Assembly (NCBI RefSeq): GCF_900172335.1 | Contig: NZ_FWFX01000009.1 | Span: forward strand, 124,001-188,000 | From: Roseovarius albus | GTDB taxonomy: Bacteria > Pseudomonadota > Alphaproteobacteria > Rhodobacterales > Rhodobacteraceae | DNA: 64,000 bases | Direction: 5' to 3' | Shown here: positions 1-64,000 of the stretch, piece by piece | Position numbering within the stretch: position 1 is the first letter of the stretch | Layout of the letters: each line of letters opens with the position of its first letter | Notes under the pieces: model-generated | Told to the model about the DNA's origin: nothing | The model's database searches: none | What the model saw: the letters and a program-made list of their open reading frames with translations, nothing else | Program-made: the position numbers and the translations under genes

Positions 1-572
1 CCCGCCACCATCTTCACAGGGATCACGCCCGCCCAGATCGGCAGGGCGTAGTCTTCCTCGTCATCCCCCGGACCGCCGGTTCGGATCTTGGCGCTGGCTT
101 CATTGATCTCAAGGCTCAGGATCGTGGTCGCCTTCAGCTCTTGCGTGGTGTTGGGGCGCAGGCTGGCGGCACGACCTGGAAACAACCCGTCGACAAACCG
201 GCACAGCTTAGCTTCTTTCTCCTCCGGGTCGGTCACTTTCTGCGCCGTGCCAAACAGCATGACCGACCGCGTGTTCGCCGAATGGTGCATGCCCGACCGC
301 GCCAGCACAAATCCATCCAGCAAAGACACCGTCACACAGACCTGCGCCTCATTACTGGACTTCAAAGCCCGACTGGCCGAGGACCCGTGCCAGTAAATGT
401 GATTGCCCTCACGCCAGTGAAAGGTCGGCGTCACATAGGGCGCGCCATCGATGGTATAGCCGACAAAACACTGCGGCGTGGCATCCAGAATGCTATACAG
501 CGTGTCTTTGTCATAATGCCCCCGCTCGTACATACGGCGCAGGCGGGTGCGGTCAGTTGGCGCGTTGCTCAT
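1..572 (-). CDS. PNPOx-like flavin-binding protein, partial at left edge
   Basis: The reverse strand reads open from an ATG at 572 down to the window edge, giving 190 codons with the 3' end missing. The protein contains a WREGNHIYWHGS stretch, followed by SSNEAQVCVTV and an ARSGMHHSANTRSVMLFGTA segment. This is the pattern of the pyridoxamine 5'-phosphate oxidase-like split-barrel family (NimA-like, PF12900 type), whose members bind FMN or F420 and are mostly of unknown substrate. Family length is around 200 residues, so only a short C-terminal piece is missing. A second in-frame ATG at 581 is possible; the one at 572 has GGGA about eight bases upstream. The family is fairly clear; the reaction is unknown. 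Confidence 0.8.
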   Translation of the reverse strand, partial: MSNAPTDRTRLRRMYERGHYDKDTLYSILDATPQCFVGYTIDGAPYVTPTFHWREGNHIYWHGSSASRALKSSNEAQVCVTVSLLDGFVLARSGMHHSANTRSVMLFGTAQKVTDPEEKEAKLCRFVDGLFPGRAASLRPNTTQELKATTILSLEINEASAKIRTGGPGDDEEDYALPIWAGVIPVKMVA

Positions 573-664
573 GGCTCTCATCCCGATGTTATTGTCGCAC
601 CGGGATAAGGTCTTATTGGACAGCCATTAATATCCAATAAATTATAAAATGATCAGACCAATTT

Positions 665-1114
665 TTAGCCGGGCAGTGACCCGTCCAGCACATAACGCAG
701 AATTTCCACCACTTCTTGCGGTGTCCGCGTCATCGCCAACGCAGCGGCATCCACCTCTTTCAGCGCATGGTCATGCTCGGGCGGCTGCAGGATGATCAGC
801 GACTTGCCCAGCGCACTGGCATAACCCGCGTCAAAGGCTGCATTCCACTGTTTGTACTTGTCGCCAAAGCGCACCACGACCACATCCGCGTCGGCAATCC
901 CCTTGCGGGTACGGATCGCATTGACCATCGCGCCCTTGTGGTCGTGCCAGTATTTGTTGTCTTCCGCACCCAGAATGGTGACGCCACAATCATCGCTGGC
1001 CTCATGGTTCGTCACCGGAGCCGAAAACGACACATCCAGCCCCTTGGCTCCTTCAATGATCTGCTCACGCCAATCGGTGTGAATTTCCCCTGACAAATAG
1101 ACTTTCAGGCCCAT
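665..1114 (-). CDS. YtoQ family protein
   Basis: A complete 149-residue protein that begins MGLKVYLSGEIHTDW and contains VTNHEASDDCGVTILG and WNAAFDAGYASALGKSLIIL. These match the YtoQ family of small cytosolic proteins, which have a fold like nucleoside 2-deoxyribosyltransferases but no assigned reaction. The ATG at 1114 is preceded by GGAGG with a five-base spacer, so the start is firm. It stands alone between two other reverse-strand genes with gaps of about 90 bases on either side, so co-transcription is possible but not shown. The family assignment rests on recalled sequence pattern; no function is claimed. Confidence 0.8.
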   Translation of the reverse strand: MGLKVYLSGEIHTDWREQIIEGAKGLDVSFSAPVTNHEASDDCGVTILGAEDNKYWHDHKGAMVNAIRTRKGIADADVVVVRFGDKYKQWNAAFDAGYASALGKSLIILQPPEHDHALKEVDAAALAMTRTPQEVVEILRYVLDGSLPG

Positions 1115-1199
1115 GGCTTCCTCCGCAATTGTTCAGGACCTACTTAATTCGCAATCGCGCAAAGCCCAATGCGGAAATACAAGAAACCGTCGATAAGCT

Positions 1200-1835
1200 C
1201 TATTTCTTTCGCGCGACCAGATACCGCGATGGAGGTTTTGCCGGATAGTTGCCACTTCTAATCACGTCGAACCCGGCGCTGGTGACCGCGGATTCGAGTG
1301 TTTCCACACGGAACAGATTGACATATGGCGCTTTACCAAACAGCTGCATCACCGGCAGCATGAGTTTCAACAACCCGAACTTCAATCCCAGCCCTCCCTC
1401 CGACAGGCACGGTGTCTTGGAGATGAACAAACCATCCGGTGCCAGTCGCGCATGAATGTCCGCAAAAACCGCGTCTATGTCCGGCACGAGATGAAACAGG
1501 TTGAAGCCAAGTATGACGTCAAAGGTCTGCCCATTTTCTGGCTTGGTTATATCAAGTGTTTCGAATGAGATGTTTTTGGCCCCTTCTGCCTTAGCCTTTT
1601 CTCGACCAATGTCCAGCATGGCTTCGGAATAATCGCTAGCCGTGACATGTGAAACCGACGGCGCAAGCAGCAGTGCCGTTGAACCCGTTCCGCACCCAAG
1701 TTCAAGAATTTTATCTTGCTCGGACAGATAGGACCGGGTCCAGCCCAAGGTGTATTCATAGGATTCCATGTCTTGGATCGGAGTGCGCGAATACTTCGCG
1801 GCAATGCCGTCCCAGAATTTCGCAGTTGTGGTCAT
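1200..1835 (-). CDS. Class I SAM-dependent methyltransferase
   Basis: A 211-residue protein with the SAM-binding motif I ELGCGTG at residues 45-51, an acidic TASDYSEAMLD segment after the second strand, and the later motif DVILGFNLFHLVPD. This is a standard small Rossmann-fold methyltransferase of the type acting on small molecules; the substrate cannot be read from sequence. The start at 1835 (MTTTAKF) was chosen because GGAG lies about eight bases before it; an ATG at 1859 would add eight residues and lacks a comparable ribosome site. It is divergent from the LysR regulator at 1921, so that regulator may control it (inference from arrangement). Confidence 0.85.
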   Translation of the reverse strand: MTTTAKFWDGIAAKYSRTPIQDMESYEYTLGWTRSYLSEQDKILELGCGTGSTALLLAPSVSHVTASDYSEAMLDIGREKAKAEGAKNISFETLDITKPENGQTFDVILGFNLFHLVPDIDAVFADIHARLAPDGLFISKTPCLSEGGLGLKFGLLKLMLPVMQLFGKAPYVNLFRVETLESAVTSAGFDVIRSGNYPAKPPSRYLVARKK

Positions 1836-1902
1836 GTGGTGATCTCCTTTGCAGGACATTTATCCATGCGCAAATTGAATATAAATTGCCGAAATACGCA
1901 GA

Positions 1903-1920
1903 GCATATATACATATATGC
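1903..1920. promoter_or_regulatory. AT-rich inverted repeat abutting the LysR start
   Basis: GCATATAT and ATATATGC form perfect eight-base arms separated by AC. The right arm ends one base before the ATG of the LysR gene and occupies the place where a ribosome site would be. It lies in the 85-base divergent region between the methyltransferase and the regulator. It could be an operator of the LysR protein or a structure limiting its translation. Confidence 0.45.
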
Positions 1921-2817
1921 ATGGAAAACTTTGGCCACTTTGACTGGAACCACATACGCGCCTTCCTCGCGACTGCGGACAGTGGATCCCTTTCCGCAGC
2001 AGCACGCCAACTCGGGCAGACCCAGCCCACTCTCAGCCGTCAAATTGCCGCGCTCGAATCCGACTTGGGCGTCATGCTGTTTGAACGGCTGGGCCGATCA
2101 CTGAAAATCACCCAGGCAGGGCTTGAATTGCTGAGCCATAGTCGCGCCATGGGGGACGCCGCAAATCAAATTGCCCTGACGGCCTCGGGTCAGGCCCATT
2201 CGATCGACGGTATGGTCCGCATCACCGCTAGTGATGTGATGTCCGCGTACATCCTGCCTAATTTACTGCGCGAAATCCGTACGCAGGCCCCACGCCTAAA
2301 AATCGAGATCATTGCCTCAAACGATATTCAGGACCTGATGCGCCGCGAGGCCGACATTGCTATTCGTCACGTTCGCCCGGATCAACCAGACCTGATTGCC
2401 AAGCTTGTCCAAGAGGCGTTAGGTCATTTTTATGCGACAACCGAATATCTGGATCGTGCCGGCCGTCCCAAAACCAAGCGCGCCTTATCCCAACATGAGT
2501 TCATCAGCTTTGGCGATAGCAGCCAGATGATCGAATATCTTCAGCCTTTGGGCATTCACCTCAGTGCTGATAATTTCAAGCTTGGGTCGCAAAACGGGAT
2601 TGTCGCATGGGAGTACGCAAAGCAAGGCTTTGGTATTGCGCCAATGTCCCAGACGGTCGGTGACGCGACTCCCGGGGTTGAACGCGTGCTCCCTGCTATG
2701 GAACCGATAAAATTTCCAATCTGGCTGACCACCCATCGCGAGTTACATACCAGCCGTCGCATTCGTCTGGTCTTCGATCTGTTGACTGAATTTTTCTCGA
2801 AACCCTCACCGGTTTAA
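1921..2817 (+). CDS. LysR family transcriptional regulator
   Basis: A 298-residue protein of typical LysR length. Residues about 8-66 form the winged helix-turn-helix, with the signature AFLATADSGSLSAAARQLGQTQPTLSRQIAALESDLGV (split here by position, not a single short motif). The rest is the periplasmic-binding-like effector domain. It is divergently transcribed from the methyltransferase gene, the usual layout for a LysR target. No Shine-Dalgarno sequence is visible before the ATG at 1921; instead a palindrome abuts the start. The effector is unknown. Family is certain, target inferred. Confidence 0.92.
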   Translation: MENFGHFDWNHIRAFLATADSGSLSAAARQLGQTQPTLSRQIAALESDLGVMLFERLGRSLKITQAGLELLSHSRAMGDAANQIALTASGQAHSIDGMVRITASDVMSAYILPNLLREIRTQAPRLKIEIIASNDIQDLMRREADIAIRHVRPDQPDLIAKLVQEALGHFYATTEYLDRAGRPKTKRALSQHEFISFGDSSQMIEYLQPLGIHLSADNFKLGSQNGIVAWEYAKQGFGIAPMSQTVGDATPGVERVLPAMEPIKFPIWLTTHRELHTSRRIRLVFDLLTEFFSKPSPV

Positions 2818-2831
2818 TGGGTTCTCCGGCC

Positions 2832-3266
2832 TCAGATCGGGCGGCTCATGAACACCTTATGATCCATGGCCCCAGTTTTGCGCCAGCCCAGATGTTCATA
2901 AAGATGGATATTGTCCGGCATCGCGGCATGGGTCACCAAGGTGATGCTATGGCAGCCCGCCGCCTTGCTGGCGTCAATCGCGCTATCGATCAACAGCCTT
3001 CCAATCCCACGTCCACCATGATCGGGATGCACCGCGACATTCGCCAGTTTTGAGGAGCCTTCAGAAATCATCAGGATCAGCCCGCCAATGATCTGCCCTG
3101 CATCATCGGCCACCCAGACATGATGATCGCGAATATCCTCGGCCACGCCTTCAGACACAGGCGGCAGTTTTACGCCTAACTTGGCATAGCGCGCATAGGC
3201 CAGATCGATGCAAACGGTCAGGCCAGCGACATCTCTGGCCTTGGCCGAGCGTATGATAACGCCCAA
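2832..3266 (-). CDS. GNAT family N-acetyltransferase
   Basis: A 144-residue GNAT protein. The acetyl-CoA binding motif A is visible as NVAVHPDHGGRGIGRLLI near residues 73-90, followed by a conserved ITLVTHAAMPDNIHLYEHLGW stretch near the C terminus. The substrate is unknown. The only reasonable start is a TTG at 3266, four bases after the pheT stop, so it is probably translated from the same message as pheT. Small acetyltransferases of this kind act on amino acids, protein N termini or antibiotics; nothing here distinguishes between these. Confidence 0.85.
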   Translation of the reverse strand: MGVIIRSAKARDVAGLTVCIDLAYARYAKLGVKLPPVSEGVAEDIRDHHVWVADDAGQIIGGLILMISEGSSKLANVAVHPDHGGRGIGRLLIDSAIDASKAAGCHSITLVTHAAMPDNIHLYEHLGWRKTGAMDHKVFMSRPI

Positions 3267-3270
3267 ACGC

Positions 3271-5670
3271 CTAGCCCCGTAGCACCCCGCCTGTGGCCTT
3301 GGTCACCTTTTCGATGATCTTGGCACTGACGGCTTCAATGTCTTTGTCCTTCAGCGTTGCCTCGGTCGGTTGCAGGCGTACGGTCACGGCAAGGGATTTC
3401 TTGCCCTCACCCAGCGCGCCACCTATGAATTCGTCAAACACGCGGACATCTTCGATCATTGCCTTATCAGCCCCGGCGGCGGCATTGACCAAAGTCAGCG
3501 CCTCAACATCCGCGTCCACCACAAAGGCAAAGTCACGTTCAACCGCCTGCAGGTCGCTGATCTTCAGCGCGCCGCGGTTCGCACCGGTTTTACGCGGTTG
3601 TGGGATGTCTTCGGGATAAAGCGTGAAACCCACAACCGGGCCTTTCACATCCATCGCCGCCAGTACCTTGGGGTGCAATTCTCCAAAGACACCCAGTACT
3701 TTCTTCGGCCCCAAACAGATCTTGCCGTGACGGCCCGGATGCCACCAGGATTCCGCTCCGCGCATGATCTGCACCTTGGCCGGTGCCCCCAGCGCCGACA
3801 GAACCGCCTCGGCATCCGCCTTGGCATCATAAAGGTCCACCGCGCGCGACGCGCCATGCACATCCTTGGGCCCATTACGGCCCACCAAAATACCGCTGAC
3901 CTGCAGATGCTGCTCGCCCGGCTCACCACCGTGGAAGGCATGGCCCGCCTCGAACAGCGCCATATCCATCACCCCACGCGCCTGATTGCGTGCCGCGGCC
4001 TGCAAGAGACCGGGAAGCAGGTCCGGGCGCATATGGCTCATCTCGCTGCTGATCGGATTGGCCAGCTTGGTCACATCTTCACCGCCGCCAAACAGCTTGG
4101 CACTGGCGTGGTCGATAAAGCTGTAGGTGACACATTCATTATAGCCCAACGCGGCCGCCGTTCGGCGGGCAATCTGCTCGCGCTTTTGCGCAGGCGACAG
4201 GATCTGTTTTGGCACTCCGGAGGTGGCGCGCGGCATCGGCTTGCCTTGCAGCTTGGTCAGCGACGCAATACGCGCAACTTCTTCAACCAGATCCGCCTCG
4301 CCCAACACGTCCGGGCGCCAGCTCGGCACTTGCGCCATGTTACCTTCCAGCTTGAAGCCCAGCGCGGTCAAGGTCTGGCGCTGCTCCGATTCAGGAATAT
4401 CCATGCCGACCAAAGACTGCACCCGTGCCGGATCCAACTTGTAGGCACGGCTAACGTCTGGCACCTCACCGGCAACCACAAGGTTGGACACCTCACCGCC
4501 GCACAGATCCACTATCATCTGTGTCGCCAGATCGTGGCCTTCCATATTGAACGCCGGGTCAACGCCGCGTTCAAACCGATAGCGTGCGTCCGAGTTGACC
4601 TTCAGCGCGCGACCGGTGGTGGCAATCTGCACATGGTCCCAAAGCGCGGCTTCAAGAAAAACGGTTGTCGTCTCTTCGGTACACCCGGTGGCCTCGCCAC
4701 CCATGATGCCGCCGATGCTTTCAACACCATCATCGTCCGAAATCACCACCTGCCCAGCGCTAAAGGTGTATTCCTTTTCATCCAGCGCCATCAGCGTTTC
4801 GCCACCCTTGGCGCGATGCACACGCAAATCACCCTTGACCTTGTCGACATCAAAGACGTGCAAAGGGCGATTACGGTCATAGGTCAGGAAGTTGGTGATA
4901 TCCACCAGTGCCGAAATCGGGCGCAGACCAATTGCCTTTAACCGTTGTTGCAACCACGCGGGGCTTGGTCCGTTTTTCACGCCGCGGATCACCCGTCCCG
5001 CAAAAACAAAACAGCCACCCTCACGGGTATCATCATCAATGGTCACATTGATCGGGCAAGGAAACTGTCCCTCGATATGTGCAGTCGGGGCTGGTTTCAT
5101 TGTTCCCACACCCCGCGCTGCCAAGTCCAGCGCAATGCCGCGCACACCCAGCGCATCGGGACGGTTTGGTGTGATCGCAATCTCTATCATCGGGTCGACC
5201 TTGGCCGGATCATTCTCCGCCAGCCAATCGATGAAGCGATCCCCAACCTCGCCCGAGGGTAGCTCGATGATACCGTCGTGCTCTTCCGACAGCTCCATCT
5301 CGCGCTCGGAACACATCATGCCATAGCTTTCGATGCCACGGATTTTACCCACGCCGATGGTGCTATCGATGCCCGGCACATAAACCCCCGGCTTGGCAAT
5401 CACCACGGTGATGCCTTCGCGCGCGTTTGGCGCTCCACAGATGATCTGCGTCTCGCCCTCATCGGTCTGCACCTGACACACGCGCAGACGATCCGCGTCC
5501 GGGTGCGGCTCGGCCTTGAGCACCTTGCCAATTGTAAACTCCGACAAGCGCGCTGCGGGGTTGGAAATCTCTTCGACTTCCAGTCCCAGATCGGTCAGGG
5601 TTTCAGCAATTTCATCCACCGATGCGGTGGTTTCAAGGTGGTCTTTAAGCCAGGAAAGCGTGAATTTCAT
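3271..5670 (-). CDS. pheT: Phenylalanine-tRNA ligase beta subunit
   Basis: A 799-residue protein that starts MKFTLSWLKDHLETTASVDEIAETL, the typical PheT N terminus. Domains in order are an EMAP/OB-fold tRNA-binding domain (about 40-150), the B3/B4 editing domain, B5, a core domain resembling a degenerate synthetase, and a C-terminal ferredoxin-like anticodon-binding domain ending in ATLKDKDIEAVSAKIIEKV. With PheS it charges tRNA-Phe. An upstream ATG at 5742 would add 24 unrelated residues, so 5670 was chosen. pheS, the usual partner, is not immediately upstream; an NAD-dependent epimerase-like gene is there instead. The GNAT gene follows four bases downstream. Confidence 0.97.
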   Translation of the reverse strand: MKFTLSWLKDHLETTASVDEIAETLTDLGLEVEEISNPAARLSEFTIGKVLKAEPHPDADRLRVCQVQTDEGETQIICGAPNAREGITVVIAKPGVYVPGIDSTIGVGKIRGIESYGMMCSEREMELSEEHDGIIELPSGEVGDRFIDWLAENDPAKVDPMIEIAITPNRPDALGVRGIALDLAARGVGTMKPAPTAHIEGQFPCPINVTIDDDTREGGCFVFAGRVIRGVKNGPSPAWLQQRLKAIGLRPISALVDITNFLTYDRNRPLHVFDVDKVKGDLRVHRAKGGETLMALDEKEYTFSAGQVVISDDDGVESIGGIMGGEATGCTEETTTVFLEAALWDHVQIATTGRALKVNSDARYRFERGVDPAFNMEGHDLATQMIVDLCGGEVSNLVVAGEVPDVSRAYKLDPARVQSLVGMDIPESEQRQTLTALGFKLEGNMAQVPSWRPDVLGEADLVEEVARIASLTKLQGKPMPRATSGVPKQILSPAQKREQIARRTAAALGYNECVTYSFIDHASAKLFGGGEDVTKLANPISSEMSHMRPDLLPGLLQAAARNQARGVMDMALFEAGHAFHGGEPGEQHLQVSGILVGRNGPKDVHGASRAVDLYDAKADAEAVLSALGAPAKVQIMRGAESWWHPGRHGKICLGPKKVLGVFGELHPKVLAAMDVKGPVVGFTLYPEDIPQPRKTGANRGALKISDLQAVERDFAFVVDADVEALTLVNAAAGADKAMIEDVRVFDEFIGGALGEGKKSLAVTVRLQPTEATLKDKDIEAVSAKIIEKVTKATGGVLRG

Positions 5671-5746
5671 CTGCGCGGGTCCGATGGTTATCTTGGTTTC
5701 CCTGCGCTTTAACGGATCTGGCCTTGCGGGGAAAGCCCGCATTGCA

Positions 5747-6610
5747 TCATTTGTACGCCAGTTCAGCCCTCAACAAGGCTTGCAATCCCGCCCGATAGTC
5801 GGGATACAGCAGCTTCACGCCCAGCTCATCCTTGATCCGGTCGTTGCGCACACGCTTTGACTCCGCATAGAAACTGCGCGCCATCGGCGTCATTTCTGCC
5901 TCATCAAACCGCTCTGCTGGCGGCAAAGGGAGGCCCAGCAACTCCGCCGCATAGCCGATCACATCCTCCGGCGGGGCCGGATCATCATCGCAGACATTAT
6001 AGATACTCCCCGGATTGGGCTGCGCGATCGAGGCTGCAAGAATCTGCGCGATATCCTCAACATGCGTCCGGCTGAACACCTGATTGTCCTTGATAATCCG
6101 CCGCGCCGTGCCCGCCCGCACCTTTGAAAAAGGACCCCGCCCCGGGCCGTAAATTCCTGCCAGCCGGAAGATATGCAACGGCAGGCCGACAATCGCCTGC
6201 CAGGCCGCCTCAGCCTCCACCCGCATTTGCCCGCGTTTGGTTGAGGGTGACAACGCTGTGCTCTCATCCACCCAACCACCTTGATGGTCGCCGTATACTC
6301 CGGTCGTCGACAGATACCCAGCCCACTCAAGCTGCGGCGCCAAGGCCCGGATTTCCGCCTCACACACATTCAGCACCGGGTCACCGTCCGCATTTGGCCC
6401 CGCCGAAACTAACAAATGAGTCGCCTGCGCAAAAGCTTCACTAAGATCAGTTCCCGGCCAGACCAATGCTTCAACGCCGTCGATCCACAACGCTTCGGCC
6501 TTTTCAGCCGTACGCGTCGTGCCAATCACCCGCCAACCTTGCGGCAGCAAAAGCTGCGCTAAAGCCTGCGCCGAATATCCATGTCCAAAAGAAAGCAATG
6601 TCTTAACCAT
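5747..6610 (-). CDS. NAD(P)-dependent epimerase/dehydratase-like protein
   Basis: A 287-residue protein related to the YeeZ-like branch of extended short-chain dehydrogenases. The N terminus MVKTLLSFGHGYSAQAL carries a variant dinucleotide-binding glycine motif (GHGYSA, residues 9-14). It also has LSTTGVYGDHQGGWVDE around residues 110-125 and FRLAGIYGPGRGPF further on, both typical of the family. The canonical YxxxK pair is not obvious, so the chemistry is uncertain. The start at 6610 was preferred to an ATG at 6637 because the Rossmann strand begins directly after it. It lies upstream of pheT on the same strand with a gap of 76 bases. Confidence 0.75.
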   Translation of the reverse strand: MVKTLLSFGHGYSAQALAQLLLPQGWRVIGTTRTAEKAEALWIDGVEALVWPGTDLSEAFAQATHLLVSAGPNADGDPVLNVCEAEIRALAPQLEWAGYLSTTGVYGDHQGGWVDESTALSPSTKRGQMRVEAEAAWQAIVGLPLHIFRLAGIYGPGRGPFSKVRAGTARRIIKDNQVFSRTHVEDIAQILAASIAQPNPGSIYNVCDDDPAPPEDVIGYAAELLGLPLPPAERFDEAEMTPMARSFYAESKRVRNDRIKDELGVKLLYPDYRAGLQALLRAELAYK

Positions 6611-6713
6611 GCCCCAGATATGCGTGGCCGATCCCAAAAGACAAGCATTTCATCTGACCAAAAATATCTCGGGGTGAATTGGCCAACGGCCAAGAGGGGC
6701 AGCACCCCTCACT

Positions 6714-7133
6714 TCACAACGGCTTTGACGCCACCCAAGCATAGCCATTTTCGCATAAAACATAGACCTCGCGCAGACCGTGAGGTTTATTAGTCGGCGC
6801 TTGCAAGATATGCCCACCCAGCGCTTCGGCCCGTGCCGCCACATCATCGGGGTCGCTTTCATAGAGCCGGAACTCCGCTCCCACGCCGCGCGCGCCAGCC
6901 TCGGGCACCAGCCCCAGCAAGGGATTTTCGCCGTAGGTATGATCGGCGTGCAGCTGCATAATTTGTCCCGCATAAGTCAAAATCGCAAAGTCCTTGCTGA
7001 CCTGATGCGCGGCCATGCCAAACAGCCCGGTCAGAAATGTCACCTGTTGCTCGACATCCCGCACCAGAATGTTCAACCCCATGCCGCGCAGGGATGCACC
7101 GAATACTTCGGCCTCTACCGTTTCATAATCCAT
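6714..7133 (-). CDS. VOC (glyoxalase-like) family protein
   Basis: A 139-residue protein with the paired beta-alpha-beta-beta-beta layout of the vicinal oxygen chelate superfamily: GMGLNILVRDVEQQVTFLTGLFG near residues 17-39, MQLHADHTY in the middle, and EFRLYESDPDDVAARAEALGG in the second half. Metal ligands cannot be assigned with certainty; His61 or His64 and the Glu in the second module are candidates. Members act as lyases, dioxygenases or resistance proteins, and the substrate here is unknown. AAGGA lies seven bases before the ATG at 7133. It stands alone, divergent from AMP nucleosidase. Confidence 0.78.
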   Translation of the reverse strand: MDYETVEAEVFGASLRGMGLNILVRDVEQQVTFLTGLFGMAAHQVSKDFAILTYAGQIMQLHADHTYGENPLLGLVPEAGARGVGAEFRLYESDPDDVAARAEALGGHILQAPTNKPHGLREVYVLCENGYAWVASKPL

Positions 7134-7220
7134 CAGCTCATCCTTAAATCCCAGGCTTCAGCTTGATCACCACCGCCACCCATGTCAACGTAAAGGCAAG
7201 AGCAGCGGCACGGACGGAAT

Positions 7221-8705
7221 ATGAAACAGAACAATCAGGCCCTTGGCATCCATTCTCCAGCCAACCCGGCCCCCAAAGAGTTCACCGACCCTAAGGCCGC
7301 TGTGGACCATCTGATCGCCCTTTATGCCACCGCGTCCGAATGTCTCTGTTCTGCATTTTCCAAGGCCCTATCCGAGGGCGCGCCTGCGCAACGTATTCGC
7401 GCCTTTTATCCTGAGATCCGCATCACCACGACCAGCTATGCCCAAGTCGACAGTCGCCTCAGCTTTGGCCACGTGTCGGAACCGGGCACCTATGCCACCA
7501 CCATCACCCGGCCCGACCTGTTTCGCTACTATCTAAAGCAGCAGCTTGGCCTGTTAATGCACAATCACAATGTCCCGGTCTGCATTCAGGTCTCAGACAC
7601 CCCCATTCCGGTGCACTTCGCCGTCGCTAATAACCCCGCCCTTGTAGTGCCGCACGAAGGCGCGGCCAACTTTACACTGCGCGATTATTTCGATGTGCCA
7701 GATCTGAGCACCACTAACGACGATATCGTCAACGGCCTGAGTCAACCCGATGCCATGGGCACCCAACCACTTGCGCCTTTCACCGCACAACGGATCGATT
7801 ATTCACTTGCCCGGCTTGCGCATTACACGGCCACTGACCCTGAGCACTTCCAGAACCACGTGCTGTTTACCAACTACCAGTTTTATGTGTCCGAATTCGA
7901 AGGCTACGCCCGCCGCATGCTGGCAGATCCCGACAGTGGCTACACCTCCTTTGTCAGCAGCGGTAATGTCGAGATCACGCAGGCCGATGCGGAAATCGAA
8001 ACTCCGAAGCAATTGCCGCAAATGCCCAGCTATCACTTAAAGAAAGCGGACGGCTCCGGCATCACACTGGTCAATATCGGTGTCGGCCCCTCCAACGCCA
8101 AAACCGCCACTGACCATATCGCCGTCCTGCGCCCACACGCATGGCTGATGGTCGGCCACTGCGCAGGGCTCCGCAATTCGCAGCGTCTGGGTGATTTTGT
8201 TCTGGCCCATGCTTATCTGCGCGAAGATGCCGTTCTTGACGCTGACCTACCCGCTTGGGTCCCGATCCCAGCGTTGGCTGAAATTCAGATCGCACTGGAA
8301 CAGGCCGTCGCCTCGGAAACGCAACACGAGGGCTATGAGCTCAAACGCGTCATGCGCACCGGCACCGTCGCCAGCTTTGACAACCGCAATTGGGAATTGC
8401 GCGAACATACCGGCCCGGTGCAACGCCTTAGCCAGTCCCGCGCCATCGCTCTGGATATGGAAAGCGCAACCATTGCCGCCAATGGATTTCGCTTTAGAGT
8501 TCCCTATGGCACTTTGCTCTGCGTTAGTGATAAACCCCTGCATGGCGAGCTCAAACTGCCCGGTATGGCCAGCGATTTCTACAAATCCCAGGTTGCCCAG
8601 CATTTAATGATTGGGATTCGCGCGATGGAAAAACTGGCCAAAATGCCGCTTGAGCGCCTACAAAGTCGCAAATTACGCAGTTTTGACGAAACAGCGTTCC
8701 TATAA
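7221..8705 (+). CDS. amn: AMP nucleosidase
   Basis: A 494-residue protein of the length and pattern of bacterial Amn, which hydrolyses AMP to adenine and ribose 5-phosphate and so drains the adenylate pool. An N-terminal family-specific domain (about 1-190, with DPKAAVDHLIALY near the start) precedes the phosphorylase-type catalytic domain. In that domain ITLVNIGVGPSNAKTATDH and LRPHAWLMVGHCAGLR are visible, followed by ALDMESATIAANG and SDKPLHGELKLPGMA near the end. The start at 7221 has only a weak ribosome site. It is a single gene between the divergent VOC gene and the HU gene. Confidence 0.95.
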   Translation: MKQNNQALGIHSPANPAPKEFTDPKAAVDHLIALYATASECLCSAFSKALSEGAPAQRIRAFYPEIRITTTSYAQVDSRLSFGHVSEPGTYATTITRPDLFRYYLKQQLGLLMHNHNVPVCIQVSDTPIPVHFAVANNPALVVPHEGAANFTLRDYFDVPDLSTTNDDIVNGLSQPDAMGTQPLAPFTAQRIDYSLARLAHYTATDPEHFQNHVLFTNYQFYVSEFEGYARRMLADPDSGYTSFVSSGNVEITQADAEIETPKQLPQMPSYHLKKADGSGITLVNIGVGPSNAKTATDHIAVLRPHAWLMVGHCAGLRNSQRLGDFVLAHAYLREDAVLDADLPAWVPIPALAEIQIALEQAVASETQHEGYELKRVMRTGTVASFDNRNWELREHTGPVQRLSQSRAIALDMESATIAANGFRFRVPYGTLLCVSDKPLHGELKLPGMASDFYKSQVAQHLMIGIRAMEKLAKMPLERLQSRKLRSFDETAFL

Positions 8706-8834
8706 CCTGGCGTAAATCAGCACAAAATGCATGAAAACAGCTTGCTTTTGCACACTATTCGTTGTGTTTGATAGCTACATACAGTTAGATTGCGCACATA
8801 TAACCCTAATCGGGCAGTTGTAAGGAGACCATAA

Positions 8835-9122
8835 ATGGCAAAACCAATGACCAAAACCCAGCTCGTCGCAGCTTTGGCTGAAGAACTGGACAGCGACAAG
8901 AAATCCGCAAGCGGTGCGCTGGACGCGATCATCTCCGTGATCACACGCGAAGTTTCAGGCGGCGGTGCCGTCACTCTGCCAGGTGTTGGCAAAATCTATT
9001 GCCGCGAGCGCCCAGAGCGCATGGTGCGCAATCCTGCCACCGGCGAGCAAATGAAGAAAGAGGCTGACAAAGTGGTTAAAATGACCATTGCGAAAGCTCT
9101 GAAAGACAGCGTTAACGCCTGA
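8835..9122 (+). CDS. HU family DNA-binding protein
   Basis: A 95-residue nucleoid protein. The helical N-terminal half (KTQLVAALAEELDSDKKSASGALDAI) is followed by the beta-arm region GVGKIYCRERPERMVRNPATGEQM, where the RNPATGE motif marks the intercalating loop of HU/IHF proteins. The usual GFG(T/S)F sequence before the arm is replaced by GVGKIYC, and a cysteine is present, so it is a divergent HU. AAGGAG lies upstream of the ATG. A hairpin terminator follows directly, so it is monocistronic. Confidence 0.95.
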   Translation: MAKPMTKTQLVAALAEELDSDKKSASGALDAIISVITREVSGGGAVTLPGVGKIYCRERPERMVRNPATGEQMKKEADKVVKMTIAKALKDSVNA

Positions 9123-9144
9123 TCTTTCTGATCGAAAAGAATTC

Positions 9145-9172
9145 AAAAGGGTCACCTTCGGGTGGCCCTTTT
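9145..9172 (+). terminator. Hairpin terminator after the HU gene
   Basis: AAAAGGGTCACC and GGTGGCCCTTTT pair as a 12-base stem (one G-U pair) closed by a TTCG tetraloop, 23 bases after the HU stop codon. The symmetry of the A and T ends means it could also work for the convergent acetyltransferase gene. Confidence 0.8.
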
Positions 9173-9187
9173 CAGTTCCGGCTTCGA

Positions 9188-9979
9188 TTATCGGGTAAAA
9201 ACCTCTCCCGGCCTCATCGCGATCACCGAGCGCAACCCTTCTGCCTCGTCCAACCCACAGGCTGCGATCATCGCGCGCGAGGCCGGATTATCCGCGGCCA
9301 CATGTTCAGTGGCGACCTCCCAGTTAAATCGCTCTGCACTCTCAATCAACGCCAGAGCATTGATCAGCTTGCCCAACCCGCGCCCGCGATAAGTCGCACC
9401 TACAGACACCATTCCTGCAAACACGTGCCCCGCCAACCGCCCCTGCGGATGGTAGCGATCCGCAACCGAGGCTGTGGCCACCACCGATCCGAGATCATCA
9501 CGAATGAAGCTGGTCAGCACGGGCACAGCCTCGGACTTCATGTAATAGGCTGGATAAGGTGCAACACCAGTATTCAGGTTCAGCTCCTGCACCTCCGTGA
9601 TGACCTGATCCGAAGGTGTAATGTGGTGCGCTACCTGCCAGCCTTCGGGCAATGTCGCTGCAAATTGAACTTCGGAGCAAGCCTTCAACACCTGAGCGCG
9701 CGCGCCTCGATAAACCAACCATTTCGGGGTCTCCCAACGCGCTCCCAAGTGCTCTTTGATCTGCGCAATCGTTTGTTCGGCTTGCACCAGCGGAAACCCG
9801 ATAATCCCGTCCTGCTCAGCAATCTCGCGCAGGGTGCCCCACCCGATCTCTTCGGGGTTCAAGACATGTAGAATTCGCCCTCCATTGGCCAGTGAAGGCG
9901 TTTTGCCAATCTCGGGCTGCCTATCCCGCAAATTCTGTTGCAGGGTCATCGCCTGATCCGAGCCAATAAACTCTGCCAA
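9188..9979 (-). CDS. GNAT family N-acetyltransferase (263 aa)
   Basis: A larger GNAT-type protein. The C-terminal half holds the acetyl-CoA motif GMVSVGATYRGRGLGKLINALAL near residues 187-209 and the later region ATEHVAADNPASRAMIAACGLDEAEG. The N-terminal half (about 1-120) has no recognisable domain and may bind the substrate. The frame opens with a TTG at 9979. An ATG at 9949, starting MTLQQNLRD, is an equally good candidate and would remove ten residues. It converges on the HU gene and is divergent from the exporter at 10078. Substrate unknown. Confidence 0.8.
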   Translation of the reverse strand: MAEFIGSDQAMTLQQNLRDRQPEIGKTPSLANGGRILHVLNPEEIGWGTLREIAEQDGIIGFPLVQAEQTIAQIKEHLGARWETPKWLVYRGARAQVLKACSEVQFAATLPEGWQVAHHITPSDQVITEVQELNLNTGVAPYPAYYMKSEAVPVLTSFIRDDLGSVVATASVADRYHPQGRLAGHVFAGMVSVGATYRGRGLGKLINALALIESAERFNWEVATEHVAADNPASRAMIAACGLDEAEGLRSVIAMRPGEVFTR

Positions 9980-10077
9980 TGTTGCGCTCTGCCTTCACTT
10001 TGTATGGGTACACTTCCACTCTTGCACGCATCGCGCATTTAAGAAACTGTCGCGACGAACAAGGCAAGAGGCTCACG

Positions 10078-10941
10078 GTGGACATTCGCGCATTACTCAT
10101 GGGGCTGGCCTTTGCCGTGATGTGGTCCAGCGCCTTCACCTCAGCCCGCATCATCGTGGCCGCCGCGCCTCCCGTATCCGCGCTTGCCCTGCGCTATCTG
10201 ATCTCGGGGCTCATTGGCGTATTAATCGCCCGCGCCATGGGTCAGACGTGGAAGCTTACCCCGGCGCAATGGCGGGCCACGATCATCTTTGGCATCTGCC
10301 AAAACGCGCTCTACCTCGGGCTTAACTTCGTGGCCATGCAAGCGGTCGAGGCCTCATTGGCCGCAATCATCGCCTCCACCATGCCGCTACTGGTCGGCCT
10401 CGCCAGTTGGATCTTCCTCAAGGAAAAGGTCGGCAAGCTGGGCGTCTTCGGCCTGATCGCCGGTGTTGTCGGTGTCGCCATCATCATGGGCGCACGCATT
10501 CAAGGTGGCGTTGATCTATACGGTGTCAGCTTCTGCGTGATGGGCGTCATTGCCCTCAGCTTTGCCACCATGATGGTGCGCGGGGCGACTACAGGCGGCA
10601 ATTTCATGATGATCGTTGGCCTGCAGATGCTGGCAGGCTGTGCCGTGCTCAGCGTGGTTGCCGTCACAACCGAAACCCTCGTGATTGACTGGAGCTGGCA
10701 GCTGATTGCCGCCTTTGCCTATACCACGATCGTCCCCGGTTTGATGGCCACGCTGGTCTGGTTCTATCTGGTCAACCGCATCGGTGCGGTCCGTGCGGCC
10801 ACTTTCCACTTCCTCAATCCCTTCCTTGGGGTGGCCATCGCGGCAGTGATTCTCGGTGAACATCTGGGGATTCGTGAGGTGATCGGCGTCGCAATTATTA
10901 CAATCGGCATCCTCTCAGTGCAGCTTTCCAAGCAGAAATAA
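10078..10941 (+). CDS. EamA/DMT superfamily transporter
   Basis: A 287-residue integral membrane protein with ten predicted helices in two EamA repeats. The first repeat starts at MDIRALLMGLAFAVMWSSAFTSARI, and the second ends in GVAIAAVILGEHLGIREVIGVAIITIGIL. Both repeats carry the family signature of a short Gly/Glu-containing turn before the last two helices (FLKEKVG and ILGEHLG). Members export amino acids, metabolites or drugs; the substrate here is unknown. The GTG at 10078 was chosen because AGAGG sits seven bases upstream and it gives the standard length; the frame stays open further upstream. Confidence 0.88.
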   Translation: MDIRALLMGLAFAVMWSSAFTSARIIVAAAPPVSALALRYLISGLIGVLIARAMGQTWKLTPAQWRATIIFGICQNALYLGLNFVAMQAVEASLAAIIASTMPLLVGLASWIFLKEKVGKLGVFGLIAGVVGVAIIMGARIQGGVDLYGVSFCVMGVIALSFATMMVRGATTGGNFMMIVGLQMLAGCAVLSVVAVTTETLVIDWSWQLIAAFAYTTIVPGLMATLVWFYLVNRIGAVRAATFHFLNPFLGVAIAAVILGEHLGIREVIGVAIITIGILSVQLSKQK

Positions 10942-10959
10942 TGCTGCAGTGAATGTTAC

Positions 10960-10976
10960 GTTTACGCTACGTAAAC
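10960..10976. promoter_or_regulatory. Perfect dyad GTTTACG-CTA-CGTAAAC
   Basis: Seven-base perfect arms with a three-base spacer lie 137 bases upstream of the metallopeptidase start and 19 bases after the exporter stop. The form suits a dimeric repressor operator. Further downstream TGATACCTT occurs twice (11008 and 11044), 36 bases apart, in the same leader. Confidence 0.4.
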
Positions 10977-11112
10977 TTTCAATCAATAATAGATCAATAA
11001 CAACATCTGATACCTTATAAGGGTATTTCGATTGCGTCAGGTTTGATACCTTCAATGATGTCGTCACCCATATTCTCAGACGACATAATATTTTCATTGA
11101 TGGAGTATTATC

Positions 11113-12144
11113 ATGTGCAACGAAGAAGAGCAGGACTGTTCCTGCTACGGACTTCTTGACAGCAACGATGTCCGAACCGCGGTCATATCCGGCGAGACGT
11201 TTAAAAACCGTGTCGTGCAATATGCCGCTGTCGACGGCCTCGCTGTTTTCGAGGGGTGTATTGTTTTAGGAACAGTCGAAGAAGTGGAGGCTGCCACCCA
11301 AGACGCCCGCGCTGCCCTTGATGCCGAAGGTGCAGAGTCCGATGTCGCCCACGGCGTCGTGATCACCGGCCAAGACAAGCGTTGGCCCGGTGGTCTGATG
11401 CCCTATGAGGTCGACCCCGCGCTACCCAACAAATCGCGCGTGACAAACGCGATTCAGCACTGGCGCGACAACACCGCCATGCGGTTTGTCGAACGCACCT
11501 CGGGAAATGCCTCGCAATATCCAAACTATGTCCGCTTTCGCCCGGCCTCGGGCTGTTGGAGCCAGGTCGGCATGCGCGGCGGACGTCAGGATATCGGCCT
11601 TGCCAATGGTTGTTCAACCGGTTCAACAATCCACGAGATTGGCCACGCCTTTGGCCTCTGGCACGAGCAAAGCCGCGAAGACCGCGACAGCAAAGTGCGG
11701 ATCAACTGGCAAAACATCACTGCTGGCAAGGAACATAACTTTAACCAGCATATCAGTGATGGCGACGACGTTGGCCCGTACGATTATAATTCAATCATGC
11801 ACTATGGTCGTTTTGCATTTTCCAAGAATGGTCAACCGACCATCGACACCATCCCGGCGGGCATCTCAATCGGCCAGCGCAGCACCCTTAGCCAGGGTGA
11901 TATCGATGCGATCCACGCGATTTATCGAACCTGGGAAACCACCACGTTGGACCGGATTTACAGCACAACCTCCAGCAAAAACTGCTGGGTCAGCCCGGTG
12001 GGCGAAGGATGGTTGAAAATCGACCCGGCAACCAAGGATGGCTGCAGCAATCTGTTTGATCTGTGCTGCAACGCCTTTGCGTTCGGCAAGCAGGTGCGCC
12101 TGCTCAAGGACGGCCAAAAAGTCTATCGCGCCGAATTGCGCTAA
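11113..12144 (+). CDS. Astacin-like (M12A) zinc metallopeptidase
   Basis: A 343-residue protein. The catalytic domain spans about 90-272. It has the extended zinc motif HEIGHAFGLWHEQSREDRD beginning at residue 174 (ligands His174, His178, His184; general base Glu175), and the Met-turn SIMHYGRF with Tyr231 as the fifth ligand type of astacins. Cys148 and Cys167 may form a disulfide. Residues 1-89 look like a propeptide; FEGCI at 46-50 resembles the astacin FxGD inhibitory motif but with Cys49 in place of Asp. Residues 277-343 are a small module repeated in the next gene. No signal peptide is seen, which is unusual for this family. GGAG precedes the ATG by eight bases. Confidence 0.9.
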   Translation: MCNEEEQDCSCYGLLDSNDVRTAVISGETFKNRVVQYAAVDGLAVFEGCIVLGTVEEVEAATQDARAALDAEGAESDVAHGVVITGQDKRWPGGLMPYEVDPALPNKSRVTNAIQHWRDNTAMRFVERTSGNASQYPNYVRFRPASGCWSQVGMRGGRQDIGLANGCSTGSTIHEIGHAFGLWHEQSREDRDSKVRINWQNITAGKEHNFNQHISDGDDVGPYDYNSIMHYGRFAFSKNGQPTIDTIPAGISIGQRSTLSQGDIDAIHAIYRTWETTTLDRIYSTTSSKNCWVSPVGEGWLKIDPATKDGCSNLFDLCCNAFAFGKQVRLLKDGQKVYRAELR

Positions 12145-12176
12145 TTCCAAATCTATATTTTTAAGGAGTATTCACA

Positions 12177-12398
12177 ATGTGGCATAACAACAAAACCGTT
12201 TCGCGTACCTATTCAACAGCCGGCAGCAAAAACTGCTGGGCCATTGTCAGCGGGATTTCCGGCTGGAAAAAGATCAAACCGCAAACCGATGATGGTGTCA
12301 GCAATGTCTTCACGGCCCTGAATGCCGCGCGTGCTGGCGGTAAGCGAGTCGATGTCTACATCGTCTCGGATAAAATCGAACGGGTCGTCATGCGCTAA
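12177..12398 (+). CDS. Stand-alone copy of the peptidase C-terminal module
   Basis: A 73-residue protein that aligns along nearly its whole length with residues 280-343 of the metallopeptidase just upstream. Shared positions include YST, SKNCW, GW.KI.P.T.DG.SN.F, GK.V and a final R. I do not recognise this module. It has one cysteine (in SKNCW) where the peptidase copy has several. AAGGAG lies eight bases before the ATG and the gap to the peptidase is 32 bases, so the two are co-transcribed. It could be a binding or chaperone unit, or an inhibitor that competes with the peptidase's own C-terminal module; these are guesses. Confidence 0.75.
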   Translation: MWHNNKTVSRTYSTAGSKNCWAIVSGISGWKKIKPQTDDGVSNVFTALNAARAGGKRVDVYIVSDKIERVVMR

Positions 12399-12424
12399 AT
12401 GTTCCCGAAACAGGAGTGACGAAC

Positions 12425-12739
12425 ATGTCAAACAAGATCACGATTACGGTCGACCTGCCTGACGGGGTACTTGCGTCACAGGCGGTCTCAATGGATATGG
12501 ACGAGGGCGCTGCCCCTCCGCCACCGGGTGGTGGCGAAGACGATCATGCGGCCTCGGACGCTGCCGCACCTCCACCTGAGATGGAAGCGGGTGCGCAGGC
12601 AGATGACAGCCCTCCACCTGTAGAAGACGCTGCTTCAGGCGACGTCGAAGGCGACGGGGAATACCCACCAGGTTTCGACGCCGATTCTGATGTGGTGGAG
12701 GACGCTGGGTCTGACTCGGCGCCGCCACCCCCAGAATAA
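12425..12739 (+). CDS. Acidic proline-rich low-complexity protein
   Basis: A 104-residue protein. Residues 1-20 (MSNKITITVDLPDGVLASQA) look like a short beta-hairpin. The rest is low complexity, rich in Asp, Glu, Ala and runs of three or four prolines (PPPP, PPP, PPP, PPPP), ending APPPPE. It is strongly acidic and probably unstructured; I do not recognise a family. The start at 12425 was chosen because AGGAG lies eight bases upstream; a GTG at 12416 is in frame but worse placed. It is third in the peptidase cassette, 26 bases after the previous gene. Confidence 0.7.
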   Translation: MSNKITITVDLPDGVLASQAVSMDMDEGAAPPPPGGGEDDHAASDAAAPPPEMEAGAQADDSPPPVEDAASGDVEGDGEYPPGFDADSDVVEDAGSDSAPPPPE

Positions 12740-12752
12740 CCCACTGAAGATC

Positions 12753-12790
12753 AGGCCCACCCCTGCGTTCCCCTATGGATGGGTGGGCCT
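12753..12790 (+). promoter_or_regulatory. Ten-base-pair hairpin before the YbaY-like gene
   Basis: AGGCCCACCC and GGGTGGGCCT are perfect ten-base arms with an 18-base loop, 13 bases after the acidic protein's stop. No T-run follows, so it is not a simple terminator. The in-frame ATG at 12779 lies in the loop at the foot of the right arm, which argues that translation of the next gene begins downstream at 12812. Confidence 0.6.
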
Positions 12791-12811
12791 GTATGTAAAA
12801 GGATCAAATCA

Positions 12812-13138
12812 TTGCGCATTTATCTGAAATTTCCCGACACTGTGCCGGACAATCCCGATCTCAAGGTCAAGCTGATTGTCGAAGATGTCAGCCGCGTGGA
12901 CGCTGATGCTCTCCTGATTTCCAGCCAAACACACACCCTGTCACCAGCTGAAATGATTGATGATCGATCCTGTGTCCTTGAGTTCGAATCCGCCCCGAGT
13001 GTGCAACCGCATCACAATATTCGCTGTCACGTCTCAGATCATACAGGCGGCGACATTCGCCAAGGGGATCTGATCTCAACCATCGCCACAACAGTAGGCG
13101 ATCAAGAACAGGTCAAGCTGACGCTGACCCGCGTCTGA
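12812..13138 (+). CDS. YbaY/YscW-like beta-sandwich protein
   Basis: A 108-residue protein whose sequence LRIYLKFPDTV...LKVKLIVEDVSRVDADALLISSQ, then LEFESAPSVQPHHNIRCHVSDHTGG, resembles the YbaY lipoprotein / YscW chaperone domain (PF09619 type). Unlike YbaY there is no signal peptide or lipobox cysteine, so it would be cytosolic unless exported by another route. The start is a TTG at 12812 with AAAAGGA seven bases upstream; an ATG at 12779 is in frame but lies inside a strong hairpin. It is the fourth gene of the peptidase cassette. Pairing of this domain with an astacin-type peptidase is unfamiliar to me. Confidence 0.65.
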   Translation: MRIYLKFPDTVPDNPDLKVKLIVEDVSRVDADALLISSQTHTLSPAEMIDDRSCVLEFESAPSVQPHHNIRCHVSDHTGGDIRQGDLISTIATTVGDQEQVKLTLTRV

Positions 13139-13206
13139 TCACTCAACACTTTACAAATTTTCCAACGTGTTCTTTGGTGCCGGTAACGGACAGCGGGGCA
13201 CTTAGC

Positions 13207-14124
13207 ATGAGCATCAAATTCATTTCCTATGACGAGGGCGAGGCAAACCTGGATTGGCTGGGTCTGTGTGACGCGCTCAAGGTCGGGCATAAGCTGCCAA
13301 AGGCCGAAATTGACGACACCCTGCTCTATCGTGGGTCTGACACATTGCTAAGCCGCTCAGCCTGGATTGATGGTATGGGTGTGGCGGTCAAGTCGGCAAC
13401 CGTTTTTTCCGACAATCCCAAGGCGGGCAAACCCCTGATCCATGGCACTGTTAGCTTGTTCTCGGATCTTGATGGCGTGCCCGAGGCCTTCATCGATTTC
13501 CAGCTCGTCACCAAATGGAAAACCGCCGGCGACAGCCTGCTTGCTGCGCGCAAACTGGCGCGCAAGGATAGCCGGAACATATTGATCGTTGGGGCTGGCG
13601 AAGTGGCCACCAACTTGTATCAAGCCTACAGCGCTGGCTTCCCCGAGGCGAATTTCACCATCTGGAACCGCACCCGTGCCAATGCCGAAAAACTGGCCGC
13701 AGACTGCCCGGGCCTGCAAGTGGCCGATGATCTAGAAACTGCTGTAAAATCCGCCGACATCGTCACCTCGGCTACCATGGTCACCAACCCGATCCTCAAA
13801 GGCGAATGGTTCCAACCCGGCCAGCACATCGATCTGATCGGGGCCTACCGCCCCGACATGCGCGAGGTGGATGACACCGCCCTCACCCGCAGCCGCATCT
13901 TTGTCGACAGTTACGACACCACGGTCGAGCATATCGGCGAGTTGAAAACACCAATTGAGGCCGGCGTGATTAAACGCGCTGATCTGCAAGGCGACTATTA
14001 TGCAATCAAACAGTTCCAACGCCACAGCGATGACGAAATCACGCTGTTCAAAAACGGCGGCGGCGCGCATCTTGATCTGATGACAAGCCGATACATCCTC
14101 GACGCCTGGCAGGCTGCGCAATGA
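13207..14124 (+). CDS. Ornithine cyclodeaminase / mu-crystallin family protein
   Basis: A 305-residue protein of the OCD/mu-crystallin family, NAD(P)-linked enzymes that include ornithine and alanine dehydrogenases and imine reductases. The dinucleotide site is NILIVGAGEVATNLYQAY near residues 124-141, followed by IWNRTRANAEKLA. Later SADIVTSATMVTNPILKGEW and the motif HIDLIGAYRPDMREVDD are diagnostic. The substrate cannot be determined. The start at 13207 was chosen over 13174 because the family N terminus (MSIKFISYDEG) begins there. Its stop overlaps the start of the hydrolase gene by four bases, implying coupled translation. Confidence 0.88.
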   Translation: MSIKFISYDEGEANLDWLGLCDALKVGHKLPKAEIDDTLLYRGSDTLLSRSAWIDGMGVAVKSATVFSDNPKAGKPLIHGTVSLFSDLDGVPEAFIDFQLVTKWKTAGDSLLAARKLARKDSRNILIVGAGEVATNLYQAYSAGFPEANFTIWNRTRANAEKLAADCPGLQVADDLETAVKSADIVTSATMVTNPILKGEWFQPGQHIDLIGAYRPDMREVDDTALTRSRIFVDSYDTTVEHIGELKTPIEAGVIKRADLQGDYYAIKQFQRHSDDEITLFKNGGGAHLDLMTSRYILDAWQAAQ

Positions 14125-15032
14125 TCTGGGGTCTTGTTCTTCTCGCGACCATTGTCGCGTGGCCCTTTGCACGCGAGGCCCTGCGCTCGCGCATGAACGC
14201 AAAACGCCGCCAGGATGCCCCCGGTCAATTCGCCCAGCTCTCGCGTGGCGTGGTGCACTGCCAATGGCTGGGTGCGGAAACCGGCCCCCTCATCGTCTGC
14301 GTCCACGGTCTCACCACGCCATCTTTTGTCTTTGGCCCGATGGCCATGGGCCTCGGCAAACTCGGTTACCGCGTCTTGGTCTATGATCATTACGGTCGCG
14401 GTTATTCCGACCGCCCCGGCGGCATTCAGGACAGTGATTTTTTCTGCGAAACCCTGACCGAACTACTGCAAGATCAGGACATCGACACCCCCTTTACCCT
14501 GCTGGGCTATTCGATGGGTGGCGGTATTGTCGCCGCCTTCTCCGCACGTTTCCCGGAACGCATCAAACGCCTGATCCTTCTGGCCCCTATCGGCATGGGG
14601 CACGATCTGGGCCCGATCGTGCGCATGGCCAGCAACTACGAATTCTTCGGCCGCTGGATGCTGATGGTGATGTATCCGCGTATGCTGCGCCGCGGGGTCG
14701 AGGCGGAACGCGGCCTGCAAGGCGACATCGAGGGCGTGGTTGACCTGCAGATCAACGAAATGAAAACCAAAGGCTTCCTGCCCGGCGTCATCAACAGCCT
14801 GCGCGGCATCTGTGACGAAATCCTCGAAGAGGATCACCGTGCCATCCACTCCGCCAACATCCCCGTACATGCCATTTGGGGCGAAACTGACGACATTATC
14901 CCGGTATCTGGTGCCGAGAAGCTCAGCGATTGGAACCCCGACGCGATGCACAAGATTATCGAGGGTGCCGATCACACGCTGGCCTATACCGCCACGCAAG
15001 CTGTCGTTAATGCAATTCCTTCAGCCGACTAA
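14121..15032 (+). CDS. Alpha/beta hydrolase
   Basis: A 303-residue alpha/beta-hydrolase fold protein. The nucleophile elbow is GYSMGG near residue 130; an oxyanion strand VCVHGLTTPSF lies near residue 58; the acid is probably Asp in IWGETDDIIPV and the base His in IIEGADHTLAY. The first 15-20 residues are hydrophobic and could be a membrane anchor. The natural ester, amide or C-C substrate is unknown. It overlaps the cyclodeaminase-family gene by ATGA, so the two are likely translationally coupled and may act in the same catabolic step. It converges on the MFS gene with overlapping stops. Confidence 0.88.
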   Translation: MIWGLVLLATIVAWPFAREALRSRMNAKRRQDAPGQFAQLSRGVVHCQWLGAETGPLIVCVHGLTTPSFVFGPMAMGLGKLGYRVLVYDHYGRGYSDRPGGIQDSDFFCETLTELLQDQDIDTPFTLLGYSMGGGIVAAFSARFPERIKRLILLAPIGMGHDLGPIVRMASNYEFFGRWMLMVMYPRMLRRGVEAERGLQGDIEGVVDLQINEMKTKGFLPGVINSLRGICDEILEEDHRAIHSANIPVHAIWGETDDIIPVSGAEKLSDWNPDAMHKIIEGADHTLAYTATQAVVNAIPSAD

Positions 15033-16267
15033 GCGCTGCGCATCTGCAACCGCTCTTCCCGCACCGGCAAATGTACCATCGCACTGAAGGCGCCGACGCC
15101 CACGCCGATCCACCACACGGCGGTATAGTCACCGTATTGGTCATACATTCGCCCGCCCAGCCAGGCGCCCAGAAAACTGCCCAACTGGTGCGAGAAAAAG
15201 ATGATACCATAAAGCGTCCCCATATAGCGCAGTCCGTAGATATGCGCGACCAGACCAGAGGTCAGCGGCACCGTCGCCAGCCACAAGGACCCCATACCAA
15301 TGGCAAACAGCAGGACCGTCATTGGAGTCATCGGAACCATGATAAAGGCCGCCGCAATCATCGTCCGCAGCGTGTAAATTCCCGCCAGCAGGTATTTCTT
15401 CTGATATCGGTTGCCCAGCCACCCGGCAAAAAGCGTGCCAAAAATATTTGCCACGCCAATGATCGAAATCGACCAGGCCCCAAGGGACGACGTTGTTGTG
15501 ATCCCCAGATTATGCAGCAGGCTGCCGGGCATGATCGCGCTGCACGCCTCTGCGATAAACGCCGGGAAATGCGCTGTGACAAAGGACAGCTGATACCCGC
15601 AAGAAAAAAACCCGATAAAGATCAGCGAATAACTTGGGTCACGAAAGGCCCGCATCAGGATCTCACTTAGGCTTTCCTCGATCTCGGCCTTGCTGGCCGC
15701 CTCGGGCGCGCGCATCATCGGCAGCGTTAACAGCGTCAGCAAAATCATCACAGCAAAGACCACAAACACCATTTGCCAGCTCATCACGCCCAGCAGATAT
15801 TCAGCCAGTGGCGGTCCAAAGATCTGCCCGCCTGATCCCGCCGCCGTGGCAATTGCCAGTGTCATCGAACGGTTTTCGTCCGAACTGGCTCGACCCACGA
15901 CCGCCAGAATAACGCCAAACCCGGTGCCCGCGATGCCAAAGCCCACCAAAATTTCCAGCATCTGATGCGCCTCGGGCGTCACCGCAAAGGACGACAGCAC
16001 CAAACCCGCCGCATAGGTCACCGCCCCCAAAAAAATGGCCTTGCGATCTCCGATTTTCTCGGCAATCGCGCCAAAGATCGGCTGCCCGATCCCCCAGGCC
16101 AGGTTTTGAATCGCAATCGCTAGCGAAAATTCCGACCGCATCCAGCCAAATTCATTGGCAATTGGGATCTGGAACAGGCCAAAGGCGGCCCGGATCGCGA
16201 AAGATACCAAAATGATGATGCAGCCGGCAATCAGCACAGGGGTAAAAAGGGAAGATTTTTCGCGCAT
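15029..16267 (-). CDS. MFS transporter
   Basis: A 412-residue major facilitator protein with about twelve membrane helices. The N-terminal loop signature between helices 2 and 3 is seen as GAIAEKIGDRKAIF, and helix 5 carries a glycine-rich AVVGRASSDENRS region. It resembles the NarK/OFA-like or MCT-like carriers of organic anions, but the substrate cannot be assigned. The ATG at 16267 has GGAGAG five bases upstream and was preferred to 16309, which would add 14 hydrophilic residues. It stands alone, divergent from zapE and convergent with the hydrolase. Confidence 0.88.
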   Translation of the reverse strand: MREKSSLFTPVLIAGCIIILVSFAIRAAFGLFQIPIANEFGWMRSEFSLAIAIQNLAWGIGQPIFGAIAEKIGDRKAIFLGAVTYAAGLVLSSFAVTPEAHQMLEILVGFGIAGTGFGVILAVVGRASSDENRSMTLAIATAAGSGGQIFGPPLAEYLLGVMSWQMVFVVFAVMILLTLLTLPMMRAPEAASKAEIEESLSEILMRAFRDPSYSLIFIGFFSCGYQLSFVTAHFPAFIAEACSAIMPGSLLHNLGITTTSSLGAWSISIIGVANIFGTLFAGWLGNRYQKKYLLAGIYTLRTMIAAAFIMVPMTPMTVLLFAIGMGSLWLATVPLTSGLVAHIYGLRYMGTLYGIIFFSHQLGSFLGAWLGGRMYDQYGDYTAVWWIGVGVGAFSAMVHLPVREERLQMRSA

Positions 16268-16419
16268 GACACTCTCCGTCGAAGGCACACCATATTCCAC
16301 ACGCGCCATAGGTCAATTCAGGGTTTTTGATCCCGCCCATTTCAATCGCTGATGCCTCAATTCAATTGTCAGACATATTCCTGCTTTTCTAAGTGCTTGC
16401 CTCAGGTTATGCCTTGAAC

Positions 16420-17475
16420 ATGGGAGTGTTAACCAAAGCATATGAGGATCTTGTCGCCAGTGGCGAGATCACCCGCGATCCCGCGCAGGAAACGACACTG
16501 TCCGAATTTGACCGAATCAGCGAAGAACTGGCTGAACCGGTTAAAAAAGGCTGGTTCCGCAAAGCCCCCGAAGCGCCCAAGGGTCTATACCTCTGGGGTG
16601 GTGTGGGACGTGGCAAATCCATGTTGATGGATCTGTTTGTCGATGTCATCGACGCCCCTGCCCGGCGAGTGCATTTCCATGCCTTCATGCAGGAAATCCA
16701 CGCGGGTATGCATCAAGCCCGTGAGAATGGCGTCGAAGACGCCCTCGCCCCCGTCGCCGCTGAGGTTGCCAATTCGGTGCGCTTGCTGGCCTTTGACGAG
16801 ATGCAGATCACCGACATCACCGATGCGATGATCGTCGGCCGGTTGTTCGAGGCGCTGTTTGCCGCTGGTGTCACCGTCATCACCACCTCGAACCGCGTGC
16901 CCGATGACCTCTACAAGGATGGCCTTAATCGCCAGCTTTTCTTACCCTTCATTGATCATATTAAGGAACGCTTGGTCGTACATGAAATGGTCAGCCCGAC
17001 CGACTACCGTCAAACCAAGATGGCGGGCAGCGAAACCTATTTCACCCCAATCAACGAAGAAAGTCGCGCTGCCATTCGAGCGGTCTGGCAAAGCCTGACC
17101 GGCGGCAAGGCCAAACCCCTGAAGCTTATGGTTAACAAACGCGAAGTGGAAATCCCCCGCTTTCATAACGGCGTTGCCCGTGCCAAGTTCCACCGCCTGT
17201 GTGGCAAGATGCTCGGCCCTGCCGACTATCTGGCTTTGGCAGAAGCGGTGCGCGTTTTGATCATCGAAGAAATTCCTGAACTGGGCCGTAGTAATTTTAA
17301 CGAGGCCAAACGCTTCGTCACCCTAATCGATGCGCTTTACGAGGCCCGCGTCAAAGTGATCTGCTCTGCCGCCGCCCGACCCGAGCTGCTTTATATCGAG
17401 GGCGAAGGCACCTTCGAGTTCGAACGCACTGCCAGCCGCATCAGGGAAATGCAGTCCGAAAACTGGGGCAAGTAA
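16420..17475 (+). CDS. zapE: Cell division protein ZapE (AFG1-like ATPase)
   Basis: A 351-residue ATPase of the AFG1/ZapE family, which associates with the division ring or assists turnover of respiratory proteins. The Walker A sequence GGVGRGKS is at residues 60-67 and the Walker B region is LLAFDEMQITD near residue 125. The conserved TTSNRVPDDLYKDGLNR segment and the C-terminal FTRTASRIREM-type ending of the family are also present. Frame opens with a GTG at 16393; the ATG at 16420 matches the usual N terminus better. The GMC oxidoreductase begins on the base after the zapE stop codon. Confidence 0.92.
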   Translation: MGVLTKAYEDLVASGEITRDPAQETTLSEFDRISEELAEPVKKGWFRKAPEAPKGLYLWGGVGRGKSMLMDLFVDVIDAPARRVHFHAFMQEIHAGMHQARENGVEDALAPVAAEVANSVRLLAFDEMQITDITDAMIVGRLFEALFAAGVTVITTSNRVPDDLYKDGLNRQLFLPFIDHIKERLVVHEMVSPTDYRQTKMAGSETYFTPINEESRAAIRAVWQSLTGGKAKPLKLMVNKREVEIPRFHNGVARAKFHRLCGKMLGPADYLALAEAVRVLIIEEIPELGRSNFNEAKRFVTLIDALYEARVKVICSAAARPELLYIEGEGTFEFERTASRIREMQSENWGK

Positions 17476-19113
17476 ATGCCCAAGCCCGACAGATATGACT
17501 ATATTATTGTCGGGGCTGGATCAGCGGGCTGCACGCTTGCAAATAAGCTCGGCGCGGACACCTCCAAATCCATTCTGGTGATCGAGGCCGGCCCCATGGA
17601 CCGCGATCTGTTGATTCATATCCCTGCGGGTGTCTATAGAGCCTGGCGCGATCCAAAGCTCAACTGGAACTATCTGACCGAACCTGAATCCAACCTGCTT
17701 GACCGTCAGGTCGATATGCCACGTGGCAAGGTGGTTGGCGGCTCTTCCTCGATCAATTCCATGGTCTATATGCGCGGGCACCCCTTAGACTATGACGCCT
17801 GGGCCGATCATTTTGGCCTGACCGACTGGCGCTATGAAAACTGCCTGCCCTATTTCCGCGCTGGGGAAACCTATGCCAAGGGCAGCAATTCCTATCGAGG
17901 AGACAGTGGCCCGTTGGGCGTGCATCCGGGCGATTTCGACAACCCGCTTTATGACGCCTTCCTTGAAGCTGGCGAACAGGCGGGACAAGGCCGATCAGAT
18001 GACCTCAACGGCTTCAACCCCGAAGGTGTCGCTCGCCTGGACGCCACCAAACGCCATGGTCGCCGCTGCAGCGCCGCCGTCGCCCATCTGCGCCCGGCCC
18101 TGAAACGCGGCAATGTCACCCTGATGACTCGGACGATGGTTAAACGCCTTACCTTTGACGGCACCCGTGCCACCGGGCTGATCTGCGATTTTGGAAGTAA
18201 AGAGCTGCGGCTAGAGGCCGAGCAAGAGGTCATTCTGTCGGGCGGTGCGATCAACTCGCCACAGCTGCTCATGTTGTCCGGCATCGGCCCAGCGGATCAC
18301 CTCAACAGGCACGGGATCACCCCGCTCCTCAACCTGCCTGTTGGTCAAAATCTACAAGATCACGCCAGCATCATCCTGCAATTTGAGAGCCTGCACAGCT
18401 ACCCGATCCACCGCGTTGACCGGATCTGGAACAAGGCCCGCGTCGGCGCTCAATGGGTCTTTACCCGCAGGGGCATCGCGGCCTCAAATATTTGGGAGGC
18501 GGGCGGTCTGATCCGGGGCAATGACACTGTGCCGTATCCCAACCTGCAATACCACTTCGGCCCGGTTGGGTTCGAATATGTGGGTGACAAAATCCAACTC
18601 CGACAGGCCTTTGCCATCCACGTCGATCAGCTCCGCCCCCGCAGCCGGGGTGAAATTCGCCTCGCCTCGGCCAATCCAACCGATAAGCCTTTGATGCATT
18701 TCAATTACCTACAAGATCCCTTTGACTTGCAGGAACTGGTCGAAGGTGTGCAGAAAACCCGTGAATTGGTGGCGCAACCCGCCTTTGACGGTCTGCGCGG
18801 GGCAGAAATTGACCCCGGGCCCGAGGTGCAAACCGCGAAGGATGTTGAAAACTGGATCCGCAACGCCACCGTGACCGATTTCCACCCCTGCGGCACCTGC
18901 CGCATGGGTCACGGTGACGATTGCGTGGTCGATGATCATTTCCGGGTCAAAGGCCTGCAAGGTCTGCGTGTGGTCGATGCCTCAGTCATGCCCCGCGTGA
19001 TCAGCGCCAACCTTAACGCCCCCACCCAGATGATCGCCGCCCGCGCCGCTGACTATATCGCTGGTCAGCCACAGCTTGACCCGATCAAGGCCCCCTTCGC
19101 CTTTCAAAACTAA
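17476..19113 (+). CDS. GMC family FAD-dependent oxidoreductase
   Basis: A 545-residue flavoprotein of the glucose-methanol-choline oxidoreductase family. The FAD motif VGAGSAGCTLANKL is near residue 13, GMC signature 1 is the GKVVGGSSSINSMVYMRG stretch near residue 87, and signature 2 is SGGAINSPQLLMLSGIG near residue 255. Near the C terminus HPCGTCRMG and NAPTQMIAARAADYI carry the catalytic His and His/Asn pair region. Choline dehydrogenase-like alcohol dehydrogenases belong here. Proximity to a GlxA regulator and soxBDAG would fit choline or another alcohol upstream of betaine, but this is inference. It converges on the regulator with four shared bases. Confidence 0.88.
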   Translation: MPKPDRYDYIIVGAGSAGCTLANKLGADTSKSILVIEAGPMDRDLLIHIPAGVYRAWRDPKLNWNYLTEPESNLLDRQVDMPRGKVVGGSSSINSMVYMRGHPLDYDAWADHFGLTDWRYENCLPYFRAGETYAKGSNSYRGDSGPLGVHPGDFDNPLYDAFLEAGEQAGQGRSDDLNGFNPEGVARLDATKRHGRRCSAAVAHLRPALKRGNVTLMTRTMVKRLTFDGTRATGLICDFGSKELRLEAEQEVILSGGAINSPQLLMLSGIGPADHLNRHGITPLLNLPVGQNLQDHASIILQFESLHSYPIHRVDRIWNKARVGAQWVFTRRGIAASNIWEAGGLIRGNDTVPYPNLQYHFGPVGFEYVGDKIQLRQAFAIHVDQLRPRSRGEIRLASANPTDKPLMHFNYLQDPFDLQELVEGVQKTRELVAQPAFDGLRGAEIDPGPEVQTAKDVENWIRNATVTDFHPCGTCRMGHGDDCVVDDHFRVKGLQGLRVVDASVMPRVISANLNAPTQMIAARAADYIAGQPQLDPIKAPFAFQN

Positions 19114-20069
19114 CGATAGGCCGACGGCGGCTGTTCAAACTGCGCGCTATAAACCTTTGAGAAATGTGACGAACTGGCAAACCCCGTCGCCAGCGCAATC
19201 TCGGTCAACGACAGCGGCGAATTACGCAATAGGTTCTGCGCCTTATCCAGCCGCAACTCGCGATAATACCGCATGCATGACCGCCCCAGATGGTCCTGAA
19301 ACAACCGGTTCAGCTGCCGGGGTGACAATCCTGCCCCTTCGGCCAGACGCCCCAGCGCCACGGGTGCCGCGATATTGGCCTCCATCACCTCCACCGCATC
19401 CAGAATACCGGGGTTGTTCGATCCGACCCGCTCCACCAACCCGGCCCGCTGCGGCCCGGCCGAGGGGCGGATTTCGGTATGCATGAACCAGTCACTCACC
19501 CGCCGTGCAAATCCCGGCCCATGATGCTGTGTGATCAACGCGTGCATCAGATCCATCGGCGCCGTGCCCCCGGCGCAGGTCAGCCGATCCCGGTCAATAA
19601 CGTAAAGCGTCCGCTCCAGCAGCAGATAGGGCGAGATTTCAGCCAGCGCCTCGGCATGTTCCCAATGCACCGTCATCCGCCGCCCGCCCATCAACCCGGC
19701 CTGCGCCAGAATGATCGGCCCGCCCGACACGCCGCCCAGCACCACGCCCTTGCGCGCCATCCGCGCCAGCCATGCTGTCACTGCCTTGTTGTCATAGGCG
19801 GTCGGGTCCCCCCCGGCGACGACAAACAGGTAATCCAGCTCCAGATCATCGCCCACACGCGCCTGCGGTGTCACCACCGCCGCGCCAGAGCTTTGCTGGA
19901 CTGCCGCGCCTTCGCTGATGTTCACCACTTCATAGAGCGTCTGGCCTGCCAGCAAATTCGCCGCCCGCATCGGATCGGCCAGGCTGGCATAGGCCAGAAT
20001 TGCGAATCCCTCGATCGGCAAAATCCCGATCCGCCGCCTGTGGCCAAGTTTTCCCGTCTCAATGTCCAT
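19110..20069 (-). CDS. GlxA family transcriptional regulator (DJ-1/PfpI + AraC)
   Basis: A 319-residue regulator with an N-terminal class I glutamine amidotransferase-like (DJ-1/PfpI) domain, residues about 10-180, and a C-terminal AraC helix-turn-helix pair, residues about 215-315 (GRLAEGAGLSPRQLNRLFQ and ATGFASSSHFSKVY). GbdR and CdhR, which control betaine, carnitine and sarcosine catabolism, have this architecture. It is divergent from soxB, so control of soxBDAG is likely (inference). The start at 20069 was chosen because the amidotransferase-like domain begins soon after. A short dyad GTCCA-TTT-TGGAC (20064-20076) overlaps that start. Confidence 0.9.
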   Translation of the reverse strand: MDIETGKLGHRRRIGILPIEGFAILAYASLADPMRAANLLAGQTLYEVVNISEGAAVQQSSGAAVVTPQARVGDDLELDYLFVVAGGDPTAYDNKAVTAWLARMARKGVVLGGVSGGPIILAQAGLMGGRRMTVHWEHAEALAEISPYLLLERTLYVIDRDRLTCAGGTAPMDLMHALITQHHGPGFARRVSDWFMHTEIRPSAGPQRAGLVERVGSNNPGILDAVEVMEANIAAPVALGRLAEGAGLSPRQLNRLFQDHLGRSCMRYYRELRLDKAQNLLRNSPLSLTEIALATGFASSSHFSKVYSAQFEQPPSAYR

Positions 20070-20156
20070 TTTGGACAAAATAAAGACCAACATAGAAAAG
20101 TCCAGACAGGCGTAATATGGCACCCTATCCGCAAATCAACACAAGGACGCATGCGC

Positions 20157-21407
20157 ATGCGATATTCTGGCTTCAGGGTTCTCCGCGAAGGTTTGACCGG
20201 CAACAAAGGATGGAAGGCCGCCTGGCGCGAGCCTGATCCAAAACCGGAATATGACATCATCATCATCGGTGCTGGTGGGCACGGTCTGGCAACGGCCTAT
20301 TACCTGTCCAAAGAGTTTGGCATGCGCAATATCGCCGTGCTGGAAAAGGGCTGGCTTGGCGGCGGCAACATTGGTCGCAACACCACCATCATTCGCTCGA
20401 ACTACCTGCTGCCCGGCAACGAGCCGTTCTATGAAATGTCGATGAAGCTGTGGGAAAATCTCGAACAAGACACCAACTACAACTCGATGGTGTCGCAACG
20501 TTCGATCCTGAACCTCATTCACACCGATGGCCAGCGTGATGCCTTCGTGCGCCGTGCCAACGCCATGTTCCTGGCCGGGGCCGATGCCGAACTGGCGGAT
20601 GAGGCGCAACTGCGCCGCGAACTGCCATTCCTGAATTTTGATAACGCCCGCTTCCCGATCAAGGGCGGCCTCTACCAACGTCGCGGCGGCACCGCCCGTC
20701 ACGATGCGGTGGCCTGGGGCTATGCCCGCGGCGCCGACAGCCGTGGCGTCGACATCATCCAGAACTGCGAAGTCACCGGCATCGACATTGAAAACGGTCG
20801 CGTACGCGGCGTGCAAACCGTGCGCGGCCCAATCCGCGCCAACAAGGTTGCGATGTGCGTCGCCGGCTCCTCAGGCCGTGTCGCTGCCATGGCCGGCATG
20901 CGCCTGCCGATCGAAAGCCACGTCTTGCAGGCCTTCGTCAGTGAAGGCCTCAAACCCGTCCTGCCCGGCGTCATCACCTTTGGCGCAGGTCACTTCTACG
21001 TCAGCCAGTCTGACAAGGGCGGTTTGGTCTTTGGCGGCGATCTGGACGGCTACAACTCTTACGCCCAGCGCGGCAACCTGCCGGTGGTCGAAGACGTCGT
21101 CGAAGGTGGCATGGCCCTGATGCCGATGATCGGGCGTGCACGTCTCTTGCGCAGTTGGGGCGGTGTGATGGACATGTCGATGGACGGCTCTCCCTTCATC
21201 GACAAGACCGAAACCGAAGGCCTCTATTTCAACGGCGGCTGGTGCTATGGCGGTTTCAAGGCCACCCCGGCCTCGGGCTTCTGCTACGCCCACCTACTGG
21301 CCAAAGGCGAATCCCACCCCGTGGCCCGCGAAATGCGGCTCGATCGTTTCAAGCTCGGTCATCTGATCGATGAAAAAGGCATGGGCAACCAGCCTAACCT
21401 GCACTGA
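20157..21407 (+). CDS. soxB: Sarcosine oxidase beta subunit (or N-methylglutamate dehydrogenase homologue)
   Basis: A 416-residue flavoprotein. The FAD motif GAGGHG is at residues 38-43, and RHDAV near residue 182 probably holds the histidine that carries covalent FMN in this family. Heterotetrameric sarcosine oxidase converts sarcosine to glycine and a C1 unit delivered to tetrahydrofolate. The start at 20157 gives the standard length and has AAGGA nine bases upstream; an ATG at 20151 lies too close to it. The long open frame upstream of this point is not coding. First gene of soxBDAG, divergent from the GlxA regulator. MgdA of the N-methylglutamate pathway is a close homologue, so that role cannot be excluded. 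Confidence 0.9.
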   Translation: MRYSGFRVLREGLTGNKGWKAAWREPDPKPEYDIIIIGAGGHGLATAYYLSKEFGMRNIAVLEKGWLGGGNIGRNTTIIRSNYLLPGNEPFYEMSMKLWENLEQDTNYNSMVSQRSILNLIHTDGQRDAFVRRANAMFLAGADAELADEAQLRRELPFLNFDNARFPIKGGLYQRRGGTARHDAVAWGYARGADSRGVDIIQNCEVTGIDIENGRVRGVQTVRGPIRANKVAMCVAGSSGRVAAMAGMRLPIESHVLQAFVSEGLKPVLPGVITFGAGHFYVSQSDKGGLVFGGDLDGYNSYAQRGNLPVVEDVVEGGMALMPMIGRARLLRSWGGVMDMSMDGSPFIDKTETEGLYFNGGWCYGGFKATPASGFCYAHLLAKGESHPVAREMRLDRFKLGHLIDEKGMGNQPNLH

Positions 21408-21420
21408 CGGAGGACAGGAC

Positions 21421-21708
21421 ATGATTATCAATCACCCCCTTCTTGGCCCCCGCGACGCGGCTGAGTTTATCTATCTGGGCGACGCCAGCTTGATCGACCG
21501 CCCCGACTGGCAGGCCGAAGATGCCGCCGCGAAATTCTATGAATACGGCTACCTGCGCGACAACCCCGCAGGCCAGCATCAGGAACTGTGGTATCACGAA
21601 CAGGGCGACCGCTCCTGGCTGGTCGTGACCCGCAACACCCTGACCCACGAAATCACCAAGGTAGAGTTGGCCCGCGATGTGGCCCGGACAAGAGGGCGCG
21701 ACAAATGA
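21421..21708 (+). CDS. soxD: Sarcosine oxidase delta subunit, lacking zinc cysteines
   Basis: A 95-residue protein homologous to SoxD, with EFIYLGDA near residue 15, YLRDNPAGQHQELWYHEQGDRSW in the middle and RNTLTHEITKVE near the end. The classical delta subunit binds zinc through an N-terminal CxxC and further Cys/His ligands. This protein has no cysteine at all: the N-terminal CPxCGxR region is replaced by HPLLGPRDA. It is therefore a zinc-free or differently liganded variant. GGAGG-type ribosome site precedes the ATG at 21421, and its TGA overlaps the soxA ATG. Confidence 0.88.
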   Translation: MIINHPLLGPRDAAEFIYLGDASLIDRPDWQAEDAAAKFYEYGYLRDNPAGQHQELWYHEQGDRSWLVVTRNTLTHEITKVELARDVARTRGRDK

Positions 21709-24650
21709 GCCAGATCAACCGTGTCAAAGGCGGCCTGATTGACCGCTCCACGCCGATGAACTTCACCTTCAACGGCAAATCCATGCAAGGCTTTGCAGGC
21801 GATACACTGGCGTCTGCCTTGCTCGCCAATGGCCAGCGTCTGGTCGGCCGGTCCTTCAAATACCACCGCCCCCGTGGCATATTCTCGGCTGGATCCGAGG
21901 AACCGAACGCGCTGGTGCAACTGCGCAGCGGTGCGCATCAAGAACCCAACACACGCGCCACCGTGGCCGAGCTGTTCGATGGCCTGACCGCCACCAGCCA
22001 GAACCATCGCGGATCGCTGGAATTCGACCTGATGGCACTGACGGATTATGCCTCGCCCTTCCTGTCGGCGGGCTTCTACTACAAAACCTTCATGTGGCCC
22101 AAAGCGCTTTGGGAAAAGTTCTATGAACCGGTTATTCGCTCTTCCGCCGGTCTGGGCCGCCTGTCGATGGATGAAGACCCTGACATTTATGACAAGGGCT
22201 TCCTGCATTGCGATCTTCTGGTCATCGGCGCAGGACCTTCGGGCATATCCGCTGCACTGGCCGCAGGTCGCAGCGGCGCACGCGTCATCCTTGCGGACGA
22301 AGACTTCGCCCCCGGCGGCCGCCTGAACGCCGAAACGCTCGAAGTGGACGGCATGTCCGGTGCTGACTGGGCCACACAGGCGCTGGCTGAACTGGCCGCG
22401 ATGGACAACGTCCAGATCATGACCCGCACCACCATCTATGGGTCCTATGACCACGGTGTTTATGGCGCATTGGAACGTTGCACCGATCACTTGGCCTCCT
22501 CAAACGGCAAACCGCGCCAGATCCTGTGGCGGATCTACTCAAAACGCGCGGTTCTGGCCGCCGGTTCAACCGAACGCCCCATCGCATTTGGCAACAATGA
22601 CCGCCCCGGCGTCATGCTGGCCGGTGCTGTGCGGACCTATGTGAACCGTTTTGGGGCCACCCCCGGGCAACAGGTTGCTGTTTTCACCAATAACGACGAT
22701 GGCTGGCGCACTGCTGCTGACCTCGCCGCCAAAGGTGTAAACGTCACCGCCATCATAGACAGCCGCGACAAGCCTGCTGTTTGTGACGTGCCCGGTGCCC
22801 GCCACATCCGCAACGCCGCCGTGCGCGATACTGCTGGCCGAAAGGGGCTGAAGTCTGTCACCCTAACCGACGATCAGATCATTGATTGCGATTGTCTGGC
22901 GGTCTCGGGCGGTTGGAACCCTAACGTGCACTTGACCTGCCACCAACGTGGCCGCCCTGAATGGCGCGATGACATCAGCGCCTTTGTCCCCGGTGGCACG
23001 CTGCCTGTTGGCATGGCCGTCGCCGGTGCTGCCAATGGCGCACTCACACTGGGGGCCGCACTAGCCGAAGGTCGTGCCATCGCCAACCAGCAGATCAAGG
23101 ACCTGGGCTTCACCGCCTCGCGCAAAGCCGCCCCAAAGGCCGAAGACGAAGCCTTTGAATGCTCACCCATGTGGCATGTCGGCGAAAGCATCAAGCGCGC
23201 CTGGCTCGACCTGCAAAACGACGTCACCGTCAAAGACGTCAAGCTGTCTCACCGCGAGGGCTTCCGCTCGGTCGAACTGCTCAAGCGTTACACTACGCTG
23301 GGCATGGCCACGGATCAGGGCAAAACCGCCAATATCCCGGCCCTGGCCGTCATGGCCGAATGCACCGGCAAAACCATCCCGGAAACCGGCACCACCATCT
23401 TCCGCCCACCCTATACCCCTGTGCCGCTTGGTGCATTGGGAGGCCGGGCCCGCGGGCATGATTTCCGCCCCACCCGCCTCACACCCAGCCACGAATGGGC
23501 CAAGGCCAATGGCGCAAGCTTTGTCACCGTCGGCAACTGGATGCGTGCCGAATGGTACACCCGCCCGGGCGAAAAGGGCTGGCGTGACAGTGTCGACCGC
23601 GAGGCTTTGAACACCCGCACCAACGTTGGCATCTGCGATGTGACCACGCTGGGCAAGATCGACGTGCAGGGTAAAGACGCCGCCGAATTCCTCAACAAGG
23701 TCTACTCCAACGCCTTTGCCAAGCTGGCGGTCGGCAAGGTCCGCTATGGCCTGATGCTGCGCGAGGATGGCATCTGCTACGACGATGGCACTACCGCGCG
23801 CATGTCCGAAAACCACTTCGTGATGACCACCACCACCGCCAATGCGGTTCTGGTATTCCGCCGGTTGGAATTCGCTCGCCAGTGTTTGTGGCCCAACATG
23901 GACGTGCACCTGATCTCAACCACTGATGGCTGGGCACAGTTTGCCGTCGCCGGGCCAAAATCCCGCGATCTGCTGCGCAAGATCGTGGACGAAGACACTG
24001 ATCTCTCGAACGAAGGCTTCCCCTTCATGGGCTGTGCCGAGGTCACGGTCTGTGGTGGCACCCCGGCGCGTCTGTTCCGGATCTCATTCTCAGGGGAACT
24101 GGCCTTTGAGATCGCCGTGCCCGCCCGTTTCGGCAACTCGATGATGGAGGTACTGAACAAGGCTGGCGAGGAATTCGGCGCAGCCCCCTATGGCACCGAA
24201 GCCCTCGGCGTGATGCGGATCGAAAAGGGCCACGTGACGGCAAACGAACTGAACGGTCAGACCACCGCGCAAAACATCGGCCTTGGCATGATGGTCAGCC
24301 AGAAAAAGGAATGCATCGGCAACGTGCTGTCGCAACGTCCTGAAATGGTCGGCGACGACCTGCGCCTGATGGGCTTCCGCCCGGTTGACCACAGCCTCGA
24401 TGTCATCGCCGGCTCGCACTTCATCACCAAAGGGGATGAGGCCAACATGGCAAATGACCAAGGCTGGATGACCTCCACCGCTTGGTCGCCCAACCTGGGC
24501 CACTCCATCGGCCTAGGCTTCATCAAACGCGGCAATGAACGCATTGGCGAGGTTGTCCGCGCCGTCAGCCCCGTGCACGGCAAGGAAATGGAGGTCGAAA
24601 TCGTCTCCGCCCACTTTATTGACCCAGAGGGAGAACGTCTCCGTGGCTGA
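21705..24650 (+). CDS. soxA: Sarcosine oxidase alpha subunit (or N-methylglutamate dehydrogenase homologue)
   Basis: A 981-residue protein with three parts. The N-terminal ferredoxin-like fold (about 1-130, FTFNGKSMQGFAGDTLASALLANG) has no iron-sulfur cysteines, as expected in SoxA. A dinucleotide-binding region follows (VIGAGPSGISAALAAGRSGARV near residue 177). The C-terminal GcvT-like domain (about 600-981) accepts the methyl-derived C1 unit on tetrahydrofolate. It starts by ATGA overlap with soxD and overlaps soxG by eight bases, so the four subunits are translationally coupled. It can be read as SoxA or as MgdC; see the separate finding. Confidence 0.9.
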   Translation: MSQINRVKGGLIDRSTPMNFTFNGKSMQGFAGDTLASALLANGQRLVGRSFKYHRPRGIFSAGSEEPNALVQLRSGAHQEPNTRATVAELFDGLTATSQNHRGSLEFDLMALTDYASPFLSAGFYYKTFMWPKALWEKFYEPVIRSSAGLGRLSMDEDPDIYDKGFLHCDLLVIGAGPSGISAALAAGRSGARVILADEDFAPGGRLNAETLEVDGMSGADWATQALAELAAMDNVQIMTRTTIYGSYDHGVYGALERCTDHLASSNGKPRQILWRIYSKRAVLAAGSTERPIAFGNNDRPGVMLAGAVRTYVNRFGATPGQQVAVFTNNDDGWRTAADLAAKGVNVTAIIDSRDKPAVCDVPGARHIRNAAVRDTAGRKGLKSVTLTDDQIIDCDCLAVSGGWNPNVHLTCHQRGRPEWRDDISAFVPGGTLPVGMAVAGAANGALTLGAALAEGRAIANQQIKDLGFTASRKAAPKAEDEAFECSPMWHVGESIKRAWLDLQNDVTVKDVKLSHREGFRSVELLKRYTTLGMATDQGKTANIPALAVMAECTGKTIPETGTTIFRPPYTPVPLGALGGRARGHDFRPTRLTPSHEWAKANGASFVTVGNWMRAEWYTRPGEKGWRDSVDREALNTRTNVGICDVTTLGKIDVQGKDAAEFLNKVYSNAFAKLAVGKVRYGLMLREDGICYDDGTTARMSENHFVMTTTTANAVLVFRRLEFARQCLWPNMDVHLISTTDGWAQFAVAGPKSRDLLRKIVDEDTDLSNEGFPFMGCAEVTVCGGTPARLFRISFSGELAFEIAVPARFGNSMMEVLNKAGEEFGAAPYGTEALGVMRIEKGHVTANELNGQTTAQNIGLGMMVSQKKECIGNVLSQRPEMVGDDLRLMGFRPVDHSLDVIAGSHFITKGDEANMANDQGWMTSTAWSPNLGHSIGLGFIKRGNERIGEVVRAVSPVHGKEMEVEIVSAHFIDPEGERLRG

Positions 24651-25212
24651 TTATACCCTGACCGCAACCCCGCCACTGGCCGGGGTCGATAGATCCTTTG
24701 GCGACCTCTCGCTCAAGGCCCCCGCTGATCTGGCGCTGGTCTCCATCGCCCTGCCTTTGGGGGCCGAGGACAAGGTGCTGAAGGCGATCAAAACCGCCTA
24801 TGGCGCAGAGCTGCCTGATGCGGGAAAATCCGTGCTCAGCAAAGATGGCACTGTCCGACTGGTCCGCCTTGGCGCTGATCAGGCGATGGTGATCTTCACC
24901 CATGCCACGCCCGATGCCGAACCCACCGTGCAGGCCAAGCTCAAAGGCACGGCCTATACCACCGATCAGACCGATGTCTGGGTTGGGCTGGAACTGTCCG
25001 GCCCCACCAGCCGCGATGCCCTGCACCGCATCTGCCCGCTGGACATTCACCCAGATGCCTTTGCGGTGAATGACAGCGCCCGCACGGTGATGGAACATCT
25101 CGGCACCCTGTTGATCCGCACAGGTGATGACACATACCTACTGCTTTCGGCCAGCTCCTCGGCCAAATCCTTCCTGCATGCCATGGAAACCTCGGCGCAG
25201 AATATCTCGTAA
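24643..25212 (+). CDS. soxG: Sarcosine oxidase gamma subunit
   Basis: A 189-residue protein of the SoxG family, which packs against alpha and resembles part of a GcvT fold. The sequence shows LSLKAPADLALVSIALPLGAED early and VWVGLELSGPTSRDALHRICPLDIHPDAF in the middle, typical of the gamma subunit. The start is a GTG at 24643 inside the soxA coding end; the reading frame continues upstream but only as overlap with soxA. It is the last gene of soxBDAG and is followed by a strong hairpin. Confidence 0.88.
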   Translation: MADYTLTATPPLAGVDRSFGDLSLKAPADLALVSIALPLGAEDKVLKAIKTAYGAELPDAGKSVLSKDGTVRLVRLGADQAMVIFTHATPDAEPTVQAKLKGTAYTTDQTDVWVGLELSGPTSRDALHRICPLDIHPDAFAVNDSARTVMEHLGTLLIRTGDDTYLLLSASSSAKSFLHAMETSAQNIS

Positions 25213-25215
25213 AAC

Positions 25216-25243
25216 TTTATGCCCGGTGAACGCCGGGCATAAA
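25216..25243. terminator. Bidirectional hairpin between soxG and the SCP2 gene
   Basis: TTTATGCCCGG and CCGGGCATAAA form a perfect 11-base stem with a six-base loop, placed exactly between the two convergent stop codons. It has short A/T ends rather than a long T-run, and can serve both strands. Confidence 0.75.
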
Positions 25244-25249
25244 CCACCC

Positions 25250-25540
25250 TCAGTCGGTTAAAATACTGCTGACTTTCAACGCCCGCTGCGCGTTGCCATC
25301 CACCTTCAGCTTGCCCGACATATAGGCCATCACCGGGTTCTGATCGCCGGATAGAATGGCCTTGAACACAGCATCACTGGCCATCAAAGTCACATCCGCA
25401 TCGCCATCGCCAGCCCGCGCGCCATGCTCATCCAGCATCAGAATGCCCTCATCGGTGATGGTCAGCTTCGTCGTGCCCTTGATCACACCCCGCACCTTGG
25501 CATCCAACTCCGCAATATACTGCGCCACAACGTTACTCAT
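25250..25540 (-). CDS. SCP2 sterol-binding domain protein
   Basis: A 96-residue protein consisting of a single SCP2-like lipid-binding domain: KVRGVIKGTTKLTITDEGILML at residues 15-36, then GDADVTLMASDAVFKAILSGDQNPVMAYMSGKLKVDGN. Such small proteins bind hydrophobic ligands non-covalently in the cytosol; no specific role is known. The start at 25540 (MSNVVAQYIAEL) was preferred to 25579. Its 5' half and upstream region recur in degraded form about 1.7 kb away, at 27119-27351, on the far side of the MHS transporter gene. Confidence 0.88.
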   Translation of the reverse strand: MSNVVAQYIAELDAKVRGVIKGTTKLTITDEGILMLDEHGARAGDGDADVTLMASDAVFKAILSGDQNPVMAYMSGKLKVDGNAQRALKVSSILTD

Positions 25541-25620
25541 GTTTCTTGGCCTTTCAGGTGATCTTTTCGACGAAAACATGAGCTTTCACAGCGACGGCCA
25601 CAATCGAAACCTTACGTTAC
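25444..25620 (-). repeat. Left copy of a diverged direct repeat (SCP2 5' region)
   Basis: About 177 bases covering the first 32 codons of the SCP2 gene and roughly 80 bases of its upstream region. They match 27175-27351 at most positions, in the same orientation. Shared blocks include the stretch CCCTTGATCACACCCCGC and CTTTCAGGTGATC. The copies differ by scattered substitutions, so the duplication is not recent. Confidence 0.8.
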
Positions 25621-25705
25621 ATCGGCGTGCGATTTGACAATTCCGAGGGTTAGCGAGTGCCATATTCTAATACCGGCCCAAAACACGCCCGTTAATAAGC
25701 CGGGT

Positions 25706-26983
25706 TTAAAACTCCGAATGACCCTGTTGCGCGTCAGCGATAAGTTTCGGGATTCTCCAGATCACTGGGATAGACAAAAGCGAAGCACCAACCATGTAAT
25801 AGACCGGGGCGTAATTGTCCCCGGTACGATGGACCAGATAGGTCGCAATCATCGCGGTGGAGCCACCGAATACCGCCATACAGATGTTATACCCAAGAGC
25901 AACGGTACTGACTCTCAGATCGCGGGGTGCCATTGAAGTCAAAGCCGTAACCGAAAGCGCCCAGGCCACACCATTCATGAGCGAAAGACCAAGTTGACCA
26001 AGATAGATTGAAAGCACAGAGTCCTCAAGCATAAGACCCCAGAGCGGCGCGGCTAAAACCACCGATGCGATGGCTGCGATCAGAAAAACGGTCCTGAGCC
26101 CAATTCTGTCAGCCAGCCAACCGAAAATCGGAACCATCAATGCCATCGCCAGCAGGTTCAGCGTGGTTATGTCGAGCGCCTTGGCGCTGGAAACATGCAT
26201 CTGCCCTGTCAGATATGAGGCAGCGTAGACGAAGATCATGAAATAAATAACAGCAGTAGGCATGAGCAGTATCACCATCTGCGTGATCAAGCGCCAATGC
26301 TGTGTCAATGCCACAATCACGGGCGAAGGGCCTGACCGATCTCCGTCAGGCATCGCTTTGGATTCCCTTAGATTCCGCCGAAGGATCGCACTGAATGCAG
26401 CCACAGCTGCGCCAAACAGAAACGGCAATCTCCAGCCCCACGTTGCCATCTGATCACTGCTCAACATGGTCGATAATGCGGCTGGCACGGCCGATCCCAA
26501 AACACACCCCATCAACATGGCAAAGGGCACGAAACTGCCAATAAAGGCGCGGCGCTTCATAGCGGTCTGCTCAATGATCAGTACGCCAGAAGCAGTATAT
26601 TCCCCAGCGACAGATATGCCCTGCAAGATGCGGATTATCACCAGCAGAACCGCAGCAGAAATCCCGATCTGATCATACGTCGGCAAACAGGCAATCGCAA
26701 AAGATCCGCCCCCCATAAGCAGCACAGAGAGGATCAGCGCAGGCTTTCGGCCAAGGCGGTCGCCGATATGGCCAAACACCAAACTGCCGATTGCTCTTGC
26801 CGCGTAGCCTATCGCCAATACAGCAAAAGCAGAAAGCGTTGCTGCGAATGGATCGTCCGACGGAAAGAAAACTTGCCCAATAATAGGCGCCAGAAATCCG
26901 TAAACAGTAAAGTCATACCATTCGAGCGTATTGCCACTTGTCGCCGCTACGACGGATCGTCGTGAAAGCATTTCTGTTTGCAC
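25706..26983 (-). CDS. MHS-family MFS transporter (ProP-like)
   Basis: A 425-residue major facilitator of the metabolite:H+ symporter branch. The N-terminal signature SGNTLEWYDFTVYGFLAP is near residue 16, FGHIGDRLGRKPALI marks the loop between helices 2 and 3, and LQGISVAGEYTASGVLIIEQ is the characteristic helix 4-5 segment. ProP, ShiA and KgtP belong here; substrates are compatible solutes or organic acids. Starts at a GTG at 26983 with AAGGA nine bases upstream. The gene lies between two copies of the SCP2 5' region, which suggests that it was inserted by a local rearrangement. Confidence 0.88.
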   Translation of the reverse strand: MQTEMLSRRSVVAATSGNTLEWYDFTVYGFLAPIIGQVFFPSDDPFAATLSAFAVLAIGYAARAIGSLVFGHIGDRLGRKPALILSVLLMGGGSFAIACLPTYDQIGISAAVLLVIIRILQGISVAGEYTASGVLIIEQTAMKRRAFIGSFVPFAMLMGCVLGSAVPAALSTMLSSDQMATWGWRLPFLFGAAVAAFSAILRRNLRESKAMPDGDRSGPSPVIVALTQHWRLITQMVILLMPTAVIYFMIFVYAASYLTGQMHVSSAKALDITTLNLLAMALMVPIFGWLADRIGLRTVFLIAAIASVVLAAPLWGLMLEDSVLSIYLGQLGLSLMNGVAWALSVTALTSMAPRDLRVSTVALGYNICMAVFGGSTAMIATYLVHRTGDNYAPVYYMVGASLLSIPVIWRIPKLIADAQQGHSEF

Positions 26984-27118
26984 GCCATTATGTCCTTAAC
27001 AATAGACAGCGATGTTTGCACACACCACGCCACTCAGCAAGGCAGGCGTCGATGCAAAGTTGCTCATCCAATCAGCACGCGTTGAACTTGTTCTTTCGCC
27101 AAGCACACTTAATCCAAC

Positions 27119-27271
27119 CTAGCGTAAGCAATGCGATCCGTTGCCTCGCGTTCCGTTCTCAACCAGCAAAAAACTGCCCTCATCCGTGATGGTCAGCTTC
27201 GCTGTGCCCTTGATCACACCCCGCACCTTGGCATCCAACGCCGCAATATACTGCGCCACAACGTCACTCAT
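27119..27271 (-). pseudogene. Truncated SCP2-domain gene remnant
   Basis: A 50-codon open frame, ATG at 27271, whose first 32 residues match the intact SCP2 protein with four changes (MSDVVAQYIAALDAKV, then VRGVIKGTAKLTITDEG). After that the similarity weakens (SFLLVENGTRGNG against ILMLDEHGARAGDG) and a TAG ends the frame; the lipid-binding C-terminal half is missing. It cannot fold as a complete SCP2 domain. Confidence 0.75.
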
Positions 27272-27351
27272 GCCTTTGACCTTTCAGGTGATCCCTTTGC
27301 TGCAGGAACATGAGTGTTCGTTCTTGAGATCGCAATCAGAACCTAACGTTA
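27175..27351 (-). repeat. Right copy of the diverged direct repeat
   Basis: Counterpart of 25444-25620. Similarity runs from TGCCCTCATC at 27175 through the remnant's start codon and ends at CTAACGTTAC near 27351. Weaker similarity extends about 30 bases further into the former coding region, to roughly 27140. Confidence 0.78.
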
Positions 27352-27780
27352 CAATCACAAAGCCGGGCAGTGCCGGACCGCGGGTGGGCATCGCAACGCT
27401 GTAAGGGAATGCTTTATCGTGCAACACACATCCCACCTGAGTTGGAATTCGATAGGATGCCAAAGAGCCCGCCCATGGGGCGGTCGGGCTCTGCCCGGCG
27501 GGCTGCGCCCTTGATTCCGGGCATATGATAGCTGCGCCGTTTTGTGACAATCCGTGGGGTGGGTGCCAACCCACCGCTGAGAAACAAACACGCAAGAGCG
27601 CTTCCGCACCTCTAATCACGGAGTGTGAGGTATAGAGCGACACATCAACATGCTTCCGATAGCCTGCTTAGAATCCATCTCGACGTGCCAGAAATGCGGA
27701 TTGCTCTGCCATTTTTCCTTTCATTGTCAACCTGAGCCTGTATGGAATGTAGCAACTCGGCGTCAAATTTGGAGCAAGTT
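27352..27780. other. Gene-free stretch with two hairpins
   Basis: No convincing gene is seen here. Two hairpins are: AGAGCCCG / CGGGCTCT around a GCCCATGGGG centre at 27464-27492, and GGTGGGT / ACCCACC with a four-base loop at 27558-27575. The composition is GC-rich around the hairpins and AT-richer towards 27700. It may be decayed sequence left by the same rearrangement that duplicated the SCP2 5' region. Confidence 0.5.
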
Positions 27781-28068
27781 ATGAAATCGCGAATTACCTT
27801 GTCTTTGACAGAAGAAGGCCAATTCGAAATGCACCTAAATGAAAAAGGGCGCGATGACCTTATTGAGCTTCTCCAATCACTTGATCGAGATTGCGAGCAC
27901 TTTCATTTAGCTCCAGAAGATTATGGCATGGACTGCGCCGTTTCAGAAATACCCTATAGAGAAACAGATCGTGTATTTACTTGGGGTAAGATCTTGTTTC
28001 GCCCCGACGACTGGGATCGCGAGTATTTTCCACACGTAATGGATGAAAAAACCGATTCACCAACTTAG
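27781..28068 (+). CDS. Hypothetical protein, immunity-protein-like
   Basis: A 95-residue soluble protein beginning MKSRITLSLTEEGQFEMHL. The middle LIELLQSLDRDCEHFHLAPEDYGMDC, and later WGKILFRPDDWDREYF, recall small immunity proteins of the Imm32 kind from polymorphic toxin systems, but this is a loose resemblance. No toxin gene is adjacent. The start at 27781 was chosen for GGAG six bases upstream; an ATG at 27742 lacks a ribosome site. Codon use is more AT-rich than in neighbouring housekeeping genes, consistent with acquired DNA. Confidence 0.55.
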   Translation: MKSRITLSLTEEGQFEMHLNEKGRDDLIELLQSLDRDCEHFHLAPEDYGMDCAVSEIPYRETDRVFTWGKILFRPDDWDREYFPHVMDEKTDSPT

Positions 28069-28337
28069 CCGCACATTGCCGAGGCACGCGGGGGCGATCC
28101 TTTGGAGTGCAACAGCCCCTTTATCCCGCAAAACCCGCACACCCTTACCGTGTCACGAAACCTCACCCAATCGCCGCAGCGATGGGGTGCGTCGGCGATG
28201 CGCGGCGGGCTACGCCCGCTGTTTCGCGCAGGGTGGTTGGATCACTGCAGCGCCCCTGTGTTTTCGTCTGTCAGACACAGCTATTTTGATCTGATGCTCT
28301 CCCACGCCCGTATTCAAGCCACAAAGGGAGAAAACGA

Positions 28338-28598
28338 ATGACCGATAATGACAATGTGAAAACCACATGGGATTTGGTAATGGATGAGACCCAAAACCCG
28401 CTGAAAAACTATTCTTTGCCCACGGCACACATGCTCATGCAAATGCTGGCATGGATGTGGAGCGCCATTTTCTCGCTGTCGATCGGCAGCTATCTTGCAT
28501 TCGGGATCAGCGCGGTGACCCACATGCTATTCATCGGCGGTCTGTTCATGACGATCATCGTGTTCAATAAGGCCGAGCTAAACGCAACTGACCAATGA
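28338..28598 (+). CDS. Small two-helix membrane protein
   Basis: An 86-residue protein with a polar N-terminal segment of about 30 residues and two hydrophobic stretches, around residues 32-55 (MLMQMLAWMWSAIFSLSIGS) and 58-77. The C terminus is polar. I do not recognise a family. AAAGGGAG lies seven bases before the ATG, a good ribosome site, which supports it as a real gene. It is transcribed towards the convergent VUT transporter. Confidence 0.65.
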   Translation: MTDNDNVKTTWDLVMDETQNPLKNYSLPTAHMLMQMLAWMWSAIFSLSIGSYLAFGISAVTHMLFIGGLFMTIIVFNKAELNATDQ

Positions 28599-28652
28599 CG
28601 CGCTATGGGCGCGCACCGCTGTTCAACGCTGGTGACCAGATCCGAACGGTTC

Positions 28653-29276
28653 CTACGCCGAGCGGGCTGTCAACCTTCTGACAATCATTCGAAACGGGAT
28701 CAGCGCCAGCAGGGCCAGTGACAGTTTCACCATCCAGTCCGCCACCGCGAGCGAGGCCCATAGCGGCACCATCGGCCCCACGCCCAAGAGCGGCAGCACC
28801 TCATTGGCCCAAGACACATCATTCGCGGGCTCAATCCAAGACAAGCTGGCGGAAAAGGCGATGGTGAAAAACAGCACCGTATCCAATGTCGACCCCACCA
28901 GAGTCGACACCAGCGGCGCCCGCCACCATGTGCCTTCGCGCAGGCGGTCAAAGATTGCCACATCTATCAGCTGCGCACACAAAAACGCCAGCCCAGATCC
29001 GATGGCAATCCGCACGGTCACCAGCGGCCCGAACTCGCCCACAATCTGTGTCCCAACAAAGGAACAGATCACCCCCACCACGAAGCCCGCGACAATCACC
29101 TGCCGCGCTGGTCCTGGTCCATATACCCGGTTCATCACATCCGTCACTAGAAACGCGATCGGATAGGTCAGTGCCCCCCAGGTTAGCCACTGCCCCAGCA
29201 GATGCTGCACAAGAATATTCGACACCACCACAACGGCGGCCATGGCCAGAATTCCGGGAAGATGAATGCGCGTCAT
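28653..29276 (-). CDS. VUT family queuosine precursor transporter
   Basis: A 207-residue membrane protein with about six helices. The family hallmarks are TYPIAFLVTDVMNRVYGP near residues 37-54 and RIAIGSGLAFLCAQLIDVAIFDRLR near residues 89-113, followed by STLVGSTLDTVLFFTIAFS. YhhQ/VUT proteins import 7-cyano-7-deazaguanine or related precursors for tRNA queuosine. No queuosine biosynthesis genes lie nearby, which fits a salvage role. It is monocistronic. Confidence 0.9.
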   Translation of the reverse strand: MTRIHLPGILAMAAVVVVSNILVQHLLGQWLTWGALTYPIAFLVTDVMNRVYGPGPARQVIVAGFVVGVICSFVGTQIVGEFGPLVTVRIAIGSGLAFLCAQLIDVAIFDRLREGTWWRAPLVSTLVGSTLDTVLFFTIAFSASLSWIEPANDVSWANEVLPLLGVGPMVPLWASLAVADWMVKLSLALLALIPFRMIVRRLTARSA

Positions 29277-29432
29277 TTTGGGCGGCTCTCAGATTGGGGG
29301 TCGGGGGGACATTCCCCCGCAAAGGCAGTCGCACCCAATATTCGGGTCGCGACCAGAATTCAAGCCCTCCAGCACCCATCCGAGTTTCGTACAAAACCCG
29401 CGTACAAGTTGTACAAGTCGTACATAAAAAAA

Positions 29433-29450
29433 GCCCGCCACAAGGGCGGG
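29433..29450 (-). terminator. Rho-independent terminator of the gcvTHP operon
   Basis: On the reverse strand CCCGCC-TTGT-GGCGGG is followed by a run of seven T, a textbook intrinsic terminator about 85 bases after the gcvP stop. A weaker hairpin, GCCCTG / CAGGGC (29501-29524), lies between it and gcvP. Confidence 0.9.
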
Positions 29451-29535
29451 AAAAATCCGGCAGAGGTCTCTACGTCCCCACCGGATCAGCAGTTGAACCG
29501 GCCCTGCTGAACATCAGACAGGGCCGATCAGGAGG

Positions 29536-32397
29536 TTATTCTGCAGCTTCTTCTTCGTACTCTGACATCGGTGGGCAGGTACAAATCAGGTGACGGTCGC
29601 CATAAGCGTTGTCGACCCGGTTGACCGGCGCCCAGTACTTATCAACACCCAGTGAACCGGGAGGGAAACAAGCCTGCTCGCGAGTGTAGGGACGATCCCA
29701 ATCACCAACCAGATCGCGCACGGTGTGTGGCGCATTTTTCAGCGGGTTGTTCTCTGCATCAATGGTGCCATCGATCACCTGCTGTGCTTCGGCCCGGATC
29801 GACAGCATCGCATCACAGAAGCGATCCAGTTCGTCCTGAGGCTCGGATTCTGTCGGCTCCACCATCAGCGTTCCGGCCACCGGCCAGGACATGGTTGGCG
29901 CGTGAAAACCACTATCTACCAAGCGCTTAGCTACATCATCAACCGAGATGTTACCCTCGGCATCCAATGGTCGGGTGTCGAGAATACACTCGTGCGCCAC
30001 ACGGCCAGTCTCGGACGTGTAGAGGATCGGGTAGGCATCTTTCAGACGTGCGGCGATGTAGTTGGCGTTCAGAATTGCCACCTTGGTTGCCTGCGTCAGA
30101 CCGGCGCCGCCCATAAGCAGGACATAGGCCCAGCTCACTGGCAGGATCGAAGGTGATCCAAACGGTGCCGCCGAAACCGGACCGACCGCTGTACCGTATT
30201 CTGGGTGACCTGGCAGGTGCTCCTCAAGGTGTGCTTTGACACCGATTGGACCCATGCCGGGGCCGCCCCCACCGTGCGGAATGCAGAAGGTCTTGTGCAG
30301 GTTCAAGTGGCTGACGTCCCCGCCAATCTTACCCGGCTGCGCCAGACCAACCATGGCGTTCATATTCGCGCCATCGATATACACCTGCCCACCGTGATCA
30401 TGCGTGATCTGGCAAACCTCTTGAACGGTCTCCTCAAATACACCATGGGTCGACGGGTAGGTGATCATGCAGGCCGCAAGATCGCTTGAGTGTTTCTCAG
30501 CTTTGGCCCGGAAGTCAGCGACATCAATATTGCCTTTGTCATCCGAGTTAACTGGAACAACCTTATATCCAACCATTTGTGCCGAAGCGGGGTTGGTTCC
30601 GTGAGCGGAAGTGGGGATCAAGCAGATGTTGCGGTGCCCTTCCCCCCGCGAGGCGTGATAGCTGCGAATGGTCAATAGACCGGCATATTCGCCCTGCGCA
30701 CCTGAGTTCGGCTGTTGGCTGATTGCGTCGTAACCGGTGATCTGACACAGTTTGTCGTTCAGGTCGGCGATCATCTCGTGATAACCCTGCGCCTGATCTC
30801 CTGGAACAAATGGGTGCATGTCGCCGAACTCGGGCCACGTGACCGGGATCATCTCGATGGTTGCGTTCAGCTTCATGGTGCACGATCCCAGCGGGATCAT
30901 CGCACGATCAAGCGCTAGATCGCGGTCGGCCAGTCGGCGCATGTAGCGGGTGATCTCTGCCTCGGCCCGGTTCTTGTGGAAGATCGGGTGTGTCAAATAC
31001 TCGCTTTCCCGCAGCGCATAATCGGGCAAACGATAGTGGCGGTTCTTCTTGCTGTCATCTTTCTGGTCGATGCCAAACGCAGCCCAAACTGCCTCGATGG
31101 TTTCAGGGCGGGTTTGTTCGTCTAGAGAGATGCCGACCCTGTCGTCACCCACTTTGCGCAGGTTGATACCGCGGGAAACAGCCGCCTCCATGACGACCTT
31201 TTGCAAGTGACCAACTTCAACGGTGATGGTGTCAAAGAACACCTCTGGTTCCACTTTGAAGCCATGCTGCTCCAGCGTGTCTGCCATGCGCGAAGTTTTC
31301 CGGTGCACCGACTGGGCAATCGCCTTGATGCCATCTGGGCCGTGATAAACCGCATACATCGATGCTATAACCGCCAGCAACGCCTGAGCGGTACAAACGT
31401 TCGAGTTCGCCTTTTCACGGCGGATGTGCTGTTCGCGGGTTTGCAGCGACAGACGATAGGCCTTATTGCCACGGCTGTCGATGGAGACACCGATGATACG
31501 GCCCGGCATAGAGCGCTTGAGCTTGTCCGTTGTCGCCATATAAGCCGCGTGTGGGCCACCATACCCCATCGGAACGCCAAAACGCTGGGTGGAACCAATG
31601 GCAATGTCGGCCCCCATTTCACCGGGTGATTTCAGCAGCGCCAGTGACAGGATGTCAGCCGCGACAATGGCGATGCCTTTGTTTTCATGCAGTGCCGCAA
31701 TTTCCTTGGTGAAATCACGCACGTGGCCGTGAGTGCCGGGATACTGGAAGATCGCGCCAAAGACAGCTTCTGCTTCCAGCTCGTCGGGATCAGCAACCAC
31801 GATATCCACGCCCAGAGGTTCGGCTCGGGTTTTGATCACTGCGATGGTTTGCGGGTGGCAGTTTTTATCGACAAAGAAGGCAGCATTGTTCGCTTTGGAG
31901 CGTCCGCCACGTTTTGCCATGGTCATGGCCTCCGCAGCCGCAGTCGCTTCGTCCAACAACGAGGCGTTGGCAATGTCGAGACCTGTCAGATCGCTGACCA
32001 TGGTTTGGAAGTTCAGCAGCGCTTCAAGGCGACCCTGAGAAATTTCAGGCTGATACGGCGTGTAAGCCGTATACCATGCCGGGTTTTCCAGAATATTGCG
32101 CAGGATCGGCGCTGGCGTGGTGGTGCCATGATAGCCCTGACCGATCAGTGACGTCAGAACCTTGTTCTTTTTCGCGATCTTTTTCATGTGGAACAGCGCA
32201 TCGCGTTCCGTCATCGCAGGACCCCAATCCAGCGGCTCTTTCTGGCGGATCGACGGCGGAACAGTTGCGTCAATCAGTTCATCAAGCGTTTTGAAGCCGA
32301 TCACCTGCAGCATGTCAGCCATCTCTTGAACAGAGGGGCCAATGTGGCGGCGATTGGCAAAGTCGTAGGCTTCGTAGTCAGTGAGTTTAAAGGCCAT
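29536..32397 (-). CDS. gcvP: Glycine dehydrogenase (P protein)
   Basis: A 953-residue single-chain P protein of the glycine cleavage system, which decarboxylates glycine and passes aminomethyl to the lipoyl arm of GcvH. The PLP lysine is in [17 protein letters not shown] near residue 701. The N terminus [16 protein letters not shown] and the glycine-rich segments are typical. The two halves are homologous, as in other full-length P proteins. Last gene of gcvTHP; a terminator follows. In this locus the system could supply methylene-tetrahydrofolate to, or take glycine from, the serine cycle and amine demethylation. Confidence 0.97.
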
Positions 32398-32457
32398 GTG
32401 CGCGGTCCTTAGTCAGAGCGTTACCCCTGCCGGAGCAGATCCGGCAGGGTATTGATA

Positions 32458-32823
32458 TCAACCGATCAGGGCTTTGTAGCCGTCTGCATCCATCAGATCT
32501 TCAAGCTGCGAGCTATCGCTCAGCTTAATCTTGTAGATCCACGAGTCACCTTCCGGGCTCTCATTCAGGGCACCAGGGTTGTCGGCCAGTGCTTCGTTGG
32601 CTTCAACGATGACACCGTCCAGAGGAGCATAGATCTCGGACGCAGCTTTAACGGATTCAATGACGCCAATGTCATCGCCTTTTTCAAACTCGTCGTCCGG
32701 TTCTTTCATTTCGACAAATACAACATCGCCCAGTTGGTCCGCGGCGTGCTGAGTGATACCGATGGTGGCTGTGTCACCTTCGACTGTGATCCACTCGTGG
32801 TCTTCTGAATAGTAAGTGCTCAT
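32458..32823 (-). CDS. gcvH: Glycine cleavage system H protein
   Basis: A 121-residue H protein, the usual length is 120-130. The lipoyl-lysine is Lys59 in GVIESVKAASEIYAPLDG. It shuttles the aminomethyl and dihydrolipoyl groups between P, T and L proteins. It is in the operon between gcvT and gcvP, with gaps of 15 and 60 bases. Lipoyl synthase lies about 3 kb upstream on the same strand, consistent with joint need for lipoylation. Confidence 0.97.
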   Translation of the reverse strand: MSTYYSEDHEWITVEGDTATIGITQHAADQLGDVVFVEMKEPDDEFEKGDDIGVIESVKAASEIYAPLDGVIVEANEALADNPGALNESPEGDSWIYKIKLSDSSQLEDLMDADGYKALIG

Positions 32824-32838
32824 AGCTTAGTCTCCAAC

Positions 32839-33936
32839 TTAGCGTTTGTAGTTTTGCTGTACGAACGGCAGCGATACAATTTCAGCCGCCTGTGGTTTTC
32901 CACGGATGATCAGATTGACCTTTTCACCCGGCTCGCCGTGACCGGCGGAAACGTAGCCCATTGCAACGGGGCCACCAAAAGTTGGGCCAAAGACGCCCGA
33001 TGTGATCTCGCCGATGGCGTTGCCTTCGGTGCACTGCACCTCGACACCGGTACGGGCCGGTGCGCGACCTTCTGGCTTGATGCCAACCAGTTTACGCGCA
33101 GCCCCTTGGGCCAGTTCACGCTGAACGCGCTCGGCACCTGGGAAACCACCTTCCTCCTTGCGGCGCTTCTGAATCGCCCAGGACAAGCTTGCCTCGATCG
33201 GCGAGGTCGATTGATCGATGTCATTCCCATAGAGACACAGACCAGCTTCGAGACGCAGACTGTCACGTGCGCCAAGGCCGGCAGGCTCACAATCATCATG
33301 TGCAAGGAAGGCACGCGACACTTCGATGGCTTTGTCTTCCGGGATCGAAATCTCGTATCCATCCTCGCCGGTGTAACCCAGACGTGAAATACGACATTCA
33401 ACACCAGCGATGTCAGCGACGATGGTTTCCATGAACTTCATCTCGCGCGCCGCTGGACACAACTCACCCACAACGTCTTCGGCCTTCGGTCCTTGAACAG
33501 CAACCAGTGCACGATCAAAGATTTCGGTGACTTCGACACCATCGAGGTTGGCTTTCATGTGTGGGATGTCTTGGTGGCGCAGCGCGGCATTCACAACAAC
33601 AAAGAAGTGGTCACCAGCGTTCGAGACAATTAGGTCGTCCATGATGCCGCCTTCGGCATTCGTGAAAAAGCCGTAACGCGCTTTACCTTCTTTGAGAGTG
33701 GCATAAGCCTGCGGACACAGCCCCTCGAGCTTTTCACCAACGTTTTCACCACGCAGGATCACCTGTCCCATGTGGCTCACGTCAAAAAGGGCAGCCTTTT
33801 CGCGGCAATGTTTATGTTCCCCCATGATGCCCATGGGGTATTGGACAGGCATCTCCCATCCGGCGAAGTCAACGATCTTGCCGCCAAGCTCGACGTGCAG
33901 ATCATAAAGCGGAGTGCGTTTGGGCGCGTCAGTCAT
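32839..33936 (-). CDS. gcvT: Glycine cleavage system T protein (aminomethyltransferase)
   Basis: A 365-residue T protein that transfers the methylene group to tetrahydrofolate and releases ammonia. Visible features include the N-terminal TPLYDLHVELGGKIVDFAGWEMPVQY pattern (read as positions 8-33), GGIMDDLIVSN near residue 95 with the catalytic Asp, and LGYTGEDGYEIS. First gene of gcvTHP. The 275-base leader up to the AGCS transporter was examined for a tandem glycine riboswitch; the conserved core was not found. Confidence 0.97.
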   Translation of the reverse strand: MTDAPKRTPLYDLHVELGGKIVDFAGWEMPVQYPMGIMGEHKHCREKAALFDVSHMGQVILRGENVGEKLEGLCPQAYATLKEGKARYGFFTNAEGGIMDDLIVSNAGDHFFVVVNAALRHQDIPHMKANLDGVEVTEIFDRALVAVQGPKAEDVVGELCPAAREMKFMETIVADIAGVECRISRLGYTGEDGYEISIPEDKAIEVSRAFLAHDDCEPAGLGARDSLRLEAGLCLYGNDIDQSTSPIEASLSWAIQKRRKEEGGFPGAERVQRELAQGAARKLVGIKPEGRAPARTGVEVQCTEGNAIGEITSGVFGPTFGGPVAMGYVSAGHGEPGEKVNLIIRGKPQAAEIVSLPFVQQNYKR

Positions 33937-34172
33937 GACAGATGCCTTTCTTTATGTTTCAAACACTCAGTTCCGGACCACCATACCCTCACAATGCGCG
34001 TTGCGTTTGACACCTGCAAGGTTTGGTCCAATTTCGAAATTCAGGAAGTCTTTTTTGACTTAGGCAGAAGATGATCGATTCACTGCGGCTCTTTCGAGTA
34101 CGTCATTTCGTATATTCTGCAGGTGGAATCGCTTTGATCATAATCGATGACTTTCCCGGCTTTGGTGTGGGG

Positions 34173-34203
34173 GATCAGGCGCCCTGACACAGGGCACCTG
34201 ATC
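34173..34203 (-). terminator. Strong hairpin after the alanine/glycine symporter
   Basis: GATCAGG-C-GCCCT and AGGGC-A-CCTGATC pair as a 12-base stem with one internal mismatch and a five-base loop, nine bases beyond the symporter stop. No clear T-run follows on the reverse strand, so it may stabilise the 3' end of the message rather than terminate it. Confidence 0.6.
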
Positions 34204-34211
34204 AGATTTTA

Positions 34212-35639
34212 TCAGTCTTCTTTGGGTTTATCCCAAGCAGTGTGATCCAGGTCCAGATCCGGAAATTGAGTCGGATCGAAAACTGGGCGGTCTACACCGG
34301 ATTTCAACTGCTCATCAAAGTCGCGCAAAACACGACCTAGGATCGGGAACAGCATCATAAGGGCCAAAAGGTTTACAAGCGCAAGGACACCCATCATCGG
34401 ATCCGAGAAGAAGAACACTGCAGTTGCTCCTGGTGCGACTGCACCCAGGAAAACAATTGCCATCAGTGCGAGCTTGAACCCGAAAATCGCAGATTTGTTT
34501 TCACTCAAAAACGAAATCGCGTTTTCCCCCAGATAGTAATTGTAGATGATCGAGCTGAAAGCAAACAGCAAAACAGCAATGGTCAGAAACTTACCAGTCC
34601 AATCGCCTAGGCTGTCAGCCAAAGCATTTTGTGTCAGCACAACACCATCGATGTCAGCACCTGGCTGATAAACATCGCTGACCAGGATCATCAGGGCAGT
34701 ACAGGTACAGATAATGATCGTATCGATGAAAACCGAGAAAGACTGCGTGATACCCTGACTAATCGGGTGGCGTACGTCAGCGGTTGCCGCAACGTTTGGT
34801 GCCGAACCCAAACCGGCTTCGTTCGAGAACAGACCACGGCGCAGACCCTGTGCAATTGCTGCACCCATACCGCCACCGACTGCTTCTTGGAAGCCAAATG
34901 CATTCGCGAAGATCGATGCAAATGCGCCCGGAATGTCACCAATGTTCAAAACAATCACAATGACCGCCATGGCAATGTAGCCAAGCGCCATGACCGGAAC
35001 GATAATGTCCGATGCCTTCGCGATACGATGGATACCGCCAAAGACGATATATCCGGTACCAATCGTTAAAACAGCGCCTGTGATATAACGGCTCAGGCCA
35101 AACGAGTTCTCAGCCGCGCCCGCAACGGTATTACCCTGGAACGCAGGGAAGCCGATCCCAAAGGCCGCGATCAGACAGATCGCATACAAAACGGCCAACC
35201 AACGATATTGTGTACCCAAACCATAAATGATCATACGCGCAGGACCGCCACGGAAGGTGCCGTCTTCCTCACGGCGCTTGAATACCTGCGCCAACGTACA
35301 CTCTACAAGGCTGGTCGCCATGCCAACGATGGCAATCGCCCACATCCAGAAGACCGCTCCTGGCCCACCAAGTGTAATGGCAACGGCAACACCTGCGATG
35401 TTCCCACCTCCAACACGACCACCAATGGAGACAAACAACGCCTCACGTGCAGAAATCGCATTTGGATCAGATGTTTGATTGCTGCCGGACAGAACCCGGA
35501 ACATCCGTTTGAAATACCGGAACTGTACGAAACCAGTACCAATGGTGAGAAAAACACCGAAAATAACGAGGAATGGGATCAATGCCCAGCCCCAAGTCAG
35601 ATCGCCGATTAGGCCAAATAAATTTTCAAGAAAACCCAT
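34212..35639 (-). CDS. Alanine or glycine:cation symporter (AGCS family)
   Basis: A 475-residue secondary transporter with about eleven helices. The family signature is seen in FVSIGGRVGGGNIAGVAVAITLGGPGAVFWMW near residues 70-102 and GLRRGLFSNEAGLGSAPNVAATADVRHP near residues 268-295. AGCS proteins take up alanine or glycine with sodium. Placed between lipA and gcvTHP, glycine is the likely substrate (inference). The ATG at 35639 has GGAGG seven bases upstream. A possible 36-codon leader frame ends just before it, so that its stop lies between this ribosome site and the ATG. Confidence 0.92.
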   Translation of the reverse strand: MGFLENLFGLIGDLTWGWALIPFLVIFGVFLTIGTGFVQFRYFKRMFRVLSGSNQTSDPNAISAREALFVSIGGRVGGGNIAGVAVAITLGGPGAVFWMWAIAIVGMATSLVECTLAQVFKRREEDGTFRGGPARMIIYGLGTQYRWLAVLYAICLIAAFGIGFPAFQGNTVAGAAENSFGLSRYITGAVLTIGTGYIVFGGIHRIAKASDIIVPVMALGYIAMAVIVIVLNIGDIPGAFASIFANAFGFQEAVGGGMGAAIAQGLRRGLFSNEAGLGSAPNVAATADVRHPISQGITQSFSVFIDTIIICTCTALMILVSDVYQPGADIDGVVLTQNALADSLGDWTGKFLTIAVLLFAFSSIIYNYYLGENAISFLSENKSAIFGFKLALMAIVFLGAVAPGATAVFFFSDPMMGVLALVNLLALMMLFPILGRVLRDFDEQLKSGVDRPVFDPTQFPDLDLDHTAWDKPKED

Positions 35640-35641
35640 CT

Positions 35642-35752
35642 TCAAACCTCCAGATGCAATTCATGAATAGATGCGATTGCATCTATGGACAGGCAGGAGT
35701 CGCACCTGCCTTGTCGGTTTTTCTGTGGAACTTTCGTGTTTAACGCTTCCAT
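35642..35752 (-). CDS. Possible 36-residue leader peptide upstream of the symporter
   Basis: An ATG at 35752 preceded by GGGAGGG with a five-base spacer opens a 36-codon frame, MEALNTKVPQKNRQGRCDSC followed by LSIDAIASIHELHLEV. The TGA lies three bases before the symporter ATG, and the symporter's ribosome site is inside the end of this frame. The coding region also contains a hairpin (GGCAGG / CCTGCC). I do not recognise the peptide. It could be a coupled leader or a real small protein; it may also be chance. Confidence 0.35.
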   Translation of the reverse strand: MEALNTKVPQKNRQGRCDSCLSIDAIASIHELHLEV

Positions 35753-35775
35753 GGTTTCCCTCCCACTACGTTATA

Positions 35776-36720
35776 TTATGCTCTCGCAGCCAATGCCTGT
35801 TGACGGGCTACTTTGAGAGCGGCAAAATCTTCGTCCGCGTGGAACGAAGAGCGTGTCAGCGGTGTTGCCGACACGCCTAGAAACCCTTTGGAGCGTGCGA
35901 TACGTTCCAACTGGTTAAATTCTTCGGGTGACCAAAACCGGTCAATCGGGTGATGTTTTGGGGTTGGCTGCAGGTATTGGCCAATGGTCAGGAAATCCAC
36001 GTTTGCGGCGCGCAGGTCATCCATGACCTGGCGGATGTCATTAAGAGATTCTCCCATACCGACCATCAGCCCTGATTTTGTAAACATCTGAGGATTAGCA
36101 GTTTTTGCGTCATCCAGCAAACGTAGTGAATTATAGTATCGCGCACCGGGACGCACCGTGAGGTAGAGATGGGGCACAGTTTCCAAGTTATGGTTGAACA
36201 CATCCGGGGTAGAATCAAACACTATTTTCGCCGCGCCTCCCTTGCCAAGGAAATCTGGCGTCAGCACTTCGATCGTCGTATCCGGGTTCTGATGACGCAC
36301 TGCGCGAATGGTTTGCGCGATGTGTTCCGCACCACCATCTGCCAGGTCATCCCGGTCAACAGATGTAATCACAACATGCCGCAGGCCCAACTTCTTTACG
36401 GCAGCGGCCACCCTGCCTGGCTCAAATGCATCCAGTGCGTCAGGACGCCCTGTCATGACATTGCAAAAGGCACAGCCACGGGTACAGACCTCGCCCATGA
36501 TCATCATGGTGGCGTGGCGCTTGGACCAGCATTCACCGATATTTGGGCAAGCGGCCTCTTCGCAGACCGTTGTCAGATTGTGATCCCGCATCAGGCGTCG
36601 GGTTTCATAGTACTCTGCGCTCTCGACCTTCTTCTTGCGAATCCATACGGGTTTACGAGGGATGACACTATCGACCTTCTTAGCCTTTTCCGGATGGCGG
36701 GGGCGCAGCTGAACGGTCAT
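35776..36720 (-). CDS. lipA: Lipoyl synthase
   Basis: A 314-residue radical SAM enzyme that inserts two sulfurs into protein-bound octanoyl groups. The auxiliary cluster cysteines are Cys53, Cys58 and Cys64 ([12 protein letters not shown]), the radical SAM cysteines Cys78, Cys82 and Cys85 (CTRGCAFC), and the C-terminal [10 protein letters not shown] segment with the conserved RSS serine is present. It serves GcvH and the 2-oxoacid dehydrogenases. Its location next to glycine cleavage genes rather than lipB is notable. A 43-codon frame just upstream overlaps its start by ATGA. Confidence 0.97.
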
Positions 36721-36848
36721 TGGGTCTCTCCCTTACGCGCGGAAGGCTTTTGAGGAACCGGGGGTTTTGTCTCAGACAGAAGGGCTAAGGTCGTCGAGGC
36801 ATAACCCTCAAACTCACCTTTTAGCACCGCAAGGCCGCTTTTGATCAC
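36717..36848 (-). CDS. Possible 43-residue protein coupled to lipA
   Basis: A GTG at 36848 with GGAGGGG seven bases upstream opens a 43-codon frame that starts (M)[19 protein letters not shown] and ends [16 protein letters not shown]. Its TGA overlaps the lipA ATG in the classic ATGA arrangement. The frame remains open upstream to 37004, but this is the only start with a good ribosome site. The C-terminal third is proline- and lysine-rich. I recognise no family. Ribosome site plus overlap make it a fair candidate. Confidence 0.45.
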
Positions 36849-36910
36849 CTTATCCCCTCCCATGCATAGTATTCGAAAAACGTCATATCTGACCCTTAAT
36901 GCGAATCTTT

Positions 36911-36926
36911 GTTCCCTATAGGAAAC
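36911..36926. promoter_or_regulatory. Near-perfect dyad in the lipA / XRE-cupin divergent region
   Basis: GTTCCCTATAGGAAAC is a 16-base dyad with one mismatched pair, about 95 bases before the XRE-cupin start. Such positions are usual for autoregulatory operators of XRE-family proteins; binding is inference. Confidence 0.35.
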
Positions 36927-37020
36927 TTTTCCCTCTCGATCAACAAATTTTATCAAAGGGAGATTTTGACGACACTGGCACACAGTGCTAATACAAGAAA
37001 ACATAAGGAGAATTCGCTAA

Positions 37021-37635
37021 ATGGAGCCAGTCCAGCCCGAAGAAATCGTCATCGCCGGAGAAGTAATTGAGGCGCCTGACGGGGAAATCTTGGGAAAAAT
37101 GATTCGCGACGCCCGCAAAGACATGGGCCTGACACTGGAAGAAACAGCCAAGGCGGCGGCTATTGGCCGTTCTACTTTGTCAAAGATCGAAAACAACCAA
37201 ACCAAGCCCAGTTTTGAAATCATCCGCCGCCTAATGCAGACACTGAATCTGAAAACACCACAGTTGTTTGTTCAGTCGTCCCAAACCGGGATTTCAGGCC
37301 GCCGTGACTACACCAAAAGCGATCAGGGTGAGCATCAGGTCACGAAGACCTATGATCATGAACTACTATGCACAGAGCTTACCAGCAAACGCATGCTGCC
37401 ATATATCAGCACGATCAAAGCTCGCGACGTAACCGAATTTGACAGCTGGGTGCGCCACAGCGGCGAAGAGTTCATGTATGTAATCAGCGGCGAACTGACA
37501 CTCTACACTGAACATTATCGCCCTCTACCAATGAAAGCGGGTGACTCTGTCTATTATGACAGCAGCATGGGCCATGGGTGTGTTTCAACCAGCGAAGAAA
37601 ACGCAAAGGTATTGTGGGTTTCATTGGAGCTGTAA
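37021..37635 (+). CDS. XRE family regulator with cupin sensor domain
   Basis: A 204-residue regulator. The helix-turn-helix lies at about residues 24-78 (MIRDARKDMGLTLEETAKAAAIGRSTLSKIENNQTKPS, noted by position), followed by a C-terminal cupin domain with HSGEEFMYVISGELTLYTEHYRPLPMKAGDSVYYDS near residues 139-184. Cupin sensors bind small metabolites. Located between glycine cleavage/lipA and the serine-cycle genes, it may regulate one of them. AAGGAG sits ten bases before the ATG. It resembles the second XRE-cupin regulator at 45874 in layout but not closely in sequence. Confidence 0.9.
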   Translation: MEPVQPEEIVIAGEVIEAPDGEILGKMIRDARKDMGLTLEETAKAAAIGRSTLSKIENNQTKPSFEIIRRLMQTLNLKTPQLFVQSSQTGISGRRDYTKSDQGEHQVTKTYDHELLCTELTSKRMLPYISTIKARDVTEFDSWVRHSGEEFMYVISGELTLYTEHYRPLPMKAGDSVYYDSSMGHGCVSTSEENAKVLWVSLEL

Positions 37636-37694
37636 GGCGCTGTTCAGGCACAAGCGCTCCGACAACCCTCTGACATCTCCACTATACGGGTAAA

Positions 37695-38429
37695 TTACTG
37701 GAGCTTTTCCCAAGGCCGCCCGGCATTAGGCTGAACTTCCTGCATGAGCTTCCGCATTTCAATTTGCATTCCAGGCGCGCGTTGGCGATTGACGGTCTGA
37801 AACAGGGAACTTTCCCATAATTCATCGGGAAGGTTTCCTTGCACATACCCCTCATCTCGCGGAAGGGTCCACATATTTACTCCACACTTGATCTGATGTC
37901 GTGAAAACCTGAAGTCGACAAAGCCTGCGCTTGTGATCATGTCATCAAGCGAAGGCATGTTCTTTCCCATGGCGCAAACCGTGCCCGTCCCCAAGACATC
38001 AACCTTGATTATTTTCTTACATTCTTTTCCAAACAGAAAATTGCGCCAGCCGTGTTTACCGAAGCGCTTCTTGAAAACCCATGCATGGGCCTGATACCCG
38101 ATCGAGTTTTGCTCTAAATCGACCTTGTCCGCGAATTGCAGCATGCGTTCAATATAGTCCTTGGGATAGATGATATCGTCATCAATCGTAAAAACGACAT
38201 CATCCTTCTCAGCTGGAAAGGCAAATTTTCCAGCGTCCATTAAGTCCTTATCAGGAATCAACGGCTCAACATTGGGAAACCTGTTCAACGCTGCCGGTAT
38301 TTCAGTGTATTCGTTCAAACACAAAAACAACCTGTCCACTTGGGGGGCGATGCTGTGGATCGTATCCCACATAATGTCCTGCCTTGGCGGAAACGTTGCC
38401 ATATGTGCGCGTAACATAACCTTGATCAT
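37695..38429 (-). CDS. Glycosyltransferase-like protein
   Basis: A 244-residue cytosolic protein. VVFTIDDDIIYPKDYIERML near residues 75-94 carries a DDD motif of the DxD type, as in GT-A glycosyltransferases, and AFPAEKDDVVF leads into it. The N terminus MIKVMLRAHMATFPPRQ is a typical nucleotide-sugar-binding first strand. RDEGYVQGNLPDELWESSLFQ lies near the end. No partner glycan genes are nearby. It sits between the XRE-cupin regulator and the B12 protein, and there is no obvious link to C1 metabolism. Confidence 0.7.
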   Translation of the reverse strand: MIKVMLRAHMATFPPRQDIMWDTIHSIAPQVDRLFLCLNEYTEIPAALNRFPNVEPLIPDKDLMDAGKFAFPAEKDDVVFTIDDDIIYPKDYIERMLQFADKVDLEQNSIGYQAHAWVFKKRFGKHGWRNFLFGKECKKIIKVDVLGTGTVCAMGKNMPSLDDMITSAGFVDFRFSRHQIKCGVNMWTLPRDEGYVQGNLPDELWESSLFQTVNRQRAPGMQIEMRKLMQEVQPNAGRPWEKLQ

Positions 38430-38516
38430 TGCTCCAAGAAATCATGCCCCCACTAGACAGGGAAGAGATACCAAGAGCAATCTCTGACACTGATAAACAT
38501 CACTTTTCGATCTGAA

Positions 38517-40304
38517 CTATATCCGCCTGGAACCCCGGAACAAAACCTGCAGGTTTCGGCAGGCCCCCTCAAGATCAGTGCAGGGCATCACGCCACACTC
38601 AACCAGCTTTTTCGAAACATCGACCGGAAGGCTGGTGTTGCTCCCATCAGGAATTTCATTCAACCGCCCGCCGATCAGGACCGGCAGATCTAGGCCTGCT
38701 TGCTCCATCTCGGCCAACAACTGCTTGATATAGCGAAGGGCAACCCCGTTATAGGTGCTCAACGCGATCACATCGGCATTGTTTTGTTGGGCAAGGGAAA
38801 CGACATGGTCCGGATCACTTGAAATACCTCCATCCACGACATCAAACCCAGCCTTGGCAAACACTGAATCCAACAGCTTTTTTCCATGCTCGTGCACGTC
38901 AGTGGTTGCAGTCAGAATCCGAACTGGGATCTTGGCCAACTCCGCAAGTTCCCGACCTGCATCGGATTTCAAAAACTCATCAGCCTCTTCCTGAATTTCA
39001 CGGTAGGTGGTGGCCGGTACAACCGGCTGCCGCAGACTCGTTGGCTCTGCCTTCTGCAGCCCGCCGCCAAATCGTTGCTCCAACATTCGTCCGCCCATGC
39101 GCCTTAGAACCAACAACAGTTCAAACGGATCTGCAGTATCGACGCCAATCTCGTTAAGACCAAACAGAACGCGATCCGCAAAACGCTGCCCTTCGATCAG
39201 CAAGGTCGCAGCGATCTGATCGATCTTTTCAAGATCAAGTAATGGGGCGTAACCTTCCGCCAACTCCACCATGCGTTTCAAATGCAACTGGGCATCGATA
39301 ATCTCAGTTGCATCAGGAATCCGTTCATTTTCACTAACAGGCACCGAGTTCACGGCATGCCCTGTCGGCCTAAGCCTTTGCGCGATGACATCTGCCAACA
39401 GATAAGACGACAACCCAGCATAGTTTTCGGCGTGATTTCCCTTATAAAGCACGGTTGCGCCATAAATCTGCGACCCGGGCAAGCCATTGCTGATCTTGGA
39501 CAAAGCGCGCTGGAAGGCGATGCGTGTCAAAGGTTCCGTAAAATGATGACCATAACACACGGCATAAGATGCGCCGATTAGGTCTGTCACAATATATTTC
39601 TCAAGGATTGCCTGCCCTAAAGCACTGGTCAGATCCTCAAACATCGCGGCATAGCCGTCATCCAGATTTGAGTGAATCAGCACCGGAACAGTCTGTGCCG
39701 CGATCAACCCAAGCGCTTTGACTGTTTCTGCCGTGGTTTCGACATCGTCATTATAACCGGGGAGGCGAAACGTAAAATATTGCCCAAGATTGCCAATTGT
39801 GGTTGCCCCGGCCGCCAAAGCCGCACAAGTGTTTTCAACAGCTGCGGGAAAACCCAACATAAAGTCACCGAAATGCATGGCTGCTGGGCTGGAATGTGTC
39901 AGTCGCCAAAATTCCTCCGCATCCTGCAATAAAATGCCGGTACCCCCCGGGCGCGTCTTGCGTTGATCACGCGGATACCCCATCGACCAATCCAGACACA
40001 TCCCGAAGCGGTCAATTCTGGCACCTCGTTTGATGCAGGTGTCATAGACCTGCTTGGTGGCCTCAACTGTCAATGAAGGCTCTCGAAGCCCAAGATGCGC
40101 ATGCTGCATCACACGGCCGGCTTCGATCATTGCCAGCTTGTAGTCGATCTCATTTTTGAAACCAAACTCGCGCTGAAAGGTGCTGCTTCCAACCTGCCAG
40201 TCACCTGCCATACGCCGCCCGTCAGACAACAGCACATCGCCCTTTGGTAAATCCTGCTCGGGTAAGAAGGTTTCGCGTCCAAAAACTGCGTCATTATCCG
40301 TCAT
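38517..40304 (-). CDS. Cobalamin-binding protein with mutase-like N-terminal domain
   Basis: A 595-residue protein. Residues about 459-595 are a base-off B12-binding domain: DVHEHG at 469-474 (the DxHxxG motif that supplies the lower His ligand), ALSTYNG about 45 residues on, and LIGGRLN with the GG of the nucleotide tail site. Residues 1-440 look like an alpha/beta barrel. The arrangement resembles the large and small subunits of glutamate/methylaspartate mutase fused in one chain, but I cannot assign the reaction. The start at 40304 is the only ATG near a GAGG. It follows mtkB on the same strand, but a terminator lies between, so it probably has its own promoter. Confidence 0.75.
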   Translation of the reverse strand: MTDNDAVFGRETFLPEQDLPKGDVLLSDGRRMAGDWQVGSSTFQREFGFKNEIDYKLAMIEAGRVMQHAHLGLREPSLTVEATKQVYDTCIKRGARIDRFGMCLDWSMGYPRDQRKTRPGGTGILLQDAEEFWRLTHSSPAAMHFGDFMLGFPAAVENTCAALAAGATTIGNLGQYFTFRLPGYNDDVETTAETVKALGLIAAQTVPVLIHSNLDDGYAAMFEDLTSALGQAILEKYIVTDLIGASYAVCYGHHFTEPLTRIAFQRALSKISNGLPGSQIYGATVLYKGNHAENYAGLSSYLLADVIAQRLRPTGHAVNSVPVSENERIPDATEIIDAQLHLKRMVELAEGYAPLLDLEKIDQIAATLLIEGQRFADRVLFGLNEIGVDTADPFELLLVLRRMGGRMLEQRFGGGLQKAEPTSLRQPVVPATTYREIQEEADEFLKSDAGRELAELAKIPVRILTATTDVHEHGKKLLDSVFAKAGFDVVDGGISSDPDHVVSLAQQNNADVIALSTYNGVALRYIKQLLAEMEQAGLDLPVLIGGRLNEIPDGSNTSLPVDVSKKLVECGVMPCTDLEGACRNLQVLFRGSRRI

Positions 40305-40385
40305 CACCTCAAATTGAATACAATCCAGAGATTTGCAAGACGGTGCATAGGGGAACTCAAAAACCACTAAAGGCGCAGAAACGAA

Positions 40386-40407
40386 AACAAGGGCCAAAGC
40401 CCTTGTT
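40386..40407 (-). terminator. Rho-independent terminator after mtkB
   Basis: On the reverse strand AACAAGGGC-TTTG-GCCCTTGTT is a perfect nine-base stem followed by TTTCGTTTC. It lies 30 bases after mtkB and separates the sga-mtkA-mtkB transcript from the B12-protein gene. Confidence 0.8.
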
Positions 40408-40436
40408 CTCGCACTCTATATATAAGCCGTGTTTCT

Positions 40437-41327
40437 TTACGCCGCTTCGCCCATCACACGCGCAATGGTTTCGCCGATAACAGCGGGGTTTTCGGCAACC
40501 GTCACACCAGCGGCAGACAAAATTTCAACCTTTTCACTGGCGCTTTCGCCAAAGGCCGAGATGATCGCACCCGCGTGACCCATGGTCCGACCCTTCGGTG
40601 CGGTCAGGCCTGCAACATAAGCAACAACCGGTTTGGTAATGTGCTCGCGGATATATTCCGCTGCTTCCGCCTCTTGCGGGCCGCCGATTTCACCGATCAG
40701 GCAAATGACATCTGTATCTTCGTCTTCCTGGAAGCGCGCCAGAATATCCTTAAACGATGACCCATTAATAGGATCGCCACCGATACCGACGCTTGTGGAA
40801 ACGCCAATCCCACGCTCTTTGAGCTGGGCGGCGGCTTCATACCCCAGTGTACCCGAACGACCGACGATGCCGACGTTGCCCTCAAGATAAATGTGACCCG
40901 GCATGATCCCCAACAGCGCCTTGCCCGGGCTGATGGTGCCCGCACAGTTTGGCCCGGTCAGAACCATACGCTTGTCCTTGGGATAGCGGTACATATAGCG
41001 CTTAACCCTGATCATATCCTGCGCAGGGATACCGTCGGTGATGCAGACGCAATACCGTATGCCGGCATCCGCCGCTTCCATGATGGAATCTGCAGCAAAT
41101 GGCGGTGGTACGAACACCAGTGATGCTTCAGCACCGGTTGCTTCGATCGCTTGTTTGACCGTGTCAAAAACCGGTATACCTTCGACAACTTCGCCACCTT
41201 TGCCGGGGACAACGCCGCCGACAACATTGGTACCATATTCGATCATGTCCTTGGTGTGGAACCTGGCCATCTTGCCAGTGATGCCCTGAACGATGACGGG
41301 TGTCGCTTTATCCAGAAAAATGCTCAT
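40437..41327 (-). CDS. mtkB: Malate thiokinase small (alpha) subunit
   Basis: A 296-residue protein of the SucD fold, the same length as Methylobacterium MtkB. The CoA-binding N terminus has IVQGITGKMARFHTKDMIEYG, and the phosphohistidine is in GRTMGHAGAIISAFG near residue 240. With MtkA it converts malate, CoA and ATP to malyl-CoA in the serine cycle. Succinyl-CoA synthetase is the alternative for these folds; the neighbours (serine-glyoxylate aminotransferase and malyl-CoA lyase) favour malate thiokinase. It starts on the last base of the mtkA stop codon (TAATG), showing translational coupling. Confidence 0.9.
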   Translation of the reverse strand: MSIFLDKATPVIVQGITGKMARFHTKDMIEYGTNVVGGVVPGKGGEVVEGIPVFDTVKQAIEATGAEASLVFVPPPFAADSIMEAADAGIRYCVCITDGIPAQDMIRVKRYMYRYPKDKRMVLTGPNCAGTISPGKALLGIMPGHIYLEGNVGIVGRSGTLGYEAAAQLKERGIGVSTSVGIGGDPINGSSFKDILARFQEDEDTDVICLIGEIGGPQEAEAAEYIREHITKPVVAYVAGLTAPKGRTMGHAGAIISAFGESASEKVEILSAAGVTVAENPAVIGETIARVMGEAA

Positions 41328-42523
41328 TACACCGCCCTCACGGTTGTCGCTTGTGTCTGATCGTTTTGCCATGCGCCAACGGCGCGTTCGGCTGCTTCCA
41401 TCAAAGTGGTCGCCCGAATGATCGGCAGGCCGGATTTGGCGAGGATTTTTTGACCCTCTTCAACATTAGTTCCGGCAAGGCGTACGATTACCGGCACATC
41501 GACCTGCACCTCTTTCAGTGCCTGAACCACACCCTCTGCAACCCAGTCGCAGCGGTTGATCCCGGCAAAGATGTTGACCAAAACCGCCTGAACATTGCTG
41601 TCAGACATCACCAGACGGAAAGCTTTCGCCACACGCTCGGGCGTCGCACCGCCACCAATATCAAGGAAGTTCGCAGGCTCACCCCCGGCCAGCTTGATGG
41701 TGTCCATCGTGGCCATCGCCAAGCCGGCACCGTTCACGATGCAGCCAATGTTACCCTCAAGCCCGACATAAGACAGGCCACGATCAGCAGCGCGTGCTTC
41801 GCGTGGATCTTCCTGGCTTTTGTCACGCAATTCAGCAATGGCCGAGTGGCGGAACAAAGCGTTGTCATCGAACGACATCTTGGCGTCAAGCGCAACAACA
41901 CGGCGGTCGCCAGTAATAACCAGCGGGTTAATTTCGACCATAGTGGCATCTAGCTCGGTGAAGGCGCGATAGCACCCTTGTAGCGTCCGCACCATTTGCT
42001 GCGTCAACGCAGATTCCAAACCCAACGCGAAAGCAATTTCGCGGGCCTGGAATTCTTGCAGACCCACCGCTGGTTCTACAGTGGAGCGTACGATAGATTC
42101 AGGGCGTTCTGCCGAAATCTCTTCGATTTCCATGCCACCTTCGGAACTGGCGACGATCATGATGCGTTGACTGCTGCGATCCAGCACGAAGCCAAGGTAA
42201 ATTTCGCGATCAATCTGAACCGCACCTTCGACATAAACGCGGTAGATGCCTTTACCTTCGGGGCCAGTCTGGTGAGTCACCAGCTTGCGACCGAACATTT
42301 CTTCGCAAGCTTCCTGAATTTCGGTTTCCGAGTCGCACAGTTTAACGCCACCCGCCTTGCCGCGACCACCCGCGTGAACCTGTGCCTTGACGATCCACTT
42401 TTCGCCACCCAGTTCGCGCGCGCGGTATGCCGCTTGTTCTGGGCTATAAGCCAAAGCGCCTGGAGGTACATTGACGCCAAAGTTGGAAAGGAGTTCTTTC
42501 GCCTGATATTCGTGAATATCCAT
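41327..42523 (-). CDS. mtkA: Malate thiokinase large (beta) subunit
   Basis: A 398-residue ATP-grasp protein of the SucC fold. Features include [22 protein letters not shown] at the start, [20 protein letters not shown] near residue 46, EINPLVITG near residue 198, and [17 protein letters not shown] near residue 315. With MtkB it activates malate to malyl-CoA. Methylobacterium MtkA is about 390 residues. It follows sga by 12 bases and is coupled to mtkB. Succinyl-CoA synthetase beta cannot be excluded from sequence alone, but context is strong. Confidence 0.9.
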
Positions 42524-42535
42524 TGGTTTTTTCCG

Positions 42536-43777
42536 TTATGCGGCCTGCATCTGGGCATAATGCCCTTCCAGCAGGGAAGTGATTTCTGACTGATCAACAT
42601 TGGCGCCCATACGGCGCATCGCATCTGCAAAGCGGTTAACAATCTCAGTGATCGCTGCGGGGGTCAGCTGGTTCAAAATACCGATCCGCACCTGTACAGG
42701 TTCAGACAACGTTGGCCAGATGCCAAAGCCTTCGGCGCGACAAGCTTGCACCAGCTCCATTTCGCGGCCCGCAAAGGCCTCAGGCAGGTTAAACACAACA
42801 AGGCTGGTCATGTTCGAGGTCACATCACAGCCCATCGCAACGATGGCTGCGCGCAAAACCTGTTCATGCTTTTTGTAGGACTCCGCCCGATTGGCCAGAC
42901 CTTCCTCGAGCGTCAGGCGCAGGGATTCATGGAACGCAGCCACAGCATAGCCAGAATGGGTGCGGTGGTAGGTACCCTTTTCGACATCCTGCCCATCAAC
43001 GATACCCCAATGGCGCGCTTCAAAGATCGGGTTGTGTACGAAGGTGTAGGCACCGTTGGCTCGCAGATTCTCGATGTAGCGGTCCGTAAAGCTAACAGGC
43101 GCGTAGGTCAGTGGCAGGCAGCAAATGCCTTTTTGCGGACAAGAGGCCCAACCAGCGATACCCGGGAAATCATCAATTGAGAAGTCTTCGACACCCAGCG
43201 ATGAAACCGCGTCGATCAAACCCATCGCGCCGTGGCGCTCGCAAGCATCCGAGAAGCCGCGCAAGTCGTTGATCCGGCCCGAGCCTGTTTCCCAATGCGC
43301 CATGAAGGCCCACTTTGGTTTGTGCTCAGCCAGCGCCGCCTCGACAATCTCGCCGGTGACAGAGCTACCGTGTGGCACCTCGATAACGGTTACGCTGGCG
43401 GCTGCTGGACTCAGAGAATCTGCGGCCAATTCTTCGCGGGTTGAGGCCTTGATCCGCAGCGTCAGCGCGTCAATGCCCGAGAACGTCCCGTTTGAAAACG
43501 CAACAACCGTGTCGCCAGGCATTACGGCGCTGAACATCGAATCCAACGCGCTCCAACCGGTGCCGGCGACACCAAATGTGTATGTGTTTTTGGTACCCCA
43601 GATTGAACGCAGCATGTGCTTGCATTCGACCATGCCGCGCAGAACGTCGCCCTGCATGTGGTCGGCAACACCCGCCGCTGCGAACGCTTCCAAAACACGT
43701 GGGTCGGTGTTTCCGGGGCCAGGACCGGCCGCCAGAGTGTTGGGAATTTCCAGGCGTGGGAAGGTTTGTACGTTCAT
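42536..43777 (-). CDS. sga: Serine-glyoxylate aminotransferase
   Basis: A 413-residue class V PLP aminotransferase. AAGPGPGNTDPRVLEAFA near residue 16 and GLIDAVSSLGVEDFSID near residue 187 are family motifs, and the PLP lysine is in SCPQKGICCLP near residue 215. In the serine cycle this enzyme converts serine and glyoxylate to hydroxypyruvate and glycine. Alanine-glyoxylate or related activities are possible for the family; the assignment rests on its operon with mtkAB and on nearby malyl-CoA lyase, which produces glyoxylate. Divergent from the NarL-type regulator. Confidence 0.88.
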   Translation of the reverse strand: MNVQTFPRLEIPNTLAAGPGPGNTDPRVLEAFAAAGVADHMQGDVLRGMVECKHMLRSIWGTKNTYTFGVAGTGWSALDSMFSAVMPGDTVVAFSNGTFSGIDALTLRIKASTREELAADSLSPAAASVTVIEVPHGSSVTGEIVEAALAEHKPKWAFMAHWETGSGRINDLRGFSDACERHGAMGLIDAVSSLGVEDFSIDDFPGIAGWASCPQKGICCLPLTYAPVSFTDRYIENLRANGAYTFVHNPIFEARHWGIVDGQDVEKGTYHRTHSGYAVAAFHESLRLTLEEGLANRAESYKKHEQVLRAAIVAMGCDVTSNMTSLVVFNLPEAFAGREMELVQACRAEGFGIWPTLSEPVQVRIGILNQLTPAAITEIVNRFADAMRRMGANVDQSEITSLLEGHYAQMQAA

Positions 43778-43893
43778 TGCTCAGGTGTCCTGATCAGTTT
43801 GGAGTTATAAATCGTTCGACTACCAAACCGATCCTTGAGATTTTTCACAACATCCCTTAATCCTGCTTTTGGGTATCTATTAGGGTGGGACAG

Positions 43894-43915
43894 TACCTAC
43901 CCAGATTGGTAAGTA
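43894..43915. promoter_or_regulatory. Imperfect dyad upstream of sga / NarL regulator
   Basis: TACCTACCCA-GA-TTGGTAAGTA has eight of ten base pairs and resembles the perfect palindrome 23 bases downstream (TACC.ACCCA half-site). The two together look like a pair of binding sites for one dimeric regulator. Confidence 0.5.
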
Positions 43916-43937
43916 TGCCATTGTATTCCGTCCCCAT

Positions 43938-43957
43938 TACCACCCATATGGGTGGTA
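43938..43957. promoter_or_regulatory. Perfect 20-base palindrome before the NarL-type regulator
   Basis: The sequence TACCACCCAT followed by its exact reverse complement, centred between 43947 and 43948, 26 bases before the regulator's ATG. It lies in the divergent region between sga and the regulator and is probably an operator for the regulator itself and for the sga-mtkAB operon. Confidence 0.65.
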
Positions 43958-43983
43958 TATCTTTATTCAAGGAGTAAAATCAT

Positions 43984-44625
43984 ATGGTTACCGAAATCAG
44001 TGGTCAAATCGACATCATGCTGGCTGATAGCAACACGCTAGTTTTGTCTGCCATGTCCGAAATTTTTGAGGATGACCCGCGATTCTCTCTGGTCGCAACT
44101 TCCGCCACGGCAGAAGGATTTTTAGGTACCGCCATGCGGATCCCAATTCAGGTTGGCGTGATCGATTGGCAACTGCCCGCCTTGGGTGGTGCCCGGCTGA
44201 TCGAAGTACTTCGTGAACAGGTCAATCCGCCACGGCTGGTTGTCTACGGCGATGGCACCGGCGATCTGCCGCGTCAGGCGATGTCGGTCGGCGCTGCCGG
44301 GTTCGTTGCCCGCTCTTCCCCAACCAAGGCGTTGTTGGACACATGCGCCGAGGTGGCCGCAGGCAAAATGGTGTTCCCATTTGTCGATGTTCGGGAGCTG
44401 AAAAACGACCCCCTGCACAGTTTGTCGCGCAAAGAACGGCAGATGCTGGAATCGCTCTCCAAAGGGCTGACCAATCGAGAGCTGTCAAAAGAGCTTGGGA
44501 TCTCGACCAACACGGTTAAATTTCACCTCTCCAACCTTTACGAAAAACTCTCGGTACGGAATCGCGCTCAGGCGATTGCCTATTTCTATTCCAAGCGGGC
44601 GGGTGATGGTGATCCGAGGGGGTAA
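43984..44625 (+). CDS. NarL/FixJ-type response regulator (LuxR HTH)
   Basis: A 213-residue protein with an N-terminal receiver domain (about 8-125; the likely phosphoacceptor is Asp61 in GVIDWQLPALGG) and a C-terminal LuxR-type helix-turn-helix (about 146-203; LSRKERQMLESLSKGLTNRELSKELGIS by position). No histidine kinase gene is adjacent. Set between the divergent sga-mtkAB operon and malyl-CoA lyase, it is the natural candidate regulator of the serine-cycle genes. AAGGAG lies nine bases before the ATG. Confidence 0.88.
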   Translation: MVTEISGQIDIMLADSNTLVLSAMSEIFEDDPRFSLVATSATAEGFLGTAMRIPIQVGVIDWQLPALGGARLIEVLREQVNPPRLVVYGDGTGDLPRQAMSVGAAGFVARSSPTKALLDTCAEVAAGKMVFPFVDVRELKNDPLHSLSRKERQMLESLSKGLTNRELSKELGISTNTVKFHLSNLYEKLSVRNRAQAIAYFYSKRAGDGDPRG

Positions 44626-44738
44626 TATTCTTTCCATGAGACAGAATGTCGCGCAATAAAATGTCTTGACTTTGCGTCATTTCCCCCATTTTTCTCGGCG
44701 TCATGTGAACTGAATTGCCCCAAAGGAGCACCGAGCCC

Positions 44739-45716
44739 ATGAGTTTCCACGCCATCGAACAGGCCCCCGGCCGTCTTAACCGCAGCGAACTTGCCATTCC
44801 TGGAAGCCAGCCTCAAATGTTTGAAAAGGCTGCAAAATCTGACGTTGACGTTATCTTCCTCGACCTCGAAGATGCTGTTGCACCGGACGAAAAAGAGCAG
44901 GCTCGCAAAAACATTATTCAGGCTCTGAACGACATTGACTGGGGCAACAAATCCATGTCAGTGCGAATCAACGGCCTCGACACACACTACATGTACCGTG
45001 ATGTGGTCGATGTTGTTGAGCAAGCCGGCGAACGTTTGGACCTGATCATGATCCCTAAGGTCGGAACAGCGGCCGATGTTTACGCCGTCGATATGATGGT
45101 GACTCAGATCGAAGACGCCAAGGGCTACAGCAAAAGAATCGGTTTTGAACACATCATCGAGACCGCTTTGGGCATGCAAAATGTCAGCGAAATTGCGGCC
45201 GCATCCAAGCGGAATGAAAGCCTCCATTTCGGGGTGGCAGACTACGCTGCCAGCACCCGCGCCCGGACCACAATTATCGGTGGTGTGAACCAGGATTATT
45301 CGGTCCTGACAGACCCTGCCGAAGACGGCAGCCGCGACGTGCATTGGGGTGACATGTGGCACTATGCGCTCGCCCGTATGGTAGTCGCTGCGCGCGCCAA
45401 TGGCTTGCGTCCCATCGACGGCCCATTCGGAGATTTCCAAGATGCTGACGGTTACCGCGCCGCCGCAAAACGCGCCGCTGTGCTGGGCTGCGAAGGCAAG
45501 TGGGCAATCCACCCCAGCCAGATCGCCCTAGCCAATGAAGTGATGAGCCCATCCGAGGCAGAAGTCACCAAAGCCAAGCGCATTCTGGAAGCCATGGCCG
45601 AAGCTGAAGCCGCAGGTAAAGGCGCGGTTTCGCTGGATGGCCGCCTGATCGACTATGCATCGATCCGTCAGGCTGAGGTTCTGGTTGAAAAGGCCAAGCA
45701 GATCAGCGGTTCCTGA
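44739..45716 (+). CDS. mcl: Malyl-CoA lyase
   Basis: A 325-residue CitE-like lyase. RSELAIPGSQPQMFEKAAKSD near residue 16, FLDLEDAVAPDEKEQARKNIIQAL and GVADYAASTRARTTIIGGVN are close to Methylobacterium MclA, as is the IHPSQIALANEVMSPSEAEV region near the C terminus. It cleaves malyl-CoA to acetyl-CoA and glyoxylate, the branch point of the serine cycle. Rhodobacter Mcl1 of the ethylmalonyl-CoA pathway is also related but reads less similar. The ATG at 44739 was chosen over 44715 by homology. A strong terminator follows, so it is transcribed alone or with the regulator upstream. Confidence 0.93.
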   Translation: MSFHAIEQAPGRLNRSELAIPGSQPQMFEKAAKSDVDVIFLDLEDAVAPDEKEQARKNIIQALNDIDWGNKSMSVRINGLDTHYMYRDVVDVVEQAGERLDLIMIPKVGTAADVYAVDMMVTQIEDAKGYSKRIGFEHIIETALGMQNVSEIAAASKRNESLHFGVADYAASTRARTTIIGGVNQDYSVLTDPAEDGSRDVHWGDMWHYALARMVVAARANGLRPIDGPFGDFQDADGYRAAAKRAAVLGCEGKWAIHPSQIALANEVMSPSEAEVTKAKRILEAMAEAEAAGKGAVSLDGRLIDYASIRQAEVLVEKAKQISGS

Positions 45717-45741
45717 TTCGCCACAATCTGCTGAACGCCAG

Positions 45742-45773
45742 ACACCGCCCAAGGTTTTGGGCGGTGTTTTTTT
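45742..45773 (+). terminator. Rho-independent terminator after mcl
   Basis: ACACCGCCCAA and TTGGGCGGTGT form an 11-base stem with a short loop, followed by a run of seven T, 25 bases beyond the stop codon. Confidence 0.95.
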
Positions 45774-45873
45774 GCCGTGCGACAGTCTCACATATTTACC
45801 ATCAGGAATAATTTGGTGTATAAATGAGGAACACATCTATTATTTGAATGCCGTAAGAGTATCTTAAAAACAT

Positions 45874-46515
45874 ATGCCCTCACCTGTCATCCAACCCGTT
45901 TCGCAGCAAGATCCGCATTCCCTGAGGGAAAACCGCGAAAATGTTCTCGAAATCGCCATTGGCCGCCAGATTCGAACCTATCGCAAACAGATGAACATGA
46001 CCGTTTCTGACATTTCGAAGCTAACCGGGTTATCGATTGGTATGGTGTCCAAGATTGAAAACGGTAACACTTCGCCATCGCTCACAACGCTGCAGACCTT
46101 GGCGCATGCACTGTCGGTTCCTCTGACCTCATTTTTCCGCCAATACGAGGAACAACGCACTTGTGTGCACACCAAAGACGGCGAAGGGGTTGAGGTTGAA
46201 GGCACCGGGACACGCGCTGGTCATCAATACAAATTACTGGGCCATGTGGGTTCAAACGATAGTGGCGTCATTGTTGAACCCTACCTGATTTCTCTGACCA
46301 GTGAATCCGACACGTTCCAAACGTTTCAGCACAGCGGGATTGAAACGATTTACATGTTGGAAGGGGCTGTAAATTATCGTCACGGCGACGAGCTATTTGA
46401 GTTAAGGGCCGGAGATACGCTTTTCTTTGATTCTGATGCGCCGCACGGGCCCGAAGAATTGCTTGAACTGCCGATCCGCTACCTTGCCATCATCAGCTAT
46501 CCCCAGAATAAGTAA
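45874..46515 (+). CDS. XRE family regulator with cupin domain
   Basis: A 213-residue regulator. The helix-turn-helix is at about residues 29-83 (IRTYRKQMNMTVSDISKLTGLSIGMVSKIENGNTSPS by position), the cupin domain at about 120-205 (HSGIETIYMLEGAVNYRHGDELFELRAGDTLFFDSDAPHGPEEL by position). This architecture is common beside amine catabolic genes. It faces the dmm genes across a small NIPSNAP-like gene and is the likely regulator of dimethylamine oxidation (inference). No strong ribosome site precedes the ATG at 45874. Confidence 0.9.
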   Translation: MPSPVIQPVSQQDPHSLRENRENVLEIAIGRQIRTYRKQMNMTVSDISKLTGLSIGMVSKIENGNTSPSLTTLQTLAHALSVPLTSFFRQYEEQRTCVHTKDGEGVEVEGTGTRAGHQYKLLGHVGSNDSGVIVEPYLISLTSESDTFQTFQHSGIETIYMLEGAVNYRHGDELFELRAGDTLFFDSDAPHGPEELLELPIRYLAIISYPQNK

Positions 46516-46537
46516 TCTGCACCTTTAGGAGAACACT

Positions 46538-46843
46538 GTGATCACCTGCTATGTGAACTATGAGCTGAATCCAGCCAAAGTTGACGAATTCGAAGAATAT
46601 GCCCGGATGTGGATTCCGTTGGTTGAAAAGTTTGGTGGGACACATCATGGGTATTATCTGCCGCATGAGAGCGCAAATGACCTTGCTGTGTGTTTGTTTT
46701 CATTCCCATCGTTGGCAGAATACGAGCAATATCGCCTGAAAATCCAAGACGACGAGGAGTGCCAAAAGGCTTTCGCTTTTGCGGAAAAGATGGAGTGCAT
46801 TCGCCGTTACGACCGGCAGTTTTTACGACCCCTTACTGTCTAA
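46538..46843 (+). CDS. NIPSNAP family protein
   Basis: A 101-residue dimeric alpha+beta-barrel type protein: MITCYVNYELNPAKVDEFEEYARMWIPLVEKFGG at residues 1-34 and HHGYYLPHESANDLAVCLFSFPSLAEYEQYR are the NIPSNAP pattern. No biochemical role is established for bacterial members, though they often sit near oxygenase and amine genes. It starts with GTG at 46538, AGGAG seven bases upstream, 22 bases after the XRE-cupin gene and so is probably co-transcribed with it. It converges on dmmC. Confidence 0.88.
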   Translation: MITCYVNYELNPAKVDEFEEYARMWIPLVEKFGGTHHGYYLPHESANDLAVCLFSFPSLAEYEQYRLKIQDDEECQKAFAFAEKMECIRRYDRQFLRPLTV

Positions 46844-46850
46844 GAGAAAT

Positions 46851-46868
46851 GGCCGCCTGACGGCGGCC
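46851..46868. terminator. Hairpin between NIPSNAP and dmmC genes
   Basis: GGCCGCC-TGAC-GGCGGCC is a perfect seven-base GC stem lying between the two convergent stop codons. There is no T-run on either side. Confidence 0.6.
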
Positions 46869-46875
46869 TATCCAA

Positions 46876-47943
46876 TTACTTATGCAGCGCTGGCTCTGTA
46901 TCCTTATCCGGCCAAACACCAGGGCTGGTCGGCAGGCCATCGTCAAACTGGCCCAGGTAATCCAACATCATCGGGCGGTTATCGATAAACCCTTTGTAGG
47001 TCGCCAATTCTTCCGGAAGATCCCGTATAACCCGGTGCAGACGCCGGCCCCATTTAGGGGTACGAACAATATCCTGAAATGCAATCAGATAACAGCGGAT
47101 CGGGAAGACCAGCGCATTTGACCGCGGCAGACGGAAAAAGGTCTGTAGTTCGACCCGAAGATGCTGTTTAGAGCCTATATTTTCTGGCGTTAGCTCTGTC
47201 TTCTGAACACCCCATTTGTGATAATTTTCTGGGCTGGTATCGAGCAGCGGATTCACCGTCATGGTCCAATTCAAACGCCGTGCAGGTGCACCTTGCTGGA
47301 CGTTCAGCAAAAACTTCAGTGCCCGCTTGAAGATCCCCATTTCATGCGCTTTCGGCACAGGCGCATGCCATTCGAAAAAGTTCATCCCGATGTCGAAATC
47401 GAGCGACCAATCCGCCTGCGTGGTCACCATTCCGGCATCCATCCACAACATATCGTCGCGCTGGTCCAGTACAGCAAAATCACCCTGTGCCTGACGCGTA
47501 ATGTATTCCATCGGGCCATAAGGAAGAGTGCTTTCATCCATGAACGTAAACGTATCATCAATGCCCATTGGTTTGTTGATCCAACGCCAAGTATTGCCGT
47601 CGCGGTGCAGCTCAAACAGATCGGGATAATCCTCGGACTTGGACACCATGATCAGCTCGAGCAGATCCCAACCGGCTAATGTCATATGAGGCAACGACTG
47701 GCAGCGCAAAGGGTCCTGATCCAACACAATCGCCCGGTCTTGCATTTCCGAGACATAGTGCTCGTCAACGTCAAAGCGCATTTCGTAAACCGAGCCTTCT
47801 GGCCCGCCTCGGTGTTGCTCCATATTCACCGAATACATGTAGCTGTCTTCGTGGAACGGGAACGGAAAGCGTGCGATCGCACGGTCCGAGTTCTTGAAGG
47901 AATAGTCGTCGCGGAAGGTCTCGTTGTTAAACTGTATTGTCAT
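46876..47943 (-). CDS. dmmC: Dimethylamine monooxygenase, DUF3445 haem-dependent N-demethylase subunit
   Basis: A 355-residue protein of the DUF3445 family (haem-dependent oxidative N-demethylase). Recognised by RFPFPFHEDSYMYSVNMEQHRGGPEGSVYEMRFDVDEHYV near residues 25-64 and by LRVELQTFFRLPRSNALVFPIRCYL near residues 247-271. In Roseobacter-group bacteria DmmABC oxidises dimethylamine to methylamine and formaldehyde. It is the last gene of the operon, nine bases after dmmB. The order here (dmmD, dmmA, dmmB, dmmC) matches the published dmmDABC naming as I recall it. Confidence 0.88.
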   Translation of the reverse strand: MTIQFNNETFRDDYSFKNSDRAIARFPFPFHEDSYMYSVNMEQHRGGPEGSVYEMRFDVDEHYVSEMQDRAIVLDQDPLRCQSLPHMTLAGWDLLELIMVSKSEDYPDLFELHRDGNTWRWINKPMGIDDTFTFMDESTLPYGPMEYITRQAQGDFAVLDQRDDMLWMDAGMVTTQADWSLDFDIGMNFFEWHAPVPKAHEMGIFKRALKFLLNVQQGAPARRLNWTMTVNPLLDTSPENYHKWGVQKTELTPENIGSKQHLRVELQTFFRLPRSNALVFPIRCYLIAFQDIVRTPKWGRRLHRVIRDLPEELATYKGFIDNRPMMLDYLGQFDDGLPTSPGVWPDKDTEPALHK

Positions 47944-47952
47944 CTTGTTTCC

Positions 47953-48939
47953 CTATCGGTCCAGAACCAGCGATTTGCCGATGAAACGGCTGACGCAGGG
48001 CATGATTTTCTTGCCACTTTCGTGATCTTCGGGCTCAAGCCAGTGATCACGGTGAATGAACTCACCATCGAATTCGACCACATCGGTTTCGCATTGGCCG
48101 CAGGCGCCACCCCGGCAAAGGAAGGGCGCTTCAACACCCGCACGTTCAATTGCTTCAAGAAGGCTTTCGTGCTCGCCAACTTCAATCACCTTGTCCGACT
48201 TGCACAGGCGTACTTGAAATGGCTTGCCAGGTTGAGGGGCCAAAAATTCCTCGGAATGCACATTATCCGATGGCCATCCTGCCGCTTCGGCTGTGTTGTG
48301 TACCCAATTGATCATGCCAGCCGGTCCGCAAATATAGATATGCGTGCCCAAGGGCTGGCCAGCCAACAGGCCATCAAGATCAATCGCCTGCTTCTGGTCA
48401 TCATAGTAAATATGCACGTTGTTGGGATAATGTTCTGTCAGATCAGCCGCGTAGGTTGCCAAAGCCTCGGAACGGCAGGCATAATGCAGCTCCCAATTGC
48501 CATTGAGGCGCTCAAGCTGTGCGATCATTGCCTTGAATGGCGTGATCCCGATGCCACCGGCCAAAAACACATGTTTCTTAGCCCGCAGATCCAGCGAAAA
48601 CAGGTTTACCGGATAGGTCAGCGTCATCTCATCACCAACCTTGACGTTCCGGTGCATAAACAGAGACCCACCACGGCCTTCGTCATCGCGCCGCACCGAG
48701 ATGCAATACTTCGAGGTATCTGACGGGTCGCTCATCAATGAGTAAGGATTCAGACGCGTGATATCGCCGTCCTGCATCTCCACAACGGTATGCGCACCGC
48801 CAGAGAAGGTCGGGAATGCGCCACCATCGCGGCGCTTGAATTCAAAACGCGTGACCAGATCGTTCAGCGGTACAACAGCATCGACGATAACTTTGATCTT
48901 TTCAGCGCCAGCTTTAGCTTTTTGGGGTGCTGCACTCAT
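47953..48939 (-). CDS. dmmB: Dimethylamine monooxygenase reductase subunit
   Basis: A 328-residue oxygenase reductase of the PDR/VanB type. An FMN/ferredoxin reductase-like barrel (about 15-115, with FSGGAHTVVEMQDGD) is followed by an NAD(P) domain (VFLAGGIGITPFKAMIAQLE near residue 121) and a C-terminal plant-type [2Fe-2S] domain with the ligands in CRGGACGQCETD near residue 280 and a later Cys in MPCVSRF. It passes electrons from NAD(P)H to the haem subunit. Starts by four-base overlap with the dmmA stop. Confidence 0.9.
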   Translation of the reverse strand: MSAAPQKAKAGAEKIKVIVDAVVPLNDLVTRFEFKRRDGGAFPTFSGGAHTVVEMQDGDITRLNPYSLMSDPSDTSKYCISVRRDDEGRGGSLFMHRNVKVGDEMTLTYPVNLFSLDLRAKKHVFLAGGIGITPFKAMIAQLERLNGNWELHYACRSEALATYAADLTEHYPNNVHIYYDDQKQAIDLDGLLAGQPLGTHIYICGPAGMINWVHNTAEAAGWPSDNVHSEEFLAPQPGKPFQVRLCKSDKVIEVGEHESLLEAIERAGVEAPFLCRGGACGQCETDVVEFDGEFIHRDHWLEPEDHESGKKIMPCVSRFIGKSLVLDR

Positions 48940-49544
48940 TTGTAAAGCTCCACTGATTCGGGCACATTTCCGGGGTCTTCTGCATCAATGCAAACCCCTT
49001 GAAATGCCGCCAGACGGCGCGAATAGTGATCGCGCACAAACAGGTTTAGGCCGCAATGCGAACAAACGAACGGATCGGTCATCACATCTTCGGTGATGCC
49101 TTTGCAGTGTACACATTGCATGCGGCGTGCAATGGATCCACGATGTTCCTGTTGAATGGACGTGTGAGGGATGCCGGCCGCCATCGCTTCGTTCTGGGCT
49201 TGGCCCATTAGGCCCTCGGTCCCGGTTAGATAAACCTGAAGACCCATATGTGCGTCTTCCAGCACCTTACGCAAACGTTGCAGAGACGCCTCGTAACTGG
49301 GGCTGACATGCAATTGCCGCGGCTTCAACGCTTGCAACTTTTCGACAAATGTCTCGCCCGTCCCCTTCGGGATATAAATGATATGTGCATTCGCCACCAA
49401 TTCGGCGTCTTGCTTGGCAAGGTCTAGAATGGCTTCTGCACCTTCAGCATCTGCTATCATCAAATGAGCCGGGCCTTTGCGGGGCTCCAGCGTTCCGTAA
49501 ACCGGGCGGCTTGTAATACTTTCCGGAAATTTGAATATCGACAT
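48936..49544 (-). CDS. dmmA: Dimethylamine monooxygenase subunit DmmA
   Basis: A 202-residue protein of the DmmA family. The C-terminal quarter holds two CxxC pairs, CVHC and CSHC (about residues 140-160), like a rubredoxin or zinc ribbon, plus a last Cys in GVCIDAEDPGNVPE. The N-terminal region has an SRPVYGTLEPRKGPAHLMIADAEGAE stretch similar to a flavodoxin-reductase-like alpha/beta fold. It is required with DmmB and DmmC for dimethylamine oxidation in the family. The start at 49544 has AAAGGA six bases upstream and was preferred to 49565. A hairpin lies between it and dmmD. Confidence 0.88.
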   Translation of the reverse strand: MSIFKFPESITSRPVYGTLEPRKGPAHLMIADAEGAEAILDLAKQDAELVANAHIIYIPKGTGETFVEKLQALKPRQLHVSPSYEASLQRLRKVLEDAHMGLQVYLTGTEGLMGQAQNEAMAAGIPHTSIQQEHRGSIARRMQCVHCKGITEDVMTDPFVCSHCGLNLFVRDHYSRRLAAFQGVCIDAEDPGNVPESVELYK

Positions 49545-49576
49545 TGCTTCCTTTGGTCCTTCCACACTTGAAATGA

Positions 49577-49603
49577 AAAGGGCACCCGCGCGGGATGCCC
49601 TTT
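49577..49603 (-). terminator. Hairpin between dmmD and dmmA (attenuator-like)
   Basis: On the reverse strand AAAGGGCA and TGCCCTTT close a GC-rich centre (CCCGCGCGGG), and TTTTCATTT follows. It has terminator character although it lies inside the operon, eight bases after the dmmD stop, so it may lower transcription into dmmABC or protect the dmmD message. Confidence 0.65.
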
Positions 49604-49610
49604 GTTCAGA

Positions 49611-50756
49611 TCAGCCCTTTGCGGTGCGGATCGATTTGTCTTGATCGTAGAATGGCATCTCTTCGGCGGTGCAGGCGATTTCTGTACCGTCACCGTTGCG
49701 TACCGTCAGCTTGGTGCCCGGTTTCGCGCACTCAACTGGCATCCGCGAGATACCTACGTTGTGCTTGTTAACAGATGAGTACATGCCAAATGTCACGACA
49801 CCAACTTCCTTGCCATCTTGCAGCAGCGTTGCTCCCTCATCTGCGGGTGTGACCCCTTCAAGCACGACGCCGTAGATTTTGAAGCGCTCCTTGCCTTGGG
49901 CGGCATAGTGATTCTCGGCACCGATAAAGCCCGTCTTGCCCGGGGAAACGGTGAACTCAAGGCCCAGTTCCCAAAGAGTGTCGCCGCATGGCTCATCGTC
50001 AAACGGATAGGTTTCCGAGTTATCGCCGGGATAGAACAGGAGATAGCTTTCAGTCCGCAACAGATCAAGGGTTGAGAACTGCACCGGAGTGATGCCCATA
50101 TCAGAACCATCAGATAGAATGCTGTCCCACAGGTGAATGGCATCTTTAGCCTGACAGAAAATCTCGTATCCGCGCTCACCAGTGTAACCTGTGCGTGAAA
50201 TCATCACCGGGCAGCCAAACAGCTTGGTCTGCATGATGCCGAAGTAGGCCAGATCGCGGATGCCTGGCACATGTTTGGCAAGGAAGTCCACGGCCACGGG
50301 ACCCTGCAGCGACATGTCATGCAGGTTATCGTCAAAAATCACAGCGCAGTTTTTACCCGCAGCCACTGCTGTAAGCTGCTCCATGCCGGCACCAGTGCCA
50401 TGCACAACCAACCAAGTGTTCACCGACAAGCGGTAGATGATGCAGTCATCAATGAACTTGCCTTCTTCATTCAGGATCGAGGCGTAGGTCGACCGTCCGG
50501 GCATGATTTTTTCAACATTCCGAGTGGTGACACGGTCAATCACTTGCGCAGCATGCTCGCCCACCACGTGGACTTTCTTCAGTCCGGAAACATCCATCAG
50601 ACCCGCCTTGGTGCGAATCGCTGTATAGTCGGCTTCTGCTCGTTCAGGGGAATGGTCATAGAACCACGCGGTCCCCATTCCGTTCCAATCTTCCAGCTCT
50701 CCGCCAATTTCGGCATGCCGTTGCGACAGTGCTGATGTTCTCCAGATGATAGCCAT
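49611..50756 (-). CDS. dmmD: GcvT-like tetrahydrofolate-dependent aminomethyltransferase DmmD
   Basis: A 381-residue GcvT/DmdA-fold protein. Recognised features are KAGLMDVSGLKKVHVVGEHAAQVIDRVTTRNVE near residues 50-82, CIIYRLSVNTWLVVHG, and ISRTGYTGERGYEIFCQAKDA near residue 191. By its position ahead of dmmABC it should capture the formaldehyde-level C1 unit from N-demethylation on tetrahydrofolate. DMSP demethylase (DmdA) has the same fold, but this N terminus and the dmm context argue against that. GGAGG lies seven bases before the ATG. Confidence 0.85.
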   Translation of the reverse strand: MAIIWRTSALSQRHAEIGGELEDWNGMGTAWFYDHSPERAEADYTAIRTKAGLMDVSGLKKVHVVGEHAAQVIDRVTTRNVEKIMPGRSTYASILNEEGKFIDDCIIYRLSVNTWLVVHGTGAGMEQLTAVAAGKNCAVIFDDNLHDMSLQGPVAVDFLAKHVPGIRDLAYFGIMQTKLFGCPVMISRTGYTGERGYEIFCQAKDAIHLWDSILSDGSDMGITPVQFSTLDLLRTESYLLFYPGDNSETYPFDDEPCGDTLWELGLEFTVSPGKTGFIGAENHYAAQGKERFKIYGVVLEGVTPADEGATLLQDGKEVGVVTFGMYSSVNKHNVGISRMPVECAKPGTKLTVRNGDGTEIACTAEEMPFYDQDKSIRTAKG

Positions 50757-51121
50757 GCGCTATCCCTCCTTGCTGATTTTCGTATTGTGTTTTCCTAATA
50801 CAGGCAAATCTGAACGCAAAAATCAATACTCTCATTCATATTTTTTTCCTTTCAGGCATATTTTTCACCCAAATGAAATCCTCAATCCGGCCTGAATTCG
50901 CGAGACATCACTCTGATTCCGCCGCCCGTGAGACATTTTCGAGCGTAGCAAAGGACTGTCGGAAAGACTGCCTATAATTATGAATGGCCTTTGCCCTCAA
51001 ATTTTAGAGGCTAGCAACAAAACGTTGACAGAAGCCTCAATTTATCCCCAGTATTAAACATTATTTCCCTTGGGTGAAATGTCACCTGTTGGAAACGCGA
51101 TAAAAACTAGGGAGGGAAATC
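50757..51121. promoter_or_regulatory. dmmD / amt divergent control region
   Basis: A 365-base AT-rich gene-free region between two divergent starts. Two related 16-base sites occur: TTTCACCCAAATGAAA at 50863-50878, and on the opposite strand TTTCACCCAAGGGAAA at 51064-51079; they share 14 of 16 positions. One lies about 110 bases before dmmD and the other about 45 bases before amt. They are candidate operators for a shared regulator, such as the XRE-cupin protein. The pair of sites is observed; the binding protein is inferred. Confidence 0.5.
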
Positions 51122-52483
51122 GTGGACGGAAATCTCAATGCACTGACAACGGTGTTTACCGAGTTCTATTACTGGGTCACAGTTGTTTTCATGTTCCTCA
51201 TCCATGTGGGATTCTGCATGTATGAAGTCGGCGCCAGCAGACGGCGCAACCATATGCACACCTTGATGAAGAACGTAATGATCATTCCATTGGTCACGGT
51301 AACGTTCTTCTTCTTTGGCTGGTGGATTTACTGGGCTTTCCCAAATGCCTTTCCGGGCATGGGCGGCATCAGCACCGAAGCCGGGGCACCGTATGCACCG
51401 TGGTCTGAAAATATGGGTACAAACCTGCAAGACCGCATCACTGGTGTGTTCTGGGCGGCGTTCCTGTTGTTCTCATGGACGGCGGCTTCGATTGTATCAG
51501 GTTCGGTAATTGAACGTATCCGATCATCCGCTCTGTGGCTGCACGCAGTCATGATCGGTTCAGTTTGGTGGATCATTGATGCAGCGTGGGGCTGGCACTA
51601 TGATGGTTGGATGGTCAAGGTTTTGGGTTATCATGATGCCTACGCATCAGGTGTTATCCACGCCATCGCCGGTGGCTATGCCCTAGGTGTGATCATGGTG
51701 CTTGGACCACGTCTTGGAAAATTTGCTTCAGACGGCACACCGCGCGATATCCCACCACACAATCCATGGATGCTTACGATCGGGATCTTTCTGATCTACA
51801 CCGGATTCTGGGGTTTCTATGCTGCGTGTAACGTACCTGCGATTTCACCAGAGGTTATCGATGGCCAGATTGTTGGAACAACCTGGACGGCAACAAACAT
51901 CTATCTTGCACCGACATCCCTGTCAGCCATCACCTTTAACTTCCTGATGTCACTGTCCGGAGGTTTGATGGCAGCCTATGTGGTATCCAGAGGCGATGCA
52001 TTCTGGACATTCTCTGGTGGACTTGCCGGGATTATCACAGCCTCAGCTGGCAACGATCTATACCACCCAATTCAGGCGATGCTTGTTGCCGCAATTGGTG
52101 TCGTGATCGTTTACAAACTGCACTATTGGGTTGAACGCAAATTCAAACTTGATGATGCAGTTGGCGCGGTTGCTGTACACGGTTACTCAGGTGTCGTTGG
52201 CCTTATCATTGCCGGCTTCATGTTGTGGGGCGCACCATCGTCACCATACGAAGGCTACGCAACAATCAATCCAATCGGTCAAACTATCGGCGCTGTAATC
52301 ATGTTCGGATTGCTTGGCTTCTTACCTGGTTGGGCATTGGCGAAAATCCAAGCCGCAGTAGGTGTGCTACGTATTCCTGAAGAGGTTGAATTGATGGGCC
52401 TCGATTACGCAGAGCACCACGCCTACGAGGACGCGAAAGCCGATATTATTGCAGCCGATAAAGCTGCCCTGGCAGCAAAATAA
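51122..52483 (+). CDS. amt: Ammonium transporter
   Basis: A 453-residue Amt/Rh family protein with about eleven membrane helices. Characteristic segments are FMFLIHVGFCMYEVGASRRRN near residue 22, AAFLLFSWTAASIVSGSVIERIRSSA near residue 112, and HYDGWMVKVLGYHDAYASGVIHAIAGGYALG with the family's conserved pore and Asp region near residue 160. The C-terminal tail is cytosolic and acidic. It starts at a GTG preceded by GGGAGGGAAATC. Being divergent from dmmD and upstream of mgsABC-gmaS, it likely recaptures or supplies ammonium in amine metabolism. No glnK lies beside it. Confidence 0.93.
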   Translation: MDGNLNALTTVFTEFYYWVTVVFMFLIHVGFCMYEVGASRRRNHMHTLMKNVMIIPLVTVTFFFFGWWIYWAFPNAFPGMGGISTEAGAPYAPWSENMGTNLQDRITGVFWAAFLLFSWTAASIVSGSVIERIRSSALWLHAVMIGSVWWIIDAAWGWHYDGWMVKVLGYHDAYASGVIHAIAGGYALGVIMVLGPRLGKFASDGTPRDIPPHNPWMLTIGIFLIYTGFWGFYAACNVPAISPEVIDGQIVGTTWTATNIYLAPTSLSAITFNFLMSLSGGLMAAYVVSRGDAFWTFSGGLAGIITASAGNDLYHPIQAMLVAAIGVVIVYKLHYWVERKFKLDDAVGAVAVHGYSGVVGLIIAGFMLWGAPSSPYEGYATINPIGQTIGAVIMFGLLGFLPGWALAKIQAAVGVLRIPEEVELMGLDYAEHHAYEDAKADIIAADKAALAAK

Positions 52484-52495
52484 GGAGAAACGACA

Positions 52496-52711
52496 ATGTC
52501 TACAATTGGCTACGAAAACTGGGCCGTTGATTTGGCCGAAGTTGGCCCCGTTTATCCTTTTCAGGGCTCCGAGGTTCTAATGGTCGTGCTCGGCGTGATC
52601 TTCTGGGTAGGATGGCACCGCATCCAATATGTGCGGGAGTCTGCGCATCTAGAGGAAGCCCGCGGAATGGGTGAGAAGGAAAAAATCGATAAGATGCTGG
52701 AACGCTACTAA
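52496..52711 (+). CDS. Small membrane protein co-transcribed with amt
   Basis: A 71-residue protein. Residues about 27-43 (EVLMVVLGVIFWVGWHR) form one transmembrane helix, and the C-terminal third is charged and helical (HLEEARGMGEKEKIDKMLERY). I do not recognise a family. AAGGAG lies eight bases before the ATG and the gap to amt is 12 bases, so it is almost certainly translated. A terminator follows. It could be an accessory subunit of the transporter. Confidence 0.8.
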   Translation: MSTIGYENWAVDLAEVGPVYPFQGSEVLMVVLGVIFWVGWHRIQYVRESAHLEEARGMGEKEKIDKMLERY

Positions 52712-52735
52712 TCGGTCAAAAACTGTAAGCGAATT

Positions 52736-52760
52736 GAAAGGGCGGTTACTCCGCCCTTTC
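52736..52760 (+). terminator. Terminator after the amt operon
   Basis: GAAAGGGCGG and CCGCCCTTTC form a perfect ten-base stem with a TTACT loop, followed by TTCATTA, 24 bases beyond the small membrane protein's stop. Confidence 0.85.
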
Positions 52761-52867
52761 TTCATTAGGGGAAAATTTTATTCCAGACAGTTGATTCTCG
52801 TGAAGCCTCACGCTAGTCTTAGAATCGGACACCCGGACACCCGGGTATATTCAAGGAGATTTTCAAT

Positions 52868-53761
52868 ATGTGTGGAATCGTCGGCTTGTTCCTGAAGGAC
52901 AAATCGCTTGAGCCGCAGCTGGGTGACATGTTGACTGACATGCTGATCACGATGACAGATCGTGGCCCCGACAGCGCGGGCATCGCAATCTACGGCGATG
53001 ATGAAAGCGGTACCTCGAAACTGACCGTGCAATCGGATGAAGCGGATACTCTGTTCCCCCATCTGGCAGAGACCTTAACAATCGAGATCGGGGCACCTGT
53101 ATCCCTGTCTCGGAAAGACACCCACGCGGTTCTGACCATCGCATCTGACAAAGTGGCAGATGTCCGCAAGGCGCTCAAGAAAATGGATGGTGTTCGGTTG
53201 ATGAGCCGCGGCGATACACTCGAGATCTACAAAGAAGTCGGCCTGCCCAAAGATGTCGCTGCACGCTTTGAAGTCTCGAAAATGAGTGGCTCACACGGCA
53301 TCGGCCATACCCGCATGGCCACCGAATCGGCAGTGACCACTATGGGTGCTCACCCGTTCAACACCGGCGATGATCAGTGCCTCGTGCACAATGGCTCGCT
53401 ATCAAACCACAACTCTCTTCGTCGCAAGCTGGCGCGTGAAGGGGTTTACACAGAAACCCAGAATGACACCGAAGTCGCTGCGGCCTATCTGACGTGGCGC
53501 ATGCAAGAGGGTGACACCTTGGGTGAAGCTTTGGAGAGTTCTCTGGATGACCTAGATGGCTTCTTCACCTTCGTCGTCGGCACCAAGGACGGATTCGGTG
53601 TTGTTCGCGATCCCATCGCCTGCAAGCCTGCCGTGATGGCGGAAACCGATCAATACGTGGCGTTCGGCAGCGAATACCGCGCCCTGGTCAACCTGCCGGG
53701 CATCGAAGACGCTCGCGTCTGGGAGCCTGAACCTGCAACCGTATATTTCTGGAACCATTAA
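52868..53761 (+). CDS. mgsA: N-methylglutamate synthase subunit A (class II glutamine amidotransferase domain)
   Basis: A 297-residue protein starting MCGIVGLF, so Cys2 is the N-terminal nucleophile of a class II amidotransferase. Other features are HGIGHTRMATESAVTTMGAHPF near residue 143 and HNGSLSNHNSLR near residue 176. It corresponds to the glutaminase domain of glutamate synthase. With MgsB and MgsC it makes N-methylglutamate. AAGGAG precedes the ATG, and a tandem GGACACCC repeat lies at 52827-52842, just upstream. First gene of mgsABC. Confidence 0.9.
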   Translation: MCGIVGLFLKDKSLEPQLGDMLTDMLITMTDRGPDSAGIAIYGDDESGTSKLTVQSDEADTLFPHLAETLTIEIGAPVSLSRKDTHAVLTIASDKVADVRKALKKMDGVRLMSRGDTLEIYKEVGLPKDVAARFEVSKMSGSHGIGHTRMATESAVTTMGAHPFNTGDDQCLVHNGSLSNHNSLRRKLAREGVYTETQNDTEVAAAYLTWRMQEGDTLGEALESSLDDLDGFFTFVVGTKDGFGVVRDPIACKPAVMAETDQYVAFGSEYRALVNLPGIEDARVWEPEPATVYFWNH

Positions 53762-53762
53762 G

Positions 53763-54446
53763 ATGCAGACATTTGATCTAGAAGAGAACGGCCTGCGCGC
53801 CCTCAATGAGGCGCTGCATGCGCAGGCAGATGATACCAATCAAACAGCTTGGGAAATCGTCAATGCCAAAGGCAGCCATGCCATTGCCGTTGGGTTGGAC
53901 GCCCCTATAGAGGTGACCGTCAAGGGCTCTACTGGCTATTACTGCGCTGGTATGAATAAGCAGGCGACCGTCAACATCCATGGCTCAGCCGGCCCCGGCG
54001 TCGCTGAAAACATGATGTCCGGCAAAGTCGTGATCGAAGGCGACGCCAGCCAATATGCCGGTGCCACCGGCCATGGTGGGTTGCTGGTGATCAAAGGCAA
54101 CGCCGCCTCACGCTGCGGGATTTCCATGAAAGGCATCAACATCGTGGTGCATGGCAACATCGGCCACATGTCCGCCTTCATGGCGCAATCGGGCAATCTG
54201 GTTGTCTGCGGCGATGCGGGCGACGCCCTTGGTGACAGCTGCTACGAGGCGCGCCTCTTTGTGCGCGGCGAGGTCAAAAGCCTCGGTGCCGACTGCGAGA
54301 AGAAAGAAATGCGCCCCGAGCATATCGAAATCCTCAAGGACCTGCTGGAACAAGCCGGGTCTGACGCGAAACCAGAAGAGTTCACCCGCTACGGCTCGGC
54401 CCGGAACCTCTATAATTTCGACGTCGACAATTCGGGAGCCTACTAA
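53763..54446 (+). CDS. mgsB: N-methylglutamate synthase subunit B (GXGXG domain)
   Basis: A 227-residue right-handed beta-helix protein equivalent to the C-terminal GXGXG domain of glutamate synthase. Repeating segments include VTVKGSTGYYCAGMNKQATVNIHGSAGPGVAENMMSGKVVIEGDA and GGLLVIKGNAASRCGISMKG, then GNLVVCGDAGDALGDSCYEARLFVRGEV. It acts as a scaffold in the complex. It begins two bases after the mgsA stop. Its stop is followed by a ribosome site for mgsC. Confidence 0.9.
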   Translation: MQTFDLEENGLRALNEALHAQADDTNQTAWEIVNAKGSHAIAVGLDAPIEVTVKGSTGYYCAGMNKQATVNIHGSAGPGVAENMMSGKVVIEGDASQYAGATGHGGLLVIKGNAASRCGISMKGINIVVHGNIGHMSAFMAQSGNLVVCGDAGDALGDSCYEARLFVRGEVKSLGADCEKKEMRPEHIEILKDLLEQAGSDAKPEEFTRYGSARNLYNFDVDNSGAY

Positions 54447-54456
54447 GGAGATGACC

Positions 54457-55803
54457 ATGAAAGATATTGACGATAACGGCATCCCGCACACCACACCGCG
54501 CCAGTCGGCGACGTTTTCGAATGACATCAACAGCGATATTCGGCGTGCCGCAGCCACTGGCATTTATGACATCCGCGGCGGTGGAGCGAAACGCAAGGTC
54601 CCCAGCTTTGACGATCTATTGTTTCTGGGCGCCTCCATCTCGCGTTATCCGCTCGAGGGTTACCGCGAAAAATGCGAAACCAAGGTCACCCTTGGAACAC
54701 GCTTTGCCAAGAACCCGATTGAGCTGGATATTCCGATCACCATCGCTGGCATGAGCTTTGGCGCTCTGTCTGGTCCTGCCAAAGAGGCTCTGGGCCGTGG
54801 TGCGGATGCGGCAGGCACATCGACCACCACCGGCGACGGCGGCATGACACCGGAAGAGCGTGGGCATTCCTCCAAGTTGGTCTATCAATACCTGCCCTCA
54901 CGTTATGGGATGAACCCCGACGACCTGCGCAAGGCCGACGCGATTGAAGTTGTGGTTGGCCAGGGCGCGAAACCCGGCGGCGGCGGCATGTTGCTTGGCC
55001 AGAAAATCTCGGACCGCGTCGCCGAAATGCGCAACCTGCCCAAGGGCATCGACCAGCGCTCGGCCTGTCGTCACCCTGACTGGACTGGTCCGGATGATCT
55101 GGAGATCAAAATCCTTGAGCTGCGCGAAATCACTGATTGGAAAGTGCCAATCTACGTGAAAATCGCTGGCGCACGCCCCTACTTTGACACCACTTTGGCC
55201 GTAAAGGCCGGAGCTGATGTTGTGGTTCTCGATGGCATGCAAGGCGGCACCGCTGCGACACAGGACGTGTTCATCGAACATGTCGGTCAGCCGACCCTGT
55301 CGATCATCCGCCCCGCCGTTCAGGCCCTGCAAGATCTGGGTATGCACCGCGAGGTGCAGCTGGTTCTCTCTGGCGGGATTCGTTCCGGCGCGGACGTGGC
55401 AAAAGCACTGGCCTTGGGCGCGGATGCCGTTGCAATCGGGACCGCCGCGTTGATCGCCCTTGGCGACAACGACCCAAAGTGGGAAGGCGAGTACAACAAG
55501 CTGGGCACCACAACCGGCGCTTATGATGATTGGCACGAGGGTCGCGATCCTGCGGGCATCACCACGCAGGATCCGGAGTTGATGGCGCGTTTTGACCCGA
55601 TCGAAGGTGGTCGCCGCTTGAGGAATTACCTCAAGGTAATGACGCTCGAAGCGCAAACTATCGCCCGTGCCTGTGGCCATAACCACATGCACAACCTAGA
55701 ACCTGAAGACATGGTTGCCCTCACGATGGAGGCCGCTGCCATGGCGCGGGTTCCACTGGCTGGAACTGAATGGTGGCCCGGCAAGCCCGGCACTGGATTC
55801 TAA
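54457..55803 (+). CDS. mgsC: N-methylglutamate synthase subunit C (FMN-binding glutamate synthase domain)
   Basis: A 448-residue TIM barrel protein equivalent to the FMN domain of glutamate synthase. Seen are PITIAGMSFGALSGPAKEALGRGADAAG near residue 94, GDGGMTPEERG near residue 128, PGGGGMLLGQKIS near residue 172 and VLDGMQGGTAATQDVF near residue 258, followed by LVLSGGIRSGADVAKALALGADAVAIGTAAL. Two ATGs, 54451 and 54457, are possible; 54457 has the better spacing from AAGGAG. It receives methylamine or ammonia and reduces the 2-oxoglutarate adduct. Confidence 0.9.
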   Translation: MKDIDDNGIPHTTPRQSATFSNDINSDIRRAAATGIYDIRGGGAKRKVPSFDDLLFLGASISRYPLEGYREKCETKVTLGTRFAKNPIELDIPITIAGMSFGALSGPAKEALGRGADAAGTSTTTGDGGMTPEERGHSSKLVYQYLPSRYGMNPDDLRKADAIEVVVGQGAKPGGGGMLLGQKISDRVAEMRNLPKGIDQRSACRHPDWTGPDDLEIKILELREITDWKVPIYVKIAGARPYFDTTLAVKAGADVVVLDGMQGGTAATQDVFIEHVGQPTLSIIRPAVQALQDLGMHREVQLVLSGGIRSGADVAKALALGADAVAIGTAALIALGDNDPKWEGEYNKLGTTTGAYDDWHEGRDPAGITTQDPELMARFDPIEGGRRLRNYLKVMTLEAQTIARACGHNHMHNLEPEDMVALTMEAAAMARVPLAGTEWWPGKPGTGF

Positions 55804-55815
55804 AGAATAGCAAGG

Positions 55816-55835
55816 GCGCGGCACCAATGCCGCGC
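55816..55835 (+). terminator. Hairpin between mgsC and gmaS
   Basis: GCGCGGCA-CCAA-TGCCGCGC is a perfect eight-base GC-rich stem followed by TCTTTGT, 13 bases after mgsC. It may partly terminate transcription so that gmaS is expressed from its own promoter. Confidence 0.75.
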
Positions 55836-55877
55836 TCTTTGTGTATAAACGAATAAGATACTTTTTGGGAGGAACTG

Positions 55878-57212
55878 ATGACGATTGATCTTGCGGCTTA
55901 TGCCAAGGAAAACGGCGTCAAGTATTTCATGATTTCATTCACCGATCTGTTCGGTGGACAGCGTGCCAAACTTGTGCCTGCGCGTGCCATCGCAGACATG
56001 CAGGAAGACGGTGCCGGGTTTGCCGGGTTTGCAACCTGGCTGGATCTGACCCCGGCGCACCCAGATATGCTGGCCGTGCCAGATCCAAACGCCGTAATTC
56101 AGCTGCCTTGGAACAAGGAAATCGCATGGGTGCCCGGTAACTGCGTGATGGAAGGCGAAGATGTCGCTCAGGCCCCACGCAATGTGCTGCGCCGTCTGAT
56201 TGCTGAGGCTGCCGAAGAAGGCATGCACGTTAAGACCGGGATCGAGGCCGAGTTCTTCCTTCTTACACCCGAAGGTGATCAAATCTCTGACCCATTCGAT
56301 ACTGCTGAAAAACCCTGCTATGACCAGCAAGCGATGATGCGTCGTCTGGAAGTGATCCGCGAAATCAGCGACTACATGCTGGAGCTGGGCTGGGGCGCTT
56401 ATCAAAACGACCACGAAGATGCCAATGGCCAGTGGGAAATGAACTGGGACTTTGACGATGCTTTGGCCACCGCTGACAAGCACAGCTTCTTCAAGTTCAT
56501 GGCCAAATCTGTTGCCGAAAAGCATGGCTTCCGTGCAACCTTCATGCCAAAACCTGTCGAGGGTTTGACTGGCAACGGCTGTCACGCACACATCTCGGTC
56601 TGGGATGCGCCAGGCGATAAATCGAAAACGAACGTTTTTGCGGCTGAGCCCAGTGACGAAAGCCAGACTTCGGAACTAGGTCTGTCTGAAAAGGGTCGCC
56701 ATTTCCTTGGCGGGATCATGAAGCACGCCTCAGCGCTGGCCGCGATCACAAATCCAACGGTCAACAGCTACAAACGGATCAACGCCCCACGCACCATGTC
56801 GGGTGCTACCTGGGCGCCTAATACTGTGACTTGGACCGGCAACAACCGCACCCACATGGTCCGTGTCCCCGGCCCCGGTAGGTTTGAACTGCGCCTGCCC
56901 GATGGCGCAGTGAACCCCTATCTGTTGCAGGCGGTAATTATTGCCGCTGGCCTTTCGGGTGTCCGCTCCAAGGCCGATCCTGGAAAACGCCACGACATCG
57001 ACATGTATGCCGAGGGCCACAAAGTCCGCGGCGCACCAAAACTGCCGCTGAACATGCTCGATGCCTTACGTGAATACGACAAAGACAAGGGCCTCAAGGC
57101 GGCAATGGGCGATGAGTTTTCTGCGGCCTATCTAAAGATGAAGCATCAAGAGTGGAATTCCTTCGTCACCCACTTCAGCCAGTGGGAAAAAGACAACACT
57201 TTGGATATCTAA
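55878..57212 (+). CDS. gmaS: Gamma-glutamylmethylamide synthetase
   Basis: A 444-residue member of the glutamine synthetase superfamily of the GmaS type. Features are TGIEAEFFLLTPEGDQ near residue 119, NDHEDANGQWEMNWDF near residue 177 and NGCHAHISVWD near residue 233 (nucleotide and metal sites), and APRTMSGATWAPNTVTWTGNNRTHMVRVPGPGRFELR, the glutamate-binding region near residue 310. It joins methylamine to glutamate using ATP. Standing directly after mgsABC, this role is much more likely than ordinary glutamine synthesis. It has GGGAGG before the ATG and a strong terminator after the stop. Confidence 0.92.
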   Translation: MTIDLAAYAKENGVKYFMISFTDLFGGQRAKLVPARAIADMQEDGAGFAGFATWLDLTPAHPDMLAVPDPNAVIQLPWNKEIAWVPGNCVMEGEDVAQAPRNVLRRLIAEAAEEGMHVKTGIEAEFFLLTPEGDQISDPFDTAEKPCYDQQAMMRRLEVIREISDYMLELGWGAYQNDHEDANGQWEMNWDFDDALATADKHSFFKFMAKSVAEKHGFRATFMPKPVEGLTGNGCHAHISVWDAPGDKSKTNVFAAEPSDESQTSELGLSEKGRHFLGGIMKHASALAAITNPTVNSYKRINAPRTMSGATWAPNTVTWTGNNRTHMVRVPGPGRFELRLPDGAVNPYLLQAVIIAAGLSGVRSKADPGKRHDIDMYAEGHKVRGAPKLPLNMLDALREYDKDKGLKAAMGDEFSAAYLKMKHQEWNSFVTHFSQWEKDNTLDI

Positions 57213-57234
57213 AGCTACTGAAAATCTCGATTTA

Positions 57235-57258
57235 CGCCCCGCCATTGCGGGGCGTTTT
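57235..57258 (+). terminator. Rho-independent terminator after gmaS
   Basis: CGCCCCGC-CATT-GCGGGGCG is a perfect eight-base stem followed by TTTTCTTTT, 22 bases after the gmaS stop. Confidence 0.95.
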
Positions 57259-57777
57259 CTTTTACTCGTTAAATGGAGGAGTTTTCGTCAGTACACCCGT
57301 CAGCTCCAAGGACCATCTTCTGTTGGAAACGAGCTTTCGGCCATCTTTGCTGTGCTCCCATAGCTTCTCTTCATTTTAGATGCCCACCGGCTTCGTGGAA
57401 TTTAGGCAGCGGCAGACGACACTTTATCGCAGATTACTGCATCTGAAGGCGGATGGCGGCTCTTTGAAGGTCGGAGAATTTGTGCGTGCACCGGGTTTAC
57501 CGTGGCGAACAATAAAGCCCTAGAGAACGAACATATGCCCGCCTTGCAGGGAATCGAACCTGCCGAATTGCCCCGAATATTTGTCGCTCTCTTGCAAAGC
57601 GCCGGAGGTCATGGCCTGCATCGTGTGCGAACAAAATGAAGTTTTTGGCGATCTTCTTGCTCGGACTCTTCGTTGTCTATCTCATGCCCCACTCATCGGT
57701 GTTTACAATGAGCCAGAAACACTCTCTTATCAAATCAACCTAAATGGACTCATAGGCGCAGACATACGACAGTGTTT
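57259..57777. other. Gene-poor region with a tRNA-like T-arm fragment
   Basis: No supported gene is seen in about 520 bases. On the reverse strand, around 57550-57570, GCAGGTTCGATTCCCTGC looks like a tRNA T-arm, but the loop and stem do not fit a standard clover-leaf and no acceptor partner is found, so it is at best a remnant. An open frame of 67 codons from 57581 has no ribosome site and no recognisable content. This stretch probably marks an old insertion or deletion boundary. Confidence 0.4.
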
Positions 57778-58242
57778 TCAATGAATTGTGCGGCGCATGA
57801 CGTGAATATTGATGCTTTCATTTGTCATCGCTGGATTCCATGTGTGCTTTGAAAGTTTGCAGTTGGCCTTGGCGCCAGTCACGTAATTCTTATCTGAGAC
57901 TTCATTCATAAACGTTAAATCTCGCACTAGGATTTTGTTTTTGTATCGCACAGAACTCGTTTGCATGCCTTTACGAAACATGTTTGAGGATTTGGATCTC
58001 GCCGAAATTCTATTTCCCACATTCCAGAAGCCGCAAACCATAGCCTTGCCTTTGAAATTGGTAACAAATGCTGCGATATTGGTTGTTCCGCCTCTTGATG
58101 ATTTTATACCGCCGATTGCGGCATCCTCTACCATTGGCATTTGAATTGCGGTTTCTTTGGCAATTGTCATTGAGGCCAAACTGATGGCAGTGCCGAGTGT
58201 TGCGGTTGCTAGGATGGAATAGCGTTTTAGAAATTGGAACAT
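57778..58242 (-). CDS. Hypothetical secreted protein
   Basis: A 154-residue protein with a signal peptide-like start (MFQFLKRYSILATATLGTAI, hydrophobic to about residue 25, possible cut after MTIAKE) and a mature region of about 125 residues, basic, with two Cys (GFWNVG-region Cys and a Cys in AKANCKLS). Codon use is AT-rich and unlike the surrounding genes. I do not recognise a family. AGGG lies about eight bases before the ATG. Probable recent acquisition. Confidence 0.65.
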   Translation of the reverse strand: MFQFLKRYSILATATLGTAISLASMTIAKETAIQMPMVEDAAIGGIKSSRGGTTNIAAFVTNFKGKAMVCGFWNVGNRISARSKSSNMFRKGMQTSSVRYKNKILVRDLTFMNEVSDKNYVTGAKANCKLSKHTWNPAMTNESINIHVMRRTIH

Positions 58243-58344
58243 TTGAAACCCTAAAGTCGTGCAATTAGGATTTAGTATTCAATTTTATCGCGAGTCTGTC
58301 TAGGTTGTATGATTTTGATACAATTAGGTCGATCAATGCAATTT

Positions 58345-58926
58345 CTAATGCACCAGCCGCAATGCGCTCGCTTTAAGAGCTTCAAGTTCATGTGGTTCAT
58401 ATGTGCCGCGTGCCAACACACGTAACGCGATGACCAAAGAAAGAAGCGATTTTGCGGTTTCATCTGCGTTTACGGTTTCAGGGATCTTTCCAGCGGCTTT
58501 GCCCTTGGTGATGAGCTGTCGGTAAAACTCTTCAAATTCTTTGAAAGAGGCTTTCACCATATCCTGCACATCCTTGGGGTGGTTTGGCAGCTCTTGCGCG
58601 GTATTGACCATCAAGCAGCCCTGAAACTGATTGTCCGCCTTTGATTCCGCGATCAGCTCATCAAACATCTGGCTGACGGCTTCGACGGGGTCGTCGATCG
58701 TTGATAGTCGTTTGAGCAGGGCCTGCCGATTGAGCTGGTCGTATCTGAGCAAGGCCCGATCAAAGAGCGACTTTTTGTTGCCAAAGGCGTTGTAAAGACT
58801 GCCCTTGTTGATCCCCATGCCAGAGATCAAGTCAGACATCGAGGTGCCTTCGTAGCCTTTTTGACGAAAGATTCGGATAGCTTTGTCAGTGGCTTCGTCC
58901 AGATCAAAGGATTTTTCCCAGGGCAT
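58345..58926 (-). CDS. TetR family transcriptional regulator
   Basis: A 193-residue regulator. The helix-turn-helix occupies about residues 12-58: AIRIFRQKGYEGTSMSDLISGMGINKGSLYNAFGNKKSLF by position, followed by a helical ligand domain. The start at 58926 (MPWEKSFDLDEA) has GAGG six bases upstream; the open frame runs on to 59022 but without a site. It is divergent from the CMD-family gene, with three related operator-like sites in between, so it very likely represses that gene and itself. Confidence 0.9.
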   Translation of the reverse strand: MPWEKSFDLDEATDKAIRIFRQKGYEGTSMSDLISGMGINKGSLYNAFGNKKSLFDRALLRYDQLNRQALLKRLSTIDDPVEAVSQMFDELIAESKADNQFQGCLMVNTAQELPNHPKDVQDMVKASFKEFEEFYRQLITKGKAAGKIPETVNADETAKSLLSLVIALRVLARGTYEPHELEALKASALRLVH

Positions 58927-58973
58927 TTTGACCTCTTGAGGCAAGAACGTTTCGTTTACATATAAGGGTTTAA

Positions 58974-59052
58974 ACCGATTGGTCAAGAAAATTGCCACAA
59001 TGGCATTGACCGATTGGTACAAACTATCTAGTTCTTTTTATACCGAACGGTA
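58974..59052. promoter_or_regulatory. Three TetR operator-like sites
   Basis: ACCGATTGGT occurs at 58974-58983 and again at 59009-59018, and TACCGAACGGTA at 59041-59052. Each has an ACCG / CGGT- or GGT-type dyad. The spacing is 35 and 33 bases, about three helical turns, so bound dimers would lie on one face. They cover the divergent promoters of the TetR and CMD genes. Confidence 0.65.
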
Positions 59053-59077
59053 CAAACAAATTCTAAAGGACTTCAAT

Positions 59078-59632
59078 ATGACTGATTTCACCACCCACAC
59101 CCCCACATCCGCCCCCGCAGACTCAAAGGCGCAGCTGGAAGGCGCGCAAAAGGCATTTGGGTTCGTTCCAAATCTTCTGGGCACAATGGCCGAAGCCCCT
59201 GCGATGCTGGAAGGCTACATGGCGCTGTCGGGTATCTTCAACAAAACCGACCTGTCAGAGACTGAACGCCAGATCATCCTGATGACCAACAACCGCCTGA
59301 ATGGCTGCACCTACTGCATGGCGGCGCATACCTCTCTGTCGCAGATGGCCAAGGTGCCAAATGACGTTGTCGAGGCGCTACGTGCAGGTATGCCGATTGC
59401 GGATGGCAAGTTGGAAGCCCTGCGTCAGTTTGCGATTGTGATTAACGAAACCCGTGGCTGGCCGTCTGACGATGCTGTCGAAGCGTTTCTGTCGGCTGGG
59501 TACAGCAAGCAGGCGATCCTTGAGGTAATCTTGGGAACGGCGTTGAAGGTGATGTCAAACTACACCAACCACGTCGCTGAAACAGAAGTGGATCAGGCTT
59601 TCGCCGCGAATGTCTGGTCGGCCGCTGCCTAA
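59078..59632 (+). CDS. Carboxymuconolactone decarboxylase (AhpD-like) family protein
   Basis: A 184-residue protein with the CMD/AhpD redox motif CTYCMAAH: Cys77, Cys80 and His84. Proteins of this type reduce peroxiredoxins or act as peroxidases. The start at 59078 has AAAGGA upstream; the open frame extends back into the operator region but is not supported. It is followed by a redoxin-family gene, 69 bases downstream, suggesting a thiol-based peroxide or electrophile response under the TetR protein (inference). Confidence 0.9.
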   Translation: MTDFTTHTPTSAPADSKAQLEGAQKAFGFVPNLLGTMAEAPAMLEGYMALSGIFNKTDLSETERQIILMTNNRLNGCTYCMAAHTSLSQMAKVPNDVVEALRAGMPIADGKLEALRQFAIVINETRGWPSDDAVEAFLSAGYSKQAILEVILGTALKVMSNYTNHVAETEVDQAFAANVWSAAA

Positions 59633-59701
59633 AGGCTGACGGGCCTGTGCTTTCTCCCGGTGCGGGCCCGCAGGTTTAAATTGACCTGAAAGGATTTTGA
59701 C

Positions 59702-60250
59702 ATGCTGCTTGATACCCCGATTTGTGACTTTGGCTGGAACGCCCCAGATTTTACCCTGAAAGATGCCCATGGCCGGGCCTACGCGATGCGTGAACAGATT
59801 GGCGAAAATGGTTTGCTGATCGCGTTTTTGTGCAACCATTGCCCTTATGTGCAGGCGATTGGGCATCGATTGGCTAAAGATGCTGAAACACTGAAGGCTG
59901 CGGGCATCAATGTGCTGGCGGTGATGTCGAATGATTACCGCGATGTGCCAATTGATGGGCCCGCCTATATGCCGAAATTTGCAGAGAAGTTTGGCTGGTC
60001 TTTTCCGTATCTAGTGGACGAAGATCAGAGCGTCGGGCAGACCTATGGCGCCGTTTGCACGCCGGATTTCTTTGGCTTCAATGTGCAGGGTGAACTGCAA
60101 TACCGGGGTCGTCTGGACAACGCCGGGATGCGTGACCCGAAAGGGCGCAAGCGCGAGCTGGTGGAGGCGATGCAACTGGTCGCGCTAACCGGGCAAGGCC
60201 CGCGCCAACAAATCCCGTCGATGGGCTGTTCGATAAAGTGGGCGCGCTAA
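59702..60250 (+). CDS. Thioredoxin-fold redoxin
   Basis: A 182-residue protein of the AhpC/TSA-redoxin type. FLCNHCPYVQAI holds Cys44 and Cys47, the active-site CxxC of this subgroup, after APDFTLKDAHGRAY. The C-terminal part has TPDFFGFNVQGELQYRGRLDN. Such proteins act as thiol-disulfide reductases or peroxidases. It follows the CMD-family gene and probably shares its transcript and the TetR control. It converges on polA with eight bases between the stop codons. Confidence 0.88.
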   Translation: MLLDTPICDFGWNAPDFTLKDAHGRAYAMREQIGENGLLIAFLCNHCPYVQAIGHRLAKDAETLKAAGINVLAVMSNDYRDVPIDGPAYMPKFAEKFGWSFPYLVDEDQSVGQTYGAVCTPDFFGFNVQGELQYRGRLDNAGMRDPKGRKRELVEAMQLVALTGQGPRQQIPSMGCSIKWAR

Positions 60251-60257
60251 CAGCTGA

Positions 60258-63065
60258 TTAGTGCGCCTCGGCCCAGTTGCTGCCTTGTCCGGCATCAACC
60301 ACCAGCGGCACATCCAGATGCACAGCGGGGTTGGCAGCCCCTTCCATGACAGAGCGGGCGGCGGCGATCAGTTGATCTTCGGCGCCTTCCTGCACTTCGA
60401 ACAACAGTTCGTCGTGGACCTGCAGCAGCATCTTGCAGGGGATGTCCTTGATGGCCTCGGGCATGCGGATCATGGCGCGGCGGATGACGTCGGCAGCGGT
60501 GCCTTGAATGGGCGCGTTGATGGCTGCGCGTTTGGCGAAACCGGCGCGCGGGCCTTTGGCGGCGATCTCGGGCGTGTTGATCTTGCGACCAAACAGGGTT
60601 TGCACGTAGCCATGTTCCTTGGCGAACGTCACCGTCTCGTCCATGTAAGTGCGTATGCCGGGGAAGCGTTCAAAGTAGCGATCGATAAAGCCCTGTGCCT
60701 CGCTCCGGGGGATGCGCAGGTTGCGCGCCAGTCCAAAGCCCGAAATGCCGTAGATGACGCCAAAGTTGATCGCTTTGGCTTGGCGGCGCACCATCGGGTC
60801 CATGCCCTCAATAGGCACGCCGAACATTTCCGATGCGGTCATGGCATGGATGTCCATGCCATCACGGAACGCCTGTTTCAGCGCATCGATCCCGGCGACA
60901 TGGGCAAGAATGCGCAGCTCGATCTGGCTGTAGTCGAGGCTGATCAGCGTGTTCCCCGGGGCAGCGATGAATGCCTCGCGAATGCGGCGGCCTTCTTCGG
61001 TTCGGACCGGGATGTTTTGCAGGTTCGGATCGGTCGAGGCCATGCGCCCGGTGCTGGCCCCGGTTTGTGAATAGGAGGTGTGCACGCGGCCGGTGTCTGG
61101 ATCGATGTGGTTTTGTAGTGCGTCAGTGTAGGTGGATTTAAGTTTGCTGAGTTGTCGCCAGTCAAGCACGCGGGCGGGTAGGTCATGCTCAGTTGCCAGG
61201 TCTTCGAGCACGTCAACGCCAGTGGCATAGGCACCGGTTTTGCCTTTTTTGCCGCCCTCAAAGCCCATTTCATCAAACAGAATCTCGCCCAGTTGTTTGG
61301 GGGAGCCGACGTTGAAGCTGCGTCCAGCGAGCTTGTGAATTTCCGCCTCGAGCCCCGCCATTTTCTGTGCGAAGGCATTGGACATGCGCGATAGGGTTTC
61401 GCGGTCGACCAATACGCCGTGGCGTTCCATTTGGGCCAGAACCGGCGATAGCGGACGCTCAAGCGTTTCATAAACGGTGGTCACTTGGGCGCGGTGCAGT
61501 TCGGACTTGAAGGTCATCCACAGGCGCAGGGTGATGTCGGCATCTTCAGCAGCGTATTTCACCGCCTCTTCGATATCGACCTTGTCAAAGGTGATGGCGG
61601 ATTTGCCAGTGCCCAGCAGAGATTTGATCGGAATGGGTGTATGATTGAGATAGCGGTCTGACAGCGTGTCCATCCCGTGGCCGTGGATCCCGGCGTGCAG
61701 GGCATAAGACATCAACATGGTGTCATCAAAGGGGGCCACATAGACACCGTAGCGGACAAAGATCTTGGCGTCGTATTTCATGTTCTGGCCGATTTTCAGG
61801 ATGGCCGGATCTTCGAGCAGGGGTTTGAGGGCCTTTAGTGTTTCATCCAGACCCAACTGACCTTCAGCGAGTTTGTCTGAACCAAAGAGGTCATCACTGT
61901 CGCCGTCGCGATGGGTGAGAGGTATGTAGCAGGCAGTGCCGGGCGCGGTGGACAGCGAGATGCCAACCAGATCGGCCTGCATGTCATTCAGGCCGGTGGT
62001 TTCTGTATCAACCGCGACATATCCCAGTGCCGTGATCTGGGCGATCCAACGATTTAGCGCGACCATGTCCGAGACGCGTTCGTATTTGTCTGGTTCGATC
62101 GCGGACCACTCGGGGGCGACACTGTCGGTGCTGGAGGCCGCAGCGGGGGTGTCAGCAATGGCTGGGGCCTCGGCCCCCAATGTGTCGGCGACACGTTTGG
62201 TCAGAGTGCGGAACTCCATTTGGGCGAGAAATTCCAGCAAGACATCTGCGTCAGGGTCTTTGACCTCAAGATCATCAAGGGTGAAATCCAGCGGTGTATT
62301 TTCGTCTAGCGTGACTAGCTTTTTCGATAGTTCAATCTGTTCGCGTTTTTCCAGCAGAGTCTCGCGGCGTTTGGGCTGTTTGATCTCGCCTGCGCGGTCC
62401 AGCAGGGTTTCCAGATCGCCATATTCGTTGATCAGCAGCGCGGCGGTCTTGATGCCAATGCCGGGTGCGCCGGGGACATTATCAACGCTATCTCCCGCCA
62501 GCGCCTGCACGTCGACCACGCGGTCGGGACCGACGCCGAATTTTTCCTCAACCCCTTCAACATCGATACGGCGGTTTTTCATCGCATCAAACATTTCAAC
62601 CCCGCCACCGACCAGTTGCATTAGGTCCTTGTCCGAACTGATGATGGTGACGCGGCCGCCTGCCTCGCGCGCTTGGACGGAGAGCGTGGCAATGATGTCG
62701 TCGGCTTCATAGCCTTCAATTTCATGGCAAGCGATGTTAAAGGCGCGAGTGGCCTCGCGGGTCAGCGGCATCTGCGGGCGCAGATCCTCGGGCATGGCCT
62801 CGCGGTTGGCTTTGTATTGGTCATAAAGGTCATTGCGGAAGGTGTGGCTGCCCTTGTCAAAGATCACGGCGACATGGGTAGGCGCGTCAGAACCGGTGTT
62901 ATCTGAGATATAGCGTTGCAACATGTTGCAAAAACCGCTGACCGCGCCGATGGGCAGGCCGTCGGATTTCCGGGTAAGGGGCGGCAGGGCGTGATAGGCA
63001 CGAAAGATGAAGGCCGAGCCGTCGATCAGATGCAGATGGCACCCTTTGCCGAATTGAGTGGTCAT
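60258..63065 (-). CDS. polA: DNA polymerase I
   Basis: A 935-residue full-length Pol I. The 5'-3' exonuclease domain occupies about 1-300 (LHLIDGSAFIFRAYHALPPL at the start). The 3'-5' exonuclease follows with AVDTETTGLND near residue 352, so proofreading residues are present. The polymerase domain has SLDYSQIELRILAHVAGID (motif A), RRQAKAINFGVIYGISGFG (motif B) and LLQVHDELLFEV (motif C). It works in repair and Okazaki fragment processing. It is monocistronic, divergent from the small zinc-finger gene. Confidence 0.97.
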   Translation of the reverse strand: MTTQFGKGCHLHLIDGSAFIFRAYHALPPLTRKSDGLPIGAVSGFCNMLQRYISDNTGSDAPTHVAVIFDKGSHTFRNDLYDQYKANREAMPEDLRPQMPLTREATRAFNIACHEIEGYEADDIIATLSVQAREAGGRVTIISSDKDLMQLVGGGVEMFDAMKNRRIDVEGVEEKFGVGPDRVVDVQALAGDSVDNVPGAPGIGIKTAALLINEYGDLETLLDRAGEIKQPKRRETLLEKREQIELSKKLVTLDENTPLDFTLDDLEVKDPDADVLLEFLAQMEFRTLTKRVADTLGAEAPAIADTPAAASSTDSVAPEWSAIEPDKYERVSDMVALNRWIAQITALGYVAVDTETTGLNDMQADLVGISLSTAPGTACYIPLTHRDGDSDDLFGSDKLAEGQLGLDETLKALKPLLEDPAILKIGQNMKYDAKIFVRYGVYVAPFDDTMLMSYALHAGIHGHGMDTLSDRYLNHTPIPIKSLLGTGKSAITFDKVDIEEAVKYAAEDADITLRLWMTFKSELHRAQVTTVYETLERPLSPVLAQMERHGVLVDRETLSRMSNAFAQKMAGLEAEIHKLAGRSFNVGSPKQLGEILFDEMGFEGGKKGKTGAYATGVDVLEDLATEHDLPARVLDWRQLSKLKSTYTDALQNHIDPDTGRVHTSYSQTGASTGRMASTDPNLQNIPVRTEEGRRIREAFIAAPGNTLISLDYSQIELRILAHVAGIDALKQAFRDGMDIHAMTASEMFGVPIEGMDPMVRRQAKAINFGVIYGISGFGLARNLRIPRSEAQGFIDRYFERFPGIRTYMDETVTFAKEHGYVQTLFGRKINTPEIAAKGPRAGFAKRAAINAPIQGTAADVIRRAMIRMPEAIKDIPCKMLLQVHDELLFEVQEGAEDQLIAAARSVMEGAANPAVHLDVPLVVDAGQGSNWAEAH

Positions 63066-63223
63066 ATGCGCCCCCTGTTCTCATCGCTTGGATCTGGTTG
63101 TGCCACGAAGTCGCACGGGCTGCCAGCGCGTTCGTGTGATTTTGACCCAAAGGCGGATGGGCTGACGCGATCACGGTTTCGTGATAGGGCTTATCCAGTC
63201 ATGTTTTTTGAAAGAGGGCGTCC

Positions 63224-63433
63224 ATGTTGGGCCAAAAAAAACCAGATCATGTAAAACGCCGGTGCCATCGGTGCCGGGGATCGGGCCGTGCGCCGTGCCA
63301 GATCTGCAATGGAGCTGGTCAGGTGCTGAAGGGCAAGGATCACCTAGGCAGACCCAAATTTGACCGCTGCGATGGGTGCTTCGGCATGAAAACCACGCGC
63401 TGTTCAGTGTGTAATGGCGAAGGATTGGCTTAG
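63224..63433 (+). CDS. Small DnaJ-type zinc-finger protein
   Basis: A 69-residue protein with four CxxC pairs: CHRC, CQIC, CDGC and CSVC, the first and last followed by GSG or GEG in the CXXCXGXG style of DnaJ zinc centres. It has two zinc sites at most and no J domain. Similar stand-alone proteins are predicted chaperone- or reductase-like. AGAGG lies seven bases before the ATG. A cation transporter follows 84 bases downstream behind its own promoter. Confidence 0.75.
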   Translation: MLGQKKPDHVKRRCHRCRGSGRAPCQICNGAGQVLKGKDHLGRPKFDRCDGCFGMKTTRCSVCNGEGLA

Positions 63434-63455
63434 AGGAAATTCTAAAAATAGCCTC

Positions 63456-63486
63456 TTGAACCTCTAGCCCCTAGAGGAACTATATG
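63456..63486 (+). promoter_or_regulatory. MerR-type promoter before the cation transporter
   Basis: TTGAAC (63456) and TATATG (63481) are separated by 19 bases, and the spacer holds the dyad CCTCTAG-CCC-CTAGAGG. A 19-base spacer with a centred dyad is the hallmark of promoters activated by MerR-family metal sensors such as ZntR, CadR and PbrR. The regulator gene is not visible in the window. Confidence 0.7.
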
Positions 63487-63517
63487 ATGACTCGTCGAAG
63501 AAAATAAGGCGATGATC

Positions 63518-64000
63518 ATGGCGTACGACGTGTTAGATGCAGACAGCACCTCCAAGATGGAGAGCGTCAAATGCGGGTGCTCGGGCAATCCACAGTTTGA
63601 TGGCATGGATCCGGTTTATAAGCGGATCCTGTGGTTGGTGATTGCCATTAACGCCACGATGTTTTTGGTTGAAATGTCGGCAGGGAAACTGGCCGGATCG
63701 CAGGCGCTGCAAGCGGATGCGTTGGATTTTCTGGGCGATGCGCTGACTTATGGTCTAAGTCTGGCTGTGATTGGCATGAGCCTCAAGGTGCGGGCGACAG
63801 CGGCGCTGCTGAAAGGATTGAGTTTGCTACTGATGGGGCTGTGGGTTTTTGGATCAACGGTGTATCAGGTGTTTGTTCTGGGTGTGCCCAAGGCCGAAAT
63901 CATGGGGTTGATCGGATTTCTGGCGCTGGCGGCCAATTTGGCCAGTGTGCTGCTGTTGATGAAATACAAGGATGGCGATGCCAATGTGCGTTCCGTTTGG
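63518..64000 (+). CDS. Cation diffusion facilitator-like transporter, partial at right edge
   Basis: Reads open for 161 codons to the window edge. The N terminus has CGCSGNPQFDGMDPVYKRILWLVIAINATMFLVEMSAGKLAGSQALQADALDFLGDALTYGLSLAVIG (noted by position); the residues LQADALDFLGDAL match the CDF metal site (HxxxD-like, here with Ala/Asp pairs), though the family's first His is replaced. Four hydrophobic segments follow. The MerR-type promoter upstream supports a metal-efflux role. The start at 63518 was chosen for AAGG eight bases upstream; 63512 is an alternative. Confidence 0.8.
   Translation, partial: MAYDVLDADSTSKMESVKCGCSGNPQFDGMDPVYKRILWLVIAINATMFLVEMSAGKLAGSQALQADALDFLGDALTYGLSLAVIGMSLKVRATAALLKGLSLLLMGLWVFGSTVYQVFVLGVPKAEIMGLIGFLALAANLASVLLLMKYKDGDANVRSVW

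Follow-up and report, generated by a model that had tools for sequence, protein, structure and literature searches.

A candidate glutamate-mutase-class radical mutase in Roseovarius albus: a fused cobalamin protein encoded beside serine-cycle genes

We propose, with a probability of roughly 0.6, that the fused B12 protein encoded next to mtkB in Roseovarius albus is a single-chain adenosylcobalamin-dependent radical mutase of the glutamate-mutase class. The cofactor form, the fold and the chemistry are predictions, and the protein would serve an accessory, patchily spread catabolic route for some acid, not the serine cycle. Few adenosylcobalamin mutases are known, and every one of them has led to a pathway. 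The family described here occurs in two phyla, stands in catabolic gene rows at several loci and once in tandem, and has a putative catalytic domain without a Pfam or NCBIfam model; knowledge of its substrate would establish a new route of catabolism in roseobacters and rhizobia. The analysis also corrects a tempting misreading, in that an mtkAB neighbour is not evidence for a new serine-cycle route to glyoxylate.

Gene, domains and conserved residues

The window, meaning the whole stretch of DNA analysed, comprises 64,000 nucleotides of contig NZ_FWFX01000009.1. Its features relevant to this work are the following.

38517..40304, minus strand: fused B12 protein gene, 595 aa from ATG
38985..40304, minus strand: N-terminal domain, residues 1-440, putative catalytic (barrel) domain; matches no named family, with a collinear, non-significant GlmE profile match
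39330..39332, minus strand: Glu325, invariant in 45/45 relatives, placed on the ribose-binding GlmE Glu330 in a weak alignment
38664..38924, minus strand: B12-binding domain, residues 461-547, PF02310 (E 3.9e-14), without the PF02607 cap
38883..38900, minus strand: DVHEHG (DxHxxG) motif, residues 469-474, with His471 as the presumed cobalt ligand
40381..40411, minus strand: hairpin with T-rich tail after mtkB, a likely intrinsic terminator by fold test

The open reading frame reported in the initial annotation was borne out, with its ATG at 40304 and its stop codon ending at 38517. An alternative upstream TTG at 40397 would give a protein of 626 aa, but the alignments of two relatives (L001 and L002) begin at Met1, and the ATG is therefore preferred. 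An Rfam search of positions 28000-52000 returned zero matches, and a simple scan of 38300-40600 found no promoter-like site.

The C-terminal part had been read initially as carrying the DxHxxG, SxL-like and GG elements of cobalamin proteins, and this holds: PF02310 matches at 53 bits (cut-off 32.1), and the motifs are D469-V-H471-E-H-G, S516-T-Y-N519-G520 at the SxL position, and G545-G546. Invariant residues of this domain in 45/45 relatives include Asp469, His471, Asn519, Gly520, Gly545, Gly546 and Asn549. Two observations count against the glutamate-mutase-class reading, namely the replacement of the SxL leucine by Tyr518 and the B12 domain of one relative (L050), which falls under the Pfam cut-off (PF02310 at 27.2 versus 32.1 bits).

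The B12 domain by itself fails to separate mutases from MetH (51 bits for the MetH model and 46 bits for the GlmS model of NCBIfam), and its score, as high with MetH as with mutases, would suit a methylcobalamin-dependent methyltransferase with a fused corrinoid domain, acting on a methylated amine or amino acid. Such a role also draws on the N-demethylase-like and GCV_T-type genes of the window, and on a corrinoid protein near the relative at L096, together with MttB-like and pterin methyltransferase-like genes that were both read from sequence. Both methyltransferase-type corrinoid proteins scanned as positive controls (2/2) carry the helical cap PF02607, whereas it was found in 0/20 family members scanned and in 0/5 members scanned together with the controls, four of these five being new. 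GlmS and an Ecm-like protein scanned alongside lack PF02607, as the fused family does. Because the cap is absent, a methyltransferase-type corrinoid protein is disfavoured; the presence of GlmL/MutL and BtuR beside relatives and the invariance of Glu325 also speak against it, and we consider this alternative quite improbable.

The N-terminal domain had been called barrel-like, about 440 residues long; the domain stands as a region without family match, and a barrel is probable by inference. Its 440 residues gave no significant Pfam match in this protein and 16 members. When the threshold was relaxed to E up to 10 in the 16 members, three families appeared at chance level, in one member each, and PF06368 (Met_asp_mut_E) was not among the matches. 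PF01642 (MM_CoA_mutase) was found neither in this protein nor in the 16 members and was matched by the positive control L010, while NCBIfam matches of the window protein at E up to 1 were confined to the B12 part and its edge. PDB sequences gave no significant match to the domain, used alone or as a profile, and the profile search at E up to 10 returned five chance-like matches (best E 0.16). Outside the B12 domain, the residues invariant in 45 relatives include Asp147, Asp216, Asp224, Glu235, Glu325 and Glu409, and three arginines are nearly so (Arg99 in 43/45, Arg115 in 44/45 and Arg328 in 43/45).

Comparison with known cobalamin mutases

The initial annotation had suggested that both subunits of a glutamate/methylaspartate-type mutase are fused in this protein, and had proposed a comparison of its N-terminal domain with mutase and methyltransferase profiles. 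Ten GlmE sequences were aligned into a profile and compared with the N-terminal domain of the family by hhalign, which returned a non-significant probability of 2-3%. The profile score of 26.6 lay below that of the reversed profile (27.2) and that of the highest-scoring of 199 shuffles (28.4); a second GlmE profile comparison scored 28.3, with nulls as high in 2/120. The alignment is collinear over 294-333 columns, covering most of the N-terminal domain, while the 200 nulls of the 26.6-score comparison reached at most 129. Thirteen unrelated proteins, compared as single sequences, gave scores of 12.6-22.4 and alignments of 66 columns at most; of six GlmE sequences compared singly, four did no better than these. 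A comparison with the Ecm-like barrel aligned only 50 columns. Homology to GlmE is therefore at most suggestive, the alignment differing from its nulls in length and not in score. The fused-mutase suggestion remains the best reading, favoured by the GlmL/MutL genes at 4/43 loci and the missing cap, even though the GlmE match is not significant.

Six GlmE residues, Arg66, Arg100, Arg149, Glu171, Tyr177 and Tyr181, which we take to be its substrate residues, are invariant in the 10 GlmE rows, and the alignment with the family is too weak for mapping them. In the same weak profile alignment, Glu325 falls on GlmE Glu330, the residue described as holding the adenosyl ribose (PMC4413051, PMC3958899).

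A mechanism can be sketched from the motifs and from the enzyme class. The C-terminal Rossmann domain would bind cobalamin base-off through His471, and the N-terminal domain, probably a barrel, would cap the cofactor, with Glu325 holding the adenosyl ribose, and would bind a small acid, either carboxylic or amino. Homolytic cleavage of the Co-C bond would generate an adenosyl radical that takes a hydrogen from the substrate, after which an adjacent carbon group would migrate; in some lineages, GlmL/MutL would exchange the damaged cofactor.

Among characterised systems, glutamate mutase (GlmS/GlmE; PF02310 + PF06368) resembles the window protein in having a B12 domain without the helical cap, in GlmL standing beside four relatives, and in the placement of Glu325 on Glu330 within a weak, collinear profile alignment spanning most of the N-terminal domain. 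The window protein differs in being one chain, in its catalytic-B12 order and in having no PF06368, and its genome is without GlmL. GlmS-GlmE fusions (L076 and L077) likewise have both parts in one chain, with a DxHxxG stretch (read from sequence) before PF06368, but their B12 part is N-terminal and their PF06368 domain is clear. A third candidate fusion, L080, was judged by length only to have the same B12-first order; a decarboxylase-like ORF (read from sequence) neighbours L076 and an amino acid racemase gene neighbours L080. The methylmalonyl- and ethylmalonyl-CoA mutases (PF01642) share a single-chain arrangement, with the catalytic barrel first and the B12 domain at the C-terminus, and differ in that the window protein has no PF01642 and aligns with the Ecm-like barrel over the short stretch given above.

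The 2-methyleneglutarate mutase (Mgm) of Eubacterium barkeri is a single-chain adenosylcobalamin mutase of about 614 aa with a C-terminal B12 domain that performs a carbon-skeleton rearrangement. The window protein could be its orthologue or close relative, a special case of the preferred reading that we regard as unlikely; if the Mgm sequence proves homologous, the fused family joins an already known kind. The two agree in architecture and size, each being a single chain of roughly 600 aa whose B12 domain is C-terminal. One gene row, at L064, reads PhyH, B12 gene, P5C-reductase-like gene, PEP-mutase/ICL-family lyase, transporter and flavoprotein genes (read from sequence) and MmgE/PrpD, and lyases and hydratases of these kinds are used after methylitaconate. 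However, such downstream genes were noticed in L064 only, where the lyase scores under the cut-offs of the matched NCBIfam models, and we know of no case in which GlmL/MutL serves Mgm, which counts against this relationship. A 2009 survey detected no Mgm in the genomes available at that time (PMC2667541), so the enzyme had been poorly sampled. Another B12 protein family predicted there has an N-terminal B12 part and octopine-dehydrogenase neighbours, and is a different family (PMC2667541).

Neighbouring genes and the serine cycle

Neighbours were counted within a 5 kb radius at 42 loci with a called gene; the counts are neither complete nor independent, as the sequence at some loci does not reach 5 kb beyond the gene and several loci share one genome. 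The truncated L025, two G537 fragments and the genus matches L104-L111 were left out, and L073 falls outside the 42 loci, its B12 gene running off the contig. MutL lies near the B12 gene in 3/42 loci, or 4/43 when L073 is included, and a GlmL/MutL gene (Pfam MutL) stands directly beside it in L007, L073, L074 and L096, which belong to two phyla. PMC4682846 presents GlmL as a reactivase of glutamate mutase. The L007 row consists of an amino-acid transporter (read from sequence), the corrinoid adenosyltransferase BtuR/CobO, a short-chain dehydrogenase, MutL and the B12 gene; its MutL scores 461 bits with the GlmL model (cut-off 475) and 346 bits with the GlmL family model (cut-off 204), and L007 is the one MutL locus with BtuR/CobO. 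The mutase reading is favoured because of these 4/43 GlmL/MutL neighbours and the BtuR/CobO gene of L007. Counting against this reading, MutL was found genome-wide in only 2/26 alphaproteobacterial carriers, and the window's genome contains none at 1e-10.

A P5C-reductase-like gene lies within 5 kb in 17/42 loci and about 7 kb away in L021 and L099, with domains PF03807 + PF14748 in the two that were scanned. A proC-like match in L006 (85 bits) was taken as an ordinary proC-like gene and excluded from the 17, and the linkage occurs in 0/7 loci of the window's clade (the window and L001-L006). A profile of this gene exceeded 290 bits in 14/35 carriers, always on the contig of the B12 gene and no more than about 7 kb from it, and did so in 0/16 non-carriers (best 203 bits). 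The test is partly circular: the profile was built from the linked genes of 12 of the 14 genomes, which leaves G627 and G900 as the only new ones, and the 290-bit threshold was set in retrospect. A PhyH-type gene is nearby in 6/42 loci, one of them weak (L071, 77 bits).

The P5C-reductase-like neighbour could take a cyclic imine, which bears on whether the protein is an aminomutase that depends on both PLP and B12, as ornithine 4,5-aminomutase and lysine 5,6-aminomutase do. The GlmL-like protein of L007 also matches a GlmL-related ornithine-degradation model, under its cut-off (317 versus 600 bits). PLP aminomutases bind PLP through a lysine, which is Lys144 in 5,6-LAM (PMC3958899). A PLP aminomutase is disfavoured because no lysine is invariant anywhere in the 45 relatives (best column K56, 42/45); a Pfam aminomutase match is absent from the window protein and 16 members as well, and we consider this alternative extremely improbable.

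Tentatively, and at rather worse than even odds, we suggest that the family is an undescribed class of adenosylcobalamin carbon-skeleton mutase with its own catalytic-domain family and a rearrangement new to biology, acting in the aerobic catabolism of small amino or carboxylic acids. Its several lineages would comprise one with GlmL, one with the P5C-reductase-like partner and sometimes a PhyH dioxygenase, one with an aldehyde dehydrogenase, and a free-standing one in roseobacters. The open-access literature yielded no description of the family, which is weak evidence of its absence from print.

Several other rows were observed. L099 and L021 hold large catabolic clusters around the B12 gene, with 2-oxoacid dehydrogenase E1/E2-like genes, a fumarate-reductase-type flavoprotein, dehydrogenases and a branched-chain-type transporter. 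The B12 gene and MutL of L096 are surrounded by a beta-eliminating lyase, by a corrinoid protein accompanied by methyltransferase-like genes, and by a betaine-type transporter; the latter two assignments come in part from reading the sequence. In Bacillota, G1265 has two diverged copies, L097 and L098; an aldehyde dehydrogenase-like gene, scanned with Pfam for L097 only, comes before each of them, and a gene for a 358-aa protein comes after. In the window's own genome, a P5C-reductase-like paralogue (147 bits; L100, G000:C23) lies by two old-yellow-enzyme-type flavoproteins, one Pfam-scanned and the other read from sequence.

The position of the gene in the window had led to the proposal that its product is a carbon-skeleton mutase working with mtkAB, sga and mcl in glyoxylate regeneration or C1 assimilation. 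The mtkA product reaches 733 bits with the malate-CoA ligase beta model (cut-off 604); the only models whose cut-off mtkB passes are those for succinate-CoA ligase alpha, and mtkB ends just upstream of the fused B12 gene. Besides this adjacency, the proposal can draw on L063, where a crotonyl-CoA carboxylase/reductase gene (556 bits, cut-off 379) comes after the B12 gene. Against it, mtkA was found inside the 5 kb radius at 1/42 loci, the window itself. Five foreign mtkAB loci, belonging to the carriers G979-G981 and the non-carriers G002 and G010, had no B12 gene in the 3.7-5.8 kb after mtkB (0/5, one being partly unreadable there), so that the linkage to mtkAB sought as a check is not conserved; in 4/5 the gene after mtkB is D-2-hydroxyacid dehydrogenase-like (read from sequence). 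MtkA at ≥66% identity is present in only 11/33 carrier genomes (26 from the family, class and phylum searches plus the genomes of L001-L007) versus 3/16 family-mates without the B12 gene, a cut set after the gap to 60% had been seen and whose lowest match, in G582, is partial (residues 1-297).

The window's genome already carries Ccr (622 bits, cut-off 379) and, about 3 kb from it on the same contig, an acyl-CoA mutase that by its place looks like ethylmalonyl-CoA mutase; because of these two genes, a known glyoxylate route is probably present. The terminator that had been noted after mtkB is real as a fold (56 nt, -26.6 kcal/mol, z -5.9, with 0/200 shuffles as stable), and a consensus terminator scan did not list it. 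Since this strong hairpin with a T-rich tail separates mtkB from the B12 gene, the latter probably has its own transcript. Serine-cycle linkage is rejected by neighbourhood and by co-occurrence, a glyoxylate or C1 role is highly improbable, with relatives in 8/60 genomes of the genus, and the location beside serine-cycle genes looks like an accident of the window's genome. Elsewhere in the window, a gene resembling haem-dependent oxidative N-demethylase (PF11927) and one of the GCV_T type lie at 46876-50756; near the serine-cycle genes, they probably form a cluster for the demethylation of methylated amines.

Distribution and phylogeny

One scan of genome contigs found seven loci (L001-L007), six of them in roseobacters and relatives and the seventh (L007) in an Oscillospiraceae MAG at 36% identity. 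In whole-genome searches, a relative was present in 8/60 genomes of the genus, 9/248 of the family, 17/385 of the class, 4/398 of the phylum and 3/299 of the phylum of L007; each count includes the genome of the query or centre, and the samples overlap. The versions of the seven other carriers in the genus are only 49-52% identical to the window protein, whereas those of Ruegeria, Leisingera and Halocynthiibacter are 68-71% identical, which suggests horizontal transfer of the gene. Near full-length relatives were also found on eight plasmid records (Phyllobacterium, Neorhizobium, Sinorhizobium and Shinella), where full-length relatives are annotated as 'cobalamin-dependent protein', 'hypothetical protein' or not at all; viral contigs held no relative.

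A tree of 45 rows was built with IQ-TREE and rooted at the midpoint. The six rows of the window clade form one clade with support 100/100, and the four MutL-linked rows lie outside a 39-row alphaproteobacterial clade. As judged from this placement, MutL may have been the ancestral first partner, later lost; the tree has long branches at L033 and L074 and an odd letter make-up in eight rows, including the MutL rows L074, L050 and L096.

Three further loci show irregular copies. L006 (7908-9790) holds a 71% relative split across two frames, either a pseudogene or a sequencing error. L025 (8734-9699), from Rhizobium lentis, lies near an IS66 transposase and holds a truncated relative that matches 216 residues of the query and carries the annotation DUF1349 protein. 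L062 (G552:C20) is a tandem array of four full-length B12 gene copies and one interrupted copy, followed by two P5C-reductase-like genes.
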